From NCBI RefSeq assembly GCF_018599195.1, contig NZ_JAHFVK010000001.1:1178001-1242000 (forward strand): a stretch of DNA of 64,000 nt. Reading direction: 5' to 3'. A program made the position numbers and the translations under genes. This document shows positions 1 to 64,000 of the stretch, piece after piece. Source of the stretch: Croceibacterium selenioxidans. Lineage in GTDB: Bacteria > Pseudomonadota > Alphaproteobacteria > Sphingomonadales > Sphingomonadaceae. Positions within the stretch are counted from its first letter, which is position 1; the number at the start of each line of letters is the position of its first letter. The notes below the pieces were generated by a model that saw nothing but the letters and a program-made list of their open reading frames with translations, searched no databases and was not told where the DNA came from.

Positions 1-1
1 G

Positions 2-1084
2 GCCAAGGTGAAGCCGCTTGGCGACGTTCCGGAAAGCACCGACATCGGCGCGGACCTGCTCAAGCTCATGGCCTGCCCCGACCTCGCCAGCCGGCGCTGG
101 ATTTACGAACAGTACGATAGCCAGGTAGGTGCCGACACGCTGCAGAAGTCAGGCGGCGATGCGGCGGTCGTGCGTGTGCACGACACGAAGAAGGCGCTCG
201 CGATCAGCACCGATTGCACTCCGCGCTATTGCTATGCCGATCCTTACGAAGGCGGTAAGCAGGCGGTGGCGGAGACCTATCGCAACATTTCAGCCGTCGG
301 CGGCAAGCCGCTGGCGATCACCAACTGCCTGAATTTCGCCAACCCGCAGCGTCCGGAGATCATGGCTCAGATCGTCGGTTGCCTCGAAGGTATGGCCGCA
401 GCCTGCCAGGTGCTCGATTATCCGATCGTGAGCGGCAACGTCTCGCTCTACAACGAGAGCAAGGCAACGGGCGGCGGTAGCGCCATCTTGCCGACTCCTG
501 CGATTGGTGGCGTGGGGCTGCTGGCCGATTACGACAAGTCGGCAACCATCGCCTTCAAGGCCGAAGGCGAGTCCATCTACCTCATGGGCCGGGAATTCTG
601 GGCTGCTCCGAATCCCGTGCGCGGCCATCTCGGACAATCGCTGTGGCTGCGTGAGATCCACGGCCGCGAGGACGGCGATGCTCCGCCGGTCGATCTGACG
701 CTGGAGAAGAACTCGGGCGAGTTCATCCGTGAATTGATCGAGGCCGGATTAGTCAGCGCGGTGCACGACATTTCCGATGGCGGCATTGCCGTGGCCCTCG
801 CCGAGATGGCGCTGGCCGGAGGCTTTGGTGCCGAAGTCGAAGCGCACCCTGACTATTCACCCACCGCCTGGTGGTTTGGCGAGGATCAAGGGCGGTATCT
901 CCTCACCGTGCCTGACGTGACCGCTTTCCAGGAACAGCTCGCCAAGGGCACCCGCGATGCGGATACCGCTTCCTCGGGGGTTCGCCACATCGGCACGGTG
1001 ACCGGCGACAGCCTGTTTGGCGTGCCGCTGGCGAAATTGCGCGACGCGAACGAGAGTTTCTTCCGGGAGTGGATGGAGCAGTGA
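2..1084 (+). CDS. purL: Phosphoribosylformylglycinamidine synthase PurL, C-terminal half (5' partial)
   Basis: PurL makes FGAM from FGAR, ATP and glutamine-derived ammonia in purine synthesis, in the cytosol. The reading frame is open from base 2, so the gene enters from the left edge; the first available start codon (GTG at base 8) is internal. About 360 residues are visible, against roughly 730 for the stand-alone PurL of alphaproteobacteria, so this is the second half. Visible family signatures are SGNVSLYNES near the middle and DISDGGIAVALAEMA towards the end, the glycine-rich parts of the second AIRS-type ATP-grasp-like half. It ends 28 bases before the convergent serB. Confidence 0.95.
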   Translation, partial: AKVKPLGDVPESTDIGADLLKLMACPDLASRRWIYEQYDSQVGADTLQKSGGDAAVVRVHDTKKALAISTDCTPRYCYADPYEGGKQAVAETYRNISAVGGKPLAITNCLNFANPQRPEIMAQIVGCLEGMAAACQVLDYPIVSGNVSLYNESKATGGGSAILPTPAIGGVGLLADYDKSATIAFKAEGESIYLMGREFWAAPNPVRGHLGQSLWLREIHGREDGDAPPVDLTLEKNSGEFIRELIEAGLVSAVHDISDGGIAVALAEMALAGGFGAEVEAHPDYSPTAWWFGEDQGRYLLTVPDVTAFQEQLAKGTRDADTASSGVRHIGTVTGDSLFGVPLAKLRDANESFFREWMEQ

Positions 1085-1112
1085 ACGCTGCCCCTCCCCT
1101 CGCGGGGAGGCC

Positions 1113-1997
1113 TCAGCCCATTACCCAGTCGCGTTCGTGGATATCCAGGAGCTTAAGAAGGCTCGTCAGGTCGCCGCGGTCGATCCAGCCATTGGCGGCT
1201 TCGCGGGCCTTGGGCTTGGCGTGATAGGCCACGCCGTAGGTCGCCGCTTCAAGCATCGGGATGTCGTTGGCGCCGTCGCCCGTGGCCAGGCTGACCGCGC
1301 TGGCGCCAAGTAGCGACATCTCCTCCTGCAGAACGCGTGCCTTCACCGACGAGTCGGTGATCCCGCCAACCAGTTGCCCGGACAGCCTGTCCTGCGACAC
1401 CGCCAGACGGTTCGCGACCACGCGTTCGAATCCGAGGTCTTCGGCCACCGGATCAGCGAAGTGATGAAACCCGCCCGTCACGAGAACTGTCCGGCAACCA
1501 TGGTGCTTGAGCGTCGCCACCAATGTCCGTGCGCCGGGCATGGGGACGATCCGTTCAACCAGACACCTGGAAATCGCCGATTCTTCCAGCCCAGAAAGCA
1601 ATCCGACCCGCTCGCGTAGCGCGCTCTCGAAATCGAGTTCGCCTTGCATCGCCCGCTCGGTGATAGCGGCGATCTTTTCCTTGATGCCGGCGAAGTCGGC
1701 CAGTTCATCGATGCATTCCTGGCCGATCATGGTCGAATCCATGTCGGACACGAAGAGATGTGGGATACGGAACTCGTCGCGGGCGATCACGGCATCGGAC
1801 TTCGGGAAGTGAGCATCGAGCACGCTGCGCAGGCCGGTCGCATCATTGCCAGGCAGCATCAATTCCAGCACGTCGCTGCAAGCATCAAGCATGCGCGCCT
1901 CTGCCAAGGCTTGCCCCTGAGTCGCCAATGCAGCGGTGGCTGCATCGAGGCTTGCTTCAAGGGTGGCGTGGTCTGCTATCAGCCTCGCGATGAGCAA
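1113..1997 (-). CDS. serB: Phosphoserine phosphatase SerB
   Basis: Hydrolyses O-phosphoserine to serine, the last step of the serine pathway (HAD superfamily, cytosolic). The nucleophile motif is [20 protein letters not shown], in which the first Asp is phosphorylated; the later VTGGFHHFA and [13 protein letters not shown] segments are HAD motifs II and IV. I prefer the TTG start at 1997 because GGAG lies 8 bases upstream and the protein then begins MLIARLIAD, giving 294 residues, a usual SerB size. The alternative ATG at 2033 has no visible ribosome binding site and would lengthen the overlap with divergent miaA from 8 to 44 bases. Confidence 0.9.
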
Positions 1998-2949
1998 CGG
2001 GCAATCTCCGGTTAGAAAAGCGGTCGCGCTCATTGCAGGGCCGACCGCCAGCGGCAAGAGCGATCTGGCGGTGGAGCTGGCGCTCGATCTCGAGAAACGG
2101 GGCAATCGCGCCGTCGTGATCAATGCCGACAGCGCGCAAGTTTATCGTGACCTCCGTGTCCTGAGTGCCCGCCCCTCCCCCGAAGAGATGCGCGGTGTCG
2201 AGCACCGACTGTTCGGAACCAGGGAGGGAACCGAGCCCTGTTCGGCGGCGGACTGGGCCCACGATGCGAAACGCGAAATAGAGGCGGCCCACGGGGTGGG
2301 AGCCTTGCCGATCCTCGTCGGAGGCACTGGTCTCTATATCCGTACCCTGCTGGACGGCATCGCGCCGGTTCCGCCAATCGACCCGGCGGTGCGCGAAGCC
2401 GTCCGGTCCCTTCCTGTCGGCGAGGCCTATGGGGCGCTGCAGCAGGAAGATCCCGAACGCGCCGCAGTCCTCAATCCCGGCGACACCACGCGCATTGCCC
2501 GCGCGTTGGAGGTTGTCCGCTCGACTGGACGGCCTCTTTTGCACTGGCAGACCCGGCGCGAGGGCGGCATCGCTGCGGCGATCGAGCTCTTTCCCCTGAT
2601 CCTGCTGCCGGAACGGGAGCGCTTGTACGAGCGCTGCGACCAGCGGTTCACCCGCATGCTCGAAAACGGAGCGATCGAAGAGGTCGAGGCGCTTCTCGCC
2701 CGCTCCCTCCATCCCCTGAGCCCGGTCATGCGGGCTATCGGGGTGCCCGAGATCGCGGGGTATTTGCGCAGGGAACACTCGCTGGACGAAGCCATCGCGC
2801 AGGGGCGTCAGGCGACGCGCAACTACGCGAAACGCCAATACACCTGGTTCCGCAACCAGCCTCCGGAAGATTGGCGAAGGGTGGCGAATGAAAATTCCCC
2901 CACTCCGCCCTTGTTTGAAATATTATTCCGATATTTGGGGTTGACATGA
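1990..2949 (+). CDS. miaA: tRNA dimethylallyltransferase MiaA
   Basis: Transfers dimethylallyl from DMAPP to A37 of tRNAs reading codons that start with U. The protein (319 residues) has the P-loop [15 protein letters not shown] near residue 15, the substrate motif [11 protein letters not shown] and the [11 protein letters not shown] segment expected of the family. ATG 1990 is the only sensible start, since no other start codon lies between it and the P-loop. Its 5' end overlaps the divergent serB start, so its promoter must lie inside serB. Its stop lies at a good -35-like TTGACA (2941-2946) that may serve ilvB. Confidence 0.95.
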
Positions 2950-2969
2950 CATTTCATGTCCCTTAGCAG
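2941..2969 (+). promoter_or_regulatory. Candidate ilvB operon promoter
   Basis: A perfect -35 hexamer TTGACA (2941-2946) is followed after 17 bases by TAGCAG (2964-2969), a weak -10. The predicted start near 2976 falls at the beginning of the structured leader described next. The -35 is clear; the -10 is poor, so this is a candidate only. Confidence 0.4.
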
Positions 2970-2971
2970 CC

Positions 2972-3050
2972 CCTCTCGAAGAGGATCGTATCCTCACCAA
3001 TCTCGAGAGGAGCGGCCCGGCGCGAGGCAATCGCGCCGGGTCCGTTTTTT
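2972..3050 (+). terminator. Structured ilvB leader with nested hairpin and intrinsic terminator (attenuator candidate)
   Basis: Two structures follow each other. First, CCTCTCGA (2972-2979) pairs with TCGAGAGG (3003-3010) and encloses GAGGAT-CGT-ATCCTC (2981-2995). Second, CCCGGCGCGA (3016-3025) pairs with TCGCGCCGGG (3031-3040) across a 5-base loop and runs into TCCGTTTTTT (3041-3050), a textbook intrinsic terminator. It lies 39 bases before the ilvB start, so it would either end miaA transcription or attenuate ilvB. No branched-chain-rich leader peptide is visible; the only ATG frame at 2946 reads M-T-F-H-V-P-stop. Confidence 0.7.
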
Positions 3051-3088
3051 GAGGAAGGCCGATAGGCGGCCAATGGAAGGAAGTTACC

Positions 3089-4831
3089 GTGTCCGAAGAA
3101 CGCAGCGGCGCTGCGATATTGATCGAAAGCCTGGTCCGTCAGGGCGTCGAATTCGTGTTCGGCTACCCGGGCGGCGCCGTCCTGCCGATCTATGACGAGC
3201 TATTCTCCGACAACCGCATTCGCCACATTCTCGTGCGGCATGAAGCCGGAGCAGCGCATGCGGCCGAGGGCTATGCCCGTTCGACGGGTAAGCCGGGCGT
3301 CGTACTCGTCACCTCGGGTCCGGGCGCGACCAACGCAATCACCGGCATCGCCGACGCGTTCATGGATTCGATCCCCCTGGTCGTCATCACCGGACAGGTC
3401 GCCACCAACCTGATCGGCACCGACGCGTTCCAGGAGGCCGACACCATCGGCCTCACGCGCCACTGCACCAAGCACAACTACCTGGTTAAGGATCCGTCGG
3501 AACTCGCCGCGACGATCGACGAGGCGTTTGAGATCGCCACCACCGGCCGTCCCGGCCCGGTCGTGATCGACATCCCCAAAAACGTCCAGGTCGCCACCGC
3601 CACGCTCAGCGACGCGCCGCCGCAGCGCCCGAAGCGCTATTCGCCGCGCACCGTTGCCGCGGCAGACGAGATCGCCGAGGCCATCGAACTGATCGCGAAG
3701 GCGGAACGCCCCGTACTCTATACCGGCGGCGGCGTGATCAATTCCGGTCCGCGCGCCACCCAGCTGCTGCGCGAGTTCCAGAAGCTCACCGGCGCGCCGG
3801 TCACGTCGACCCTGATGGGTCTCGGCGCCTTCCCGGCCGATCACGCAGACTGGCTCGGCATGCTCGGGATGCATGGCACTTACGAAGCCAACCTGGCGAT
3901 GAACGAGTGCGACGTGATGGTGAACATCGGCGCCCGCTTCGATGACCGAGTCACCGGACGGCTCGACGCGTTTTCGCCGGGCTCGAAGAAGATCCACATC
4001 GACATCGACCGCGCCTCGATCAACAAGGTGATCCCGGTCGACCTCGGCATTGTCGGCGATTGCGCGACGGTGCTGGAGCAACTCATCACCGCCTGGGGCA
4101 ATCGCAAGTCGCGAGACCTCGGCGAATGGAAGGCGCGCATCGACGGCTGGCGTGGCCGCGACAGCCTCGCCTATCCCAAGCGCGTCGACGAGATCATGCC
4201 GCAGCATGCCATCGAGCGGCTGTTCGCCCTCACCCGCGACAAGGATCCGATCATCACCACCGAGGTCGGCCAGCACCAGATGTGGGCAGCACAGTACTTC
4301 GGTTTCTTCGGACCGAACAAGTGGCTGACCAGCGGCGGCCTCGGCACGATGGGTTATGGCCTGCCGGCGGCGATCGGCGCGCAGCTCGGTAATCCAGACT
4401 CGCTGGTGATCGACATCGCGGGCGAAGCTTCGATCCAGATGAACATCCAGGAGCTCGGCACCGCCAGCCAGTTCCGGCTGCCGGTCAAGGTGTTCATCCT
4501 CAACAATGAGTACATGGGCATGGTCCGCCAGTGGCAGGAACTGACGTACGAAAGTCGCTATTCGAACTCGTATTCGGACAGCCTGCCCGACTTCGTGAAG
4601 CTCGCCGAAAGCTACGGCTGGAAGGGCATTCGCATTACGCAGGAGAGCGAGCTCGACGAAGGCATCAAGGCCATGATGGCCCACGATGGTCCGGTCATGG
4701 TCGACTGCCAGGTGTCGAAGGGGGCCAACTGCTTCCCGATGATCCCGAGCGGTGCGGCCCACACTGAAATGCTGCTCTATGGCGACATGGTCGCCGGCAC
4801 GATGGACGATGAAGCGAAGGCGCTCGTTTGA
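3089..4831 (+). CDS. ilvB: Acetolactate synthase large (catalytic) subunit
   Basis: Thiamine-diphosphate enzyme that condenses two pyruvates, or pyruvate and 2-oxobutyrate, in the first common step of valine, leucine and isoleucine synthesis. GTG start at 3089 is preceded by AAGGAAG; 580 residues is the usual length. The catalytic Glu is E52 in [13 protein letters not shown]. The cofactor metal motif reads AGEASIQMN (E446 in place of the usual Asp of GDG/GDA), while the downstream [12 protein letters not shown] is normal. ilvN and ilvC follow on the same strand, so the three very likely form an ilvBNC operon. Confidence 0.96.
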
Positions 4832-4835
4832 TGCG

Positions 4836-4905
4836 CTTCGACAAGCTCAGCATGATCGGCTTCAGCCGCGCCAACCCAATCCCGTTCGTCCTAAGCCTGT
4901 CGAAG
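4836..4905. repeat. REP-like inverted repeat between ilvB and ilvN
   Basis: The left arm CTTCGACAAGCTCAGCATGA (4836-4855) and the right arm ending AAGCCTGTCGAAG (4893-4905) are imperfect inverted copies of one another. From memory, the core resembles a short palindrome dispersed between genes in many Sphingomonadales genomes. It fills most of the gap between ilvB and ilvN and could form an mRNA hairpin between the two cistrons. Confidence 0.65.
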
Positions 4906-4925
4906 GACGCGTCCGAGAGAGACGA

Positions 4926-6573
<1,648 letters not shown>

Positions 6574-6583
6574 GTATCGAAAA

Positions 6584-6716
6584 CCCTCCCTGTCGGCGTA
6601 GCCGATGGGGAGGTGGCAGGCACCCTAGGTGACTGACGGAGGGGCAAGCGGCGCATCGCTCGCCCCTCCCCCATGCTTCGCCTGGTCTCCCTCCCCATCG
6701 CCTTGCGACAGGGAAG
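6584..6716. repeat. Large imperfect palindrome between ilvC and a convergent gene
   Basis: CCCTCCCTGTCGGCGTAGCC (6584-6603), continuing GATGGGGAGG to 6613, is mirrored by CTCCCTCCCCATCGCCTTGC (6688-6707), continuing GACAGGGAAG to about 6717. Within it GAGGGGC (about 6640) and GCCCCTC (6662-6668) form a second inner pair. The segment fills the convergent gap and may act as a bidirectional transcription end. From memory, similar sequences are scattered in Sphingomonadales genomes. Confidence 0.6.
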
Positions 6717-6727
6717 ATTTTCCCAAT

Positions 6728-7801
6728 CTACTGCAGTCCCAGAAACTCGAACGGCTTGCTCTCCTTGAACTCAGCCGTCGCGTTACCCGAAAAGGTGTGA
6801 TCCTGGTTCGGTCCGAGGTCGAGCGTCTTCACCCGGCCGGTTGCTTCCGAAAAGTCTATCCCCTTCAAGTCGACCCAGAACGTGTTCGGCGTCAACGCGG
6901 ACTCGAAGAAGTAGAGCTTGCGTTTGTGGTCGAACACCGTCCGCCAGCGCGTGGAGGAGATGTTTGGCTCCTCCGGGGTGGTCAAGCCATAGGGCACCGA
7001 CGTGTTGCGAATGACGCTGAACACGCTCGCCAGCGCACGGTTCGGGTCTTCGTCCTTCGGAATGGCGTTCACATAGAACGAGGCCCGGGCGAACCGATCC
7101 GCCGCCCGGTTGGTCCCCGGAAGCATTACCGTTCCGCCGATCGTCTCCCAGTAGCGGTTGATCGCGAGTTGATCGTCGAACGTCGGGGAATTGGTCATCA
7201 CCTGATACTGCCGGCCGTGATGAATGACCTGCTTGCCGTCGATGTATTCGACAATAGCGCTGTCGCCAGAGGCGTCGGATAGCGACAGGTGAACCGTCGT
7301 CAGCCGCTCCTCGCCGGGAATGTTGTCGGTGACGATGGTAAACGGCTCCTTCTCCAACGCCGCGACGGCTTCGGCAACACTGGCGAAGTTGTCGAGCGCG
7401 TACTGAGCCCAGGCGGCGATGGTGAGTCCGGGTTTGCCCGTGCCATCGAAGTGGGGATATTCGGATTCGACCAGCCATAGGAGGTTGGCCTCCAGCCCGG
7501 CCTCGTTGACGCCGTCGGTGGTCGAGACATCGTAGCCGCTGACGATCACGCTGCCGTATTTCGCCTTCCAGCGGATCGAATTGGGGCCAGCCTGGCCGCT
7601 CCGCTCAATTCCGCGAGGGAGGATCCACAAGTTGCTGAGGATGTCGCTCTTCCAGTCCATCGACCGGGCCGTGATCACGATGTCGTTGGCGCCGTGATAG
7701 ACAATCCGCGTACAGGCCGCGGCCGGAATAGCGGATGACAGGAGGAGGGTGGAAATAAGGCCCGCCTCGAACAAATGGCTCGAAAACTGAGTCAGACCCA
7801 T
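6728..7801 (-). CDS. Exported linear-amide C-N hydrolase (choloylglycine hydrolase / penicillin V acylase family)
   Basis: The 357-residue precursor starts with a signal peptide ending AIPAAA, directly followed by Cys30. In this Ntn-hydrolase family the nucleophile is an N-terminal Cys freed by processing, so signal cleavage would expose it. Other family features are CTRIVYHG, TARSMDW and GVNEAGLEANLLWL (substrate loop). It probably acts in the periplasm on an amide such as an acyl-homoserine lactone, bile salt or penicillin-like compound; the substrate cannot be told from sequence. It diverges from the next gene, with 143 bases between the two starts. Confidence 0.85.
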   Translation of the reverse strand: MGLTQFSSHLFEAGLISTLLLSSAIPAAACTRIVYHGANDIVITARSMDWKSDILSNLWILPRGIERSGQAGPNSIRWKAKYGSVIVSGYDVSTTDGVNEAGLEANLLWLVESEYPHFDGTGKPGLTIAAWAQYALDNFASVAEAVAALEKEPFTIVTDNIPGEERLTTVHLSLSDASGDSAIVEYIDGKQVIHHGRQYQVMTNSPTFDDQLAINRYWETIGGTVMLPGTNRAADRFARASFYVNAIPKDEDPNRALASVFSVIRNTSVPYGLTTPEEPNISSTRWRTVFDHKRKLYFFESALTPNTFWVDLKGIDFSEATGRVKTLDLGPNQDHTFSGNATAEFKESKPFEFLGLQ

Positions 7802-7944
7802 GAATTATCCCGTGCGAGCGCTTCCCGTGCGAGCAAAGCGCGTGATCCCCATCGAAGCCTTAAGCCTTGACCCCCCGACTGGTTCCGCGCCGGAACCCGA
7901 GCGCGCCGCCGCGGTTGGATGGTTCCGACATACGAGGGTGCTTC

Positions 7945-8325
7945 ATGAGATCATTGCTTGCGATAAGCCTGCTGACCGCGCTTGCGGGCTGCCAGGGGGA
8001 GAAGGCTCCGTCCGAAGCCCTAGCCACCGCGGGGGCAACGTCGGCCCCGACGGCCTCGACCGATACCCCTTCTCCGATGGTGTCTCCCGTCGACGCGAGG
8101 CCAAACATCGAACCCGAGGAGGACAAGTGCGGTGCCGGAAAGCTCGATCGCTGGTTGAATGTCCTGCCGACCGACACGGTCAAAGCAGAGATCGTCAAGG
8201 CAGTGGGTGAGCGGGTGATCCGATACTACGGGCCGGGCGATGCTCTTACGATGGATTTCAGCGAGGAACGGCTGAACGCCGAACTTGGCGAAGACGGGCG
8301 GATCAAGCACTTTCACTGCGGCTAG
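7945..8325 (+). CDS. I78-family peptidase inhibitor-like lipoprotein
   Basis: A 126-residue precursor from ATG 7945 with a lipoprotein signal peptide (LTALAGC lipobox). A low-complexity Ala/Thr/Pro/Ser linker precedes the C-terminal domain, which starts at CGAGKLDRWLN and includes VRVIRYYGPGDALTMDF-like sequence (ERVIRYYGPGDALTMDF) and RLNAELGEDGRI before a final CG. This arrangement matches peptidase inhibitor family I78, known from fungal inhibitors of serine peptidases. It is likely anchored in the periplasm. The longer open frame upstream lacks support, because the signal peptide fixes the start. Confidence 0.75.
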   Translation: MRSLLAISLLTALAGCQGEKAPSEALATAGATSAPTASTDTPSPMVSPVDARPNIEPEEDKCGAGKLDRWLNVLPTDTVKAEIVKAVGERVIRYYGPGDALTMDFSEERLNAELGEDGRIKHFHCG

Positions 8326-8426
8326 GTGTCTTCTCTCGAGGAGCGTCCGTTACGCTTCGGTTCCCGGTGGACATTGCGAAGCAGTCGCGTCAGATTGCGC
8401 GCAAACAACCCCCGGGGAGACTCTTC

Positions 8427-9074
8427 ATGCGTAAACTGACACTTACCCTCGCCGCCGCCGGCGTCGCGGCGCTGACCATTGGCACCTTGCAGGCCCAGGG
8501 TGGCGCGATGCAGCCGCCTGGAAAGATGGATCCGAGCCTGGTTCAGGCCGGAACTTATGCGGCCGACCCCAACCACTCGCTGGTGGGTTGGCGTGTCAAC
8601 CACCTCGGATTCAACGATTATTTCGGTATTTTCGGATCGGTCTCCGGCACATTGTCGATCGATCCGGCGGCCCTGCAGAATGCCAAGGTCGACGTAACGA
8701 TTCCGGTTGCGCAGGTGACCACCGCCAGCGCGGGTCTGACCCAGCACCTGCTCAAGCCGGCTGGCGATAATGGCAAAGCCGATTTCTTCGGTGCGGCGCC
8801 GGCGCCGGCGCGCTTCGTATCGACCAAGGTCGAAGTGAATGGCACCGACGCCAAGATTACCGGTGACCTGACCCTCAACGGCGTAACCAAGCCCGTCGTG
8901 CTCGACGCCAAGTTTACCGGTGCCGGCAACGCGATGATGCCGCCGAACAAGCTGACTGTCGGCTTCGAAGGCGAAACCACGATCAAGCGCTCCGACTTCG
9001 GTGTCTCGTACGGTATTCCGATCGTGTCGGACGAAGTCGAACTCGACATCACTGTCGCCTTCGAAAAGCAGTAG
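8427..9074 (+). CDS. YceI-family periplasmic protein
   Basis: A 215-residue precursor from ATG 8427, preceded by GGGGAGA. Residues 1-24 form a signal peptide (LTLAAAGVAALTIGTLQAQ). The rest has the YceI lipocalin-like pattern: AADPNHSLVGWRVNHLGFND, then GSVSGTLSIDPAAL, then TGDLTLNGVTKPVVLD and a final EVELDITVAFEKQ strand. YceI proteins bind isoprenoid or other lipid chains in the periplasm; the ligand here is unknown. It stands alone on the plus strand, with the leuA regulatory region behind it. Confidence 0.88.
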   Translation: MRKLTLTLAAAGVAALTIGTLQAQGGAMQPPGKMDPSLVQAGTYAADPNHSLVGWRVNHLGFNDYFGIFGSVSGTLSIDPAALQNAKVDVTIPVAQVTTASAGLTQHLLKPAGDNGKADFFGAAPAPARFVSTKVEVNGTDAKITGDLTLNGVTKPVVLDAKFTGAGNAMMPPNKLTVGFEGETTIKRSDFGVSYGIPIVSDEVELDITVAFEKQ

Positions 9075-9146
9075 GCCTTCGCAGATACTTCGGCGGGTTC
9101 GGGCGGGCGGCAGGCGCCTTTCCCGGATCTGCCGGAGGACTGAGGG

Positions 9147-9175
9147 TGGACATTTGGTAACCATTCGCGCATAGG
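9147..9175 (+). promoter_or_regulatory. Candidate leuL-leuA promoter
   Basis: TGGACA (9147-9152) and CATAGG (9170-9175) are 17 bases apart. Both are weak matches to the consensus, but the predicted start near 9182 would place the leader peptide ATG (9185) almost at the 5' end of the RNA. That would suit the lack of any ribosome binding site before it. Confidence 0.3.
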
Positions 9176-9184
9176 CTCGCCACG

Positions 9185-9232
9185 ATGAAACGTCGCGAGC
9201 TCCTTTCGCTGCTTCGACTTACGCGCCCTTAG
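9185..9232 (+). CDS. leuA leader peptide (Leu-rich, 15 residues)
   Basis: A short open frame reads MKRRELLSLLRLTRP and stops at TAG 9230-9232. Five of its 15 residues are leucine, clustered at codons 6, 7, 9, 10 and 12. It sits 118 bases before leuA, and its stop codon lies within the left arm of a terminator hairpin. This is the classical layout for attenuation by ribosome stalling when charged tRNA-Leu is scarce. No Shine-Dalgarno sequence is visible, so it may be translated from a leaderless or near-leaderless mRNA. Confidence 0.8.
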   Translation: MKRRELLSLLRLTRP

Positions 9233-9282
9233 GCGCGTCTTTGGCCTGCGCGTCTAGCGCGGGCACACGCCTAAGGGTTTTT
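9226..9282 (+). terminator. leuA transcription attenuator
   Basis: CCCTTAGGCG (9226-9235) pairs perfectly with CGCCTAAGGG (9268-9277), followed by TTTTT (9278-9282). Competing structures are visible: ACGCGCC (9221-9227) with GGCGCGT (9232-9238), and an inner CCTGCGC / GCGCGGG hairpin (9245-9263). A ribosome paused on the last Leu codons would mask the left terminator arm and let transcription reach leuA; that mechanism is inferred. Confidence 0.75.
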
Positions 9283-9350
9283 CGAACCACCAATGGTCGA
9301 AACGGCGCCGCGGCTCTTGCCCAGCGGCGTTCACGCGATAAGGCACGAAC

Positions 9351-11036
9351 ATGAGCATGCTTAAGGAACCGGGCCGGAAATACAGGCCCTTCCCCCCCAT
9401 CAACCTGCCGGACCGGCAATGGCCGAACCGTACCATCACGCACCCGCCGCGCTGGCTCTCGACAGACTTGCGAGACGGCAACCAGGCGATCGTCGACCCG
9501 ATGGACGCGGTGAAGAAGAACCGCTTCTTCGACCTTCTGGTCCAGGTCGGGGTGAAGGAAATCGAGATCGGCTTCCCCGCTGCCGGACAGACCGAATTTG
9601 ATTTCATCCAGGAACTGGTCCGTTCGGGCCGCGTCCCTGACGACGTGACCGTCCAGGTCCTGACCCAGGCCCGTGAGGACCTGATCAAGCGCTCGTTCGA
9701 AAGCCTCGAGGGCGCACGCACGGCAATCGTCCACGTCTACAATGCCGTGAGCCCCGCCTGGCGCGAGATCGTCTTCCGCATGAGTCGGGACGAGGTGAAG
9801 CAGATCGCTATCAACGCCGCCAAACTGCTGCGCGACGAAGCGGCCAAGCGTCCCAACACCGACTGGCACTTCGAATACTCGCCGGAGACCTTTTCGACTG
9901 CCGAAATCGATTTCAGCCTCGAGGTCTGCGAGGCGGTAATGGACGTGCTGCAGCCGACCAGCGAACGTCCGCTCATCCTCAACCTGCCGGCAACGGTCGA
10001 AGCGGCGACACCCAACATCTACGCCGACCAGATCGAATACTTCTGCCGCAACCTGCCCAATCGCCAAGCGGCGGCGATCAGTCTGCACACCCACAACGAC
10101 CGCGGCACCGGTGTCGCCGCGGCCGAACTCGGCCTGATGGCGGGCGCCGACCGCGTCGAAGGCTGCCTGTTCGGCAATGGCGAGCGCACCGGCAACTGCT
10201 GCCTGGTGACGGTCGGGCTCAACATGTACACGCAGGGCATCGACCCAGGGTTGGACTTCTCGAACATCGACGAGATCATCGAGACTGTCGAATACTGCAA
10301 CCAACTCCCCGTCCACCCGCGCCATCCCTATGGCGGCGAACTGGTCTTCACGGCCTTTTCCGGCAGCCACCAGGACGCGATCAAGAAGGGCTTCGAAGCG
10401 CAGGACCAGCGCAACGACGAACTTTGGCGGGTGCCCTACCTGCCGATCGATCCGGCTGATCTGGGCCGCAATTACGAGGCGGTCATCCGGGTGAATTCGC
10501 AGTCGGGCAAAGGCGGCTTTGCCTGGGTGCTGGAGCAGGGCCAGGGGCTGAAGCTGCCCAAGCGCCTGCAGGTCGATTTCTCGCGCCACGTTCAGCGCAT
10601 GGCCGACGAGTTGGGGCGAGAGCTCAACTCGGACGATATCTGGGCGAGCTTCCAGGACGCCTATTTCCTCACCGATCAAGGCGCGACGTTTGAACTCGTC
10701 GACTACGAAGAATCTCGCGGGCATGACGGAACGCGTCTGTTCAGCGGCACGATCACCGTCGCCGGCAAAAAGCAAAGCGTCAGCGGTCGCGGCAAGGGGC
10801 TGGTCTCATCGGTCCTCGCAACGCTGCAGCAAACCTTTGGGCTCAACATCGAGGTGCTCGACTACACCGAACATGCGCTCGGTAAGGGTACCGATGCGCG
10901 GGCTGCAGCCTATCTCGAGTGCGCGCTTCCCAACGGCAACGTAGTTTGGGGCGTCGGTATCGACCAAGACGTGGCGACGGCAAGCGTTAGGGCCATTCTC
11001 AGCGCGGCCAACGCCGCTGTCGCCGCCGAGGCCTAG
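9351..11036 (+). CDS. leuA: 2-isopropylmalate synthase (long LeuA form)
   Basis: Condenses acetyl-CoA with 2-ketoisovalerate, the first committed step to leucine. With 561 residues it belongs to the longer LeuA class. The catalytic TIM barrel starts at [17 protein letters not shown] and contains the metal-binding HTHND ([11 protein letters not shown]); the C-terminal allosteric domain ends in a region able to bind leucine for feedback control. An alternative ATG lies at 9357. Regulation by the upstream leader peptide and attenuator is likely. Its stop codon overlaps the stop of the convergent MOSC gene by 4 bases. Confidence 0.96.
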
Positions 11037-11575
11037 ACCGGAACCAACGGAACGTGATGGTCCGGCAAGTGGTGAATGGCGATCGCGTCGCCGGGACGGA
11101 CTTGGCCGCCCCCCAACACGATCGCCATGACCCCGGCCTTGCGCACCAGCGCACCGTCCGTCGCCCGCCCGAGGACGGCGGCCATGGCGCCGGGCGCGAT
11201 GTTGTCGTCGATCTGGCGGCAAGGATTCCGCAAGCCCGTGAGTTCGATGATCGCCTGCCCGCCCAGGAGCAACTGGGTGCCTGTCGATAGGGACAGCAGA
11301 TCGATGCCGGTCGTGGTGACGTTCTCGCCCAACATGCCCGCGGTCACCTCGAACCCGCTCGCGGTCAGTTCGCTGAACAATTCGGCATGGATGAGATGAA
11401 CCTGGCGCAGATTCGGCGCGCCGGGCGTCGAACGGATTCGCGAGCGATGCTGCACCGTCGTTCCGCAGTGAGCATCTCCGGCAACCCCCAAACCCGGCAA
11501 CAAGGTAATGGACATGCTTGACCGCTTGGCGAAGCGATGCTCGGAATCTCGGGCAACCGCGATTATCCGCGACAT
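11033..11575 (-). CDS. MOSC domain protein
   Basis: A 180-residue single-domain protein of the MOSC (molybdenum cofactor sulfurase C-terminal) family, related to YiiM/YuaD. Family features are [34 protein letters not shown] and the conserved Cys in [14 protein letters not shown] proteins bind molybdopterin or handle sulfur; what it acts on here is not known. The start ATG 11575 has AGGA just upstream, and that site overlaps the stop codon of the preceding AHH gene, so the two are probably one transcript. Confidence 0.85.
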
Positions 11576-11581
11576 CGTTTC

Positions 11582-12103
11582 CTAAGCCTCCGCAACCACC
11601 AGGGCACTTCCCGACCATAATTCTTCAGCCAGAGTATCCAGCGCGGTGAAATCGGGCCAGCTCTGCACCGGATCGAGCCGATTAAGTCGTACCGCCGGCC
11701 GCCTGTCCTGAAGCAATCGCCGCCGGAGCGCTCGCTGAAGTAGGTCGATCCGCATCAACGCCTGGCTTCGTGCCGTCTCCGGAGAACGGGGCCGCAATCG
11801 GGACCAATCCGCCTCGATCTGGCCGACGCGATCCATGACCATCGAATTGTAGCTGCGATGCGGCCCGCGATGGAGCGGCAACCCGAGGCGCAAAGCGGAT
11901 TCATGCGTTGCCGGAAGGAGCAATCCGTTCCGCCGAAAATCATCGAAGGAGGGCCGTATCCGGCCAATGGCATCGAAGAACCTCTCGAAAGTGCGACGTG
12001 ACAGGAGTTGACAGGGGAGCAGATGGTGTCGCTGCATGCCTGATGCATAGCCTGGATGGCCCCGGCGATTGACTGCCCTGAATGGCAGGCGATGGCGAAG
12101 CAT
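11582..12103 (-). CDS. AHH-type (HNH/Endo VII superfamily) nuclease-like protein
   Basis: 173 residues from ATG 12103, with a strong GGAGGG site just upstream. The segment MQRHHLLPCQLLSRR followed about 50 residues later by GLPLHRGPHRSYN resembles the paired-His pattern of the AHH treble-clef nuclease family, which is often found as the tip of polymorphic toxins. This one has no signal peptide and no large delivery domain, so it may be a free-standing nuclease, a domesticated toxin or a DNA-processing enzyme. It lies between the DUF4261-like and MOSC genes, all on the minus strand. The assignment is by motif only. Confidence 0.55.
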   Translation of the reverse strand: MLRHRLPFRAVNRRGHPGYASGMQRHHLLPCQLLSRRTFERFFDAIGRIRPSFDDFRRNGLLLPATHESALRLGLPLHRGPHRSYNSMVMDRVGQIEADWSRLRPRSPETARSQALMRIDLLQRALRRRLLQDRRPAVRLNRLDPVQSWPDFTALDTLAEELWSGSALVVAEA

Positions 12104-12142
12104 CGTTCCCTCCTCTCACTGTTTTTTGCGTTGGTAGATTGG

Positions 12143-12946
12143 TTAGCTTTTCTCCACGTTAACAAGGCGATGATCAGGGGAAGGCGTGAGGCGCAAGACG
12201 TCGCCATCGGGCCCGGTAACCGTTTGCGGCTGTGTTAGACGACCATGCTCCACCAGCCAGTGGGCCAAACGCAGTGCGGCTTTGGGCTGACGAGTGGCCT
12301 GCCCCACCTCCGCCTCTCTCAGGCTCAGTTCCTGGCCGGTGAACAGGGCCAAGCCATCGCTCAAAAAACCGCCGTCCGGTGCGGAAACGAGTCCCGCCAG
12401 GCTGAACATCGGAAAAGGGCCCCCATCGGTCCAGCTCTGCACAGAACTCCGAAATTGCTCTGGGGCAGACCAACAGCCCGCCGGGTGCCAGGCGACCGCC
12501 CGCACACCGGGAAGCCCCGCCAAGCGTCCCGTAAGCCAAGCGAGCGAGCGCACGATCGGGAGCATCGCTTCGCCCCCGGCAAGATGAGGTCCCGGCAGCA
12601 AAGTTATCGCTTCGAGTTCCTCGGTCGCCATCTGAGGGGGCAAACCATAACAATGGCGTTTGGCAGGGGTTGTTGAAGGAGCACCCGGTTTCAGGCCCGT
12701 GAGATCGAAAGTCAGACCGTTGGCGAGCAACTCCAGCCAGTCGGCTGGAGGAGTCCCCGGCGCTTCAACCGAAAGGAGTTCGGTGACTCCTCCACTCTCC
12801 GTCGGATTAAAGCTTATCGAGAACTCTCTGCAACCACGAGACAGCTCCGCGACTGCGGCTGCGTCTGGTCGCTCTCCTGGAGTAAACAGCAGCGAAGCCG
12901 CGCTTACCGGGCTTGGGACGTCGGCTTTTTGCAGGGTCGTAATCAA
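12143..12946 (-). CDS. DUF4261-like uncharacterised protein
   Basis: 267 residues from a TTG at 12946; the start is uncertain because no strong ribosome binding site is seen. There is no signal peptide or membrane segment. The C-terminal 150 residues (AVAWHPAGCWSAPEQFR, then DGLALFTGQELSLRE, then LAHWLVEHGRL) are reminiscent of DUF4261, which often occurs with polymorphic-toxin neighbourhoods, but I could not verify this. It lies 39 bases upstream of the AHH-type gene, and the two probably form one transcript. Function unknown. Confidence 0.6.
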   Translation of the reverse strand: MITTLQKADVPSPVSAASLLFTPGERPDAAAVAELSRGCREFSISFNPTESGGVTELLSVEAPGTPPADWLELLANGLTFDLTGLKPGAPSTTPAKRHCYGLPPQMATEELEAITLLPGPHLAGGEAMLPIVRSLAWLTGRLAGLPGVRAVAWHPAGCWSAPEQFRSSVQSWTDGGPFPMFSLAGLVSAPDGGFLSDGLALFTGQELSLREAEVGQATRQPKAALRLAHWLVEHGRLTQPQTVTGPDGDVLRLTPSPDHRLVNVEKS

Positions 12947-13133
12947 AGTGTCTCATCTCAATATCTTCAACGCCACTGTGGCGGGAAACCTCGCGAAGAT
13001 CGAGTCTGCCGCGAGGAGATGTCTCGGGATCGGATCATTTGCCCGACGACGTCGCGGATCCATGCGCGAAGCGCCTGTCGATTGCCTCGGTGCGGCGCTT
13101 TATAGCGGCGGGTCCGTGGTCTAGGCATCTCTT

Positions 13134-14915
13134 ATGGCAACCCGTCCCGCAGTCTTCGGCGTCGAACGCTCCCTCACTGGCAAAGCCTGGCGCTGGCGCG
13201 GCGGCAACATGGAGCTCGGCGGGGGCGCGGCCGGGTTGGAAGACGACATCGTCACTCAGCTACTGCTGGCCCGCGGGGTCCCGCGCGATGACCTTGCGCG
13301 GCACAGGAGCCCGAATCTCCGCAGTTTCCTCCCCGATCCATCGATTTTCAACGACATGGATATCGCCGCGGACAGGATTGCCGAGGCGGTGCTCGCGAAA
13401 GAATCGGTTACGGTTTACGGCGACTACGATGTCGACGGCGCCACCAGCGCCGCTTTGCTGATCCGACTGTTCCGCATGCTCGGCCACCAAGCGCGGCACT
13501 ATATCCCCGATCGCCTGCTCGAAGGCTACGGTCCGAGCGGTGAGGCGTTGGTGCGGCTCGGCGCGGAGGGATCGAGCCTGGTGGTTACCGTCGACTGCGG
13601 CGCGATGGCCTTCGACGCTCTTGCCGCGGCCCATGCGGCCGGGATCGACGTCATCGTGGTCGATCACCACAAATGCGCCGCGGAACTCCCGAGAGCGCTA
13701 GCCCTGGTCAATCCCAACCGCCTGGACGAAAACGACACGGCAGCGGCGCATGGCCACCTGGCGGCGGTGGGTGTTGCATTCGTCCTGGCAGTAGCCGTCG
13801 TGCGGACTTTGCGCCGACAGGGTTTCTTCGCGCGTCGGGGGGAACCTGACCTCATGTCGCTGCTCGATCTCGTCGCCCTGGGTACCGTGGCCGACGTGGC
13901 GGCGATCCACGGTCTCAACCGTGCCTTCGTCGCGCAGGGCCTCAAGGTCATGGCCCGGCGTGCCAATGTCGGGCTGTCCGCCCTGATCGACGCAAGCCGG
14001 CTCAATCGGGCCCCGAGTTGCAGCGACTGCGGTTTCGCCCTCGGGCCGCGAATCAACGCTGGCGGCCGCGTAGGAGAAGCCACGCTCGGCGTTCGGTTGC
14101 TGACCACGGAAGACCCCGATGAGGCCCGCGAAATCTCCAACCAGCTTTCGCAACTGAACGACGAGCGGCGAGGCATCGAGTTCGCGGTGCAGGAGGCGGC
14201 GGAAGCGGCCATCGATGCGCAGCATAACCGTGCGGTGCTGACCCTCTCGGGTCAAGGCTGGCATCCGGGAGTCATTGGCATCGTTGCCGGCCGAATCAAG
14301 GAAAAGACCGGCAAGCCCGCTGTGGTCATCGCACTCGATCCCGACACCGGCCAGGGCAAGGGCTCGGGCCGTTCGATTTCCGGTGTCGACCTTGGTGCGG
14401 CAATTATCGGGGCGCGCGACAGCGGTCTGCTGGTCGCCGGCGGCGGCCACGCCATGGCGGCGGGTCTGACGGTAGAGGCGGATAAGGTCGAGGCTCTGGG
14501 CGAATGGCTCGACGAGCGACTCTCGGCCGCGGTTGCAGCTGCGTCGCTCGACCGTTCCACTCTGCTCGACATTTCGGTAACGCCGCGCGGGCTCACGCCT
14601 GAGCTGGTCGAAACGCTGGATAGCGCAGGGCCTTTCGGAGTGGGGTGGCCCGGCCCGCGTGTCGCAGTCGGGCCGGTGCACCTCATCAAGGCAGACGTTG
14701 TGGGCGACGATCATCTGCGCCTCGTCGCTGGCGGCCAGGATGGCGGCTCCTTCAAGGCGATCGCCTTCCGCATGGCGAGCAGCGAACTCGGTCAAGCGCT
14801 GCTCCACGGCGCCAAGGGCCGTCGCCTGTGGTTGGCAGGGCGCGCCAAGATCGACGATTGGGGCAGCCGCCGCCAGGCGGAACTGCATCTCGAGGACGCC
14901 GCCTGGGCGGATTAA
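13134..14915 (+). CDS. recJ: Single-stranded-DNA 5'-3' exonuclease RecJ
   Basis: Degrades 5' single strands in recombination repair (RecF pathway) and mismatch repair. The 593-residue product has the DHH phosphoesterase motifs in order: VYGDYDVDGATSAALL (motif I), VTVDCGA (motif II), VVDHHK (motif III) and VALGTVADV (motif IV). The DHHA1 domain follows with GRINAGGRVGEA-like (RINAGGRVGEA) and GGGHAMAAGL sequence. ATG 13134 is used; an internal ATG at 13209 is possible. It is followed by the tRNA-Glu pair. Confidence 0.94.
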   Translation: MATRPAVFGVERSLTGKAWRWRGGNMELGGGAAGLEDDIVTQLLLARGVPRDDLARHRSPNLRSFLPDPSIFNDMDIAADRIAEAVLAKESVTVYGDYDVDGATSAALLIRLFRMLGHQARHYIPDRLLEGYGPSGEALVRLGAEGSSLVVTVDCGAMAFDALAAAHAAGIDVIVVDHHKCAAELPRALALVNPNRLDENDTAAAHGHLAAVGVAFVLAVAVVRTLRRQGFFARRGEPDLMSLLDLVALGTVADVAAIHGLNRAFVAQGLKVMARRANVGLSALIDASRLNRAPSCSDCGFALGPRINAGGRVGEATLGVRLLTTEDPDEAREISNQLSQLNDERRGIEFAVQEAAEAAIDAQHNRAVLTLSGQGWHPGVIGIVAGRIKEKTGKPAVVIALDPDTGQGKGSGRSISGVDLGAAIIGARDSGLLVAGGGHAMAAGLTVEADKVEALGEWLDERLSAAVAAASLDRSTLLDISVTPRGLTPELVETLDSAGPFGVGWPGPRVAVGPVHLIKADVVGDDHLRLVAGGQDGGSFKAIAFRMASSELGQALLHGAKGRRLWLAGRAKIDDWGSRRQAELHLEDAAWAD

Positions 14916-14996
14916 TCGCAAGAGTTGTTTTTTGCTTCGGAGCGGGCTTGACCGCGCCCGCAGCCCCAACTAAGTGCGCGCCTCGCCTTCGGGCGT

Positions 14997-15071
14997 GGCC
15001 CCTTCGTCTAGCGGTTAGGACGCGGCCCTTTCACGGCTGAAACACGGGTTCGATTCCCGTAGGGGTCACCA
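14997..15071 (+). tRNA. tRNA-Glu (anticodon TTC)
   Basis: 75 bases including an encoded CCA. The acceptor stem GGCCCCT pairs with AGGGGTC; the anticodon loop CTTTCAC has TTC at 15030-15032; the T-arm is CGGGTTCGATTCCCG. All arms fold by eye into a normal cloverleaf. It reads GAA and GAG codons. Confidence 0.95.
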
Positions 15072-15096
15072 CCGAAGGTGCGATGCCGACAGGCAT

Positions 15097-15171
15097 GGCC
15101 CCTTCGTCTAGCGGTCAGGACGCGGCCCTCTCACGGCTGAAACACGGGTTCGATTCCCGTAGGGGTCACCA
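15097..15171 (+). tRNA. tRNA-Glu (anticodon CTC)
   Basis: 75 bases including CCA, exactly 100 bases after the first tRNA-Glu. It differs from it at two visible bases: T to C in the D-loop and T to C at the first anticodon position (15130), giving CTC. This isoacceptor reads GAG only, which suits a GC-rich genome. The near identity shows a tandem duplication followed by an anticodon change. Confidence 0.95.
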
Positions 15172-15274
15172 CCGTAATCCACCAGCGACCCTAGATTTCG
15201 ACCCTGCGTCGGCGAGGAAAATCGTCTCCGTCACGGCACTTCCATCGCGGCGGGACAGGCTCTATGGCGACGCC

Positions 15275-15874
15275 ATGATCCTGGTCATCGACAACTACGA
15301 CAGCTTCACGTTCAACCTGGTCCACTACCTGATGGAGTTGGGCGCCGAGGTTGAAGTCGTCCGCAACGACGCGCTTAGCACGGGCCAGGCGTTGTCGAGC
15401 GGAGCCAAGGGCTTCCTGATCTCGCCCGGCCCCTGCACCCCCAACGAAGCGGGCATCAGCCTCGAACTCGTGGCTGCCTGCGCCGATGCGGGTCGGCCCT
15501 TGTTGGGCGTGTGCCTCGGCCACCAGGCGATCGGCCAACACTTCGGCGGACGCGTGACTCGCGGTGGCCTCATGCATGGAAAGACCTCGCCCGTTACTCA
15601 CGACGGGACGGGCCTCTTCGCCGGTCTGCCCTCGCCCTTCATCGCCACACGCTACCACTCGCTGATCGTGGAAGACATTCCTGAGACCCTGGTGGTCAAT
15701 GCTCATAGCGAAACCCCGGGGCTCGACGGTTCGGCCGTCATGGGCTTCCGCCATCGCGACCTGCCGATCCACGGCGTGCAGTTCCATCCGGAGAGCATCG
15801 CCACCGAACACGGCCACGCGCTACTGGCCAATTTCCTCGAGATTTGCGGCATCAGGGCGAAAGTCCCGGCGTGA
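15275..15874 (+). CDS. trpG: Anthranilate synthase glutamine amidotransferase subunit
   Basis: Supplies ammonia from glutamine to TrpE in the first step of tryptophan synthesis; the same subunit can serve p-aminobenzoate synthase. ATG 15275 gives 199 residues beginning [19 protein letters not shown]. The class I amidotransferase triad is visible: Cys in [10 protein letters not shown] and His and Glu in GVQFHPESI. The oxyanion-site [11 protein letters not shown] is also present. No trpE is adjacent in the window. The stop overlaps the trpD GTG start (GTGA), so the genes are translationally coupled. Confidence 0.95.
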
Positions 15875-16863
15875 ACGCCTTGCCCCCTGTCGATAGCCCG
15901 CTCGATGAGAGCGAGGCCGAAGCGGCGTTCGGCGCCATGCTCGACGGCAAGCTGTCGGACGAGGACATCGCACAGTTCCTGATCGCGCTCTCCGACCGTG
16001 GTGAGACAGCGGCAGAGATCGCCGGCGCCGCGCGCGCCATGCGGGCGCGTCTCGTACCGGTTGTGGCCCCGGCGAACGCGATCGACGTCTGCGGCACGGG
16101 CGGCGATGGTCACCACACGCTCAATGTCTCCACCGCTGTCTCGCTGGTCGTCGCGGCTTGCGGCGTGCCGGTGGCGAAGCATGGCAACCGCGCGGCCAGC
16201 TCGAAAGCTGGCGCGGCAGACACGCTCGAAGCGCTCGGGCTGAACCTAGACCGGGCGATGGAAACGGCCGAGGAAACACTGGCAGACCTCGGAATCTGCT
16301 TCCTCTTTGCCGGCAAGCACCATCCTTCGATGGGCCGGATCATGCCGATCCGCCGGAAGCTCGGTCGTCGTACGATCTTCAACCTCATGGGTCCGCTGGC
16401 CAACCCGGCCAACGTCGGCCGCCAACTGGTCGGCATCGCCCGGCCCGCTTACGTGCCAATCTATGCAGAGGCGTTGGCCCGGCTTGGCACCGAGCACTCG
16501 ATGGTCATCTCCGGCGACGAGGGCCTCGACGAGCTCAGCCTCGCCGGCGGCAACGAAGTGGCTGAGGTGCGAGGGGGCGAAGTGCGGATGAAGCGGGTAG
16601 AACCCTTGGAAGCTGGCCTGGCGCTGGCACCTATCGATGCCATTCGTGGCGGTGATCCCGCTCATAACGCTGCAGAGCTCGGCAAGCTTCTCTCGGGCGA
16701 GCCCGGCCCCTATCGCGACGCGGTCTTGTTCAACGCGGCCGGGGCGTTAATCGTCGCTGGCGAGGTGAATACCTGGACCGAAGGTGTCGAAGAAGCGGCC
16801 GAGGCGATCGACAAAGGCCTGGCCAAAACTCTGCTCGATTGCTGGGTGGCCCACACGAAATGA
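15871..16863 (+). CDS. trpD: Anthranilate phosphoribosyltransferase
   Basis: Joins anthranilate to PRPP, the second step of tryptophan synthesis. GTG 15871 is chosen because it overlaps the trpG stop as GTGA; the product is 330 residues, usual for TrpD. Motifs: [16 protein letters not shown] (PRPP binding) and [21 protein letters not shown] (anthranilate and metal site). The stop overlaps the ATG of trpC as ATGA. Confidence 0.96.
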
Positions 16864-17648
16864 CCGACAAGCTAACCGAGATCTGTGCCACCAAGCGCGA
16901 CGAAGTGGCCGTGCGCAAGACGCTGGCGACTTTGGACGACCTGGACCGCGCCGCCGCCTCCGCATCGGCTCCGCGCGGGTTTTACGCCGCGCTAGCTTCC
17001 AAGGCAGCAGCGGGTTTCGGCTTGATCGCAGAGATCAAGAAAGCTTCGCCGTCGAAGGGTCTGATTCGCGCCGATTTTCGCCCCGCCGAACATGCGGTCG
17101 CTTACGAACAAGGCGGGGCCGCGTGCCTGTCGGTGCTGACTGATGCGCCCTATTTTCAGGGCCACGAAGACTACCTGATGGACGCTCGCGCGGCCTGTAC
17201 CCTGCCCGTGCTGCGCAAGGACTTCATGGTCGATCCCTGGCAAGTCGCCGAAGCTCGTGCGATCGGCGCCGACGCGATCCTCATCATCGTTGCAGCCTTG
17301 GAAGATGCCGTAATGGCGGAGATCGAAGCCGCGGCTCGGGAGCGTGGCATGGACGTACTGGTCGAAGTCCATGACGAGGTCGAAATGGAGCGGGCCGCAA
17401 GCCTGCGGTCGCGGCTTATCGGCGTCAATAATCGCGACCTGCGGACTTTCCGGACTGACCTGGGCACTACCGAGCGTCTGGCAACGCTCGCTCCTGAGGG
17501 TACGCTCCTCGTCGCCGAGAGTGGCATCAACCACCACTCCGACCTGGAACGGCTCGCGCATAGCAGCGTCCGGTGCTTCCTCGTGGGCGAAAGCCTCATG
17601 CGCCAGCCCGACGTGACCGCGGCCACCCGAGAGCTGCTGGGGACCTGA
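16860..17648 (+). CDS. trpC: Indole-3-glycerol-phosphate synthase
   Basis: Closes the indole ring from CdRP, the fourth step of tryptophan synthesis. The 262-residue protein is a single TIM barrel without a TrpF fusion. The signature [14 protein letters not shown] carries a catalytic Lys; [19 protein letters not shown] and VAESGI are the other active-site loops. ATG 16860 overlaps the trpD stop (ATGA). The trpGDC order without trpE, trpF, trpA or trpB is the split arrangement seen in many alphaproteobacteria. Confidence 0.96.
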
Positions 17649-17649
17649 C

Positions 17650-18156
17650 TTGGCCGCCGAGGTCGTCGTCAACGACCTGATGCAACGCGGGTATCGCTAC
17701 GTCCGCACGCGCCCGATGGGCGAAGACTTCGATTCCGATTTCCAGCCAGATCTGACCCCTGCCGAGATGCTCGAACTTGGGGTGTTCTGCGGCAAATACA
17801 TGACCGATTGCCGGGCTGAGTTCCCAGCAGCCTGGTTCACCAAGGCCAAGCTCGCGGATGCCCTGCCCGATTGCTCACTGAACTACTTCGGCGTCAGAGC
17901 GGGTAGCTCACTCAGAGTCTGGCGCGAAAAGGGTTGGCTCCACGCCGACGATCCGCGCGGATGGTTCCAGTGGTATTGCCGCTATTACTCCGGACGCAGA
18001 CTTGACGGCGAGGACGAGCGGCAAATCGCCCGTTGGCGCGCCTTCCGTCGGCACGTGCGGCAAGTCGAAACACACTGCGAGCCCGGAGATCCGTTCTGCC
18101 GCCCTCGCCAACGCCAGGCCCTCTTGCAGTGGGCTTATGACAGCCGGCGGATATAG
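17650..18156 (+). CDS. Conserved uncharacterised protein following trpC
   Basis: 168 residues with no signal peptide or membrane segment. The start is either TTG 17650, one base after the trpC stop, or ATG 17680. The sequence is rich in Trp, Tyr and Cys, with blocks such as GVFCGKYMTDCRAEFPAAWF, DDPRGWFQWYCRYYSGRR and CEPGDPFCRPRQRQALLQW. From memory, similar proteins occur in other alphaproteobacteria and even in plants, all uncharacterised. Its position suggests co-transcription with trpGDC, but a role in tryptophan synthesis is not shown. Confidence 0.85.
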   Translation: MAAEVVVNDLMQRGYRYVRTRPMGEDFDSDFQPDLTPAEMLELGVFCGKYMTDCRAEFPAAWFTKAKLADALPDCSLNYFGVRAGSSLRVWREKGWLHADDPRGWFQWYCRYYSGRRLDGEDERQIARWRAFRRHVRQVETHCEPGDPFCRPRQRQALLQWAYDSRRI

Positions 18157-18221
18157 GCATTCACACGATTGGCGTTTGTCCACCGAGTGGCGTAAACATC
18201 CTCACGGGTTATCGGGGGAGA

Positions 18222-18440
18222 ATGGTAATGGGCGGCATCTTTCATCTGGTCATGAAGACCGTCAGCACGCTGTTGGGCGTCCTGATGATTTGCATGGGTG
18301 GCATCTGGGTCCTGCAAGGCCTCAACATCGCCTTCCTCGACAGCTTCATGGCGAACGATCCGCAATGGGCCGTTTATGGCGCGATCCTCGCGCTGTTCGG
18401 TGTCGGGCAGGTGTACTGGAGTGCTACTCGCCCTCGTTGA
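18222..18440 (+). CDS. Small two-helix membrane protein
   Basis: 72 residues from ATG 18222, preceded by GGGGGAG. Two hydrophobic segments are visible, about residues 11-32 (VMKTVSTLLGVLMICMGGIW) and 50-66 (AVYGAILALFGVGQVYW). A second ATG two codons later is an equally possible start. It is not recognised as a known family. It lies between the trpC-linked gene and moaC, and may be cotranscribed with either. Confidence 0.7.
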   Translation: MVMGGIFHLVMKTVSTLLGVLMICMGGIWVLQGLNIAFLDSFMANDPQWAVYGAILALFGVGQVYWSATRPR

Positions 18441-18488
18441 CGAGCGGGTCTGTCCTACTCGTCCCAGTTCTGTCATGGGCGGGACCGG

Positions 18489-18971
18489 ATGAACAAGCTC
18501 ACCCATCTGGATTCGCAAGGCCAAGCCCGCATGGTCGACGTTGGCGGCAAGCCGCAGACCGCCCGCAGCGCAATTGCGGCCGGACGCATTCTTATGTCGG
18601 CAGAGGCTCTCACGGCGATCCGGGAGGGCAGCGGGCCCAAGGGCGACGTGCTGGCCGCGGCGCGCATCGCCGGAATCATGGCCGCCAAGAAGACCGGCGA
18701 GCTCATCCCGCTGTGCCACCCACTGGCGCTCGACGCGGTCACGGTCGACTTCACGTTCGAAGGTGACGGCATTCGTGTTACCGCGCAGGCCTCGCTGACC
18801 GGCAAGACCGGCGTCGAGATGGAAGCCATGACGGCCGCCGCAATCGCCTTGCTCACGATCTACGACATGGCCAAGGCAATCGACAAAGGCATGGTTATCG
18901 GGGAAGTTCGCCTCCTCGAAAAGACCGGCGGCAAGAGCGGCGCGTGGAGGGCCGAAGGCGCGGGCGAATGA
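18489..18971 (+). CDS. moaC: Cyclic pyranopterin monophosphate synthase MoaC
   Basis: Converts the 3',8-cyclo-GTP product of MoaA into cyclic pyranopterin monophosphate, the first stable molybdenum-cofactor intermediate. The 160-residue length is normal. Motifs: [16 protein letters not shown] and the helix [22 protein letters not shown] with the conserved Asp and Lys. The stop overlaps the moeA ATG (ATGA), so the two are coupled. No moaA is in the window. Confidence 0.96.
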
Positions 18972-20176
18972 CCCCGCCGCTGCCCTTGCTTGAGGCGCAA
19001 CGCCAGCTCCTCGCGCTTGCCGTGCCGCTTGGACCGGAGACGGTTCCGGCGGAACAGGCGCTGGGACGATACCTCTGGGATGATCTGAGTGCCCGGCGAA
19101 CGCAGCCGGCGGCCGACCTTTCCGCCATGGATGGCTATGCCGTCCAGGAACCTCTCGTAGGTCCCTGGCGCCTTGTTGGCGAAAGCGCCGCGGGCCGCCC
19201 GTTCGAAGGCTCTCTGCAGACCGGGGAAGCCGTGAGGATCAGCACCGGCGCTCTGATGCCCCGGAGCGCCATCGCCGTCCTGTTGCAGGAGGAAGCGCAC
19301 CGGGATGGCACCAGCCTTGCCGTGTCACCAGATGGCGAGGCCTCGGCCCGGCATATCCGCCGCAAGGGTTTCGACTTTTTGAACGGTGATACGGTCCTTG
19401 AAGCCGGTACGCGCATTGGCCCGGCGCAACTCGCGCTCGCGGTTTCGGCGGGACATGGCGGCGATGGCCTGGAGGTGGGCCGCCTGCCCCGTGTCGCCGT
19501 GATCGACAACGGTGACGAACTGGCGGTGGAAGCGGGCAAGTGGGATGACCATCGCCTGCCCGCCAGCAATGGCGCAATGATAGCCGCCATGGCGCAATCA
19601 ATATCCGTTTCGGTCGATCGGCTCGGGCCCGTGCCCGACCGCAGGGAGGCGCTAGCCGAGGCGCTGGCAGCGGCGAAGGGTGCCGACGTGATCGTTACGT
19701 CGGGCGGCGCTTCGATCGGGGACCACGATCTGGTGAGGCCCGCGCTTGAGGAATGGGGGGCCTCGATCGACTTCTGGCGCGTGGCGATGAAGCCTGGAAA
19801 GCCGCTGCTTGTCGCGCGCAAGGGTGACGCCTTCGTCCTCGGGCTGCCGGGCAACCCGGTGTCGAGCTACGTCACCGCCTTCCTGTTCCTCCTGCCGCTC
19901 CTGCGACGACTCGCGGGGGCGCGCCACTCCCACTCCTTGCCAGTGCGGTTTCAGGCACGAACCGCCGCGCCACTACCGCCGGGAGGTCCTCGACTCGAAC
20001 TCATCAGGGCGCAACTCGTCGGGAGCCTTGTCACCCCACTGGGCCAACAAGATTCGAGCGGATTACGCGCCCTGGCCACGGCCAACGCCCTGATAGAGCG
20101 ACCGATCGATGCGCCGGCCGCCGCTGCAGGAGATGACGTATCAGTCTATTGGCTCCAAAATGGAGGGATGGGTTGA
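18968..20176 (+). CDS. moeA: Molybdopterin molybdenumtransferase MoeA
   Basis: Inserts molybdate into adenylated molybdopterin, the last common step of cofactor synthesis. 402 residues from ATG 18968, chosen for the ATGA overlap with moaC. Motifs: [11 protein letters not shown] near the N-terminus, [17 protein letters not shown] (MoCF_biosynth fold) and [20 protein letters not shown]-type sequence before [10 protein letters not shown]. The C-terminal domain IV is present. The lexA promoter -35 lies on its stop codon. Confidence 0.96.
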
Positions 20177-20226
20177 CGCGTTCGCAAGAGTTGCTTAATT
20201 GTTCCTTGTTCGTTCCGAAGTGGAAC
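20173..20226 (+). promoter_or_regulatory. lexA promoter and LexA (SOS) operator
   Basis: TTGACG (20173-20178), a 17-base spacer and TAATTG (20196-20201) form a good promoter. GTTC-N7-GTTC (20201-20215), the direct-repeat LexA box of alphaproteobacteria, starts at the last base of the -10, placing repressor on the start site. A further GAAC at 20223-20226 makes GTTC-N7-GAAC with the second GTTC. This indicates autoregulation of lexA. Confidence 0.85.
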
Positions 20227-20246
20227 ATTTGAGGGAGAGCGCCTCC

Positions 20247-20933
20247 ATGTTGACGGCCAAGCAGCACGAGCTTCTTCGTTACATCCAGGTAAAGCTGGAG
20301 GAGACCGGTATCTCTCCCTCGTTCGAGGAAATGAAGGAAGCCCTGGACCTGAAGAGCAAGTCGGGGGTCCATCGCCTGATATCCGCGCTTGAAGAGCGGG
20401 GCTTTATCAGGCGGCTTCCGAACCGGGCCCGTGCGCTCGAAGTTTTGCGTCAGCCGGAAAACGTGAGCTCCGCGACGACTCGAAGCGCGTCCGCGAACGA
20501 CGTAATCGGCCGAGTTCCTCCCCCAGCTTCCCGGCCCAAGCCGGCCAACGACGTGATCGAGATTCCCCTTCACGGCCGAATTGCCGCGGGTGTTCCAATC
20601 GAAGCGCTCGAAGGTCAGGCGACCCTGCCCGTCCCGGCCGCACTTCTAGGTGCAGGAGAGCACTATGCGCTCGAGGTGTCGGGCGACTCGATGATCGAGG
20701 CCGGCATATTCGATGGCGACTTTGCCTTGGTGAAGCGCACTGACGTTGCGCGGGACGGTGACATTGTCGTGGCGTTGGTTCGCAATGAGGAAGCGACGCT
20801 CAAGTATCTGCGTCGCGAGAACGGCATGATCCGCCTCGATCCGGCCAATGGCGCCTATGATCCGCAAGTCTATCCGGCCCACGAGGTTCAGGTTCAAGGC
20901 AAGCTGGCCGGGCTGCTGCGCCGTTATCACTGA
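20247..20933 (+). CDS. lexA: SOS repressor LexA
   Basis: Represses DNA-damage genes until RecA-stimulated self-cleavage. 228 residues from ATG 20247, preceded by GAGGGAG. The N-terminal winged helix ([20 protein letters not shown] to about residue 66) is followed by a linker rich in Ala, Ser and Pro. The S24 peptidase domain has the cleavage site A114-G115 in [10 protein letters not shown], the nucleophile S148 in SGDSMIEAG and the general-base K186 in EATLKYLRR. It carries its own operator upstream. Confidence 0.97.
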
Positions 20934-20951
20934 GTTGAGGCGGCGCTGAAC

Positions 20952-23141
20952 CTATCTGCGGTCAGGAGCGCTTCCCCGCCACCATCCATGGCCTCCTTGG
21001 CTGTCGGCGACGCTAGTGACTTGCTTCCCGTCCAAGATGATGGCCAGCCCGCCCGTTTCGCCAAGCAGTCGCCTGTCGGCCTTCAGCCAACGAGGCCGGC
21101 AGCTTGCCGGAAGCCGGCGGTCCGAAACAACTACGTCGGCCCGCTCACAGGCCGCGGCGAGTGCCCGCTCGGTCACGACCTCTCGGCTTCGGCTCATGAG
21201 GATATGCCACTCTCGCCGCCCTCGCCGAAGGGTGACAACGCAGAAGTCCCGACTGCACTGGGCTCCCGGCCACTGATCTAGCGAAACCGTCCGGCCTGCT
21301 ACTCCCGCCAATTCCAGCAGGTTCTCGCGGGCGAAATCGCTCCGGGATTCGCGCAGTATGAGCAGTTGATCGCCCTCCCCCGTTATCCCGACATGCCGCC
21401 CGTCGCCCGAGATAAGCAGGTCAGGAATGGGTGTCGCCATCAGCAGTCCAATTGCGGCGAACGTTGGGAGCAGGCTCAATAGCCTTGCTCGACCTCGCCA
21501 CAGCGCCAGCCATAATCCTCCGCCCACGAAGAGCGCGAAGGCCAGACCACTCATCTGCGGCATCAGCTTGACCGCACCCGGTTGCTTGGCCGTGAAATGC
21601 GCGACGTGCAGCAACAATTCGAGCGATTGTCCGGCAAGCCACCAGGCGGGCGCGCCTGCTTCCACAAGATCCAGGACAAGCGCCAAGGCAATCAGCGGCA
21701 TCGACACGAAGGTCACGAGCGGGATTGCGATCACGTTGGCCAGTGCGCCGTAAAGGCCAGCCCTGTGGAAATGGAACAGAACGATGGGCGTCAGGGCTAT
21801 TTCGATTACCAGGCCGGTTACCAACAGCATCAGGGCGCGACGCAGACTCCAGGCGAGCCAGCTTTCCTCGCGCGGAGCCAGAAAGGCGCGCACCGGCGCG
21901 GCGCTGTGAAGGGCTACGATCGCAACCACGGCGGCAAAGCTCATCTGGAAACTCGGCCCGGCCAAGGCTTCGGGCCATACCAGCAGCACCGCGATCGCCG
22001 TCACGGCCACCATTCGCATCGAGAGGGGTTCGCGTCCAAGCGCCAGGGCAACGAGCACAAGAACGGCACCGACACAACTGCGCACCGTCGGTACTTCGGC
22101 GCCAGTCAGGAGGGTATACCCCACTCCGGCCAAGGCCCCCGTTCCCGCGGCCACCAGCGGCAGACGCACTCGCAGCGCCAGCCAGGGCCACAAGGCGAAC
22201 AGCTTGATGGCAAGGAAGTAAGCCGCCGCTATCACCGCACTGACGTGCAAGCCGCTGATCGACAGTAAGTGTGTAAGCCCGGCGTCACGCATGGCCTCGT
22301 CATCGGACGCTGCGATAGCACCCCGGTCCCCGCTGGCGAAGGCAGCCGCGATCGCCCCCACGGAACCGTCGAGGCGGGACCGGACATGCGCCGAAAGGGA
22401 CCGCTGCAAAGACGCCAGCGGCGCGCCGCCATCCGCCTTCTCAAGCAGTTCAATTTCTCCCTGTATGCTGCCCGTAGCGGCTAATCCCTGGAACCAGGCG
22501 ACGCGAGCAAAGTCATAGCTTCCGGGCAACAAGGGCGATTGCGGCGGCATGAGCCTGGCTCGGACCCGCAGCCGTGCTCCCTCATGCAGTCCCGTCAAAT
22601 CGCGATCGAGCGGAACATTGAGCCGCACCTTTATCGCCCGCGTCCCTCCCGGTTCGCGAGTAGCCAGAACGAGACGAATCCGCTGTTCTGCGGGTTGCTC
22701 CATCCGCTCAAGCACCCGGCCCTCGATGGTCGTGGAGACCGGGCGCGGCAGGGCCTCGGCGCCGATCACCGCCGACCGCGCCCAAGCCACCGAAAGGCCC
22801 AGCGAGAAGAGCACCGCCATGCCGATAAGAGCCGCAAGCAGGCGAGTACGCCGCTCGTTCAGCCGCCAAAGTGCGACCGCTCCGAGGGTGACGATCAGGC
22901 TCAGGAAGAGAGCCGACAGCCATTCAATCGGCTGGTCCAGTACAAACCACGAGGCTATTCCCGTACCGAAAGCAACGGCAAGCCAGGGCCCCCGATCGAA
23001 CCCGGCGCGGGCGAGAATAGCCTCTGCCGCATCGCCCGCGCTGGACAAGTTTGCGCGTATTCGCCAAGGCGACCGCTGCAACGCAGCATCTTCATGGCCG
23101 TTCTCTAACGGCACCCATGGCGATGGCTGTGGCGAACCCAT
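20952..23141 (-). CDS. comEC: ComEC/Rec2-family DNA uptake channel-like protein
   Basis: A large polytopic inner-membrane protein of 729 residues. The order is N-terminal membrane segments, a DUF4131-type soluble region ([15 protein letters not shown]), then the competence core with [19 protein letters not shown] and a series of about eight helices. The C-terminal 150 residues are a soluble domain where other ComEC proteins have a metallo-beta-lactamase fold; here the HxHxDH metal motif is not visible, so the domain appears reduced. ComEC carries single-stranded DNA across the membrane. The start is uncertain: ATG 23141 lacks an obvious ribosome site. Only 29 bases separate it from divergent gltX. 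Confidence 0.9.
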
Positions 23142-23170
23142 TGATTTTATTGAAGAGGAAGCGGTGGATC

Positions 23171-24586
23171 ATGGCAAGCGGTAGCGACAACGGGACGCAG
23201 CCGGAACGGCCGATCGTCACCCGCTTCGCGCCCTCGCCGACTGGATTCCTGCATATCGGCGGCGCGCGGACTGCCCTGTTCAACTGGCTCTATGCCCGAC
23301 GTAACGGTGGCAAGTTCCTCCTGCGCATCGAAGACACCGACCGCGTTCGCTCAACCGAAGCCGCCATCGCCGCGATTCTCGACGGCATGCACTGGCTCGG
23401 CCTCGATTGGGACGGGCACGAATACTACCAATCTCAATTCTGGGCTCGCCACGCCGAAGTGGCGCACGAGCTGCTCGCGCGGGGTCACGCCTATCGCTGC
23501 TGGATGTCTCAAGAAGACCTGGCGGCGCAGCGCGAGCGGGCTCAGGCAGAGCGCCGCCCGTTCCGTATCGAAAGCCCTTGGCGTGATGCCGGCAAGAGCG
23601 AAGGTGAAGGCGCGTTCGTCGTCCGCCTGAAAGCTCCGCGAGAAGGCGAAACGGTTATTGAGGACCTCGTGCAGGGCCGCGTCGCGGTGCAGAACGCCGA
23701 GCTGGACGACTTCATTCTGCTACGTTCCGACGGCACACCGACCTACATGCTCGCCGTGGTGGTGGACGATCACGACATGGGCGTTACCCACGTGGTCCGG
23801 GGAGACGACCACCTCAACAACGCTTTCCGCCAGCTGGCGATAATCAAGGGCATGGGCTGGCCTGAGCCGATCTATTCCCATGTTCCGCTTATTCATGGCC
23901 AGGACGGCGCGAAATTATCCAAGCGCCACGGCGCACTTGGCGTCGATGCCTATCGCGACGAACTGGGCATCCTTCCCGAGGCCATGTTCAATTACCTGTT
24001 GCGGCTCGGGTGGGGCCACGGCGACCAGGAAGAATTCACGGTCGAGGAAGCGACGCAGGTGTTCGACCTCAGCGGCGTGGGCAAGGCGCCGTCCCGCTTC
24101 GACATCAAGAAGCTGCTCAGCCTCAACGGGCATTACATCCGCCATGCCGACGATCGGCGCCTGGCCGAAATCGTCGCGGCGAAAATCGGGCCGCAGGCCG
24201 ATGTCGCATTGCTGACCGAAGCGATGCCGGTACTCAAGACCCGGGCGCGGGACATGAACGAGCTGGCCGACGGAGCCGGCTTCCTGTTCAAAAGCCTCCC
24301 GCTGACGATGAACGAGCAGGCGCAGGCCTTGCTGACCGACGAGGCGCGGGCGCTTTTGGCTCGGATTTCGGCGAGTCTCCGCGCTGAAGAAGGCTGGACA
24401 ACAGAAGCTTTGGAAGCCAATCTCAAGGCTTACGCGGAGGCGCAGGGACTTGGCTTAGGCAAGCTCGCGCAACCGCTTCGCGCGGCGTTGACGGGGCAAA
24501 CCACTTCGCCCGGAATTTTCGATGTGCTGGCCCTCCTCGGCAAAGAGGAAAGTCTCGCGCGGATCGACGCGCAGGCTGCCGGCTGA
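23171..24586 (+). CDS. gltX: Glutamyl-tRNA synthetase
   Basis: Charges tRNA-Glu, whose two genes lie 8 kb upstream; in many alphaproteobacteria it also charges tRNA-Gln for transamidation. 471 residues from ATG 23171 with AGGAAG nine bases upstream. Class I motifs: [18 protein letters not shown] (HIGH-type HIGG at residues 28-31) and the KMSKS-type KLSKRHG. The longer frame upstream reads into the comEC start region and is rejected. gltA follows after 28 bases. Confidence 0.96.
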
Positions 24587-24614
24587 CAGACAAGCGATCG
24601 CAAGGAGATTAGAT

Positions 24615-25901
24615 TTGGCGGACACCCAGGCAAAGTTGGCGGTCGGGAACCAGGATTTCGATCTGCCGGTACTGAAGGGCACTACCGGTCCGGACGTGCT
24701 CGATATTCGCAAGCTTTACGGCCAGACCGGGATGTTCACCTATGACCCGGGCTTCACCTCGACTGCCAGCTGCGAAAGTTCGCTGACCTATATCGACGGC
24801 GAAGAGGGCATTCTGCTTCACCGCGGCTATCCGATCGGGCAACTCGCCGAGCATTCGAGCTTCATGGAAGTGTCCTACCTGATGCTCAACGGCGAACTGC
24901 CGAACAGCCAGGAACTCGATGAATTTTCCCGCACGATCACCCGTCACACCATGCTGCACGAGCAGCTGGCCACGTTCTACCGAGGGTTCCGGCGCGACGC
25001 CCACCCGATGGCGATCATGTGCGGCGTGGTTGGCGCTCTGAGCGCCTTCTACCACGACAGCACCGACATCTCGGATCCGCACCATCGCAAGGTCAGCTCG
25101 CACCGCCTGATCGCCAAGATGCCGACGATCGCGGCGATGGCGTACAAGTATTCGGTGGGGCAGCCGTTCCTCTACCCGGACAACTCGCTCAGCTACACCG
25201 CCAACTTCCTGCGCATGACTTTCGGCGTACCGGCAGAGCCCTATGAGGTGCATCCAGCGGTGGAACGCGCGATGGATCGGATCTTCATCCTTCACGCAGA
25301 CCACGAACAGAATGCCTCGACCTCGACAGTGCGCCTGGCCGGTTCATCTGGCGCCAATCCGTTCGCCTGCATCGCGGCGGGCATCGCCTGTCTGTGGGGT
25401 CCGGCGCACGGCGGCGCGAACGAAGCGGCGCTCAACATGCTGCGCGAGATCGGGACGCCTGACCGCATCAAGCACTATATTGAGCGCGCCAAAGACAAGA
25501 ACGACCCATTCCGCCTGATGGGCTTCGGCCACCGCGTCTACAAGAACTACGATCCCCGCGCGACGGTCATGCAAAAGACCGTGCGCGAGGTATTCGAAGC
25601 TTTGAAGGTCACCGATCCGGTGTTCGAAACGGCCCTTCAGCTCGAGGAAATCGCCCTCAACGACGACTATTTCCACGAGAAAAAGCTGTTCCCGAACGTC
25701 GACTTCTATTCGGGCATCATCCTATCGGCGATGGGCTTCCCGACGACGATGTTCACCGCGCTGTTCGCCCTCGCCCGCACCGTGGGCTGGGTAGCGCAGT
25801 GGAATGAGATGATTTCCGACCCGGGCCAGAAGATCGGCCGCCCGCGCCAGCTCTACACTGGCCCGACGGAGCGTGACTACATTCCCATCGAAAAGCGCTG
25901 A
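24615..25901 (+). CDS. gltA: Citrate synthase (type II, hexameric type)
   Basis: Condenses acetyl-CoA and oxaloacetate to citrate. TTG 24615 is the start: AAGGAG stands 8 bases upstream and the product begins with the family sequence [20 protein letters not shown]. 428 residues. The catalytic residues lie in [24 protein letters not shown] and [15 protein letters not shown]. The rare TTG start may hold expression down. It probably shares a transcript with gltX. Confidence 0.95.
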
Positions 25902-25906
25902 GCTCC

Positions 25907-25938
25907 CTAAGCCCTCTCCCCAATGGGAGAGGGCTTAG
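25907..25938. terminator. Perfect hairpin between gltA and a convergent gene
   Basis: CTAAGCCCTCTCCC (25907-25920) and GGGAGAGGGCTTAG (25925-25938) form a 14-base-pair perfect stem around the loop CAAT. It lies between convergent stops and is probably a bidirectional terminator, although neither side has a real T-tract. Confidence 0.65.
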
Positions 25939-25941
25939 AGT

Positions 25942-27342
25942 TCAGTCGGCGGCTATCGGCGTGTCCGCGGGCAAATCGAGCACGAAGCGCGCCCCTTGTC
26001 CGGGCGCGCTTTCGACGCTCAGTTCCCCGCCCATCGCCCGAGCCAGCTTGCGTGAAATGTAGAGGCCAAGACCCGTCCCGCCATCGCCGCTGCGGCCAAG
26101 GCGTTCGAACTTATTGAACACCCGGGCCTGTTGAGCTTCCGCCAAACCTTCTCCCTGGTCTGCCACCACGATGCGCGCGATCTCGCCCTCGGTCTCGACC
26201 CGTAGCCATACCACCGAGCCTTCCGGTGAATAGCGGATCGCGTTGCCGATCAGATTCAGCAGAATCTGCAAGACTCGCCTGAACTCCCCGATCGCCGGTA
26301 CCTTTTCGCCTTTCTGCGGCGCATCGATACGAATGCCGCGCTCGCGCGCGCGCATGCCGAGGATTCCGGCGGCTCTGCGAGCGAGATCGGAGAGATCGAC
26401 ATGATCCGGAGCGGTAGTGAACTGCTCGTCCTCCACCACCTCCAGATCGGTCAGGTCATCGATCAAGGCTAGCAGATGCTCTCCGGCCGAAGTTATGTCG
26501 GCCGCGTAGTTGCTGTATTCTTCGGCGAGCGGACCGGCGAGTTGCGAGCGAATGGTCTCGGCATTGGCGATGATACGGGCGATCGGCTGCCGCAGAACGG
26601 GCGCTATCTCTCCGCCCATCGCCGCACTGAAGGCGGGCGCAGGACCCTCGACGGCGGGCCCCTGGACCGAAGCGAAAGCTTCCTCATCCCGCTCTTCGGC
26701 TACGAAATAGAGTTCGAAACCGGTGCTTCCCGGCTCGGGTGCGCCGAGGGGAATCAGGTGCGCCTTCCAATGGCGCACCGAGCCCGGAATCCGCAGGCGG
26801 GCCCCGTCCAGCAAGCGCCAGTGAAGCGGTTGCTCGTGCGAATTGCCCTCGAGGTCCACAAATTCAGTCCAGGGTCGCCCTAGACCCTCGCGCATTTTTG
26901 CGACGACCGCGCCCAACTCGGGAGACTGGCTTTCGACCGACAGCAAGTCCTGCCGCGGCCCCAAGCGGGCGGAAAGTTCGGCTATCTGACGCGCGATGCC
27001 GTTCCGCCGCTGCGACGCCTCTCGGCCGTCGGAATCCTGCAGCGGAAGGATCTGCCAGTTCGACACGCCGATGACGCAGCCCTCCCCTTCGGGATCCGGC
27101 GAAATCTCCACCCAGGCTGTCACTTGCTCGTGGTCGTCCTGCGCGCGGATCGGCCGTGCAAGTCGCAAGCCATAGAGGCGCGACTTTCGTACCAGCTCCA
27201 GCAAGGCAGGCGTGGCGATGATGCCCGGAAGCTCTCCGCCACTGCGTAGCTGCAAGGTGGCCAAGGGTTCTTCTGCTTCGAGCAACCAGTCCCGCCCGTC
27301 GGTTCTTGCGCGAGCTACGAAAGACGATCGCCGTACCGTCAT
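25942..27342 (-). CDS. Histidine-kinase-like protein lacking the phospho-acceptor His
   Basis: 466 residues, no membrane segment. Residues about 20-220 look like one or two PAS-like sensory domains. The region in place of the H-box reads EIAPVLRQPIARI (245-257): aligned with the usual SHELRTPL, the His position is P248. The ATPase domain looks complete, with LLNLIGNAIRYSP (N-box, 361-373), VVADQGEG (G1), VFNKFERL (F-box) and GTGLGLYIS (G2). It may still bind ATP but cannot phosphorylate itself at the normal site, so a DivL-like or scaffold role is possible. Its ATG is one base after the DUF2336 stop, so the two are coupled. Confidence 0.85.
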   Translation of the reverse strand: MTVRRSSFVARARTDGRDWLLEAEEPLATLQLRSGGELPGIIATPALLELVRKSRLYGLRLARPIRAQDDHEQVTAWVEISPDPEGEGCVIGVSNWQILPLQDSDGREASQRRNGIARQIAELSARLGPRQDLLSVESQSPELGAVVAKMREGLGRPWTEFVDLEGNSHEQPLHWRLLDGARLRIPGSVRHWKAHLIPLGAPEPGSTGFELYFVAEERDEEAFASVQGPAVEGPAPAFSAAMGGEIAPVLRQPIARIIANAETIRSQLAGPLAEEYSNYAADITSAGEHLLALIDDLTDLEVVEDEQFTTAPDHVDLSDLARRAAGILGMRARERGIRIDAPQKGEKVPAIGEFRRVLQILLNLIGNAIRYSPEGSVVWLRVETEGEIARIVVADQGEGLAEAQQARVFNKFERLGRSGDGGTGLGLYISRKLARAMGGELSVESAPGQGARFVLDLPADTPIAAD

Positions 27343-27343
27343 C

Positions 27344-28282
27344 TCAGAAAGCCGCGCTGGCCCTGGGTGCCGAAAGCAGAAGAGCAGCGATCTCGGCAGG
27401 CATGGTTTCTACGCCCGCCGGCATGGCCGCCTCAGGGTGCAATGACAGCAGCTGGATGCGAACTTCCCGAGCCCCGAGCCCCGCAACGCGCAAGGCGAGG
27501 CTAAGACGGGCAGGCTGCCTGTCGACCATGGAAACGACCGCCAGACTGCGATCCTGCTCCGAGCGATAGGCCAGAGCTGTGGCAAAGATCGCTACGCCGG
27601 CGTGGTCCACGTCCAGCGCTCGATCTGCCTGCTCCCCCAGCCCCACAAGGAGGCGCGTCAGCAGACTGAGGCGAGCGGCCCCTTCGTCGTAAGCTGCGCG
27701 GAGCTTTCGTTCACCGTCTCCAGCGACGTCGGGATCGACCCGACCCAACATGAGCGCCCGGTGAAACAGATCGCCGGGCAATTCTCCGATTGGCAGCTCC
27801 ATCCGCCGATAGTGCTGCAGGAAGCGAGCTTGCGCGGCGAGCACGGCCATGGCCAGCGCCGCTTTCTCCGGGTTGCCGGAGGCCATAAGGTCCTGAATTA
27901 GCGCGGGAGTAACCGGATCCAGACCTATTCGGAACTGCAGGCGTTCGGCCAATTGGGCTTCGAGAACCAGAGTATGGATGTGCGCCAGGAACGCCGGGTC
28001 TTCCACGAGCGCCAAGGCCAGGGTGTCCTGCCGGGCAGCGTCATGCATGGGTTCAAGCGCCTCATCTTGCTCAGCCGCCAGGACCTGCCCGGCGACATCG
28101 AGCGACATTCCCCGGATTCGCGCGACGACTTCGTCACTGAAAAGATCTTGTCCCTCGATGTGCAGCAGATTCAACAACACCGATCGCGCCCGCACGAGCG
28201 TCGCATCGCCGCGCACGAGTTCGTCACGCAACGCGTGCTGGACCGAGTCATCGGCATGCCCTGCGATGGGAGCATCGTTCAT
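27344..28282 (-). CDS. DUF2336 protein
   Basis: 312 residues, cytosolic, almost entirely helical, with leucine- and alanine-rich repeats. It matches the pattern of DUF2336, an alphaproteobacterial family of unknown function (for example VRARSVLLNLLHIEGQDLFS, DEALEPMHDAARQDTLALA and LPGDLFHRALMLGRVD). The helical repeats suggest a protein-binding scaffold. It is transcribed before, and coupled with, the His-less kinase gene, so the two proteins may form a complex. Confidence 0.75.
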   Translation of the reverse strand: MNDAPIAGHADDSVQHALRDELVRGDATLVRARSVLLNLLHIEGQDLFSDEVVARIRGMSLDVAGQVLAAEQDEALEPMHDAARQDTLALALVEDPAFLAHIHTLVLEAQLAERLQFRIGLDPVTPALIQDLMASGNPEKAALAMAVLAAQARFLQHYRRMELPIGELPGDLFHRALMLGRVDPDVAGDGERKLRAAYDEGAARLSLLTRLLVGLGEQADRALDVDHAGVAIFATALAYRSEQDRSLAVVSMVDRQPARLSLALRVAGLGAREVRIQLLSLHPEAAMPAGVETMPAEIAALLLSAPRASAAF

Positions 28283-28316
28283 GGGCTCGCCTTATCCGCA
28301 TAGGGTTAAGCCCGCG

Positions 28317-29483
28317 TTATCCGTGCACTGCGCCCAAACGCGCGGTTTTCAGTGCAATCACCGTCAATCCCGCCACCATGATGGCCGCCTCGGCATAGCC
28401 AAACGCTGCGGCAATCGCGAAAACCCCCGCCAAGAGCGCGCGATCGCCCATCGCTTGGACAATTCCCGGCGTCCCCTCGGGAGGTCGCAAATAGAGCGAC
28501 GCCAGAAGTACCACCGGGGGAAACAGGCGATGCAGCCAGCTCCCATCGATGGCGAGCACCGAACAGACCAGAAGGGCCGCGTCGACGAAGGCAGGAAGGA
28601 ACAGGCTTGCCCGCCGCTGCGGAGGACGGAAGCGGCCGTCGAGCAGGGGCAGCAGTCCCAACGCCAACTGGATGACCAGCGCTCCGAGAACCACGAGTGC
28701 GAGCCCGGCCGATGAGAAGCCGAACCAGCTTGCGGCCGCGGCCCCGAAAAGAAGCGCCAAAGCGCCTGCGGAAAGGCTCGTAAACGACTGTTTTCGCGCC
28801 AGAAACCAGGGAGCCAGAGGGCGAAGTACCTTGCCAGCAAGGAGGGCCGACAAGCCTTGCGACACGCTGGCCTTAAGCCGCCGGTCCAACCAAGCCTGTC
28901 CTACCGTCTCGGTGTCACCGCCATCTCCCACCATCACCCAGGACCCATCGGTAAGTGCCTGATCTGAAAGCTTGGCATCTGGCACCCGTGCCTGAAGGGC
29001 CACTCGCAAGAGTGCCGAGGTCGCCTCGACGTCAGCGGGCAATTCGGCCAGTCGTTCGACCAATCCCCCCGGAACGACCGCGGCTCCTGCCCAGGCGCGT
29101 TCCAGATCGATCCGCTCGAACCCAGCCGGAACGCCGGAAGATGCGGGCAGAACAAGCACGACGTTGCTTTTGGCCAAGGCCGGCAACGCGGCCCGCTCGT
29201 CAGGCAACAGTCCAGGTGCGATGACCATCAGCTCATCGGCCGCTCGAATTGTGCCGAGCAGCCCATGACTGTTGCCGACCGCCAGAAACTGGGCGCCAGC
29301 GTCTTCCGCGGCGTGGCGAAGCGAGATCACGTCCGGCAGGCTGCCGAGCGCGATTATTCGCTCACAGCCGGCGGCAAGCGCAAACTCGAGCTGACGCTCG
29401 GCCACGGATTTGCCGGCAACATGCAAGGCAGAACCGCCCCGGTCGCGCGGCTGTCCGGTAATTGAAATCAGGGCAGCGCGCAC
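28317..29483 (-). CDS. Membrane protein with a nucleotidyltransferase-like N-terminal domain
   Basis: 388 residues from GTG 29483, which has GGAGGTGGAGG directly before it. Residues 1-150 resemble a sugar-nucleotidyltransferase fold (LISITGQPRDRGGSALHVAGKSVAERQLEFALAAG is reminiscent of the GGxGTRL-P-K-V region), but the canonical glycine-rich loop is not conserved. The C-terminal half has about six hydrophobic helices (for example SLSAGALALLFGAAAASWFG). It could be a degenerate bifunctional enzyme of the CDP-alcohol type; I do not recognise the exact family. It lies between the HPt-like and DUF2336 genes in one minus-strand run. Confidence 0.6.
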   Translation of the reverse strand: MRAALISITGQPRDRGGSALHVAGKSVAERQLEFALAAGCERIIALGSLPDVISLRHAAEDAGAQFLAVGNSHGLLGTIRAADELMVIAPGLLPDERAALPALAKSNVVLVLPASSGVPAGFERIDLERAWAGAAVVPGGLVERLAELPADVEATSALLRVALQARVPDAKLSDQALTDGSWVMVGDGGDTETVGQAWLDRRLKASVSQGLSALLAGKVLRPLAPWFLARKQSFTSLSAGALALLFGAAAASWFGFSSAGLALVVLGALVIQLALGLLPLLDGRFRPPQRRASLFLPAFVDAALLVCSVLAIDGSWLHRLFPPVVLLASLYLRPPEGTPGIVQAMGDRALLAGVFAIAAAFGYAEAAIMVAGLTVIALKTARLGAVHG

Positions 29484-29552
29484 CCTCCACCTCCCCGCTA
29501 CAGGCCCTCCCGACCTACGCGGTCGCCACGAGCCTGCCAAGCGAGGAGAATA

Positions 29553-29864
29553 TCAGCTAAAGCGTTCGGCGGCGAAGTGGTTGTATAGCGCGCTGAGCTT
29601 GCGAACGGCGGCCGGGTCGCCCGGTGCACCACTGAGCGCTTCCTCGGCAAGGTCCACCAGCTCCGACACATGGAAACTGGTGCCGAGCCCTTTGATCCGC
29701 ATGGCGGCGACTTCCCAGTTCCCGTCGCAACGTGAACGGCCGAGCAAATCGATCTGCTGCCCAAGGCTTTCGAAGAACGCATTTCGCAGCTCCTCACGCA
29801 AGGCAAGGTCGTCGCCGGCGGCGGCCGCCAGGTTCGAGTCAAAATCTCCGGATGCGTAAGCCAT
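29553..29864 (-). CDS. HPt-like four-helix protein without the phospho-acceptor His
   Basis: 103 residues from ATG 29864, with AGGA upstream. Length and pattern match a histidine phosphotransfer domain: the central helix reads WEVAAMRIKGLGTSFHVSEL, where the HPt consensus is A-H-x-L-K-G. The His position holds M55, while K58-G59 are kept. It is either a non-phosphorylated HPt relative acting as a binding module or a diverged small helical protein. It diverges from the TipN-like gene with 68 bases between the starts. Confidence 0.6.
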   Translation of the reverse strand: MAYASGDFDSNLAAAAGDDLALREELRNAFFESLGQQIDLLGRSRCDGNWEVAAMRIKGLGTSFHVSELVDLAEEALSGAPGDPAAVRKLSALYNHFAAERFS

Positions 29865-29887
29865 CTGTCCTACATGGTGGAAGATAG

Positions 29888-29902
29888 TTAAGGCGGGGTT
29901 TA
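29888..29902. promoter_or_regulatory. Candidate CtrA-binding site
   Basis: TTAA-GGCGGGG-TTTA differs by one base from the CtrA consensus TTAA-N7-TTAA. It sits in the 68-base divergent gap between the HPt-like gene and the coiled-coil gene, a suitable place to control both. A single near-match can arise by chance. Confidence 0.35.
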
Positions 29903-29932
29903 TCACTTAGGGCACTGTGGTAGTTTACCAAA

Positions 29933-32515
29933 ATGGCAAGCAGGAAGAACCTCGTGGCGTTCGGCCCGGAAACCCAACTCGAGAACGCGGCGGAAGCGGC
30001 ACAAATCGCGCAGCCCGCGGAGGATCCTCCCGCCGACGATATTGCCGAGGCGTTTGACGAGCAGTGGGTTGAAGATGAACAGCCCCGGCATTTCGACCGC
30101 CTGGGCCGGCTACTCCCTGCCGTTGCCGGCCTTGCCGTCGTGGGCTGGACCGCCTTCTTTGGTTGGGTTCATCGCGAGGCGCTGCTGACCGGCGCGAGCC
30201 CGGCGCAGTGGGCCGACTGGATCGTCGATTGGTCGGTTCCGGTGTTGCTTGTCATCGGGGTTTGGCTCCTGGCCATGCGCAACAGCCGGCGTGAGGCCGT
30301 TCGCTTTGGCCAAGCCGCGCAGGCCTTGTCGCAGGAATCTGCGTTGCTCGAACGCCGCCTCGTCACCGTCAATCGGGAACTCAGCCTGGCGCGTGATTTC
30401 ATCGCCGCCCAGTCGCGGGATCTCGAGTCCCTTGGCCGCGTGGCAAGTGATCGCCTGTCCCAGAATGCCGACCGGCTTCAAACGCTGATCCAGGACAATG
30501 GCGCGCAGGTCGAAGCGATCGGCCGGGTGAGCACTACGGCGTTGGAGAATATGGACCGTCTGCGCGACGATCTGCCGGTCATCTCCAACTCCGCCCGAGA
30601 CGTTGCCAGCCAGATCGGCCATGCCGGTGGGGTAGCGAAGGAACAACTCGACGAGCTGGTCGCCGGCTTCAACCGTCTGAACGAATTCGGTGAGGCGAGC
30701 AGCCGCCAGGTCTCGAACTTGCGCGGGAAGGTGGACGAAGCGCTGCAGGCCTTTACGGCCCAGGCGGCCCAGCTCGACGAGATTGCGACGAACCGCTTCG
30801 CCATCCTGGCCGAGCGCAGCGCAGCCTTCCGCGGCGAGCTGGACAGCCGCGAGGTCGAAGCATTCGCCGCGATCCGCCGTCGTGCCGATACTCTACGCGA
30901 TGAGCTGCAAGCCCGTCGCGACGACTACGACTTGGCGGAAGACGCGACCCTGACCGCCTTGCGCGAACGGATGAACTTGTTGCGAGACGAAGGCGCTCGT
31001 GTCGCGGAATCCTTGCGCAATGGCGAAGCTGAGGCCGCCTCCGCCTGGTCGAACGCCGTGTCCGAACTCGAGCAACGCATGATCGAGGCGATCCAGCGCG
31101 TGCGCGAGGTCGATACCAAGGCGATGGAAAATGCCCAGAGCCGCCTCGCGGCACTCAGCGAGGAGGCCGAGCGGATCGATGCCACGATCGTGGATCGAGT
31201 TCAGGCTTTCCAACAGCATCTCGAACAACGTCACGCCGAAGCATCGGCGCGCGAGGCGGCGGCTCTGGCATCGATGCAGGAACGCCTGGCAGCTTTCGAC
31301 ATGCAGATCTCAGAGCGGCAGGAAGAACACCTTGCCCATGTCGCGGGACTGGCAGAGCGTGGCGACGCGCTGGCAGAGCGCCTCGCGGGTCTGAGTGCCG
31401 AAATGGAGCGGCTCGAACGCCAAGGCCGCTTTACCCAAGATGGCTTGAGCGAGGCCGCCGCCGGATTGGTGGAACGACTGGTCGAAAGCCAGAGCCTGAT
31501 CGCGAGCAGCGGGAAGGAGCTGATCCGCCTGACCGACGACAGTGTTCGCTTGCTCGAATTGATCCGTTCGAGTGCCGAACATAGTGGCGAAAAACTCCCA
31601 CAGTCGCTCGGCGAGGCCGAACGGCGACTGCAGGCGTTCGAGAAGCAGGCTACGGCGCTGACGACACTGATCAACGAAGCCGGTGACAAGGGTGCCGCGC
31701 TGGTGGACCACGTGGCGACTGCCCAGGAACAGGGGTCGGCCACCCTGGTTCAGTTGTCGACCCTCGAATCTCGCCTGTCCGACCTCGCTGGAGCAACCGA
31801 AAGCCTCGCCGACCACGCGCGGGAAGAACTGGTGGCGGCGATCGCTGCGCTGGAGCAAGCGACGGGCGGTGTGATTGCCAACCTGCAAGGTCAGCACTCC
31901 GAGGCCATTCGCGCTCTGGCTGAGCGCATTGGCAGCGAAAGTAGCGCGGCCATCGACGAGGCCCTGCGCGCCCACGCGTCAGAGGCGATCGAAGAGCTGC
32001 AAGCCGCGGCCAGGCAAGCAAGCGAATCCGGTCGGGCCACGACGGTTCAGCTTCGCGATCAGCTCGCGGCCGTCAACGAACTCGCCGGCAATCTCGAGCG
32101 CCGGGTCGCTCATGCCCGTCAGCGTGCCGAAGAGCAGATCGATAACGACTTCGCCCGACGCATGGCGCTGATCACCGAGAGCCTGAATTCGAGCGCAATC
32201 GACATAACCAAGTCGCTCGACACCGATGTCACCGATACGGCCTGGGCGAGCTATCTGCGCGGCGACCGCGGGATCTTTACCCGCCGCGCGGTCCGCCTGC
32301 TCAATACTCAGGAAGTCCGCGCCATCGCGGACATCTATCAGGAAGACGGGGACTTCCGCGAAACGGTCAATCGCTACATCCACGACTTCGAAGCCATGTT
32401 GCGCAACGTGCTCTCTACGCGCGACGGACACGCCATGGCGGTCACCCTGCTGTCATCAGACATGGGCAAGCTCTACGTGGCCTTGGCCCAGGCGATCGAA
32501 CGCTTGAGGACCTGA
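29933..32515 (+). CDS. Two-TM, long coiled-coil protein (TipN-like polarity factor candidate)
   Basis: 860 residues. An acidic N-terminus is followed by two membrane helices (about 60-79 and 99-115) and then some 600 residues of charged heptad-rich coiled coil. The C-terminal 100 residues form a more compact conserved region (YLRGDRGIFTRRAVRLLN to VNRYIHDFEAMLRNVL). Size and layout match Caulobacter TipN, a new-pole marker, but the identity is inferred from architecture and not from a search. Other coiled-coil membrane proteins are possible. The whole product would face the cytosol apart from the short loop between the helices. Confidence 0.7.
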   Translation: MASRKNLVAFGPETQLENAAEAAQIAQPAEDPPADDIAEAFDEQWVEDEQPRHFDRLGRLLPAVAGLAVVGWTAFFGWVHREALLTGASPAQWADWIVDWSVPVLLVIGVWLLAMRNSRREAVRFGQAAQALSQESALLERRLVTVNRELSLARDFIAAQSRDLESLGRVASDRLSQNADRLQTLIQDNGAQVEAIGRVSTTALENMDRLRDDLPVISNSARDVASQIGHAGGVAKEQLDELVAGFNRLNEFGEASSRQVSNLRGKVDEALQAFTAQAAQLDEIATNRFAILAERSAAFRGELDSREVEAFAAIRRRADTLRDELQARRDDYDLAEDATLTALRERMNLLRDEGARVAESLRNGEAEAASAWSNAVSELEQRMIEAIQRVREVDTKAMENAQSRLAALSEEAERIDATIVDRVQAFQQHLEQRHAEASAREAAALASMQERLAAFDMQISERQEEHLAHVAGLAERGDALAERLAGLSAEMERLERQGRFTQDGLSEAAAGLVERLVESQSLIASSGKELIRLTDDSVRLLELIRSSAEHSGEKLPQSLGEAERRLQAFEKQATALTTLINEAGDKGAALVDHVATAQEQGSATLVQLSTLESRLSDLAGATESLADHAREELVAAIAALEQATGGVIANLQGQHSEAIRALAERIGSESSAAIDEALRAHASEAIEELQAAARQASESGRATTVQLRDQLAAVNELAGNLERRVAHARQRAEEQIDNDFARRMALITESLNSSAIDITKSLDTDVTDTAWASYLRGDRGIFTRRAVRLLNTQEVRAIADIYQEDGDFRETVNRYIHDFEAMLRNVLSTRDGHAMAVTLLSSDMGKLYVALAQAIERLRT

Positions 32516-32524
32516 CGGCCGGCT

Positions 32525-32824
32525 TTATTCGGTGGGTCGCTGCTCTTCCGGGTAGCCGACCCAGTCTCCGAAGAAGTCCAGGTCCGTGGGCTCGATCCAG
32601 CCATAGACGTAGTTGGCGACATAGAGACCGCACAAGGCCGCCGCGAGGACGGTCGCCCGCAGCGCCAGCTTGCCGGGGCGGAAGTTGGCCGGCGCGCTGT
32701 CAGCTTGCCCAGGGATTTTTTCGGCCCCGATTTCGTCATGGGTCCTTATCCCGAACGGAAGCAGGAGAAAGGCGCTCATGACCCAAAACAGCGCGTAGAT
32801 TGCGACGACAGACGTCCAGTTCAT
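32525..32824 (-). CDS. DUF1467 small membrane protein
   Basis: 99 residues from ATG 32824; the longer frame upstream only overlaps rnj. Two membrane helices are visible (MNWTSVVAIYALFWVMSAFLLLP-type start, residues 3-23, and about 54-75), with a cytosolic or periplasmic link containing GIRTHDEIG. This matches DUF1467, found in alphaproteobacteria just after rnj. It is the last gene of the long nuo-birA-coaX-rnj run, starting 4 bases after the rnj stop. Function unknown. Confidence 0.85.
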   Translation of the reverse strand: MNWTSVVAIYALFWVMSAFLLLPFGIRTHDEIGAEKIPGQADSAPANFRPGKLALRATVLAAALCGLYVANYVYGWIEPTDLDFFGDWVGYPEEQRPTE

Positions 32825-32828
32825 CGAT

Positions 32829-34478
32829 TCACTCCGACGGCAGCAGGACTTTGGTCTGCGGTTTCTTGCCCGACCAGCGCTGGGCTGCGCGTCTCGCCGC
32901 GAGGCGGGCGGCCTCCGAGATCGCTTCAGGATCGCGGGCGGCGGCACCCTTCAGCCGCTTGAGCGCCTCGGCCACATCGGCCTCAGCTTCGGCGACGAAC
33001 TCTGCGTAGTCCTCATCCAGCGGCAAACCGAGGCCATGGACCTGCGCCCCGCCCTTCCGGTCGAGAGCCACGATGACAAGACCGTCGCGCGCCAGGCGTC
33101 GGCGGGTGGTGATCGCCTCCCCGTCTGCCGGAACGATTATTTCGCCGTCGAGTACGAGCCGGCCCGTGTGCACCGACGCAAGCTTGCCCGGTCTTCCCGG
33201 AGCCAGGCGGACGATGTCCCCGTTCTTCTGAAACACCGTATCAGGAATTCCGCTGGCACTGCCGAGGCGCGCCTGTTCGTGCATGTGACGGATCTCGCCA
33301 TGGACCGGCACCAGAATTTTCGGCTTAAGCCAACCGTATAGCGCCTCCAGCTCGGGACGACCCGGGTGGCCGGAGACATGGATCATGCTCTGGCGATCTG
33401 AAACCATCTGGATGCCCCGTTCGGCAAGCTGGTTCTGGACCTTGCCGATAGCGAGCTCGTTGCCCGGGATCTGCCGGCTCGAGAACAGCACCACGTCCCC
33501 TTCGGTCAGGCTGATCGGGTGGCTGTCATCGGCAATTCGGGCGAGTGCAGCTCTCGGCTCTCCCTGCCCTCCGGTGGCGATGATAAGCACCTTGCCGCGC
33601 GGCAGGTCCATCGCCGCGTCGAAGTCTATGGGTTCCGGCAGGTCGCCCAGATAGCCATTGGCTTGCGAGACTTCGATCATCCGGTCGAGCGATCGCCCGG
33701 CCACGCACAATTGGCGTCCCGTCTCGCGCGCGACCCGTCCTAGCGTCTGCAATCGCGCGACGTTGGAGGCGAACGTCGTGACCAGCACTCGCTTGCCCGC
33801 GTGACGTTGAACCTCTTCCAACAGCCCGCGATAAACTGCGCCTTCGGAACCTGATGGTAATGGATTGAAGACGTTGGTGGAATCGCACACCATTGCCAGG
33901 ATGCCCTCGTCGCCGAGCGCTGTCAGTTCCTCTTCCGTGGCGGGCTGCCCGATCAGGGGTTCCTCATCGAGCTTCCAGTCCCCCGTGTGGAACACGCGCC
34001 CGAACGGCGTCTCGATCAGCAAGGCATTTCCCTCGGCAATCGAGTGGGCGAGCGGGATATACGTGATCTGAAAGGGCCCGAGATTGATCGATCCGTGGTC
34101 TTCCTCGACCACGATTAGCTCCACTTCGTCCGTAATGCCCGCCTCATCGAGCTTGCGGCGCACCAACTCGGCGGTGAACGGCGTTGCGTAAAGCGGAACG
34201 CCGAGATCGGCGGCGAAATAGGGTACCGCCCCGATATGGTCTTCGTGAGCGTGGGTCAGGACGATGCCCAACAGATCCTCGGTCCGTTCCTCGATGAACT
34301 CGGGATCGGCGAAGATCAGCTCGGTCCCCGGATACTCGGCCGCGCCGAAGCTCATGCCGAGGTCGACCATCAGCCACTTACCGCGACAGCCATAAAGATT
34401 GACGTTCATGCCGATCTCGCCCGACCCGCCCAGGGCAAGGAACAGCAGTTCGTCTTCAGGTGCAAAATTCTTCTTCAA
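32829..34478 (-). CDS. rnj: Ribonuclease J
   Basis: Metallo-beta-lactamase / beta-CASP ribonuclease with endonuclease and 5'-3' exonuclease activity in rRNA and mRNA maturation. 549 residues. The metal site is [14 protein letters not shown], with HSIAEGNAL and [12 protein letters not shown] further on; the beta-CASP part has CDSTNVF and [11 protein letters not shown]. The start overlaps the coaX stop (ATGA). Together with RNase E at the right edge, this organism carries both main endonuclease types, as is common in alphaproteobacteria. Confidence 0.95.
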
Positions 34479-35254
34479 CGCAATGTGGCCCTTTCGGCGA
34501 GAATGGCCATGCCCTTGAGTGTCAGGTCGGGGTCAACGGCTTCAAAAATCTGAGTGTGCTCATCGAACAGAAGCGCCAGGCCCCCGGTGGCGATCACTTT
34601 GGTGGGACGGCCGATCTCCGCCTTGAGGCGCGCGATCAACCCTTCCATCAGCGCGACGTAACCCCAGAAGACTCCGATCAACATCTGGTCCTCGGTGTTG
34701 CGCCCGATGACGGACTCGCCGCGCGGCGCTTCCATGGCGATCCGGGGCAGCTTGGCGGTGTTGTTCACCAAGGCATCGAGCGAAAGATTGATGCCGGGGG
34801 CGATGATCCCGCCCTTGTAGGTACCATTGAAATCGATGACGTCGAAGGTCGTCGCGGTACCGAAGTCGATCACCAGAAGGTCACCTTGCCAGCCCGCGTG
34901 GGCAGCTATGGCATTGACCGCTCGGTCCGCCCCGAGCGTCCGTGGATCGTCTACATCGATCTGGAAATCCCACGCGGCCCGGCCTTCGCCCGCGATCAGC
35001 GGTTCGAGGCCAAAGTACTTTTCGCCCAAGACCTCCAGGTTGTGCCGCGCCCGAGGCACCACGGTGGACACGATCATCTGCGTGATCGCGCTCCGGTCGA
35101 TCCCTTCGATGGCCATAAGCTGAAGCAGCCACACCGCGTATTCGTCGCCCGTCCGGCGGGGATCCGTCGCGATCCGCCAGCGCGTGCGTATGTCTCGCCC
35201 CTCGAACAAAGCGAAAACTACATTGGTATTACCGACATCGACCGCGAGCAGCAT
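34475..35254 (-). CDS. coaX: Type III pantothenate kinase
   Basis: Phosphorylates pantothenate in the first step of coenzyme A synthesis. 259 residues. The ASKHA-fold motifs are present: [14 protein letters not shown] (phosphate 1), the [12 protein letters not shown] pantothenate-site segment and [14 protein letters not shown] (phosphate 2). It lies 3 bases after birA and overlaps rnj by 4 bases, so birA, coaX and rnj are tightly coupled. Confidence 0.95.
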
Positions 35255-35257
35255 CGC

Positions 35258-36019
35258 TCAGCCTCCCTCGATCGTCACATCACCGGCATGAACCACACGG
35301 ACAGCGCCGTCGGCAAGCCGCAAGCGAAGTGCCCCGTCGGGTTCAAGGCCGGCGAATTCCCCGGTCTCCCGAACACCCTCGGCGTTATGGACGGCCAACG
35401 ACGACCCGAGCGGATGGGCCGCGGCCAGCCAGCGCTTCAACAGCGGTTCGGTTCCATACTGGCGCCAGCGGTCGAGCTCACGGTCGAACGAAGCAGCGAG
35501 ATCGCGGGCAAAGGCATCCCTGTCGGGCGCGGGTCCCCGTTCGGCCAAATGACCCGTCTTGCGATCACCCAGTTGCGGGGAGGCCGTTAGGTTCACGCCG
35601 ATCCCGACCACGGCGACGTTGCCAGACCTCTCGAGTAGAATGCCCGCGATCTTGGCGCCTCCGAGGAGCAAGTCATTGGGCCACTTGAGCTGCAATGCCT
35701 GCGGGGTCGCCAGATGGGTGAGGACCGCTTCGTAGGTTGCCAGAGCGGCCGCGAACGACAGGGTCGGGGCTGGCGGGTCCTGAGGGTAGATGTGAACCGT
35801 GGTCGACCCCATGAAGTTGCCCGGACCATCCAGCCAGCTTCGCCCCTGCCGACCTCTTCCCGCAATCTGCCGTTCCGCTACCAGCCACATGCCTTCCTCG
35901 ACAGGCTCCAGGGCCGCGAGGCGCTGGAGGAGGTCGGCGCTGGTCGAGCCCGTCTGTTCGATGAGCTCGATGCGGATAGGTTTGTCAGGCAAGGAGGAAC
36001 AGCGCCGCGGCGGCGCCAT
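35258..36019 (-). CDS. birA: Biotin--[acetyl-CoA carboxylase] ligase
   Basis: Attaches biotin to the carboxyl carrier protein. The protein is the short form without the DNA-binding N-terminal domain of E. coli BirA. Motifs: TGSTSADLL, GRGRQGRSWLDGPGNFMGS (biotinyl-AMP loop) and LKWPNDLLLGGAKIAGILLE. The start is uncertain. ATG 36019 lies inside nuoN and has no ribosome site, while TTG 35992 would overlap nuoN by only 8 bases and give a 244-residue protein closer to the family start. Confidence 0.9.
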   Translation of the reverse strand: MAPPRRCSSLPDKPIRIELIEQTGSTSADLLQRLAALEPVEEGMWLVAERQIAGRGRQGRSWLDGPGNFMGSTTVHIYPQDPPAPTLSFAAALATYEAVLTHLATPQALQLKWPNDLLLGGAKIAGILLERSGNVAVVGIGVNLTASPQLGDRKTGHLAERGPAPDRDAFARDLAASFDRELDRWRQYGTEPLLKRWLAAAHPLGSSLAVHNAEGVRETGEFAGLEPDGALRLRLADGAVRVVHAGDVTIEGG

Positions 36020-37448
36020 CGGCCAACTTGCCAAGCCAGGCCGTCAAAAGGTAGCCCAGAGGCGATACCACGATCGCGCTGATCGCCAGCAGTGCCCAGT
36101 GGGCCCAGTCGCTCTTGCCACGGATCGTGTCGGCCGGTTCGTCGAAGAACATGATCTTGACGATCTTGATGTAGTAGAACGCACCGATCACCGAGGCCGC
36201 AATGCCGATGGCCGCCAGGGCAACTAGGTTTGCCTGGACTGCGGCCTGGAACACCACGAACTTGCCCCAGAAACCGAACAGCGGCGGAATGCCCGCTAGG
36301 CTGAACATCAACATTGCAAGACACCAGGCGAGCGCTGGACGGGTCCGCGAAAGGCCAGCCAAGTCCGCAATCCCTTCGATCGGCGTACCGTCTTCGGCGC
36401 GCATCATCAGGACCGCGACGAAGCTGCCCACCGTCATGGCGACGTAGATCGCAAGGTAGACGAGCAAGGCGCTGACGCCCTTCGGCGTAGCGCAAGCCAA
36501 GCCGATGAGGATGAAGCCGACATTGTTGATCGAGGAATAGGCGAGCAGGCGCTTGATGTTGGACTGACCAATAGCGCCCAGAGCACCGACCACGATCGAG
36601 GCTAGCGCGGCGAAGATGACCACCTGCCGCCAGGCGTCGGCCTGTGAGCCGAAAGCTTCGATAGCCACACGGGTCGCAAGCGCGACGGCTGCAACCTTCG
36701 GGGCGCTCGCAAAAAAGGCGGTCACTGGCGTCGGGGCGCCCTCGTAGACGTCCGGCGTCCACATGTGGAACGGAACGGCGCTGATCTTGAACGCGAGGCC
36801 CGCGAAGACAAACACCAGGCCGAACAGCGTACCGCCATTAAGGCCATCGCCGACGGCGGCCCGAATGCCTTCGAAGCTGGTCGTGCCGGTGAAGCCGTAT
36901 GTCAGGCTCATGCCGAACAGCAGGATACCGCTGGCAAGCGCACCAAGCACAAAATATTTCAGACCGGCCTCAGACGATCGGCTGTCGTTGCGCAGGAATG
37001 CGGCGAGCACATAGGCCGAGAGCGAGTTCATCTCGAGCCCGATGTAGAGCGTCAGCAAGTCGCCCGCCGAAACCATCAGGCTCATGCCGACGGTCGCGAA
37101 CAGGATGAGTACCGGATACTCGGCTTTCATCTGCCCGGTCCGGCCGAAGAACGCCGGCGCAACGACCAACGCGGCGCCGCTCGCGGCATAGATCATGAGC
37201 TTGGCGAAACCGGCGAAAGCATCCGCCCGGAACTGCCCGAAGAACGCCACGGTATCGGGGCCCGAAGCCCCGGCGCAAACCGTCCGAGCCACGAGGAAGA
37301 AGCACGCGCCCAACGCCACGCAACCGGCAACGCTGATTGCGCTCGATGCCTTGTCACCGGCCCACGCCGCCACCAACAGCAGCACGAGGCCCGTGAGCGA
37401 CAGGATCAGCTCGGGAAGGATCAATCCAAGAGAGGCCACGAAGTCCAT
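35985..37448 (-). CDS. nuoN: NADH-quinone oxidoreductase subunit N
   Basis: Antiporter-like proton-pumping membrane subunit of complex I. 487 residues with about 14 membrane helices and the Mrp-antiporter core segment FKISAVPFHMWTPDVYEGAPTP, plus a conserved Lys in the IGQSNIKRLLAYSSI helix. The start shares one base with the nuoM stop. Last complex I gene of the operon; birA begins inside its 3' end. Confidence 0.96.
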   Translation of the reverse strand: MDFVASLGLILPELILSLTGLVLLLVAAWAGDKASSAISVAGCVALGACFFLVARTVCAGASGPDTVAFFGQFRADAFAGFAKLMIYAASGAALVVAPAFFGRTGQMKAEYPVLILFATVGMSLMVSAGDLLTLYIGLEMNSLSAYVLAAFLRNDSRSSEAGLKYFVLGALASGILLFGMSLTYGFTGTTSFEGIRAAVGDGLNGGTLFGLVFVFAGLAFKISAVPFHMWTPDVYEGAPTPVTAFFASAPKVAAVALATRVAIEAFGSQADAWRQVVIFAALASIVVGALGAIGQSNIKRLLAYSSINNVGFILIGLACATPKGVSALLVYLAIYVAMTVGSFVAVLMMRAEDGTPIEGIADLAGLSRTRPALAWCLAMLMFSLAGIPPLFGFWGKFVVFQAAVQANLVALAAIGIAASVIGAFYYIKIVKIMFFDEPADTIRGKSDWAHWALLAISAIVVSPLGYLLTAWLGKLADGAAAALFLLA

Positions 37449-38986
37449 CAGTGCGCCCCCTCGTGCGCGGCAGGTTCAGCTGCGGCCTTGGCCGGAGCGG
37501 TCTTGTTTATGGTCAGGCGAGCGTCGCCTTCGGGCGCAGCGCGTGCCAGGCGAGCATCGAGTGCCTGGATGTCGGCTCGCATCGGAGCCAGGAAGCTCTC
37601 GGGATAGACGCCCATCCACAGCACCGCTGCGGCGATCGGTCCCAACATCAGCCATTCGCGCCACGACAGGTCCGGCATGGCCGCCGCATCGGCGTTTTTC
37701 TGCTCTCCGAAAGCGATGCGCCTGTAGAGATAGAGCATATAGGCCGCACCGAGGATGATGCCTGTTGTGCAGACGAACGCCACCCAGCTCGACACCTGGT
37801 AGATCCCGGCAAGGCTCAGGAACTCGCCGACGAAGCCGCTGGTGCCCGGCAGGCCGATGCTGGCCATCGTGAACAGCATGAAGAACAGCGCGTACTTCGG
37901 CATGTTGATCGCGAGGCCGCCGTAACGGTCGATCTCGCGAGTGTGCAGACGATCGTAAATAACGCCCACGCAGAGGAACAGCGCGCCCGAGACGAGGCCG
38001 TGGCTCAGCATCACGATCATCGAGCCTTCAAGGCCCTGCACGTTGAAGGAGAACAGGCCCACGGTCACGATAGCCATGTGCGCGACGGACGAATAGGCGA
38101 TGAGCTTCTTCATGTCGTGCTGGACCAGTGCGATCAGGCTGGTGACGACGACGGCGATCATCGACAGCGCGAAGATCACCCACATCAACTGCGAGCTGGC
38201 TTCCGGGAACATCGGCAGGCTGAAACGGATGAAACCGTAGCCGCCCATCTTCAACAGAACGCCTGCCAGGATCACCGACCCGGCGGTCGGCGCCTGCACG
38301 TGGGCGTCGGGCAACCAGGTGTGGACGGGCCACATCGGCATCTTCACCGCGAAGCTGGCAAAGAAAGCCAGCCAGAGCCAGGTCTGCGCCTTCACCGGGA
38401 AGTCGTAGGCCATCAGCGTCGGAATGTCGGTGGTGCCCGCCTCGTTCACCATCCACAGCATCGCGATCAGCATCAGCACCGAGCCGAGCAGCGTGTAGAG
38501 GAAGAACTTGTAGGCCGCGTAAATCCGGTTCTGACCGCCCCAGATGCCGATGATCAGGTACATCGGGATCAGGCCGGCTTCGAAGAAGATATAGAACAGG
38601 TACAGGTCCTGCGCCGCGAACACGCCGATCATCAGCGTTTCCATGAACAGGAAGGCGGCCATGTATTCGCCGACCCGCTTGTCGATCGAAGCGCTCGCCA
38701 GGATGCAGATCGGCATCAAAAAGACGCTCAGAACGATTAGCATCAAGGCAATGCCGTCGATGCCCAGCGCCCAGCTGAAGCCAGCGAAGATCGGCGCCCG
38801 CTCGGTGAACTGCCACTGCGGACCGCCGATATCGAAATTGACCCAGAGCGCGATGCCGAGCGCCAGGTTAATCAGCGTCGCGGCCAGCGCGATCGCACGC
38901 GCAGCCTTGTCGCCAGAGAACAGGCACGCAGCCGCCCCAACCATCGGGACGAGCAACATCAGCGAAAGAATCGGAAGGCCCTCCAT
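37448..38986 (-). CDS. nuoM: NADH-quinone oxidoreductase subunit M
   Basis: Second antiporter-like proton-pumping subunit. 512 residues, about 14 helices, with the conserved SFAVKMPMWPVHTWLPDAHV and the HDMKKLIAYSSVAHM segment. The C-terminal 40 residues are Ala- and Lys-rich and hydrophilic. Overlaps nuoL and nuoN by one base on each side. Confidence 0.96.
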   Translation of the reverse strand: MEGLPILSLMLLVPMVGAAACLFSGDKAARAIALAATLINLALGIALWVNFDIGGPQWQFTERAPIFAGFSWALGIDGIALMLIVLSVFLMPICILASASIDKRVGEYMAAFLFMETLMIGVFAAQDLYLFYIFFEAGLIPMYLIIGIWGGQNRIYAAYKFFLYTLLGSVLMLIAMLWMVNEAGTTDIPTLMAYDFPVKAQTWLWLAFFASFAVKMPMWPVHTWLPDAHVQAPTAGSVILAGVLLKMGGYGFIRFSLPMFPEASSQLMWVIFALSMIAVVVTSLIALVQHDMKKLIAYSSVAHMAIVTVGLFSFNVQGLEGSMIVMLSHGLVSGALFLCVGVIYDRLHTREIDRYGGLAINMPKYALFFMLFTMASIGLPGTSGFVGEFLSLAGIYQVSSWVAFVCTTGIILGAAYMLYLYRRIAFGEQKNADAAAMPDLSWREWLMLGPIAAAVLWMGVYPESFLAPMRADIQALDARLARAAPEGDARLTINKTAPAKAAAEPAAHEGAH

Positions 38987-41016
38987 CAGACGAGCACCCA
39001 GCTGATCGCGGCGACAAGGCCGAGCAGCATGACCAGCGCATACGTGGTCAGGTTGCCGGATTGGGCCAGGCGAGCACCCACGGCACCCTTTTCCACCGCC
39101 CAGGCCGCACCATCGGGGCCGAAGCGATCGATCAGCCCTTCGTCACCGCGCTTCCAGAACTGGCGGCCGAGCCAAAAGGCCGGGCGCACGAACAGGAAGT
39201 TGTAGAGCTCGTCGAAATACCACTTGTTGTACAGGAACCGGTAGACCGGGCCCAGCTGTTCGGCGGTCTTGCCGGGGAGCGAGCTCTGGCGGCCATAGGC
39301 CAGCCAGGCGAGCCCAAGACCGATCAGCATCACCACCGTAGCCGTGAGCTTCACCCAGGTCGGGACCTCATGCATCGCATGCATGATGTGTTCGTTCCAG
39401 GCGATTGCACCGTTCCAAAATTCGGGATCTTCCAGGAACGCGTGGTGGAACACGTATCCCGCGAAAATCGCGCCGATCGACAGCAGCACCAGCGGCACGA
39501 GCATCGACCACGGGCTTTCGTGCGGATGGTAGCCCGCCGTTCCTTCGTGCGGATGGACGTTGGCATGGGTGGTGTCACCGTGCTCTTCGTCCGGGCTCTC
39601 ATGCTGTCCATGCACGGCGTGCTGGATATGCTCGCTGTCGGCCCAGCGCGCTTTGCCCCAGAACGTCAGGAACATCAGGCGCCAGGAATAGAAGCTCGTC
39701 AGGAGCGCAGCGAAGGCACCTAGCCAGAAAGCTGTGCGACCAAACTCGCTACCACTGGCGAACGCCGCCTCGATGATGGCGTCCTTCGAATAGAACCCCG
39801 CGAAGCCGAAGACGCCCGCAATGCCCACACCGGTGATAGCCAGCGTACCCGCCAACATCGCCCAGAAGGTGATCGGGATGTGCTTACGGAGATCGCCGTA
39901 ATACCGCATATCCTGTTCGTGGTGCATGGCATGGATCACCGAACCCGCTCCAAGGAACAGAAGGGCCTTGAAGAAAGCGTGCGTGAACAGGTGGAACATC
40001 GCCGCGCCGTAGGCGCCGACGCCCGCTGCGAAGAACATGTAGCCGAGCTGCGAACAGGTCGAATAGGCGATCACGCGCTTGATATCCCACTGAGTCGTAC
40101 CGACCGTGGCCGCAAACAAGCAGGTCGCCGCGCCGATGAAGGTCACGAAGCTCAGCGCCACCGGCGCGGCCTCGAACATCGGCGACAGGCGGCAGACCAT
40201 GAACACACCCGCCGTGACCATGGTTGCGGCGTGGATCAACGCGGAAACCGGGGTCGGGCCCTCCATCGCGTCCGGCAACCAGGTATGCAGGCCGAGCTGG
40301 GCCGACTTGCCCATCGCCCCGACGAACAGCAGCAGGCACAGGATCGTCATCGTGTCGAGCCGCATGCCGAGGAAAGTGATGTGCGAGACACCCTTCATCG
40401 CCGGGGCGGCTGCTAGGATTTCTGGGATCGATGTCGTCTGGAAAACCAGGAATGTCCCAAAGATGCCGAGCATGAACCCCAGGTCGCCCACGCGGTTGAC
40501 CACGAAGGCCTTGATCGCCGCGGCGTTGGCGCTCGGCTTCTTGAACCAGAAACCGATCAACAGGTAGCTGGCAAGGCCGACGCCTTCCCAACCGAAGAAC
40601 ATCTGCACCAGGTTGTCCGCCGTCACGAGCATCAGCATCGCGAAAGTGAACAGGCTGAGATAGGCGAAGAAGCGCGGCTGATCCGTGTCCTCGGCCATGT
40701 AACCCCAGGAATAGAGGTGCACGAGCGCGGAGACGCTGGTGATCACCACCAGCATCACCGCAGTCAGAGCATCTACGCGCAGCGCCCAGTCGAAAGTCAG
40801 CGCGCCCGAGGCGACCCACTTCATCACCGGGACCACGGTCGCTTCGGCACCGTGGCCGAGGTAGCTGATGAAGATCGGCCAGCTGAGCGCCGCGGAAACG
40901 AACAAGGCGCCCGTCGTGATCGACTTGGCAACTACATTGCCGAGCATGCGATTGCCGAGACCGGCAACAATCGCGGCCAGCAGCGGCAGGAATACGATAA
41001 CCAGAATGGGGTGCAC
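38986..41016 (-). CDS. nuoL: NADH-quinone oxidoreductase subunit L
   Basis: Distal antiporter-like subunit with the long lateral helix. 676 residues from GTG 41016. Core motif [21 protein letters not shown] is present. A histidine-rich hydrophilic insert (about residues 465-500, [20 protein letters not shown] and following) lies between late helices; such inserts occur in other alphaproteobacterial NuoL but have no assigned function. It starts 3 bases after the nuoK stop. Confidence 0.96.
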
Positions 41017-41019
41017 GTC

Positions 41020-41325
41020 TTAGCCCTTCAGCCGGTCGACGCTATCGACGGCAATCGTGCCGCGGCCGCGGAAGTAGATGACGAGGATCGCCAGACCGAT
41101 CGCCGCTTCACCAGCGGCCACGGTCAGCACGAACATCGCGAAGATCTGACCCGTCAGGTCGCCAAGGAAGGCGCTGAAAGCCACGAAGTTGATGTTCACC
41201 GACAGCAGGATCAGTTCGATCGCCATGAGAATGACGATGACGTTCTTGCGGTTGAGGAAGATACCGAGGACGCCGAGCACGAACAGGATCGAGCTCACGA
41301 CTACGAAATGTTCGATGCCGATCAC
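41020..41325 (-). CDS. nuoK: NADH-quinone oxidoreductase subunit K
   Basis: Small three-helix membrane subunit of complex I. 101 residues, standard. The membrane-buried Glu residues of the proton path are visible in [20 protein letters not shown] and in [16 protein letters not shown]. Its start overlaps the nuoJ stop by 4 bases. Confidence 0.96.
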
Positions 41326-41942
41326 AGCTCCACCCCCTGGCCAACTTCGGGCCGCGTATTGACGGTTGCCTCGCTCGGCTTCCGAGCGATCTGCTTCGAG
41401 ATATTCTGCTGTCCGCGGACCGCACGGGCTCCGCGGTGAGTCAGCACGATCGCACCGATCATCGCCACCAGCAGGATGATGCCGGCGCTTTCGAACAGGA
41501 ACAGGTAACGGCCGTAAAGCAACGCGCCGATGCTCTCGATATTGCTCCGCCCAAGCAGCGGCGCTGCGCTGCCGTCAGGGGTTCCGAGATGTAGCGCGCC
41601 CGCGCGATAGGCGCCGACACCGAGCACCAGCTCCGCGAGGAGAACCAGAGCGATCAGGATACCGAGCGGGAAGTTCTTCATGAACCCGGCACGAAGTTCG
41701 GCGAAATCGATGTCGAGCATCATCACGACGAACAGGAACAACACCGCGATCGCCCCTACGTAGACGATGATCAGCAGCATGGCGATGAACTCGGCCCCAG
41801 CGATGACCATCAGACCCGCGGCGTTGAAGAACGCCAGGATCAGCCACAGCACCGAATGGACCGGGTTGCGCGCGAGGATGGTGAAGGCGCCAGAGGCGAT
41901 CACCATGGCGGCGAAGAGATAAAAGGCGATTGTCTGGATCAT
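41322..41942 (-). CDS. nuoJ: NADH-quinone oxidoreductase subunit J
   Basis: Membrane subunit with five helices and the pi-bulge helix used for conformational coupling ([20 protein letters not shown], then [16 protein letters not shown]). 206 residues, slightly longer than average because of a hydrophilic C-terminal tail ([20 protein letters not shown]). It starts 14 bases after the nuoI stop. Confidence 0.95.
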
Positions 41943-41956
41943 GGATCGCGGGCCGC

Positions 41957-42442
41957 CTAGCGATAGGGCGCGTCGGCTTCAAGGTTCGCGGCAATGGCCC
42001 GCTCCCACTTGTCCCCGTTCGCCAGCAGTTTAGCCTTGTCGTAGAGCAGTTCTTCGCGCGTTTCGGTCGCGTATTCGAAGTTCGGCCCTTCGACGATCGC
42101 ATCAACCGGGCAGGCTTCCTGACAGAAGCCGCAGTAAATGCACTTGGTCATGTCGATGTCGTAGCGCGTGGTGCGACGGCTGCCGTCCTCGCGCGGTTCC
42201 GCCTCGATCGTGATCGCCTGCGCCGGGCAGACGGCCTCGCACAGCTTGCAGGCGATGCAGCGCTCTTCCCCGTTGGGATAGCGCCGCAACGCATGCTCGC
42301 CGCGGAATCGCGGGCTCAGCGGGTTCTTTTCGAACGGATAATTGATCGTCGCCTTGGGCTTGAAGAAATACTTCAGCGTGAGGGCATGCGCCTTCACGAA
42401 CTCCCACAGGGTGAACGACTTGATGAGTTGCGCGACGGTCAT
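41957..42442 (-). CDS. nuoI: NADH-quinone oxidoreductase subunit I
   Basis: Peripheral-arm ferredoxin-like subunit carrying clusters N6a and N6b. ATG 42442 gives 161 residues and overlaps the nuoH stop as ATGA; the much longer open frame reads back through nuoH and is rejected. Two 4Fe-4S motifs are complete: [15 protein letters not shown] and [15 protein letters not shown]. Confidence 0.96.
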
Positions 42443-43485
42443 GCGAAATGTCCGGTAGCCATGAGATAGCCGGAGATCAGCACCACGAAGATGAGGCTGA
42501 GCGGCAGGAAAACCTTCCACCCCAGGCGCATCAGCTGATCGTAGCGGAAGCGTGGGACAGTGGCCTTCACCCATGAGAAGACGAAGAAAAAGAAGAAGAT
42601 CTTGGCGAAAAGCCAAAGCCATCCCGGGATGATGTAGAGCGGAGCCCAGTCGAGCGGCGGCAGCCAGCCTCCGAAGAACAGGATGGCGTTGAGCGCGCAC
42701 ATCAGCAACACGTTGGCGTACTCGCCGAGCCAGAACAGCGCGAAGCTCATCGAGGAGTATTCGGTCTGATAGCCGGCGACGAGTTCGCTTTCCGCCTCGG
42801 TCAGGTCGAACGGCGCACGGGCGGTCTCGGCCAGCGAGGAGATCAGGAACACCACCCACATCGGAAATAGCAGCAGGTTGAAAAAGAACCCGTTCACGAT
42901 TCCAAGGCCATGGCCACGCTGTGCTTCGATGATGGCGTTGAGGTTGAAGCTCCCGGCCCACAGCACCACGCAGATCAACACGAAACCGATCGAGACTTCA
43001 TAAGAAATCATCTGAGCAGCGGCGCGCATGGCGCTGAAGAACGGGTATTTCGAGTTGGACGCCCAGCCCGAGATCACAACCCCGTAAACTCCCAGCGAAC
43101 TGATCGCGAGGATATAGAGCAGGCCGACGTTGATATCCGCCAGCACTGCGCCCGAGTTGAACGGGATCACCGCCCAGGCCATCAGAGCAACGGTGAAGGT
43201 AATGATCGGTGCGATCAGGAACAGGCCCTTGTTCGCCGCCGAGGGAACGATGGTTTCCTGCAGGAACACCTTGAGACCGTCGGCAAAACTCTGCAGCAGG
43301 CCGAAGGGTCCGACGACGTTCGGGCCCTTGCGCAAGGCCATTGCGGCCCAGATTTTGCGGTCGACGTAGATGATCATGGCCACCGCCAGCATCAGCGGCA
43401 GGGCAATGAGCAGAATGCCCGCGACAGTCGCGACGAACCACGCCCACCCGTAAGTCATGCCGAGGGATTCGAAGAAAGCGGTCAT
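42439..43485 (-). CDS. nuoH: NADH-quinone oxidoreductase subunit H
   Basis: Membrane subunit that forms most of the quinone chamber with NuoB and NuoD. ATG 43485 overlaps the nuoG stop (ATGA) and gives 348 residues with eight helices. Conserved parts: the loop after helix 1, [21 protein letters not shown], and [20 protein letters not shown], which carries the acidic residues of the E-channel. Confidence 0.96.
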
Positions 43486-45488
43486 TCCGCCGCCTCCGCG
43501 AAGTCCTCGCCGTGCAACAGCTCGGCCGAGCAACGCTGCATGGTCGGACTCGACCGGGCGATGGCGTTGGTCATGTAGAAGTCCTTGATCGGATAGACGA
43601 TTTGGCCCGTCGCTTTCGCTTTGGCATCGCCCTTCGGCAAGGCGCCATAGTCAGCCAGCCCTTCGACGCCAAGCGCCGGGACTTCAGCCGTCATTGCGGC
43701 GCGTAGTTCACCGAAGCTGTCGAAGCCGACGCTGACCCCGAGCGCATCCGCCAGCGCCCGCAGAATCGTCCAGTCTTCGCGCGCATCACCGGGAGCGAAC
43801 ACGGCCTTGTCGGCGAACTGAACGCGTCCCTCGGTGTTGACGTAAGTGCCCGCCTTTTCGGTGTAGGCGCTACCCGGCAGGATGATGTCCGCCGCGTGCG
43901 CACCCTTGTCGCCGTGATGGCCGATGTAGACCTTGAGCGAACTTTGGAACTGGCTGAAATCGACCTCGTCAGCGCCAAGTGCCAGCACCACCTTGGGGTT
44001 GGCTGCGGCGATGTCGGCCATCCCGCCCTTCTGCGCGAAGCCGAGCATCAGGGCGCCCATGCGGGCAGCGGCCATATGAAGGACGTTGAAGCCGTTCCAG
44101 CCCTCGCGGACCAGCTTCCACTGCTCGGCAAGCGCCAGGGCCGGAGCCAACGCACCCGCAACCAGTCCCCCGCCGCCGATAATGATCGCCGGTTTGGAAG
44201 CCTGCTGCATCGCCTCAGCGACGTGCGCGGGAAGCTGCTGCAACTGGTCGAGGCTGTCTCCCAGGAACTCAGCCGCGTAAGTCGTTTCCCAATGCGGGCC
44301 GACAATGAACACCTTGGCCCCGCGTTTGGCGGCCTTGCGCAGGCGAACATTGACCAGCGGGGCTTCCCAGCGGACCTGGCTGCCAACGATCAGGACGGCA
44401 TCGGCTTCCTCGATCCCGGCGAAGGTCGAATTGAAATTGACCGCGGCGAGATTGTCGGCCGGATAGGCCATTCCGCCTTGTCGGCTTTCGATCAGGGTCG
44501 AGCCGAGCGCGCCAAGCAATGTCTTGGCCGCGAACATGGTCTCACAATCGAGCAGGTCACCGGCGATCGCGGCAATGCTGCTGCCCGCCTTGGCCTTGGC
44601 GATGGTCGAGAAGGCCTCGTCCCAGCTAGCCTGCTCCAGCTTGCCCTTACGGCGGATCCACACCTTGTCGAGGCGACGGCGGGTCAGGCCTTCGACCTGG
44701 TAGCGAGTCTTGTCGCTGATCCATTCCTCGTTGACGTCGTCATTGGTGCGCGGAAGGACGCGGAGAACTTCACGCCCTCGGCTGTCGACGCGGATGTTCG
44801 AACCGACCGCGTCCGACACGTCGATCGACAGTGTCTTGGTCAGTTCCCACGGCCGCGCTTCGTAGGCGTAAGGCCGGCTCGTCAACGCGCCGACCGGGCA
44901 CAAGTCGATCACATTGGCCGAAAGCTCATGCTTGGCCGCCTGTTCGAGGTAGGTGGTGATCTGCATGTCCTCGCCGCGATAGAGCGCGCCGATTTCATCC
45001 ACCCCGGCGATCTCTTCCGAGAACCGCACGCAGCGTGTGCAGTGGATGCAACGGGTCATGATCGTCTTGATCAGGGGCCCCATGTACTTCTCGGTCACCG
45101 CCCGCTTGTTCTCGTCATAGCGAGAGGCACCGCGGCCATAAGCGATCGACTGGTCTTGCAGGTCGCACTCGCCGCCCTGGTCGCAGATCGGACAATCGAG
45201 GGGGTGATTGATGAGCAGGAACTCCATCACCCCTTCGCGCGCCGTCTTGACCATCTGGCTGTCAGTGCGGATCTCCTGGCCCTCCGCGGCCGGGAGCGCG
45301 CAGCTCGCCTGCGGTTTCGGCGGCCCGGGTTTGACCTCGACCAGGCACATCCGACAGTTGCCGGCGATCGACAGGCGTTCGTGATAGCAGAAGCGCGGGA
45401 TCTCCTTGCCGGCAAGCTCGCAAGCCTGCAGCACGGTCGCCCCGTTGGGGACCTCGATCTCGATGCCGTCTACGGTAACTTTAGGCAT
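43482..45488 (-). CDS. nuoG: NADH-quinone oxidoreductase subunit G
   Basis: Largest peripheral subunit, holding a 2Fe-2S and several 4Fe-4S clusters in a molybdopterin-oxidoreductase-like scaffold. ATG 45488 shares an A with the nuoF stop (TAATG). 668 residues. The N-terminal ferredoxin domain has [19 protein letters not shown]; the next clusters use [15 protein letters not shown] and [10 protein letters not shown]. The C-terminal half is the Mo-binding fold without cofactor ligands. Confidence 0.96.
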
Positions 45489-46771
45489 TACTCTGCGGCC
45501 TCCCGCGCGTTCTCGGCAATCCGGCGTTCCAGCTCTGGGCGGAAGTGGCGGATCAGGCCCTGGATCGGCCACGCGGCCGCATCACCCAAGGCGCAAATGG
45601 TGTGGCCTTCGACCTGCTTGGTCACCTGCTGCAGCATGTCGATCTCGCCGATATCGGCATCACCGGTGCGCAAACGCTCCATCACGCGCCACATCCACCC
45701 CGTACCTTCACGGCAGGGTGTGCACTGACCGCATGACTCATGCTTGTAGAAGTAGGAAATACGGCTGATCGCGCGAACGATGTCGGTGGACTTGTCCATC
45801 ACGATCACTGCCGCGGTTCCAAGGCCGGAGCCGACCTCGCGCAGGCCGTCGAAATCCATCGGGCAGTCCATGATTTGCTCGCCGGGAACCAACGGCACCG
45901 ACGAACCGCCGGGGATGACGGCTAGCAGGTTGTCCCAACCGCCACGAATGCCGCCACAATGCTTTTCGATCAGCTCGCGGAAGGGAATGCTCATCGCCTC
46001 TTCCACCACGCAGGGCTTTTCCACGTGGCCGCTGATCTGGAACAGCTTGGTGCCCTTGTTGTTTTCGCGCCCGAAGCTCGAGAACCACGAGGCGCCGCGC
46101 CGCAGGATCGTCGGCACGACCGCAATCGACTCCACGTTGTTGACCGTGGTCGGGCAACCATAAAGGCCGGCACCGGCCGGGAACGGCGGCTTGAGGCGGG
46201 GCTGGCCCTTCTTGCCTTCCAGGCTCTCGATCATCGCGGTCTCTTCGCCGCAGATGTACGCCCCCGCGCCGCGGTGGACGAAGACGTCGAAGTCATAACC
46301 CGAACCGGCTGCGTTCTTGCCCAGGAGGCCGGCGGCATAAGCCTCGGCCACGGCGGAAAACAGCGTCTCGGCCTCCCGGATATATTCACCGCGAATGTAG
46401 ATGTACGCCGCCCTCGCCCGCATCGCGTAACCGGCGATCAGCGCGCCTTCGATGAGCTTGTGCGGATCGTGGCGAATGATCTCGCGGTCCTTGCACGAGC
46501 CAGGCTCGGATTCGTCGGCGTTGATGACGAGAAAGCTCGGACGGCCGTCCTTGCTCTCCTTGGGCATGAAGGACCACTTCATGCCAGTCGGGAATCCCGC
46601 GCCGCCGCGTCCGCGCAGGCCGGAGGCCTTCACCTCTTCGATAATCGCGTCCTGACCGACTTCCATCAACCTCTTGGTCGCGTCCCAGTCACCACGCGCC
46701 TGTGCGGCCTTCAGGCGCCAGTCCTGATAGCCATACAGATTGGTGAAGATGCGGTCCTTGTCGGCAAGCAT
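45488..46771 (-). CDS. nuoF: NADH-quinone oxidoreductase subunit F
   Basis: NADH-binding, FMN-containing subunit with cluster N3. 427 residues. [16 protein letters not shown] is the NADH/FMN loop, [17 protein letters not shown] the flavin site, and [15 protein letters not shown] plus the later Cys holds the 4Fe-4S cluster. Its ATG shares one base with the stop of the small membrane gene just upstream (TGATG). Confidence 0.97.
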
Positions 46772-46914
46772 CAGGCGAACCCTCCACCAAAGGCGTAGAA
46801 CCCGGCGAACGTCAGGATCGCCAGGAGAGCAACCGTCTTCATCAGACCCTTGAACAGCTTCCAGACGGCAACGACGGCCACAAGCGCGACGGCGATCGGG
46901 ATGAACAGTTCCAT
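46771..46914 (-). CDS. 47-residue membrane protein between nuoE and nuoF
   Basis: A short gene found by reading the gap between nuoE and nuoF. It encodes 47 residues beginning [20 protein letters not shown] and ending AFGGGFA. Two short hydrophobic stretches (about 4-18 and 26-42) flank the basic KLFKGLMK, so it is one hairpin or a single tilted pair of helices. Its ATG overlaps the nuoE stop (ATGA) and its stop shares a base with the nuoF start (TGATG), which strongly supports translation. I do not know a named family; it could be a complex I assembly or accessory peptide. Confidence 0.8.
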
Positions 46915-47582
46915 CACCATTCGCTCCGGTAATCGTGGTTGGATTTGGCCATTTCAGTGAGCGTGCTCAGAGCGCCTACGGGTTCCACAGTATGACGCGC
47001 CGGATCCTGCGTGCCTTCCTGCGGCGTTTCGCCTCGAGCCAGGGCATCGAGTACGGCATCGAACCGCTCGACCGTCAGGTCTTCGTAGTTGCCGTCGTTG
47101 ATCTGGACCATCGGCGCGCTTGAGCAGTTGCCCATGCATTCGACCTCGGTCAGCGTCCACAGGCCGTCCTCGGTCGTGTGGCCCTTCTTCATGCCGCGCT
47201 TTTTGCAGGCGGCGAGGATATCGTCCGATCCGCGCAGCATGCAGGGCGTCGTACCGCAGACCTGCACATGATAGCGGCCAACCGGTACGAGGTTATACAT
47301 CGTGTAGAAGGTGGCGACTTCGAGGACGCGGACGACGGGCATGTCGAGTTCGCGTGCGATGAACTCAATCACCGGGATCGGCAGCCAACCCTGGGTCTGG
47401 GTTTCAGCACCCACCTGCCGCTGGGCCAGGTCGAGCAACGGCATGACAGCCGAGCGCTGACGCCCCTCGGGATAGCGCGAGACCACTTCCTTGGCCTTGG
47501 CGGCGTTCTCGGCCGTCCAGGCAAAGTTGCCCCAGCGCGCGCGGAGTTCCGGGCTATCGGCTTCGATGTGACGCTCAGCCAT
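46914..47582 (-). CDS. nuoE: NADH-quinone oxidoreductase subunit E
   Basis: Thioredoxin-like 2Fe-2S subunit (cluster N1a) at the NADH end of complex I. ATG 47582 has GGAGGTGG upstream and gives 222 residues. The four cluster Cys lie in [12 protein letters not shown] and [13 protein letters not shown]. The C-terminal 30 residues beyond the usual domain are Glu/Pro/Thr-rich. It overlaps the preceding small membrane gene by 8 bases. Confidence 0.96.
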
Positions 47583-47781
47583 TCGAGCCACCTCCAGCGC
47601 GGCGGTCGCGGACGGCCTGGAAGACCATGAACATCTCGAACCCGGCGATCGAGGCTACAACCATCGGGAGCCATTCAGGCGGGGGCGCGCCGAGCCATTC
47701 GGCGGCAAAGAAGATCGCCACGAGCGCGAGGCCCGAAATGCAGGCGAGCACGGACAAGCGTTCGAGTTGAGTGAGGTTCAC
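47575..47781 (-). CDS. Small two-helix membrane protein between nuoD and nuoE
   Basis: 68 residues from GTG 47781, which overlaps the nuoD stop as GTGA; another GTG at 47790 would add three residues. Two hydrophobic helices are visible ([21 protein letters not shown] and [20 protein letters not shown]), joined by GAPPPEW, with a basic Arg/Gly tail. No known complex I subunit matches it. Its tight overlaps with nuoD and nuoE imply co-translation with the complex. Confidence 0.75.
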
Positions 47782-48992
47782 CGATCGCACTCCCCGAACA
47801 CTACGTCGATGGCGCCGAGGATGGCGGTTGCGTCGGGCAGCATGTGGCCTTTGCTCATGAAATCCATTGCCTGGAGATGGCTGAAAGCGGTCGGGCGGAT
47901 CTTGCAGCGGTACGGCTTGTTGCTTCCGTCGCTAACCAGGTAGACACCAAATTCCCCCTTGGGGCTCTCGGTTGCCACATAGACTTCGCCGGCCGGCACG
48001 TGGAAGCCTTCGGTGTAGAGCTTGAAGTGGTGGATTAGCGCTTCCATCGACTGCTTCATCTCGGCGCGCTTGGGCGGCACCACTTTACGGTCGCTGCTGG
48101 CGATTGGGCCTTCGGGCATTTCGCGCAGGCACTGCTTCATGATCTTGGCCGATTGGCGGACTTCTTCAACGCGGACCATGAAACGGTCGTAGCAGTCGGA
48201 ATTGGTGCCCACCGGCACTTCGAAATCCATCCGGTCATAGACATCGTAGGGTTGGCTCTTGCGCAAATCCCACGGAATGCCCGCGGCGCGGATCATCGGG
48301 CCGGAAAAGCCCCAGGCCACGGCATCTTCCTTGCTCACAACGGCGATATCGACGTTGCGCTGCTTGAAGATGCGGTTGTCCATAACCAGGCTCATCGCGT
48401 CCTCGAACAAGCGCGGCAGGCGCGTATCGAGCCAGTCGGCGATGTCGGTCAACAGCTTGAGCGGCACATCCTGGTGCACGCCGCCGGGGCGATACCATGC
48501 CATGTGCATGCGTGCGCCGGAGGCCCGCTCGAAGAAATTGAGGCAGTCCTCGCGGATCTCGAACAGCCACAGGTTCGGTGTCATCGCGCCCACGTCCATC
48601 ACGTGGGAGCCGATGTTGAGCATGTGGTTGCAGATGCGGGTAAGCTCGGCAAACAGCACACGCAGGTACTGCGCGCGCAGTGGTACTTCGAGGTTGAGCA
48701 ACTTCTCGATGGCGAGCACGTAGCTGTGCTCCATTGCCAGCGGACTGCAGTAGTCGAGCCGATCGAAATACGGCAGCGCCTGCAGGTAGGTTTTGTATTC
48801 GATCAACTTCTCGGTGCCGCGATGGAGCAGGCCCACGTGCGGATCGATACGTTCGATAATCTCCCCGTCGAGTTCCATGACCATGCGCAACACCCCGTGC
48901 GCGGCCGGGTGCTGCGGACCGAAATTGATCGTGTAGTTCGTGATGACCTCGTCACCCGTGGTGGGCGACTGGTCGAAAGTCAGACCGCTCAT
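47778..48992 (-). CDS. nuoD: NADH-quinone oxidoreductase subunit D
   Basis: 49-kDa-type subunit related to hydrogenase large subunits; forms the quinone site with NuoB and NuoH. 404 residues from ATG 48992, which shares a base with the stop of the upstream lipoprotein gene (TGATG); ATGs at 48995 and 49007 are also in frame. Conserved parts: [14 protein letters not shown] (quinone-site His), [13 protein letters not shown], and the C-terminal VFGECDR. Unfused to NuoC. Confidence 0.95.
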
Positions 48993-49495
48993 CATGCGCA
49001 AATCCATTTGCCGCCGATGGTCCTCACCTGACCGGCAGTGTCGGTTACGGTCAGGATCGCCGATTGATCGTTCCCTGCGACGTCAACCGTGATCCCTTCC
49101 CCGCTGAAGCGAGTGCCCTGGCGGATGGCCGGAAGGCCCCCGCTGGAAGCCAACTGATAGAGTTTGCCGTCAACCCGCACCACGGCTCGTCCGGTGCTGG
49201 CCGGATTGGACAGCGCGGCGGCAATGAGGGTTTCGGTGCCATCGCTGGTGAAAGTGCAAGCGCCGTCCCGCTGGCCCAGGTCCACGCCGCTGATGTTACC
49301 TAGCTGGTCCAACGTGCGCACATCGGTCCCGACCGGAGGAGGCCCGACGACCGCGGTGGTCTCAACCGGCGCGGCCGGAGCAGCCTGACCGTTCGCGCCA
49401 ACCCGTGAGGCGAAGTCGTCGTCGTTGTCGTTCTTCTGCGAGCAGCCGGCCAGGGCCAGCGCAGCGATCGCAGCGAGGAAGAGCGGCTTGCTCAT
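48992..49495 (-). CDS. Putative lipoprotein encoded between nuoC and nuoD
   Basis: 167 residues with a clear lipoprotein signal peptide ([12 protein letters not shown], Cys18) followed by an acidic, low-complexity Asn/Asp and then Ala/Pro-rich linker. The C-terminal 100 residues are a small beta-rich domain with three Cys-related positions (DGACTFTS and the final KWICA). Its ATG overlaps the nuoC stop (ATGA) and its stop overlaps the nuoD start, so it is a true operon member. No family is recognised. A periplasmic or outer-membrane location contrasts with its cytosolic and inner-membrane neighbours. Confidence 0.85.
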
Positions 49496-50346
49496 TCGGC
49501 ATCCTTCTTCGGCTTGCGGGCGCGCGGCTTGGCCGGCGCCTTGGGCTTCGCGGGGCGATCCGACGTCGTTGCGGGGGCGGCAGGCTCCTGCTTGCGCGTG
49601 CGCTTCTGGACCGGCGCGCCGTTGTCCACCTTCTCCGCGGCCTTTTCGTCTGCCGCCTTGCCGGCGCCGGTATCAGCCGGCTTGTCCGTCGTTTTCGGCT
49701 GAGCGATGGGCGGCGGCGGAGGCGCCACCGCAGCCTTCTCATCACCCGGCAGCACGTAGTCAGCACCTTCCCACGGGCTCATGAACTCGAACTTGCGGAA
49801 GTCCTGCGCCAGCTCGACCGGCTCGTAGACCACGCGCTTCTCCTCTTCGGAGTAGCGTAGTTCCTGGTAGCCGGTGAGCGGGAAGTCCTTGCGGAACGGA
49901 TGCCCTTCAAACCCATAGTCGGTCAGGATCCGGCGAAGGTCGGTGTTGCCTTCAAAGATCACGCCGTAGAGGTCGAACACCTCGCGCTCGAGCCAACCGG
50001 CGTTGGGCCAGAGTGTGGTCACGGTCGGCACCGGAGTATTCTCGGCCGCGCGCACCTTTACGAGGATGCGGTGGTTCTTCGTCAGCGAGAGCAGCATGTA
50101 GACCACTTCGAAACGCTCTTCGCGCTGCGGATAGTCGACGCCGGCGATTTCCATCAGCTGCTGATAGTCGTGCTCGTCCCGTAGCAGGCGTAGCGCGTCC
50201 TCGACCCGCTCACGCTGGACGCCGAGCACGATCTCTCCGTGCTCTTCCTTAGACGCCAGCAGCATGTCGCCCAGGGCGGCGCCGAGAGTATCCTTCACGC
50301 CTTCGTTGGAAGCGAAGCGCGGGGCCGAATGCAGAACAGTCGCCAT
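49492..50346 (-). CDS. nuoC: NADH-quinone oxidoreductase subunit C with long C-terminal tail
   Basis: 30-kDa-type peripheral subunit. The standard domain covers about residues 1-205, including EREVFDLYGVIFEGNTDLRR and GFEGHPFRKDFPL. It is followed by about 75 residues of low-complexity tail, rich in Pro, Ala, Lys and Asp (VAPPPPPIAQPKTT to [18 protein letters not shown]). The tail has no counterpart in E. coli or Paracoccus NuoC as I remember them and is likely disordered. The stop overlaps the lipoprotein start. Confidence 0.95.
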   Translation of the reverse strand: MATVLHSAPRFASNEGVKDTLGAALGDMLLASKEEHGEIVLGVQRERVEDALRLLRDEHDYQQLMEIAGVDYPQREERFEVVYMLLSLTKNHRILVKVRAAENTPVPTVTTLWPNAGWLEREVFDLYGVIFEGNTDLRRILTDYGFEGHPFRKDFPLTGYQELRYSEEEKRVVYEPVELAQDFRKFEFMSPWEGADYVLPGDEKAAVAPPPPPIAQPKTTDKPADTGAGKAADEKAAEKVDNGAPVQKRTRKQEPAAPATTSDRPAKPKAPAKPRARKPKKDAE

Positions 50347-50347
50347 A

Positions 50348-50896
50348 TTACCGCTCGATCGTTCCTTCGCGGCGGATCTTCCGCTGCAATTGCATCACGC
50401 CGTAAAGCAGCGCCTCGGCGGTCGGCGGGCAACCGGGGACGTAGATGTCCACCGGCACGATCCTGTCGCAGCCGCGTACAACGCTGTAGCTGTAATGGTA
50501 ATAGCCGCCACCGTTGGCGCAGCTACCCATGGAGATCACGTACTTGGGGTCCGACATCTGGTCGTAGACCTTGCGCAGTGCCGGAGCCATCTTGTTGCAC
50601 AGCGTTCCGGCCACGATCATGACGTCCGACTGACGCGGCGACGCGCGTGGGGCGACGCCGAAACGCTCCATGTCGTAGCGCGGCATGTTCACGTGGATCA
50701 TCTCGACCGCGCAACACGCGAGACCGAAAGTCATCCACCATAGCGAGCCGGTGCGGGCCCACTGAAACAACTCTTCGGTCGAGGTGACGAGGAAACCCTT
50801 GTCGTTGACCTCTCCCTGAAGCGCATTGAAGAAATCCGCATCGGGTGTGCGGATATCGCCGGGCTGCGCCGCTGGTACGGGCTGGTTCACTCCCAT
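50348..50896 (-). CDS. nuoB: NADH-quinone oxidoreductase subunit B
   Basis: Carries cluster N2, which passes electrons to quinone. The long open frame (255 residues) includes upstream nuoA sequence; the true start is ATG 50896, or GTG 50890, which overlaps the nuoA stop. 182 residues. N2 ligands are [29 protein letters not shown] and [10 protein letters not shown]. One base separates its stop from nuoC. Confidence 0.95.
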
Positions 50897-51261
50897 TCCA
50901 GAGCTCCCTTCTTCCACGCATAAGCAAGGCCCACCGCCAGTTCGAACAGGAACACCATCATAGTGATCCAGCCCGGCCATCCGGTGAGGTCGAGACTGAC
51001 CGCCCAGGGAAACAAGAACGCTGCTTCGAGGTCGAAAATGATGAAGAGGATCGCAATCAGGTAAAACCTGACATCGAACTGGCTGCGCGGATCTTCGAAC
51101 GCGGGGAAGCCGCATTCGTATTCGCTGAGCTTCTCCGCCGAGGGATTATGCGTGCCGGTAAGGCGCGCAACTCCCATCGGGAGGAATACGAAGGCGGCCG
51201 ACAAGCCTCCCGCGATGAGGAGGAAGATCAGAATCGGCAGATATTGTTCGAGGTCGACCAC
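50887..51261 (-). CDS. nuoA: NADH-quinone oxidoreductase subunit A
   Basis: Three-helix membrane subunit at the start of the operon. 124 residues from GTG 51261 with AGAGG upstream. The conserved loop [20 protein letters not shown], containing the Cys of the active/deactive switch region, and the helix [16 protein letters not shown] are present. First gene of the 18.7-kb nuo-birA-coaX-rnj run. Confidence 0.96.
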
Positions 51262-51537
51262 AAACGCCTCTGAAGATGAATCGAAGGGCGGAATTCGGTT
51301 GGGCCTCTAGGCCTAGCCCCATGATACTGCAAGGCCCGGACTCCGCGAAAATTCGTTCGTTCCCGACGCTTGCCACCGGTTCGAAAGGCCAGTCATTTTC
51401 TTAATCTGCGAATGCCTCTCACTAGCAGACATCATGGCGTCATTTGGGGCCTTTGTGTCAGCTTGAGCAAAGCCCCAATTGCCATGCACCGGGGCCGTCA
51501 CTACCTATCGAGACATCATCAGCAGAAGGCCTCGTTC
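51262..51537. promoter_or_regulatory. Divergent control region between nuoA and the thiolase gene
   Basis: 276 bases without a gene. On the nuoA side, minus-strand TTGCAG and TAGAGG, 17 bases apart (about 51304-51332), are a weak promoter candidate, and the perfect palindrome CTAGGCCTAG (51307-51316) overlaps it. On the thiolase side, TGGGGC-C-TTTG (51445-51455) pairs with CAAA-GCCCCA (51468-51477), without a T-tract. No recognised operator was seen. Confidence 0.4.
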
Positions 51538-52734
51538 ATGCCCTCATTCAATGATTCCGATCCGATCGTCATTCTTTCCTATGCCCGCACCCCGATGGGC
51601 GGAATGCAGGGCGTGTTGGCCGACGTGCAGGCCACCGAGCTCGGCGCTACGGCGGTGAAGGCCGCGGTAGAACGTGCCGGCGTAAGCGGTGAGGACATTG
51701 ATCGGATCTACATGGGATGCGTCCTTCCCGCCGGACTGGGCCAGGCGCCCGCCCGCCAGGCCGCACTCAAGGCCGGATTGCCCAATTCGGTCGAGGCTAC
51801 GACGGTCAACAAGGTCTGCGGCAGCGGCATGCAGACTGTCATCATGGGCGCCGAAGCGCTCGCCTCCGGCACTGTCGACCTTGTCGTCGCAGGTGGCATG
51901 GAGAGTATGACCAACGCCCCGTATCTCCTCAAAAAGCACCGTTCCGGCGCGCGCTTTGGCCATGATACCGTCTACGATCACATGGCGCTCGACGGTCTGG
52001 AAGACGCTTACGAGCCCGGCAAGGCCATGGGCTCCTTCGCTCAATGCACGGCCGACGAATACCAGCTCACTCGCCAGGACATGGACGAATACGCCATCGA
52101 GTCGCTGGCCCGGGCTAACAATGCCATTCAGAGCGGCGCCTTCGCCGATGAGGTCGTCCCCGTCACGGTCAAGACCCGAAAGGGTGATGTAACGGTCGCT
52201 ACCGATGAACAGCCCGGCAAGGGCAATCCTGCCAAGATTCCGGAGCTTCGCGCGGCCTTCGCCAAGGACGGTACCATTACCGCCGCGACCTCGAGTTCGA
52301 TATCGGACGGCGCCGCGGCCGTGGTCATCACGCGTGAGAGCGTGGCGAAAGCCGAAGGCAAGACGCCGGTCGCCCGCATCGTCGCCATGGGCGCGCACGC
52401 GCAAGCTCCCAAGGACTTCACCACCGCCCCGGTTGGCGCGATCCGCAAGGTGCTCGACGAGGCCGGGTGGTCGGTAGACGATGTCGACTTGTGGGAAGTG
52501 AACGAGGCCTTTGCCTGCGTCGCCATGTTCGCGATGCGCGACATCGGCATCCCGCACGAAAAGATCAATATCCACGGCGGCGCCACGGCGCTGGGCCATC
52601 CGATCGGAGCCAGCGGCACTCGTATCATCGTCACCCTCCTCAACGCCCTCAGGCAGAAGGGCCTCAAGCGTGGCGTGGCGAGCCTGTGCATTGGCGGGGG
52701 TGAAGGCACAGCGGTGGCGGTCGAGCTGCTTTAG
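51538..52734 (+). CDS. Acetyl-CoA acetyltransferase (thiolase)
   Basis: Condenses two acetyl-CoA or cleaves acetoacetyl-CoA; roles in fatty-acid breakdown, ketone bodies or polyhydroxyalkanoate synthesis cannot be told apart here. 398 residues from ATG 51538 with GAAGG eight bases before. The nucleophilic Cys is in NKVCGSGMQ, the second active-site residues are in NIHGGATALGHPIGASG, and the last Cys is in SLCIGGGEG. No phaB or other pathway gene is adjacent. Confidence 0.93.
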   Translation: MPSFNDSDPIVILSYARTPMGGMQGVLADVQATELGATAVKAAVERAGVSGEDIDRIYMGCVLPAGLGQAPARQAALKAGLPNSVEATTVNKVCGSGMQTVIMGAEALASGTVDLVVAGGMESMTNAPYLLKKHRSGARFGHDTVYDHMALDGLEDAYEPGKAMGSFAQCTADEYQLTRQDMDEYAIESLARANNAIQSGAFADEVVPVTVKTRKGDVTVATDEQPGKGNPAKIPELRAAFAKDGTITAATSSSISDGAAAVVITRESVAKAEGKTPVARIVAMGAHAQAPKDFTTAPVGAIRKVLDEAGWSVDDVDLWEVNEAFACVAMFAMRDIGIPHEKINIHGGATALGHPIGASGTRIIVTLLNALRQKGLKRGVASLCIGGGEGTAVAVELL

Positions 52735-52819
52735 CCCCTCGCCTCCGCGTGATGCGAAATCGCTCTTTCGCAAACCTAAACCATGTTAATCGTGGCTCCC
52801 TCCAAACAGGAGGGGTGCC

Positions 52820-53212
52820 ATGAAAAAGCTCGTGTTCATCGGCGTGCTCGCTGCCCTAGCCGCCTGCTCACAATCCAATACACCCGCGAAATCCGAGGCG
52901 GCCGATGTGGCCTCCGCGCCCACCGGGACGGCCGCCGCCTTCTCGCTGCAGCCGGGAGTCTATGACTACAAGCGCTCCGATGGCCTGACGGGTATCAATA
53001 CCGTCAATGCCGACGGTACGTTCTCAAACGCCAGATCAACCGGCGAAGTGGAAACCGGCAAGTGGGCCCAGGAAGGCGACCTTAGCTGCCTGACCCCGGA
53101 CGGCGAAGGCAGGGCCAAGCGCTGCTATACCTTCACGCGACCGGATGCCGAAGGGAAGTTCACCGGAACAATGGCCGATGGCGTAACTATCGAGGTTCGC
53201 AAGATCAGCTGA
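52820..53212 (+). CDS. Small lipoprotein, paralogue 1 of 3
   Basis: 130 residues. The lipoprotein signal is MKKLVFIGVLAALAAC. After an Ala/Ser linker, the domain begins QPGVYDYKRSDGLTGINTVN and continues DGTFSN, EVETGKWAQEGDLSCL and AKRCYTF, ending EVRKIS. Two Cys in the mature domain could form a disulphide. The two following genes encode relatives. No named family known to me. GGAGG stands a few bases before the ATG. Confidence 0.8.
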   Translation: MKKLVFIGVLAALAACSQSNTPAKSEAADVASAPTGTAAAFSLQPGVYDYKRSDGLTGINTVNADGTFSNARSTGEVETGKWAQEGDLSCLTPDGEGRAKRCYTFTRPDAEGKFTGTMADGVTIEVRKIS

Positions 53213-53385
53213 TAACCCTCGTCCGGTGCGACCATAATTGCTCGCCTAACCTTTACGGTGCCTATGAGCACCGCCTGGGCGATTGCCTTCTGACCGCACT
53301 ACGTGCGCAATAAAGATTTACGAAAACACTCATTTTGCGCGCCGATTCATGATAAGAGCGCGGCTCTCCAAGATGGAGGCAAGCC

Positions 53386-53766
53386 ATGAAAACGATCGCA
53401 CTTGTTTGCGTACTGGCTGCCTTGGCCGCTTGCTCCCGAAGCGAAACACCGGCGGAGCGAGAGGCGGCGGAAGCTGCGGCAGCGCCAATCGGGCCCTATC
53501 AGCTTGAGGCAGGCACTTACTCATATACGCGCTCCGATGGGGTGTCCGGCGTCAATACGCTCGCCGCTGATGGCACCTTCTCCAATGCTGTGACCGGCGG
53601 CGAGGTTGAAACCGGCAAGTGGGGGCAGGAAGGTGAACTGGGCTGCCTTGTCCCCGACGATGGCACGGCGAAGCGCTGCTACCGGTTCAGTCGACCAGAC
53701 AGCAAAGGCCTGTTCACTGGCGTCATGGCAGACGGTCTGACGGTTGAAGTGCGCAAGGTCACCTGA
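53386..53766 (+). CDS. Small lipoprotein, paralogue 2 of 3
   Basis: 126 residues, close to paralogue 1: same signal type (LAALAAC), then LEAGTYSYTRSDGVSGVNTL, DGTFSN, GEVETGKWGQEGELGCL, KRCYRFSRPD and a terminal EVRKVT. The upstream 173 bases hold GCGCAA at about 53306 and TTTTGCGC at about 53334, which could pair. Both Cys of the domain are kept. Signs of a tandem duplication are clear. Confidence 0.8.
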   Translation: MKTIALVCVLAALAACSRSETPAEREAAEAAAAPIGPYQLEAGTYSYTRSDGVSGVNTLAADGTFSNAVTGGEVETGKWGQEGELGCLVPDDGTAKRCYRFSRPDSKGLFTGVMADGLTVEVRKVT

Positions 53767-53847
53767 CCGGGCCGGTGACTGCTCGTTTCCCGCCCTCCGG
53801 ATAGCAGTGCAGAACGCCGTGGGTTGGGCGCTTAGGTAAGGACAAAC

Positions 53848-54234
53848 ATGAAGCGACTCGTTTTCGCAGCCATCCTCCTGGGCGGAACTCTCGCAGCTTG
53901 CGATCAGGCTGCCGAAGAATCCGACGAACCGGAAACCATTACGGCCGCGGACATCCCACCCTCCGAAACGTCGACAGCCGGGACGTACCAGGTCACGCTT
54001 GCGGATGGGACGAAGGGGACTTCAACTCTTGCTGAAGACGGGCGCTATGTGGACCGTTTCGGTGGGCAGACTGAAGAGGGTAACTGGGCCGAGGTAGACG
54101 GCAAAACCTGCTTCGATCCTGACGAGGGAGGCGCGATAACACGCTGCTACGTCCTTGGTGAAACGGCAGCTGACGGCACGTTCGTCGCCACCCCGGACAC
54201 GGGCGACCCGGTGACGGTGAAAAAGGTCAGTTAA
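53848..54234 (+). CDS. Small lipoprotein, paralogue 3 of 3 (diverged)
   Basis: 128 residues. Lipobox GGTLAAC, then an acidic linker (EESDEPETITAADIP) and the same domain order as its neighbours: GTYQVTLADGTKGTSTLAEDG, TEEGNWAEVDGKTCFDP, TRCYVLGETAADGTF and VTVKKVS. It is more diverged and more acidic than the first two but keeps the two Cys and the terminal motif. An 81-base gap precedes it. Confidence 0.78.
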   Translation: MKRLVFAAILLGGTLAACDQAAEESDEPETITAADIPPSETSTAGTYQVTLADGTKGTSTLAEDGRYVDRFGGQTEEGNWAEVDGKTCFDPDEGGAITRCYVLGETAADGTFVATPDTGDPVTVKKVS

Positions 54235-54267
54235 AGCGTTGCGGGACGCGAGGCGGAAGTCCCGGCC

Positions 54268-54738
54268 TCAGGGTTCGCCGTCGCCCCACAAGCGATCCTC
54301 GCGGATCCAGCCCTTGTGACCGGCAATGTCAATTCGGCACCAACCCGAATCGCAATCGCCCAGTGAACCGACATTGCCGGGCTCTACCTTCCAAAGCAGC
54401 TTGGCGTCGGAATCGCCACTCGCGCGAATGTCCGCCAGCCCATTGCCTACGACAATGGCTCCGCGTTTCGGATTGAGCAGGCGAGCCACTATCCATCCGC
54501 GTTCACCGTCCGGATCTTCCACCAGGCGCCAGCCTTCCCGCAGGCGGATGACTTTCACCGGCAGACCTTCGCGTTGATATACCCATTCGATGGGAAAGGC
54601 CTCGCTCGGCCCAACCCGCATGTTCACTTCTTCGGAACGGAGCGTCGCCCAATAGGGCACCTCCCGATCCTGCGCGGACACAGGAACGGCGATCGAGGCA
54701 AGCAACAGAGAGATAGCCGAGACGGCGAAGGGACGCAT
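54268..54738 (-). CDS. Exported SH3-like domain protein
   Basis: 156 residues with a signal peptide (LLLASIAVPVSAQ). The mature part has two bacterial SH3-like repeats: ATLRSEEVNMRVGPSEAFPI with a WRLVEDPDGERGWIVARLL end, and a second one, GLADIRASGDSDAKLL to GWCRIDIAGHKGWIREDRLWG. Such domains often bind peptidoglycan or other proteins in the periplasm. It converges on the lipoprotein cluster. Confidence 0.85.
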   Translation of the reverse strand: MRPFAVSAISLLLASIAVPVSAQDREVPYWATLRSEEVNMRVGPSEAFPIEWVYQREGLPVKVIRLREGWRLVEDPDGERGWIVARLLNPKRGAIVVGNGLADIRASGDSDAKLLWKVEPGNVGSLGDCDSGWCRIDIAGHKGWIREDRLWGDGEP

Positions 54739-54761
54739 CGAGCCTCCCTAACAGGGACGAG

Positions 54762-54812
54762 GGGCGGCCTTCAACCGGGGACTATCCTTAATAGCTCCCG
54801 GTCAGGCCGCCC
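54762..54812. terminator. Long nested hairpin between two minus-strand genes
   Basis: GGGCGGCCT (54762-54770) pairs with AGGCCGCCC (54804-54812); inside, CCGGGGA (54775-54781) pairs with CTCCCGG (54795-54801), allowing a wobble, and CTAT (54782-54785) with ATAG (54791-54794). It fills most of the gap between the nitronate-monooxygenase and SH3 genes. There is no T-tract, so it may be an RNA-processing or extragenic element rather than a normal terminator. Confidence 0.6.
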
Positions 54813-54821
54813 TTCCCCAAA

Positions 54822-56228
54822 TCAATCCCCGGTCAGGATACGATCGACCAGTTGCTTCACCGTGGGGGTGAAGTTGTTGGAGTAGAACGGGTCCTGCTTG
54901 AACCGGAACGCGGCGTGGCCCGCGAACATCAGGTTCTGTTCGGTATCTCCACCGTGCGCGATGTCCTGCAGGGTCTTCTGAATGCAGAAGCTGCGCGGGT
55001 CGGCAAGGCGGCCGGTGGTGTAATCGTCGTGGTCCTTCCACGAAGAGAACCCGCAGTGCGACAGGCAGCCCATGCAAGCGGCCTGATCCTCACGGATAAC
55101 GGCCCGTTCCGCGGGTGTCACGAAGACGACCGTATCGTCGGGCGTCTTGAGCGCTTCGGTGTAACCCTGGGCAACCCATTCCCGAGCATGGGCCAGATCC
55201 TGGGGAGCAACCCAGAAGTTCTTCCCCTTGACGCCTGCGTCAAGCTGCACGGTGTGTTCACCGGCCTGGACACGCGAGTAGGGTATTTGCCGAGCGCTGC
55301 GCGCCTCGAGCGAGCGCAGGAACGGGTTGCGCACGGCCGAGCTATAAAAGCCCGTCGGCGAAAAACGATGCAGCAACACGTCGCCTTCGTCGAGCGTGCG
55401 CAGGCGGTCCTTCCAGCCTTGCGGGATCGGGCTCTCTTCGGTCAGCAGCGGCCGCGTGCCGTACTGAAACGCGATCTGGCCGAGTTCAGGGTTGTCGATC
55501 CAGTGCTCCCACTCGCGCAAGAACCACACGCCACCAGCCATGATGATGGGCACGTCGTCGGAGATTCCCTCAGCACGCATGGTTTCGCGAACTGCCTTCA
55601 CCCGCGGAAACGGATCTTCCGGCTTAAGCGGATCTTCGGCGTTTGAGAGACCGTTGTGTCCGCCCGCGAGCCACGGATCCTCGTAAACCACGGCCCCCAT
55701 CAACTCGCTGACCTTGTGGTAGGCGCGCTTCCACAGCGCGCGGAACGCACGGGCTGAGCTGATAATCGGCAAGTAGTTGACGTTGTAGCGCGCGGCGATC
55801 TCGGACAGCTTGTAGGGCATGCCCGCGCCGCAGGTGACGCCGGCAACGAGGCCCTTGGTCCGCTCGAGAACGCCTTCCAGCACTTGCTGGGCGCCACCCA
55901 TTTCCCACAGCACGTTGATATTGATCGCGCCCTTGCCACCGGCCAGATCGTAGGCACGACGAACCTGCTCTACCGCACCGTCGATCGCATAGCGGATCAG
56001 CTGGTCGTGCCGTTCGGTCCGGGTGAGCTGATCGTAGATCTGCGGTATGATCCGGCCTTCCGCGTCGTAGCTATCGGCGTTGACCGCGCTCACGGTACCG
56101 ATTCCGCCCGCGGCCGCCCAAGCGCCGGAGCTCATATGATTGGTCGCGGAAACGCCCTTGCCGCCCTCAACGAGCGGCCAGACTTCCCGGCCAGCGTACA
56201 TGATGGGTTTCAAACCCTTAAAACTCAT
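54822..56228 (-). CDS. Nitronate monooxygenase / 2-nitropropane dioxygenase-family flavoprotein
   Basis: FMN-dependent TIM-barrel enzyme family that oxidises nitronates; some members have other roles. 468 residues from ATG 56228, with AGGA upstream. Visible: GLVAGVTCGAGMPYKLSEIA, PIIMAGGVWFLREWEHWI and FQYGTRPLLTEESPI (FMN phosphate and ring sites). The C-terminal 120 residues add a Cys motif, CMGCLSHCGFSSW, that might bind metal or an iron-sulfur cluster and is not part of the simplest family members. It follows the methyltransferase gene after 22 bases. Confidence 0.8.
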   Translation of the reverse strand: MSFKGLKPIMYAGREVWPLVEGGKGVSATNHMSSGAWAAAGGIGTVSAVNADSYDAEGRIIPQIYDQLTRTERHDQLIRYAIDGAVEQVRRAYDLAGGKGAININVLWEMGGAQQVLEGVLERTKGLVAGVTCGAGMPYKLSEIAARYNVNYLPIISSARAFRALWKRAYHKVSELMGAVVYEDPWLAGGHNGLSNAEDPLKPEDPFPRVKAVRETMRAEGISDDVPIIMAGGVWFLREWEHWIDNPELGQIAFQYGTRPLLTEESPIPQGWKDRLRTLDEGDVLLHRFSPTGFYSSAVRNPFLRSLEARSARQIPYSRVQAGEHTVQLDAGVKGKNFWVAPQDLAHAREWVAQGYTEALKTPDDTVVFVTPAERAVIREDQAACMGCLSHCGFSSWKDHDDYTTGRLADPRSFCIQKTLQDIAHGGDTEQNLMFAGHAAFRFKQDPFYSNNFTPTVKQLVDRILTGD

Positions 56229-56250
56229 TGTCAAATCCTACCGTCGTCCG

Positions 56251-56991
56251 TCAGGACGATGCTTCCCTGTTGTTGCCTTGCCCCTTGCAAGGCTGAATTT
56301 CGCCCGGTTCCGGCCGCGGGCCCACGGCTTCAAATCGGGCATAATACCCGGCAAGTTCCGGCTTGCGAACAAATTCCACCAATCGAAAGCCAACCTGCTG
56401 GAATTCGCAGAACAACAGTTCCGGGCTTATTCCGTGCTGGCGACCTACGTCCACCACGATCACCTGCCCACCTTCGGCTAGAGCCGGCCGCAAGCGCCAA
56501 AGGAACGCATAGGGCTCTTCCACCTCGTGGTACATGTCGACCAGGAAGATACGGTCAAAGCTGTTGGGCGGGAGCCTTGGATCGTCCGGCGCGCCAAGCT
56601 TGATCGAAACATTGTCGAGACGCTCATCCTCCACGCGCCGCCCTAGGCGGGCCAGAGCGTCACGATCGATATCCTGCGCCAGAACGCGCCCTTCCGGTCC
56701 GACCCTCTCTGCCAGACGTACCGTGTAATAGCCGTCACCTGCGCCGATATCGGCCACGGTCATACCGGGTTCGATATGCGCCAGGTCCATGACCGTAGCG
56801 GCCTCGTTCCGATTGTCCCGCGCCTCCTCAGGAGTGACCGCCGGCTTGCCCGCTTGCGATACCGGTCGGTAAGCGCGCGGAAACTCGCGTGATGTCTCCG
56901 GCCTGTCGCTGTCGTCTGGAGAGCTGTCGCAAGCAGCATTGCCTACGAGCAAAAGGGTGGCCAAAGCCAATCGGGCGAATGCACTACCCAT
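56251..56991 (-). CDS. SAM-dependent methyltransferase with an export-like N-terminus
   Basis: 246 residues. The Rossmann methyltransferase core is clear: TVADIGAGDGYYTVRLAERV (SAM site), LAQDIDRDAL, FDRIFLVDMYHEVE and GGQVIVVDVG. Before it stands a hydrophobic segment ending LLLVGNAAC, which looks like a signal or lipoprotein signal, although the residue three before the Cys is Asn and not the usual Leu. Extracytoplasmic methyltransferases are odd because SAM is cytosolic. It follows prfB by 11 bases. Confidence 0.75.
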   Translation of the reverse strand: MGSAFARLALATLLLVGNAACDSSPDDSDRPETSREFPRAYRPVSQAGKPAVTPEEARDNRNEAATVMDLAHIEPGMTVADIGAGDGYYTVRLAERVGPEGRVLAQDIDRDALARLGRRVEDERLDNVSIKLGAPDDPRLPPNSFDRIFLVDMYHEVEEPYAFLWRLRPALAEGGQVIVVDVGRQHGISPELLFCEFQQVGFRLVEFVRKPELAGYYARFEAVGPRPEPGEIQPCKGQGNNREASS

Positions 56992-57002
56992 CCCGTGTGG
57001 CG

Positions 57003-58130
57003 TCAGTCGACGTCCTCCACTTCGACAGCTTCGCCGGTAACCCGCTGCGCCAACGCGGCGGCAATGAAGTCGTCGATCTCACCGTCAAGCACATCCCCGG
57101 GCGCAGTCGACGTCACACCCGTGCGCAAGTCCTTCACCATCTGGTACGGCTGAAGCACATAGCTGCGAATCTGGTGGCCCCAGCCAATTTCGGTCTTGGC
57201 CTGGTACTGGCCCAAAGCTTCGGCCTCGCGCTTGGCTAGTTCTGCCTCGTAGAGACGCGCCTTCAGCATGTTCATCGCCGTTGCGCGGTTCTTGTGCTGG
57301 CTTCGGTCGTTCTGGCTCGCCACCACGATCCCGGTCGGAATGTGGGTGATGCGCACCGCGCTGTCCGTGGTGTTGATGTGCTGCCCGCCGGCACCGCTGG
57401 AACGATAGGTATCGATCCTGAGGTCGCCGTCGTTGATTTCGATTTCGATGTCGTCGTCGATCACCGGATAGACCCAGACCGAACTGAATGAGGTGTGCCG
57501 CCGGGCCGAGCTGTCGTAAGGGCTGATGCGGACCAGGCGATGGACGCCGCTTTCGGTCTTGGCATAGCCGTAGGCGTTCTCACCCTTGATCTGTAGCGTG
57601 GCGGACTTGATGCCTGCCTGCTCGCCCGCGCCGTATTCGACGACCTCGACCTTGTAGCCTTTGCGCTCGGCCCACCGGCTGTACATGCGCAACAGCATCT
57701 CGGCCCAGTCCTGGCTCTCGGTCCCGCCCGCGCCAGCGTGGATTTCGAGATAAGTGTCGTTGCTGTCCGCCTCGCCTGCGAGGAGCGCCTGAACTTTATC
57801 GGCATCGGCCCGGTCGGCGAGGCGCTGGAGCGACGCAAGTCCTTCGGACACCACCGCCTCGTCGCCTTCCATTTCGCCGAGTTCGACGAACTCGACCGCG
57901 TCGGCCATCTCCGAGGTGATTTCCTTGACGGTACCGATAGCCGCATCGAGCCGCCGGCGCTCGCGCATCACTTCTTCCGCCCGCTTGGGATTGTCCCACA
58001 GCGACGGGTCTTCGACACGGGCGTTGAGCTCGTCGAGGCGGCGAACCGCGCGATCCCAGTCAAGCGAGCGTCTGACGAGCGCCAGCGCCGCTTCGATCCG
58101 ATCGATGTTGGCCTGCCCTTCGGCACGCAT
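57003..58130 (-). CDS. prfB: Peptide chain release factor 2
   Basis: Ends translation at UGA and UAA. 375 residues in one uninterrupted frame, so the programmed +1 frameshift of E. coli prfB is absent, as in many alphaproteobacteria. GGQ is at 248-250 ([15 protein letters not shown]). The stop-codon recognition loop reads [13 protein letters not shown], with SPY where E. coli has SPF. The peptidyl-transferase and ribosome-binding domains are complete. Confidence 0.96.
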
Positions 58131-58269
58131 TTCACTTGGTCTCCATCAGAAAGCGGCCCGCCTAGCCGAGGCAGGCGCTCAGGGAAAGGGCGCGATGCGA
58201 ACCCTTCCCCGGAAGCGACCCGGAGACGCCTCGGTTCAGCCCGGCAAAGCCGGATCGGCTTTGGGACAC

Positions 58270-58815
58270 CTAACCTTTCAGCGCGCGAACCGCGGCGAGG
58301 GTTTTGTTGACGTGTTCGCGCCAATCCATGTCCGAATGGACCATGACGATCTTGCCATCCGGCGCGATCACGTAGGACGTGCGGCTGGTCAAATTGTCGT
58401 TCTTCTGGCCGTTCATGGTCAGCGCCACGTCGAACGCTTGAATGCTTGACGGAGTAGCCCGCGCGACGGGGAACGCGCCGGCACATTCTTTCTCCGAAAA
58501 CTTGGCCAAGTCCTCAACCGAATCGCCCGACATGCCGAAGACCTGCGCGCCGGCCGCCTTGAAGTCGCCGATGGCGGCAGCGAAGGCCTGAGCTTCCTGG
58601 CTGCACCCCGGCGTGAACGCCTTCGGGAAGAAGTAGAGCACGACCGGCCCCTTGCGCAGCTCCTGCTGCAAATTGAACGAGAACGCCTTCCCGTCCAGCG
58701 CGCCCTGGGTGATCAGCGATGGGACCCGTGATCCTTCCGGCAAGGCCGCGGACACGGGCGCCGTTGCGAAGATTGCGGCGGCTACGGCGGCGAAAAGCAT
58801 GGGTCGCTTGGTCAT
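58270..58815 (-). CDS. Exported AhpC/TSA-family peroxiredoxin
   Basis: 181 residues with a signal peptide (LFAAVAAAIFATAPVSAA). The peroxidatic Cys is C71 in KAFTPGCSQEAQAF, with the T of the PxxxTxxC motif at 68; C111 in KECAGAFPV is a likely resolving Cys. Similar to Bcp-type enzymes but sent to the periplasm, where it would reduce peroxides. It lies between mrcA and prfB. Confidence 0.87.
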   Translation of the reverse strand: MTKRPMLFAAVAAAIFATAPVSAALPEGSRVPSLITQGALDGKAFSFNLQQELRKGPVVLYFFPKAFTPGCSQEAQAFAAAIGDFKAAGAQVFGMSGDSVEDLAKFSEKECAGAFPVARATPSSIQAFDVALTMNGQKNDNLTSRTSYVIAPDGKIVMVHSDMDWREHVNKTLAAVRALKG

Positions 58816-58934
58816 GGCTAAATTGGCCTCCTCTGCCGGACTAAATCCATCGAACTTCTCAATAGCCTCATGCTGCCCCTAAGGTTATGCCGAAGCAACC
58901 GAATATTACCACGCGGACAAAGTCCACGCACGGG

Positions 58935-61451
58935 TCAATAAAGCCCGCCGCTGTCCTCAACGAAATCGCTTTGTTCCTGGTTCTGCGATCGGCCTGCGTC
59001 ATCCCCAACTCCATGCGCCGAACCATTTCCGCGACGAAGCTGTGCCAGGATCATCTCGCGCAAGGCGTCGGCATCGTCCTGACGGCTCGACCGGCGCGGT
59101 TCGGTGTCAGGCTTGAAGGCTTCCCATATCACCGAAGCTTTGGGATCTTCGGAGGTCGGCCATCCAGCGAAAACGCGCTTCCCGCTCTGGCGGTCGATCC
59201 TCACCATGCGTACGCCCGCCGGGGCAAGGAACGGTCGGCCCTGCCACTTGTCTCGGGTTTCAAGCACGAAGTCCTTGAAGATCGGCGCGGCCACGCGGCC
59301 ACCCTGCGCCCATCCGCCCAAACTGCGCGGCTTGTCGTAACCAATGTAGACGCCCGCCACGATGTCCGGCGAACCTCCGACGAACCAAACATCGGTCGGG
59401 CCGCTGGTGGTGCCGGTCTTTCCGAACAACGGCATCTTCAGATCGCGCAGCACAGTCGCCGTGCCGCGCTGAACCACGCCTTCGAGCATGTGTACGACCT
59501 GGTAGGCTGTGCGCGCGTCGAGAACCTGGCGGCCCTGCTCACGAATGCGGGGCATCGCCTTGCCGTCCCATTTCGCCATGTTGCATCCGACGCACTCGCG
59601 CTCGTCCGCACGCCAGATGACCTTGCCGTTCCTGTCCTGCACGTAGTCGATCACCGAGGCGCTGTGCTGCAACCCGTGATTGACCAGCGCTGAATAGGCA
59701 TTGACCATCTTCTCGACGGTCGTTTCGCCCGCGCCCAGCGCGAACGAGGGGTAGTTCCCGTATTTTCCGATGCCGACACGCTCGAAAGTGCGGGTGACAT
59801 TCTCCATGCCCGCATCCATCGCGATGTGGACGGTCATCAGGTTGCGCGATTGCTCGAGGCCCCAGCGCATCGTGTGCTCGCCACCGCCCTCGCCGCCGAA
59901 GTTGCGAAAGCACTTTTCGCCCAAATTCGCGCCCTGGTAATAGCAATAGGTCTGGTCCGGGATCATCGTCGCCGGAGTCATGCCGTTGTCGAGGCCTGTC
60001 GCGTATACGAAGGGCTTGATCGTTGAACCGGGCTGCCGTTGCGCCTGGGTCGAACGGTTGAAGTCGCTCAACCGGAAGTCGAATCCGCCCTGCATGGCCA
60101 TGATCCGGCCGGTGTTCGGATCCTGGGCGAGAAAACCGCCCGAAACTTCAGGGACCGTCCTGACAGCCCAGGCATTGCCGCTTGGAGAAACGGCCGTCAC
60201 GTCGCCGACCTTGATCGCGTCGGGCGTCCCCACCAGCGGAGCTTCTTCTCCGTTGGCAAAGCCGATCCGACCCGGAGCGGTCACAACGCCGACCCGCCAA
60301 TTCTGATAATTGATCCCGAGGTTGCTGCTGGCGAGCTGCTCGGTCAAGTCGCCGTCGTCGGGGTTCAGCTTGGCGACCGGACCATGCCATGCACGCCCGC
60401 CACCGAAACGCATCAGGCCCTTGCGTAAGGCGTCACTCGCCGCGCCCTGCATCTCGGTATCGAGCGAAGTCCGCACCCAAAGCCCACCAGCATAGACGCT
60501 ATGCGGCCCGTCCTCAGCCTTCTCACCGTAGCGCTCGATCAACTGGCGCCGGACTTCCTCGAGGAAATAGCCGGCATCGGCCGACTTGGCTTCCGGTCGC
60601 TGGCGGATGAGTCCGAGGGGTTGCGCCTTGGCCGCGGCGGCCTGAGCAGCGGTGATGTGGCCGTTCTCGGCCATGACATCGAGGACGAAGTTGCGCCGCT
60701 GGATGGCCTGCTCTCGATACTTCTCGCGGCCGTATTGCTCTGGCGCTTTGGGAAGGATGGCGAGGAAGGCCATTTCGTGCAGGTCGAGATCGCCGACGTC
60801 CTTGTCGAAATAGGCCCGGCTCGCGGCCTGCACACCGAAGCTGCGGCGACCGAGCGGGATTTCGTTGAGATAGAGCTCCATGATCTCGCGCTTGGTCAGC
60901 ACCGATTCGATGCGCCGGGCGAGAATCATCTCCTTGAGCTTGCGGGTGATCGAATATTCGTTGCCGATCAGGATGTTCTTGGCGACCTGCTGGGTAATCG
61001 TCGAACCACCCTTGGCGCGCTCTCCGCTGCCCATCTTGCTGACATAGTCGAACACCGCGCCGGCAAAGCCCGGGTAGTCGATACCGCCGTGGGTCCAGAA
61101 GGTCTCGTCCTCCGCCGAAGTGTAGGCGTTGACCAACTGCGCCGGAAAATCCTTGTACTGGAGTTGCACCCTGCGTTCGCGCGCGAACGAGTGGACAACT
61201 TCGCCATCAATGCCGCGCACTACGGAAGGCAGCGGCGGTTCGTAGTCGAGCAGGGTTTCGGCATCAGGGAGGTTACGAGCAATGATCAGCCAAGCGGCGA
61301 ACCAGAGAACAGCGAGTCCGATGAGGCCATAACCGGCTAGGCGAAACCAGCGCTTCTCGCGCCAGTTCTCGCGAAACCACGTGATCACTCCGCCGGCTTC
61401 ACGGCGGATGCGGTAGTGGAACGGTTCTGCGGTCTGATCGGTCTCGGCCAT
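58935..61451 (-). CDS. mrcA: Penicillin-binding protein 1A (bifunctional transglycosylase/transpeptidase)
   Basis: Builds peptidoglycan glycan strands and cross-links them. 838 residues from ATG 61451. One N-terminal membrane helix (LAGYGLIGLAVLWFAAWLII); GT51 transglycosylase with EDETFWTHGGIDYPG and GGSTITQQVAKN; an OB-type domain; and the transpeptidase with QPGSTIKPFVYATG (nucleophile Ser), SRN and KTGTTSGPTDVWF. It is preceded by the amidase gene. Confidence 0.95.
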   Translation of the reverse strand: MAETDQTAEPFHYRIRREAGGVITWFRENWREKRWFRLAGYGLIGLAVLWFAAWLIIARNLPDAETLLDYEPPLPSVVRGIDGEVVHSFARERRVQLQYKDFPAQLVNAYTSAEDETFWTHGGIDYPGFAGAVFDYVSKMGSGERAKGGSTITQQVAKNILIGNEYSITRKLKEMILARRIESVLTKREIMELYLNEIPLGRRSFGVQAASRAYFDKDVGDLDLHEMAFLAILPKAPEQYGREKYREQAIQRRNFVLDVMAENGHITAAQAAAAKAQPLGLIRQRPEAKSADAGYFLEEVRRQLIERYGEKAEDGPHSVYAGGLWVRTSLDTEMQGAASDALRKGLMRFGGGRAWHGPVAKLNPDDGDLTEQLASSNLGINYQNWRVGVVTAPGRIGFANGEEAPLVGTPDAIKVGDVTAVSPSGNAWAVRTVPEVSGGFLAQDPNTGRIMAMQGGFDFRLSDFNRSTQAQRQPGSTIKPFVYATGLDNGMTPATMIPDQTYCYYQGANLGEKCFRNFGGEGGGEHTMRWGLEQSRNLMTVHIAMDAGMENVTRTFERVGIGKYGNYPSFALGAGETTVEKMVNAYSALVNHGLQHSASVIDYVQDRNGKVIWRADERECVGCNMAKWDGKAMPRIREQGRQVLDARTAYQVVHMLEGVVQRGTATVLRDLKMPLFGKTGTTSGPTDVWFVGGSPDIVAGVYIGYDKPRSLGGWAQGGRVAAPIFKDFVLETRDKWQGRPFLAPAGVRMVRIDRQSGKRVFAGWPTSEDPKASVIWEAFKPDTEPRRSSRQDDADALREMILAQLRRGNGSAHGVGDDAGRSQNQEQSDFVEDSGGLY

Positions 61452-61514
61452 TGCGCGGCCCCTTAGCATGGGGATTCTGTCGTGCGCCAGAACGATGCGA
61501 CAGCTTGTGCGCGA

Positions 61515-62390
61515 CTACGCCCCGGCCTCGCGAGCAAAATAGATGCGGATCGCCTGCGCCATAGCCTCGGCGAAGCGTGCCTGACCTTCGGGAGATGCCA
61601 GGCGACCCGCGTCCTCGGGATTGGATACGAAGCCGGCCTCGAACAGCGCCGAAGGCACATCTGGCGATTTGAGCACGACGAGCGCTGCCGAGCGGAGGGG
61701 TTGGGGGTTGAACTTCAGTTTCTCCGCCCCTTCCCGGACGATCAACCGGGCGAATTCGTCGGACCCTTGCTGCGAACGCCGCTGGGCGAGGTCGATGAGG
61801 ATAGCGTTGACCCTGGCATCCTGGTTCGCGAGTTCGACGCCGTTCACCGTGTCGACGCTGTTCTCCCTCGCGGCGAAGCGCGCCGCCGCCTCGCTCGAGG
61901 CCCGTTCGGAAAGAGTATAGACGCTGGCACCAGTTACCGCGGACTTGTCGCCGGCGGAATCGGCGTGGATCGAAAGGAAGAGGTCCGCACCAAGACGTCG
62001 GGCAATCTCGGCCCGCTCCTCCAGCACCAGATAGCTATCGTCGTCGCGGGTCATCGCCACTCGAATGCCGCCCTCCCGCAATAGCTTGTCCCGCAGCGCG
62101 CGGGCCAGACCTAGCGCGATCGCTTTCTCCTGCAGGCCTTCCGCACTAGCGCCCGGATCATGACCACCGTGGCCGGCATCGATCACGACCAGGGGTCGGC
62201 TGGCGTCCTCAGGGCCGAGTATCTCCGGCAAGCCTACGGCACCACCCGGCTCAGGCAGGATCATGCGCACGACGTAGTTGCGCCCCAAGAGAGGCGCTTT
62301 CATGCCGAGTAACGCGCCCACGCCAAGCAGCCCGGCCAGCACGAGAAGCGGGGCGATGAAGATCAACGCTATCTGCAGGCGATGTGACAT
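61515..62390 (-). CDS. N-acetylmuramoyl-L-alanine amidase (Amidase_3)
   Basis: Cleaves stem peptides from peptidoglycan in cell separation; the AmiA/B/C family. 291 residues with an N-terminal membrane anchor or uncleaved signal (IALIFIAPLLVLAGLLGVG). Zinc ligands are H74 (VIDAGHGGHDPGA), E88 (LQEKAIAL) and H142 (SIHAD); the catalytic Glu is in LFEAGFVSNPED. No AMIN domain is present. It sits directly upstream of mrcA, tying hydrolase and synthase together. Confidence 0.93.
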   Translation of the reverse strand: MSHRLQIALIFIAPLLVLAGLLGVGALLGMKAPLLGRNYVVRMILPEPGGAVGLPEILGPEDASRPLVVIDAGHGGHDPGASAEGLQEKAIALGLARALRDKLLREGGIRVAMTRDDDSYLVLEERAEIARRLGADLFLSIHADSAGDKSAVTGASVYTLSERASSEAAARFAARENSVDTVNGVELANQDARVNAILIDLAQRRSQQGSDEFARLIVREGAEKLKFNPQPLRSAALVVLKSPDVPSALFEAGFVSNPEDAGRLASPEGQARFAEAMAQAIRIYFAREAGA

Positions 62391-62855
62391 TCCCGAAGCC
62401 GTCGTTAGTCAAACCCTGATTCCGAGAACAGGGAAATTTGCGCGAGCGCGCAATAAGGTTGCCGAGCCTTTCCCCCAATGCTAGCAAACGTGAGACCGGG
62501 AGCTGAGCCTTCCGGCCACGCCGGTCCGCCGTTCTGCGGTCTCGGCAATGCCTACAGGTTGATGCCATAATGAGAAGCAAGAGCCATATTGCCAGTCCGC
62601 AGCCGCAAGGTTGCGCCATGGCGGTCGCTCTGGCGCAGCCAATACCCCCGCGCCTTCGCATTTCGGCAGACACGTTCGACAGCGCCCCCCGCAACATTGC
62701 ACGCAAGTTGGCTAAGGGCGCCAATCCTATCTCCGTCCAAGTAACCGGTTATCGTCCGGCAAGTGACGGAATTCACACAGATCGGCGCGCTTCGGCCCAT
62801 GCCATTCCCAGCGGGACTATGGACATGGCAGCCGGGCGCGCCTGGAGACTATTTA
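62391..62855. promoter_or_regulatory. Divergent region and RNase E 5' leader
   Basis: 465 bases between the amidase and rne starts, with no convincing gene. GGTTGCGCCA (62609-62618) pairs with TGGCGCAGCC (62631-62640) around a 12-base loop, a strong hairpin in the probable rne 5' UTR. GCGCGAGCGCGC lies at about 62441-62452. An ATG at 62570 opens a frame overlapping rne, but its composition is not protein-like. rne mRNAs are often autoregulated through their 5' UTR, so this region is a candidate for such control. Confidence 0.5.
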
Positions 62856-64000
62856 ATGGCAACGCGCATGCTGATCGATGCGCGCCACCCGGAAGAAACG
62901 CGGGTGGCGGTGCTCAAAGGAAACCGGATTGAAGAATTCGATTTCGAATCTGCCGAACACAAGCAGATCAAAGGTAACATCTATCTAGCCAAGGTTACTC
63001 GCGTAGAGCCGTCTCTACAGGCGGCCTTTGTGGATTTCGGCGGAAATCGCCACGGGTTCCTCGCTTTCAGCGAGATCCACCCCGACTACTATCAAATTCC
63101 CCACGCGGACCGGGAAGCTCTGCTGGCGGAAGAACGCGCCCATGCGGAAGAAGAGGCTGCTCTTCGTGCCGACGAGGACGAGTTCGACGATGAGGCCGAA
63201 GGTGACGACCGCGATCTCGAACACTCGCATGTCGAGGAAATCGACACGAGCGAGAAGGACGATGTCGCGACGATCGAAGACGGGCACCTCGAAAACGGCG
63301 ATAACGACGTCGACGAAGACTCTGACGATGCCGCCCGTTACGAAGGCGATGACGAGAGATCCGATGGCGATGCCCAGCGCGGTCGCCGGGGGCGTGGCCG
63401 CCGTCAGGGACGCTCGCGCGCCAAAGAAATGGACGAGTTGCGGGCCAAGCGCCAGGCGCTGCGCCGTCGCTACAAGATCCAGGACGTGATCCAGCGCCGC
63501 CAGGTCCTGCTGGTTCAGGTGGTCAAGGAAGAACGTGGCAACAAGGGTGCAGCCCTCACCACTTACCTCAGCCTCGCTGGCCGCTATTGCGTGCTCATGC
63601 CCAATTCGGGCCACGGCGGCGGCATCAGCCGCAAGATCTCGAGCGCGGCTGATCGCAAGCGCCTGAAACAGATCGTGGGCGAACTCAGCCTGCCCAAGTC
63701 CATGGGCCTGATCGTCCGTACCGCGGGCCTGCAGCGCACGAAGACCGAGATCAAGCGCGACTTCGACTACCTTGCGCGCCTGTGGGACGAGATTCGCGAG
63801 AAGACTCTCGCCTCAAGCGCGCCGATGATGATCCATTCGGACTCAGACCTGGTGAAGCGGGCGATCCGCGACATCTATAACAAGGAGATCGAGGAAGTCG
63901 TCGTCGAGGGCGAAGGCGGCTATCGCGCGGCCAAGGAGTTCATGAAGCTGCTGATGCCGAGCCATGCCCGGCGCGTGAAGCAGTACGCCGACCCTGTCCC
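62856..64000 (+). CDS. rne: Ribonuclease E, N-terminal part (3' partial)
   Basis: Central mRNA and rRNA processing endonuclease. It runs off the right edge: 381 codons are visible from ATG 62856, with GGAG nine bases before. It begins MATRMLIDARHPEETRVAVL. The S1 domain (GNIYLAKVTRVEPSLQAAFV, then FGGNRHGFLAFSEIHPDYY) is interrupted by an acidic insert of about 90 residues, with runs of Glu and Asp and then an Arg/Gly patch (RGRRGRGRRQGR). The S1 domain resumes at RRYKIQDVIQRRQVLLVQVV. This insert is typical of alphaproteobacterial RNase E. Confidence 0.93.
   Translation, partial: MATRMLIDARHPEETRVAVLKGNRIEEFDFESAEHKQIKGNIYLAKVTRVEPSLQAAFVDFGGNRHGFLAFSEIHPDYYQIPHADREALLAEERAHAEEEAALRADEDEFDDEAEGDDRDLEHSHVEEIDTSEKDDVATIEDGHLENGDNDVDEDSDDAARYEGDDERSDGDAQRGRRGRGRRQGRSRAKEMDELRAKRQALRRRYKIQDVIQRRQVLLVQVVKEERGNKGAALTTYLSLAGRYCVLMPNSGHGGGISRKISSAADRKRLKQIVGELSLPKSMGLIVRTAGLQRTKTEIKRDFDYLARLWDEIREKTLASSAPMMIHSDSDLVKRAIRDIYNKEIEEVVVEGEGGYRAAKEFMKLLMPSHARRVKQYADPV

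Follow-up and report, generated by a model that had tools for sequence, protein, structure and literature searches.

Five intact genes are present in the block from 25942 to 32515 of the window (the whole 64-kb stretch of DNA that was analysed). They were confirmed by an open reading frame check, in which the start codons were refined. As shown in Table 1, four genes are encoded on the minus strand and form an operon in the order HPt-like protein, nucleotidyltransferase/CDP-alcohol phosphotransferase-like membrane protein, DUF2336-like protein and kinase-like protein. The gaps in this operon are about 69 nt (HPt/membrane protein), 34 nt (membrane protein/DUF2336-like) and 1 nt (DUF2336-like/kinase), and the fifth gene, which encodes a coiled-coil protein, is divergent from the HPt gene with 68 nt between them. 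Thus, the five reading frames and the tight packing described in a first-pass annotation of this DNA are both present. The start of the membrane protein was picked by eye; its reading frame itself opens at TTG 29540. The left flank contains gltX and gltA (citrate synthase), and the right flank contains DUF1467, rnj (RNase J), coaX and birA; except for DUF1467, these names were given by reading of the sequences. A sigma-70 scan did not find a promoter. A PopZ-family protein (DUF2497) is encoded in the same genome.

Table 1 Features of the five-gene locus, with positions in the window
Feature	Position	Strand	Length	Remark
Predicted pseudo histidine kinase	25942-27342	-	466 aa	
All-helical protein, putative remote DUF2336 relative	27344-28282	-	312 aa	
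Membrane protein, predicted pseudo IPCT-DIPPS	28317 to ~29483	-		GTG start with GGAGG upstream
Predicted pseudo-HPt protein	29553-29864	-		ATG start
CtrA-like site, TTAA-N7-TTTA	29888-29902	+		in divergent intergenic region
TipN-like coiled-coil scaffold candidate	29933-32515	+	860 aa	

The coiled-coil protein possesses two transmembrane helices by hydropathy (residues ~61-79 and ~97-115), followed by a long coiled coil, and its last 120 residues (~740-860) form a conserved C-terminal domain. The protein was found in 57 of 60 relatives and, at E 0.001, in 143 of 241 genomes of the class, where weak matches may be coiled-coil noise. Among the genomes, Caulobacteraceae (family f59) were recognised by the DivJ score. 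A homologue is encoded in 36 of the 40 Caulobacteraceae, mostly as a single copy of ~830-950 aa. When the profile of the C-terminal domain of the window family was compared with that of the Caulobacteraceae homologue, the two matched with 97.8% probability (E 9e-13) and the match reached the last residues. We provisionally take the Caulobacteraceae protein as TipN, the new-pole marker of C. crescentus, whose functions have been described (PMC10127582, PMC5347347). The window protein shares with TipN the two N-terminal transmembrane helices, the long coiled coil and a similar length, and its C-terminal domain matches the Caulobacteraceae protein, itself taken as TipN. These results support the proposal in the first-pass annotation that the protein is TipN-like. 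In contrast to tipN, the window gene is linked to an HPt gene and three further genes, and its sequence is divergent overall. No TipN or ShpA model was matched in NCBIfam. In three loci from other orders (L128, L129 and L150), the TipN-like protein is 1500-2000 aa, and two of these loci (L129 and L150) have a histidine kinase gene just upstream on the same strand. In two Caulobacteraceae loci (L239 and L273), a dipeptide-epimerase-like gene (family assigned by eye) lies directly downstream of the TipN-like gene.

The HPt-like protein belongs to a family in which 18 of 33 members match Pfam Hpt (PF01627). The closest solved relative is PDB 2ooc, which is listed as a histidine phosphotransferase (family profile, 7.9e-10) and which we take to be C. 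crescentus ShpA; the Caulobacteraceae HPt member matches 2ooc at 2e-37. HPt members outside Sphingomonadaceae possess the canonical motif with His (A-H-K-L-K-G and similar). In the window protein the motif is A-M-R-I-K-G, in which the phospho-acceptor His is replaced by Met. None of the 21 degenerate members, the window protein among them, retains the His; the position is occupied by Met, Leu, Gln, Trp, Gly, Ala or Glu. The profiles of the degenerate and canonical groups match each other at 96.5% (E 8e-10). Because the window protein fits the HPt profile but has lost the phospho-acceptor His, it is, judged from its sequence, HPt-derived and not a phosphotransfer protein. The earlier description as HPt-like is therefore borne out by the profiles, with the loss of the His as an addition. 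Several residues, among them R43, R45, W50, A80-P81 and P84, are invariant in the degenerate group and particular to it, and these point to a new binding surface. No other HPt was found in the same genome with the profile of this HPt family. ShpA passes phosphate from ShkA to TacA, and this phosphorelay acts in G1/S timing and on stalk genes (PMC7010744). The window HPt is in the 2ooc family and resembles this system in that respect; however, it does not possess the phospho-His, it adjoins a TipN-like gene, and neither a receiver nor a TacA gene is present at the locus.

The kinase-like protein consists of a PAS-like N-terminus, HisKA (Pfam 5e-7) and HATPase_c (Pfam 1e-26). Its H-box is IAPVLRQPIA, in which the phospho-acceptor His is replaced by Pro. 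Of 21 aligned kinases, 20 have lost the His: the window protein and 17 relatives carry Pro, and two others carry Ala or Asn. Only the L054 kinase keeps the His. In contrast, the N, G1, F and G2 boxes are invariant in this alignment and HATPase_c is intact. The protein had been called a pseudokinase, and the replaced His beside invariant ATP-binding boxes agrees with this name. In the basal relative G012 (L272), a related PAS kinase possesses a normal SHELRTPL motif and adjoins a true DUF2336 gene; therefore, the active form is visible in relatives. DivL is a kinase-fold regulator of CckA in which Tyr replaces the His. The window kinase resembles DivL in the kinase fold, PAS, the intact ATP-binding domain and the replaced His. 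However, it has Pro instead of Tyr, is shorter and has no predicted transmembrane helix, and the homology seen is that of the common kinase core. In all 20 genomes that carry both genes, the kinase His and the HPt His are both lost. This joint loss argues that the two proteins belong, or once belonged, to a single pathway, although it may reflect only one or two events because the genomes share ancestry. The presence of the kinase and that of the HPt at the locus are associated (Fisher p 0.001, genomes treated without phylogenetic correction).

The membrane protein consists of a nucleotidyltransferase-like head and a CDP-alcohol phosphotransferase-like membrane domain. In its AlphaFold2 model (pLDDT 89.4), the best PDB match over the whole length is IPCT-DIPPS 4mnd (Foldseek E 5e-9; Z 23.4, 354 aligned residues, rmsd 5.2), and AF2299 (4o6m) also gives a whole-length two-domain match (Z 19.0). 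The modelled fold is therefore shared with both proteins, but the window protein possesses neither the D..DG..AR catalytic motif nor the nucleotidyltransferase glycine loop. The D..DG..AR motif is also absent from the other 24 homologues. Thus, the nucleotidyltransferase-like head suggested by the first-pass annotation was confirmed, and the assignment can be sharpened to a predicted dead IPCT-DIPPS-like protein. Two homologues encoded at this locus in other genera (L055 and L058) retain the D..DG..AR motif and are similar to CDP-alcohol phosphotransferases. In these two loci, an intact CDP-alcohol phosphotransferase/nucleotidyltransferase-like fusion (L055:4669-6942; L058:4219-6554) adjoins the coiled-coil gene, a second, divergent nucleotidyltransferase-like gene is present, and there is no kinase or HPt gene. 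Perhaps this arrangement represents the functional ancestor of a pathway for inositol-type head groups.

The helical protein had been assigned to DUF2336 (PF10098), and this putative relation is drawn through intermediate proteins. The window protein has no Pfam match and does not reach DUF2336, and direct comparison of its family profile with DUF2336 gave a weak result (hhalign probability 9%). However, in three deep branches (L050, L052 and L054) the proteins at the same operon place match DUF2336. The structural model is confident (pLDDT 88.7) and all-helical, and no PDB structure was matched by Foldseek at E 0.001. Thus, deep branches carry recognisable DUF2336 proteins at this position of the operon, whereas the window protein is below Pfam detection and has a helical fold without a PDB match. 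No DUF2336 protein was found by Pfam in the same genome. In many genomes outside Sphingomonadaceae, a true DUF2336 gene is convergent with the coiled-coil gene. This arrangement was observed in L068, L070-L076, L078, L057, L121 and L126, a set that reaches beyond the order; many of those genomes encode four to nine DUF2336 copies. It is possible that DUF2336 proteins are themselves partners of TipN.

A near CtrA site had been noted in the divergent region, and the candidate at 29888-29902 is indeed one mismatch from TTAA-N7-TTAA. In the window alone, two such sites are present in 64 kb and 1.94 are expected by chance, so a judgement from the window alone was rejected. Across relatives, the site is found in 15 of 23 Sphingomonadaceae loci, compared with 0.74 expected from composition-matched shuffles, and in most loci the distance from the site to the HPt start downstream is ~23-27 nt. 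The divergent intergenic regions contain 14 sites in 3.5 kb, versus 20 in 303 kb elsewhere in the loci (4.0 versus 0.07 per kb); the shuffle is the fairer control, because the remainder is largely coding sequence with a lower AT content. The site is meaningful because it is conserved across relatives, not from the count in the window. Its conservation gives indirect support to a cell-cycle link of the locus.

Conserved gene order had been suggested as a check on the grouping of these genes, and we compared 48 loci in the order Sphingomonadales and 40 from the rest of the class. All five genes are found together in 18 of 29 sampled Sphingomonadaceae loci (window excluded), and about one third of sampled Sphingomonadaceae do not possess part of the set. 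Within this family, the flanking genes gltX-gltA, DUF1467, rnj, coaX and birA show roughly the same degree of conservation as the five genes. Therefore, the linkage of the four operon genes is in part a background effect, gene order at the family level is weak evidence by itself, and we rejected it as proof of function. The check succeeded for the HPt/coiled-coil pair: of the 19 Sphingomonadales loci that lie outside Sphingomonadaceae, 10 keep it in divergent orientation, as do 13 of the 40 loci taken from other alphaproteobacterial orders. Named relatives in the class families examined include Rhizomicrobium, Parvibaculum and Tepidicaulis. In Caulobacteraceae, the HPt gene is mostly apart from the TipN-like gene.

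These distributions bear on an alternative explanation, in which the TipN-like/HPt pair is real and ancient and the kinase, DUF2336-like and IPCT-DIPPS-like genes adjoin it through genome architecture and have separate functions, such as envelope lipid sensing or stress signalling. The conservation of the gltX-gltA and rnj-coaX-birA flanks is in line with this explanation. So are the absence of the kinase and DUF2336-like genes from the locus in L037, L047, L051, L053, L055 and L058, and the fact that no part of the set other than the HPt/coiled-coil pair is kept across orders. However, the operon genes are on one strand with spacing near zero, L049 retains the five genes amid other flanks, and the kinase and HPt co-occur and lost their His together. 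Moreover, in other families a DUF2336 gene also adjoins the coiled-coil gene, at the opposite side. We regard separate functions as a rather unlikely explanation.

A second alternative is that the kinase is alive. Its ATP-binding domain would phosphorylate a His-bearing partner kinase in trans in a heterodimer, and the HPt-like protein would compete with a true HPt for receivers. The invariance of all ATP-binding boxes is more than a pure scaffold would need and is consistent with this idea. However, the locus contains no gene for a partner kinase, and, as described above, the profile of this HPt family found no other HPt in the genome; we consider a live kinase improbable. The dN/dS values of all five genes are 0.03-0.13 against the two closest species (0.03 for the kinase) and 0.12-0.35 against a third species, and on these values all five genes are under purifying selection. 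Although the proteins come from enzyme and signalling families with lost residues and are patchily retained at the edges of Sphingomonadaceae, a decaying relic losing its functions one by one is largely refuted by these ratios well below 1, the frames open throughout and the invariant ATPase boxes and new HPt residues, and is very improbable.

We tentatively propose, at a little under even probability, that the five genes are the Sphingomonadaceae version of a CtrA-linked polarity locus, in which a phosphorelay has turned into a pseudo-phosphorelay with a TipN-type scaffold and four partners. The plus-strand TipN-type membrane coiled-coil protein would, by its family, mark a cell pole. The divergent operon would make the four partner proteins, probably under the same CtrA-type regulator via the shared site. 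Two of them would be phosphorelay remnants, namely a PAS kinase that is predicted to bind ATP but does not possess the His, and a ShpA-family HPt without the phosphate-carrying His. The IPCT-DIPPS-fold protein without the catalytic motif would act as a membrane anchor or ligand sensor, and the helical DUF2336-like protein would be an adaptor. The dead kinase and HPt would bind their targets, either receiver domains or further kinases, and so bring them together at the TipN-like scaffold. DivL in Caulobacter works by binding in this manner. In Sphingomonadaceae, the kinase, DUF2336-like and IPCT-DIPPS-like genes would have been added to the ancient TipN-type/HPt pair. Judging from the lost motifs, chemistry appears to have gone from at least three of the four operon proteins, which are still under selection, and regulation at the pole would be binding-based. 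We infer the polar location, the mutual binding and the cell-cycle role of the five products. It is possible, but doubtful, that the locus is a hub of former enzymes, in which a TipN-type scaffold is combined with a kinase and an HPt that jointly lost phosphotransfer and with a dead lipid-head-group enzyme, and in which binding is gated by ATP or a ligand.

In the literature searched, we found no description of the five-gene combination, and nothing on DUF2336, on TipN with HPt or on TipN in Sphingomonadales. In several alphaproteobacterial orders, a ShpA-family HPt and a TipN-type scaffold occur as genomic partners, and we found no paper linking them. Their pairing suggests a tie between timing of the ShkA-ShpA-TacA type and pole marking. 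The Sphingomonadaceae would offer a natural case of the change from a phosphorelay to a pseudo-phosphorelay, in which the kinase and the HPt lost the His together and are still selected. Living relatives with active kinase and HPt forms allow comparison with the pseudo-phosphorelay. As a minor observation, the citrate synthase gene (24600-25901 in the window) directly flanks the five-gene set in most Sphingomonadaceae. In Caulobacter, loss of the citrate synthase CitA corrects the defects of a tipN cpdR double mutant (PMC7083601). This correspondence is possibly a coincidence.
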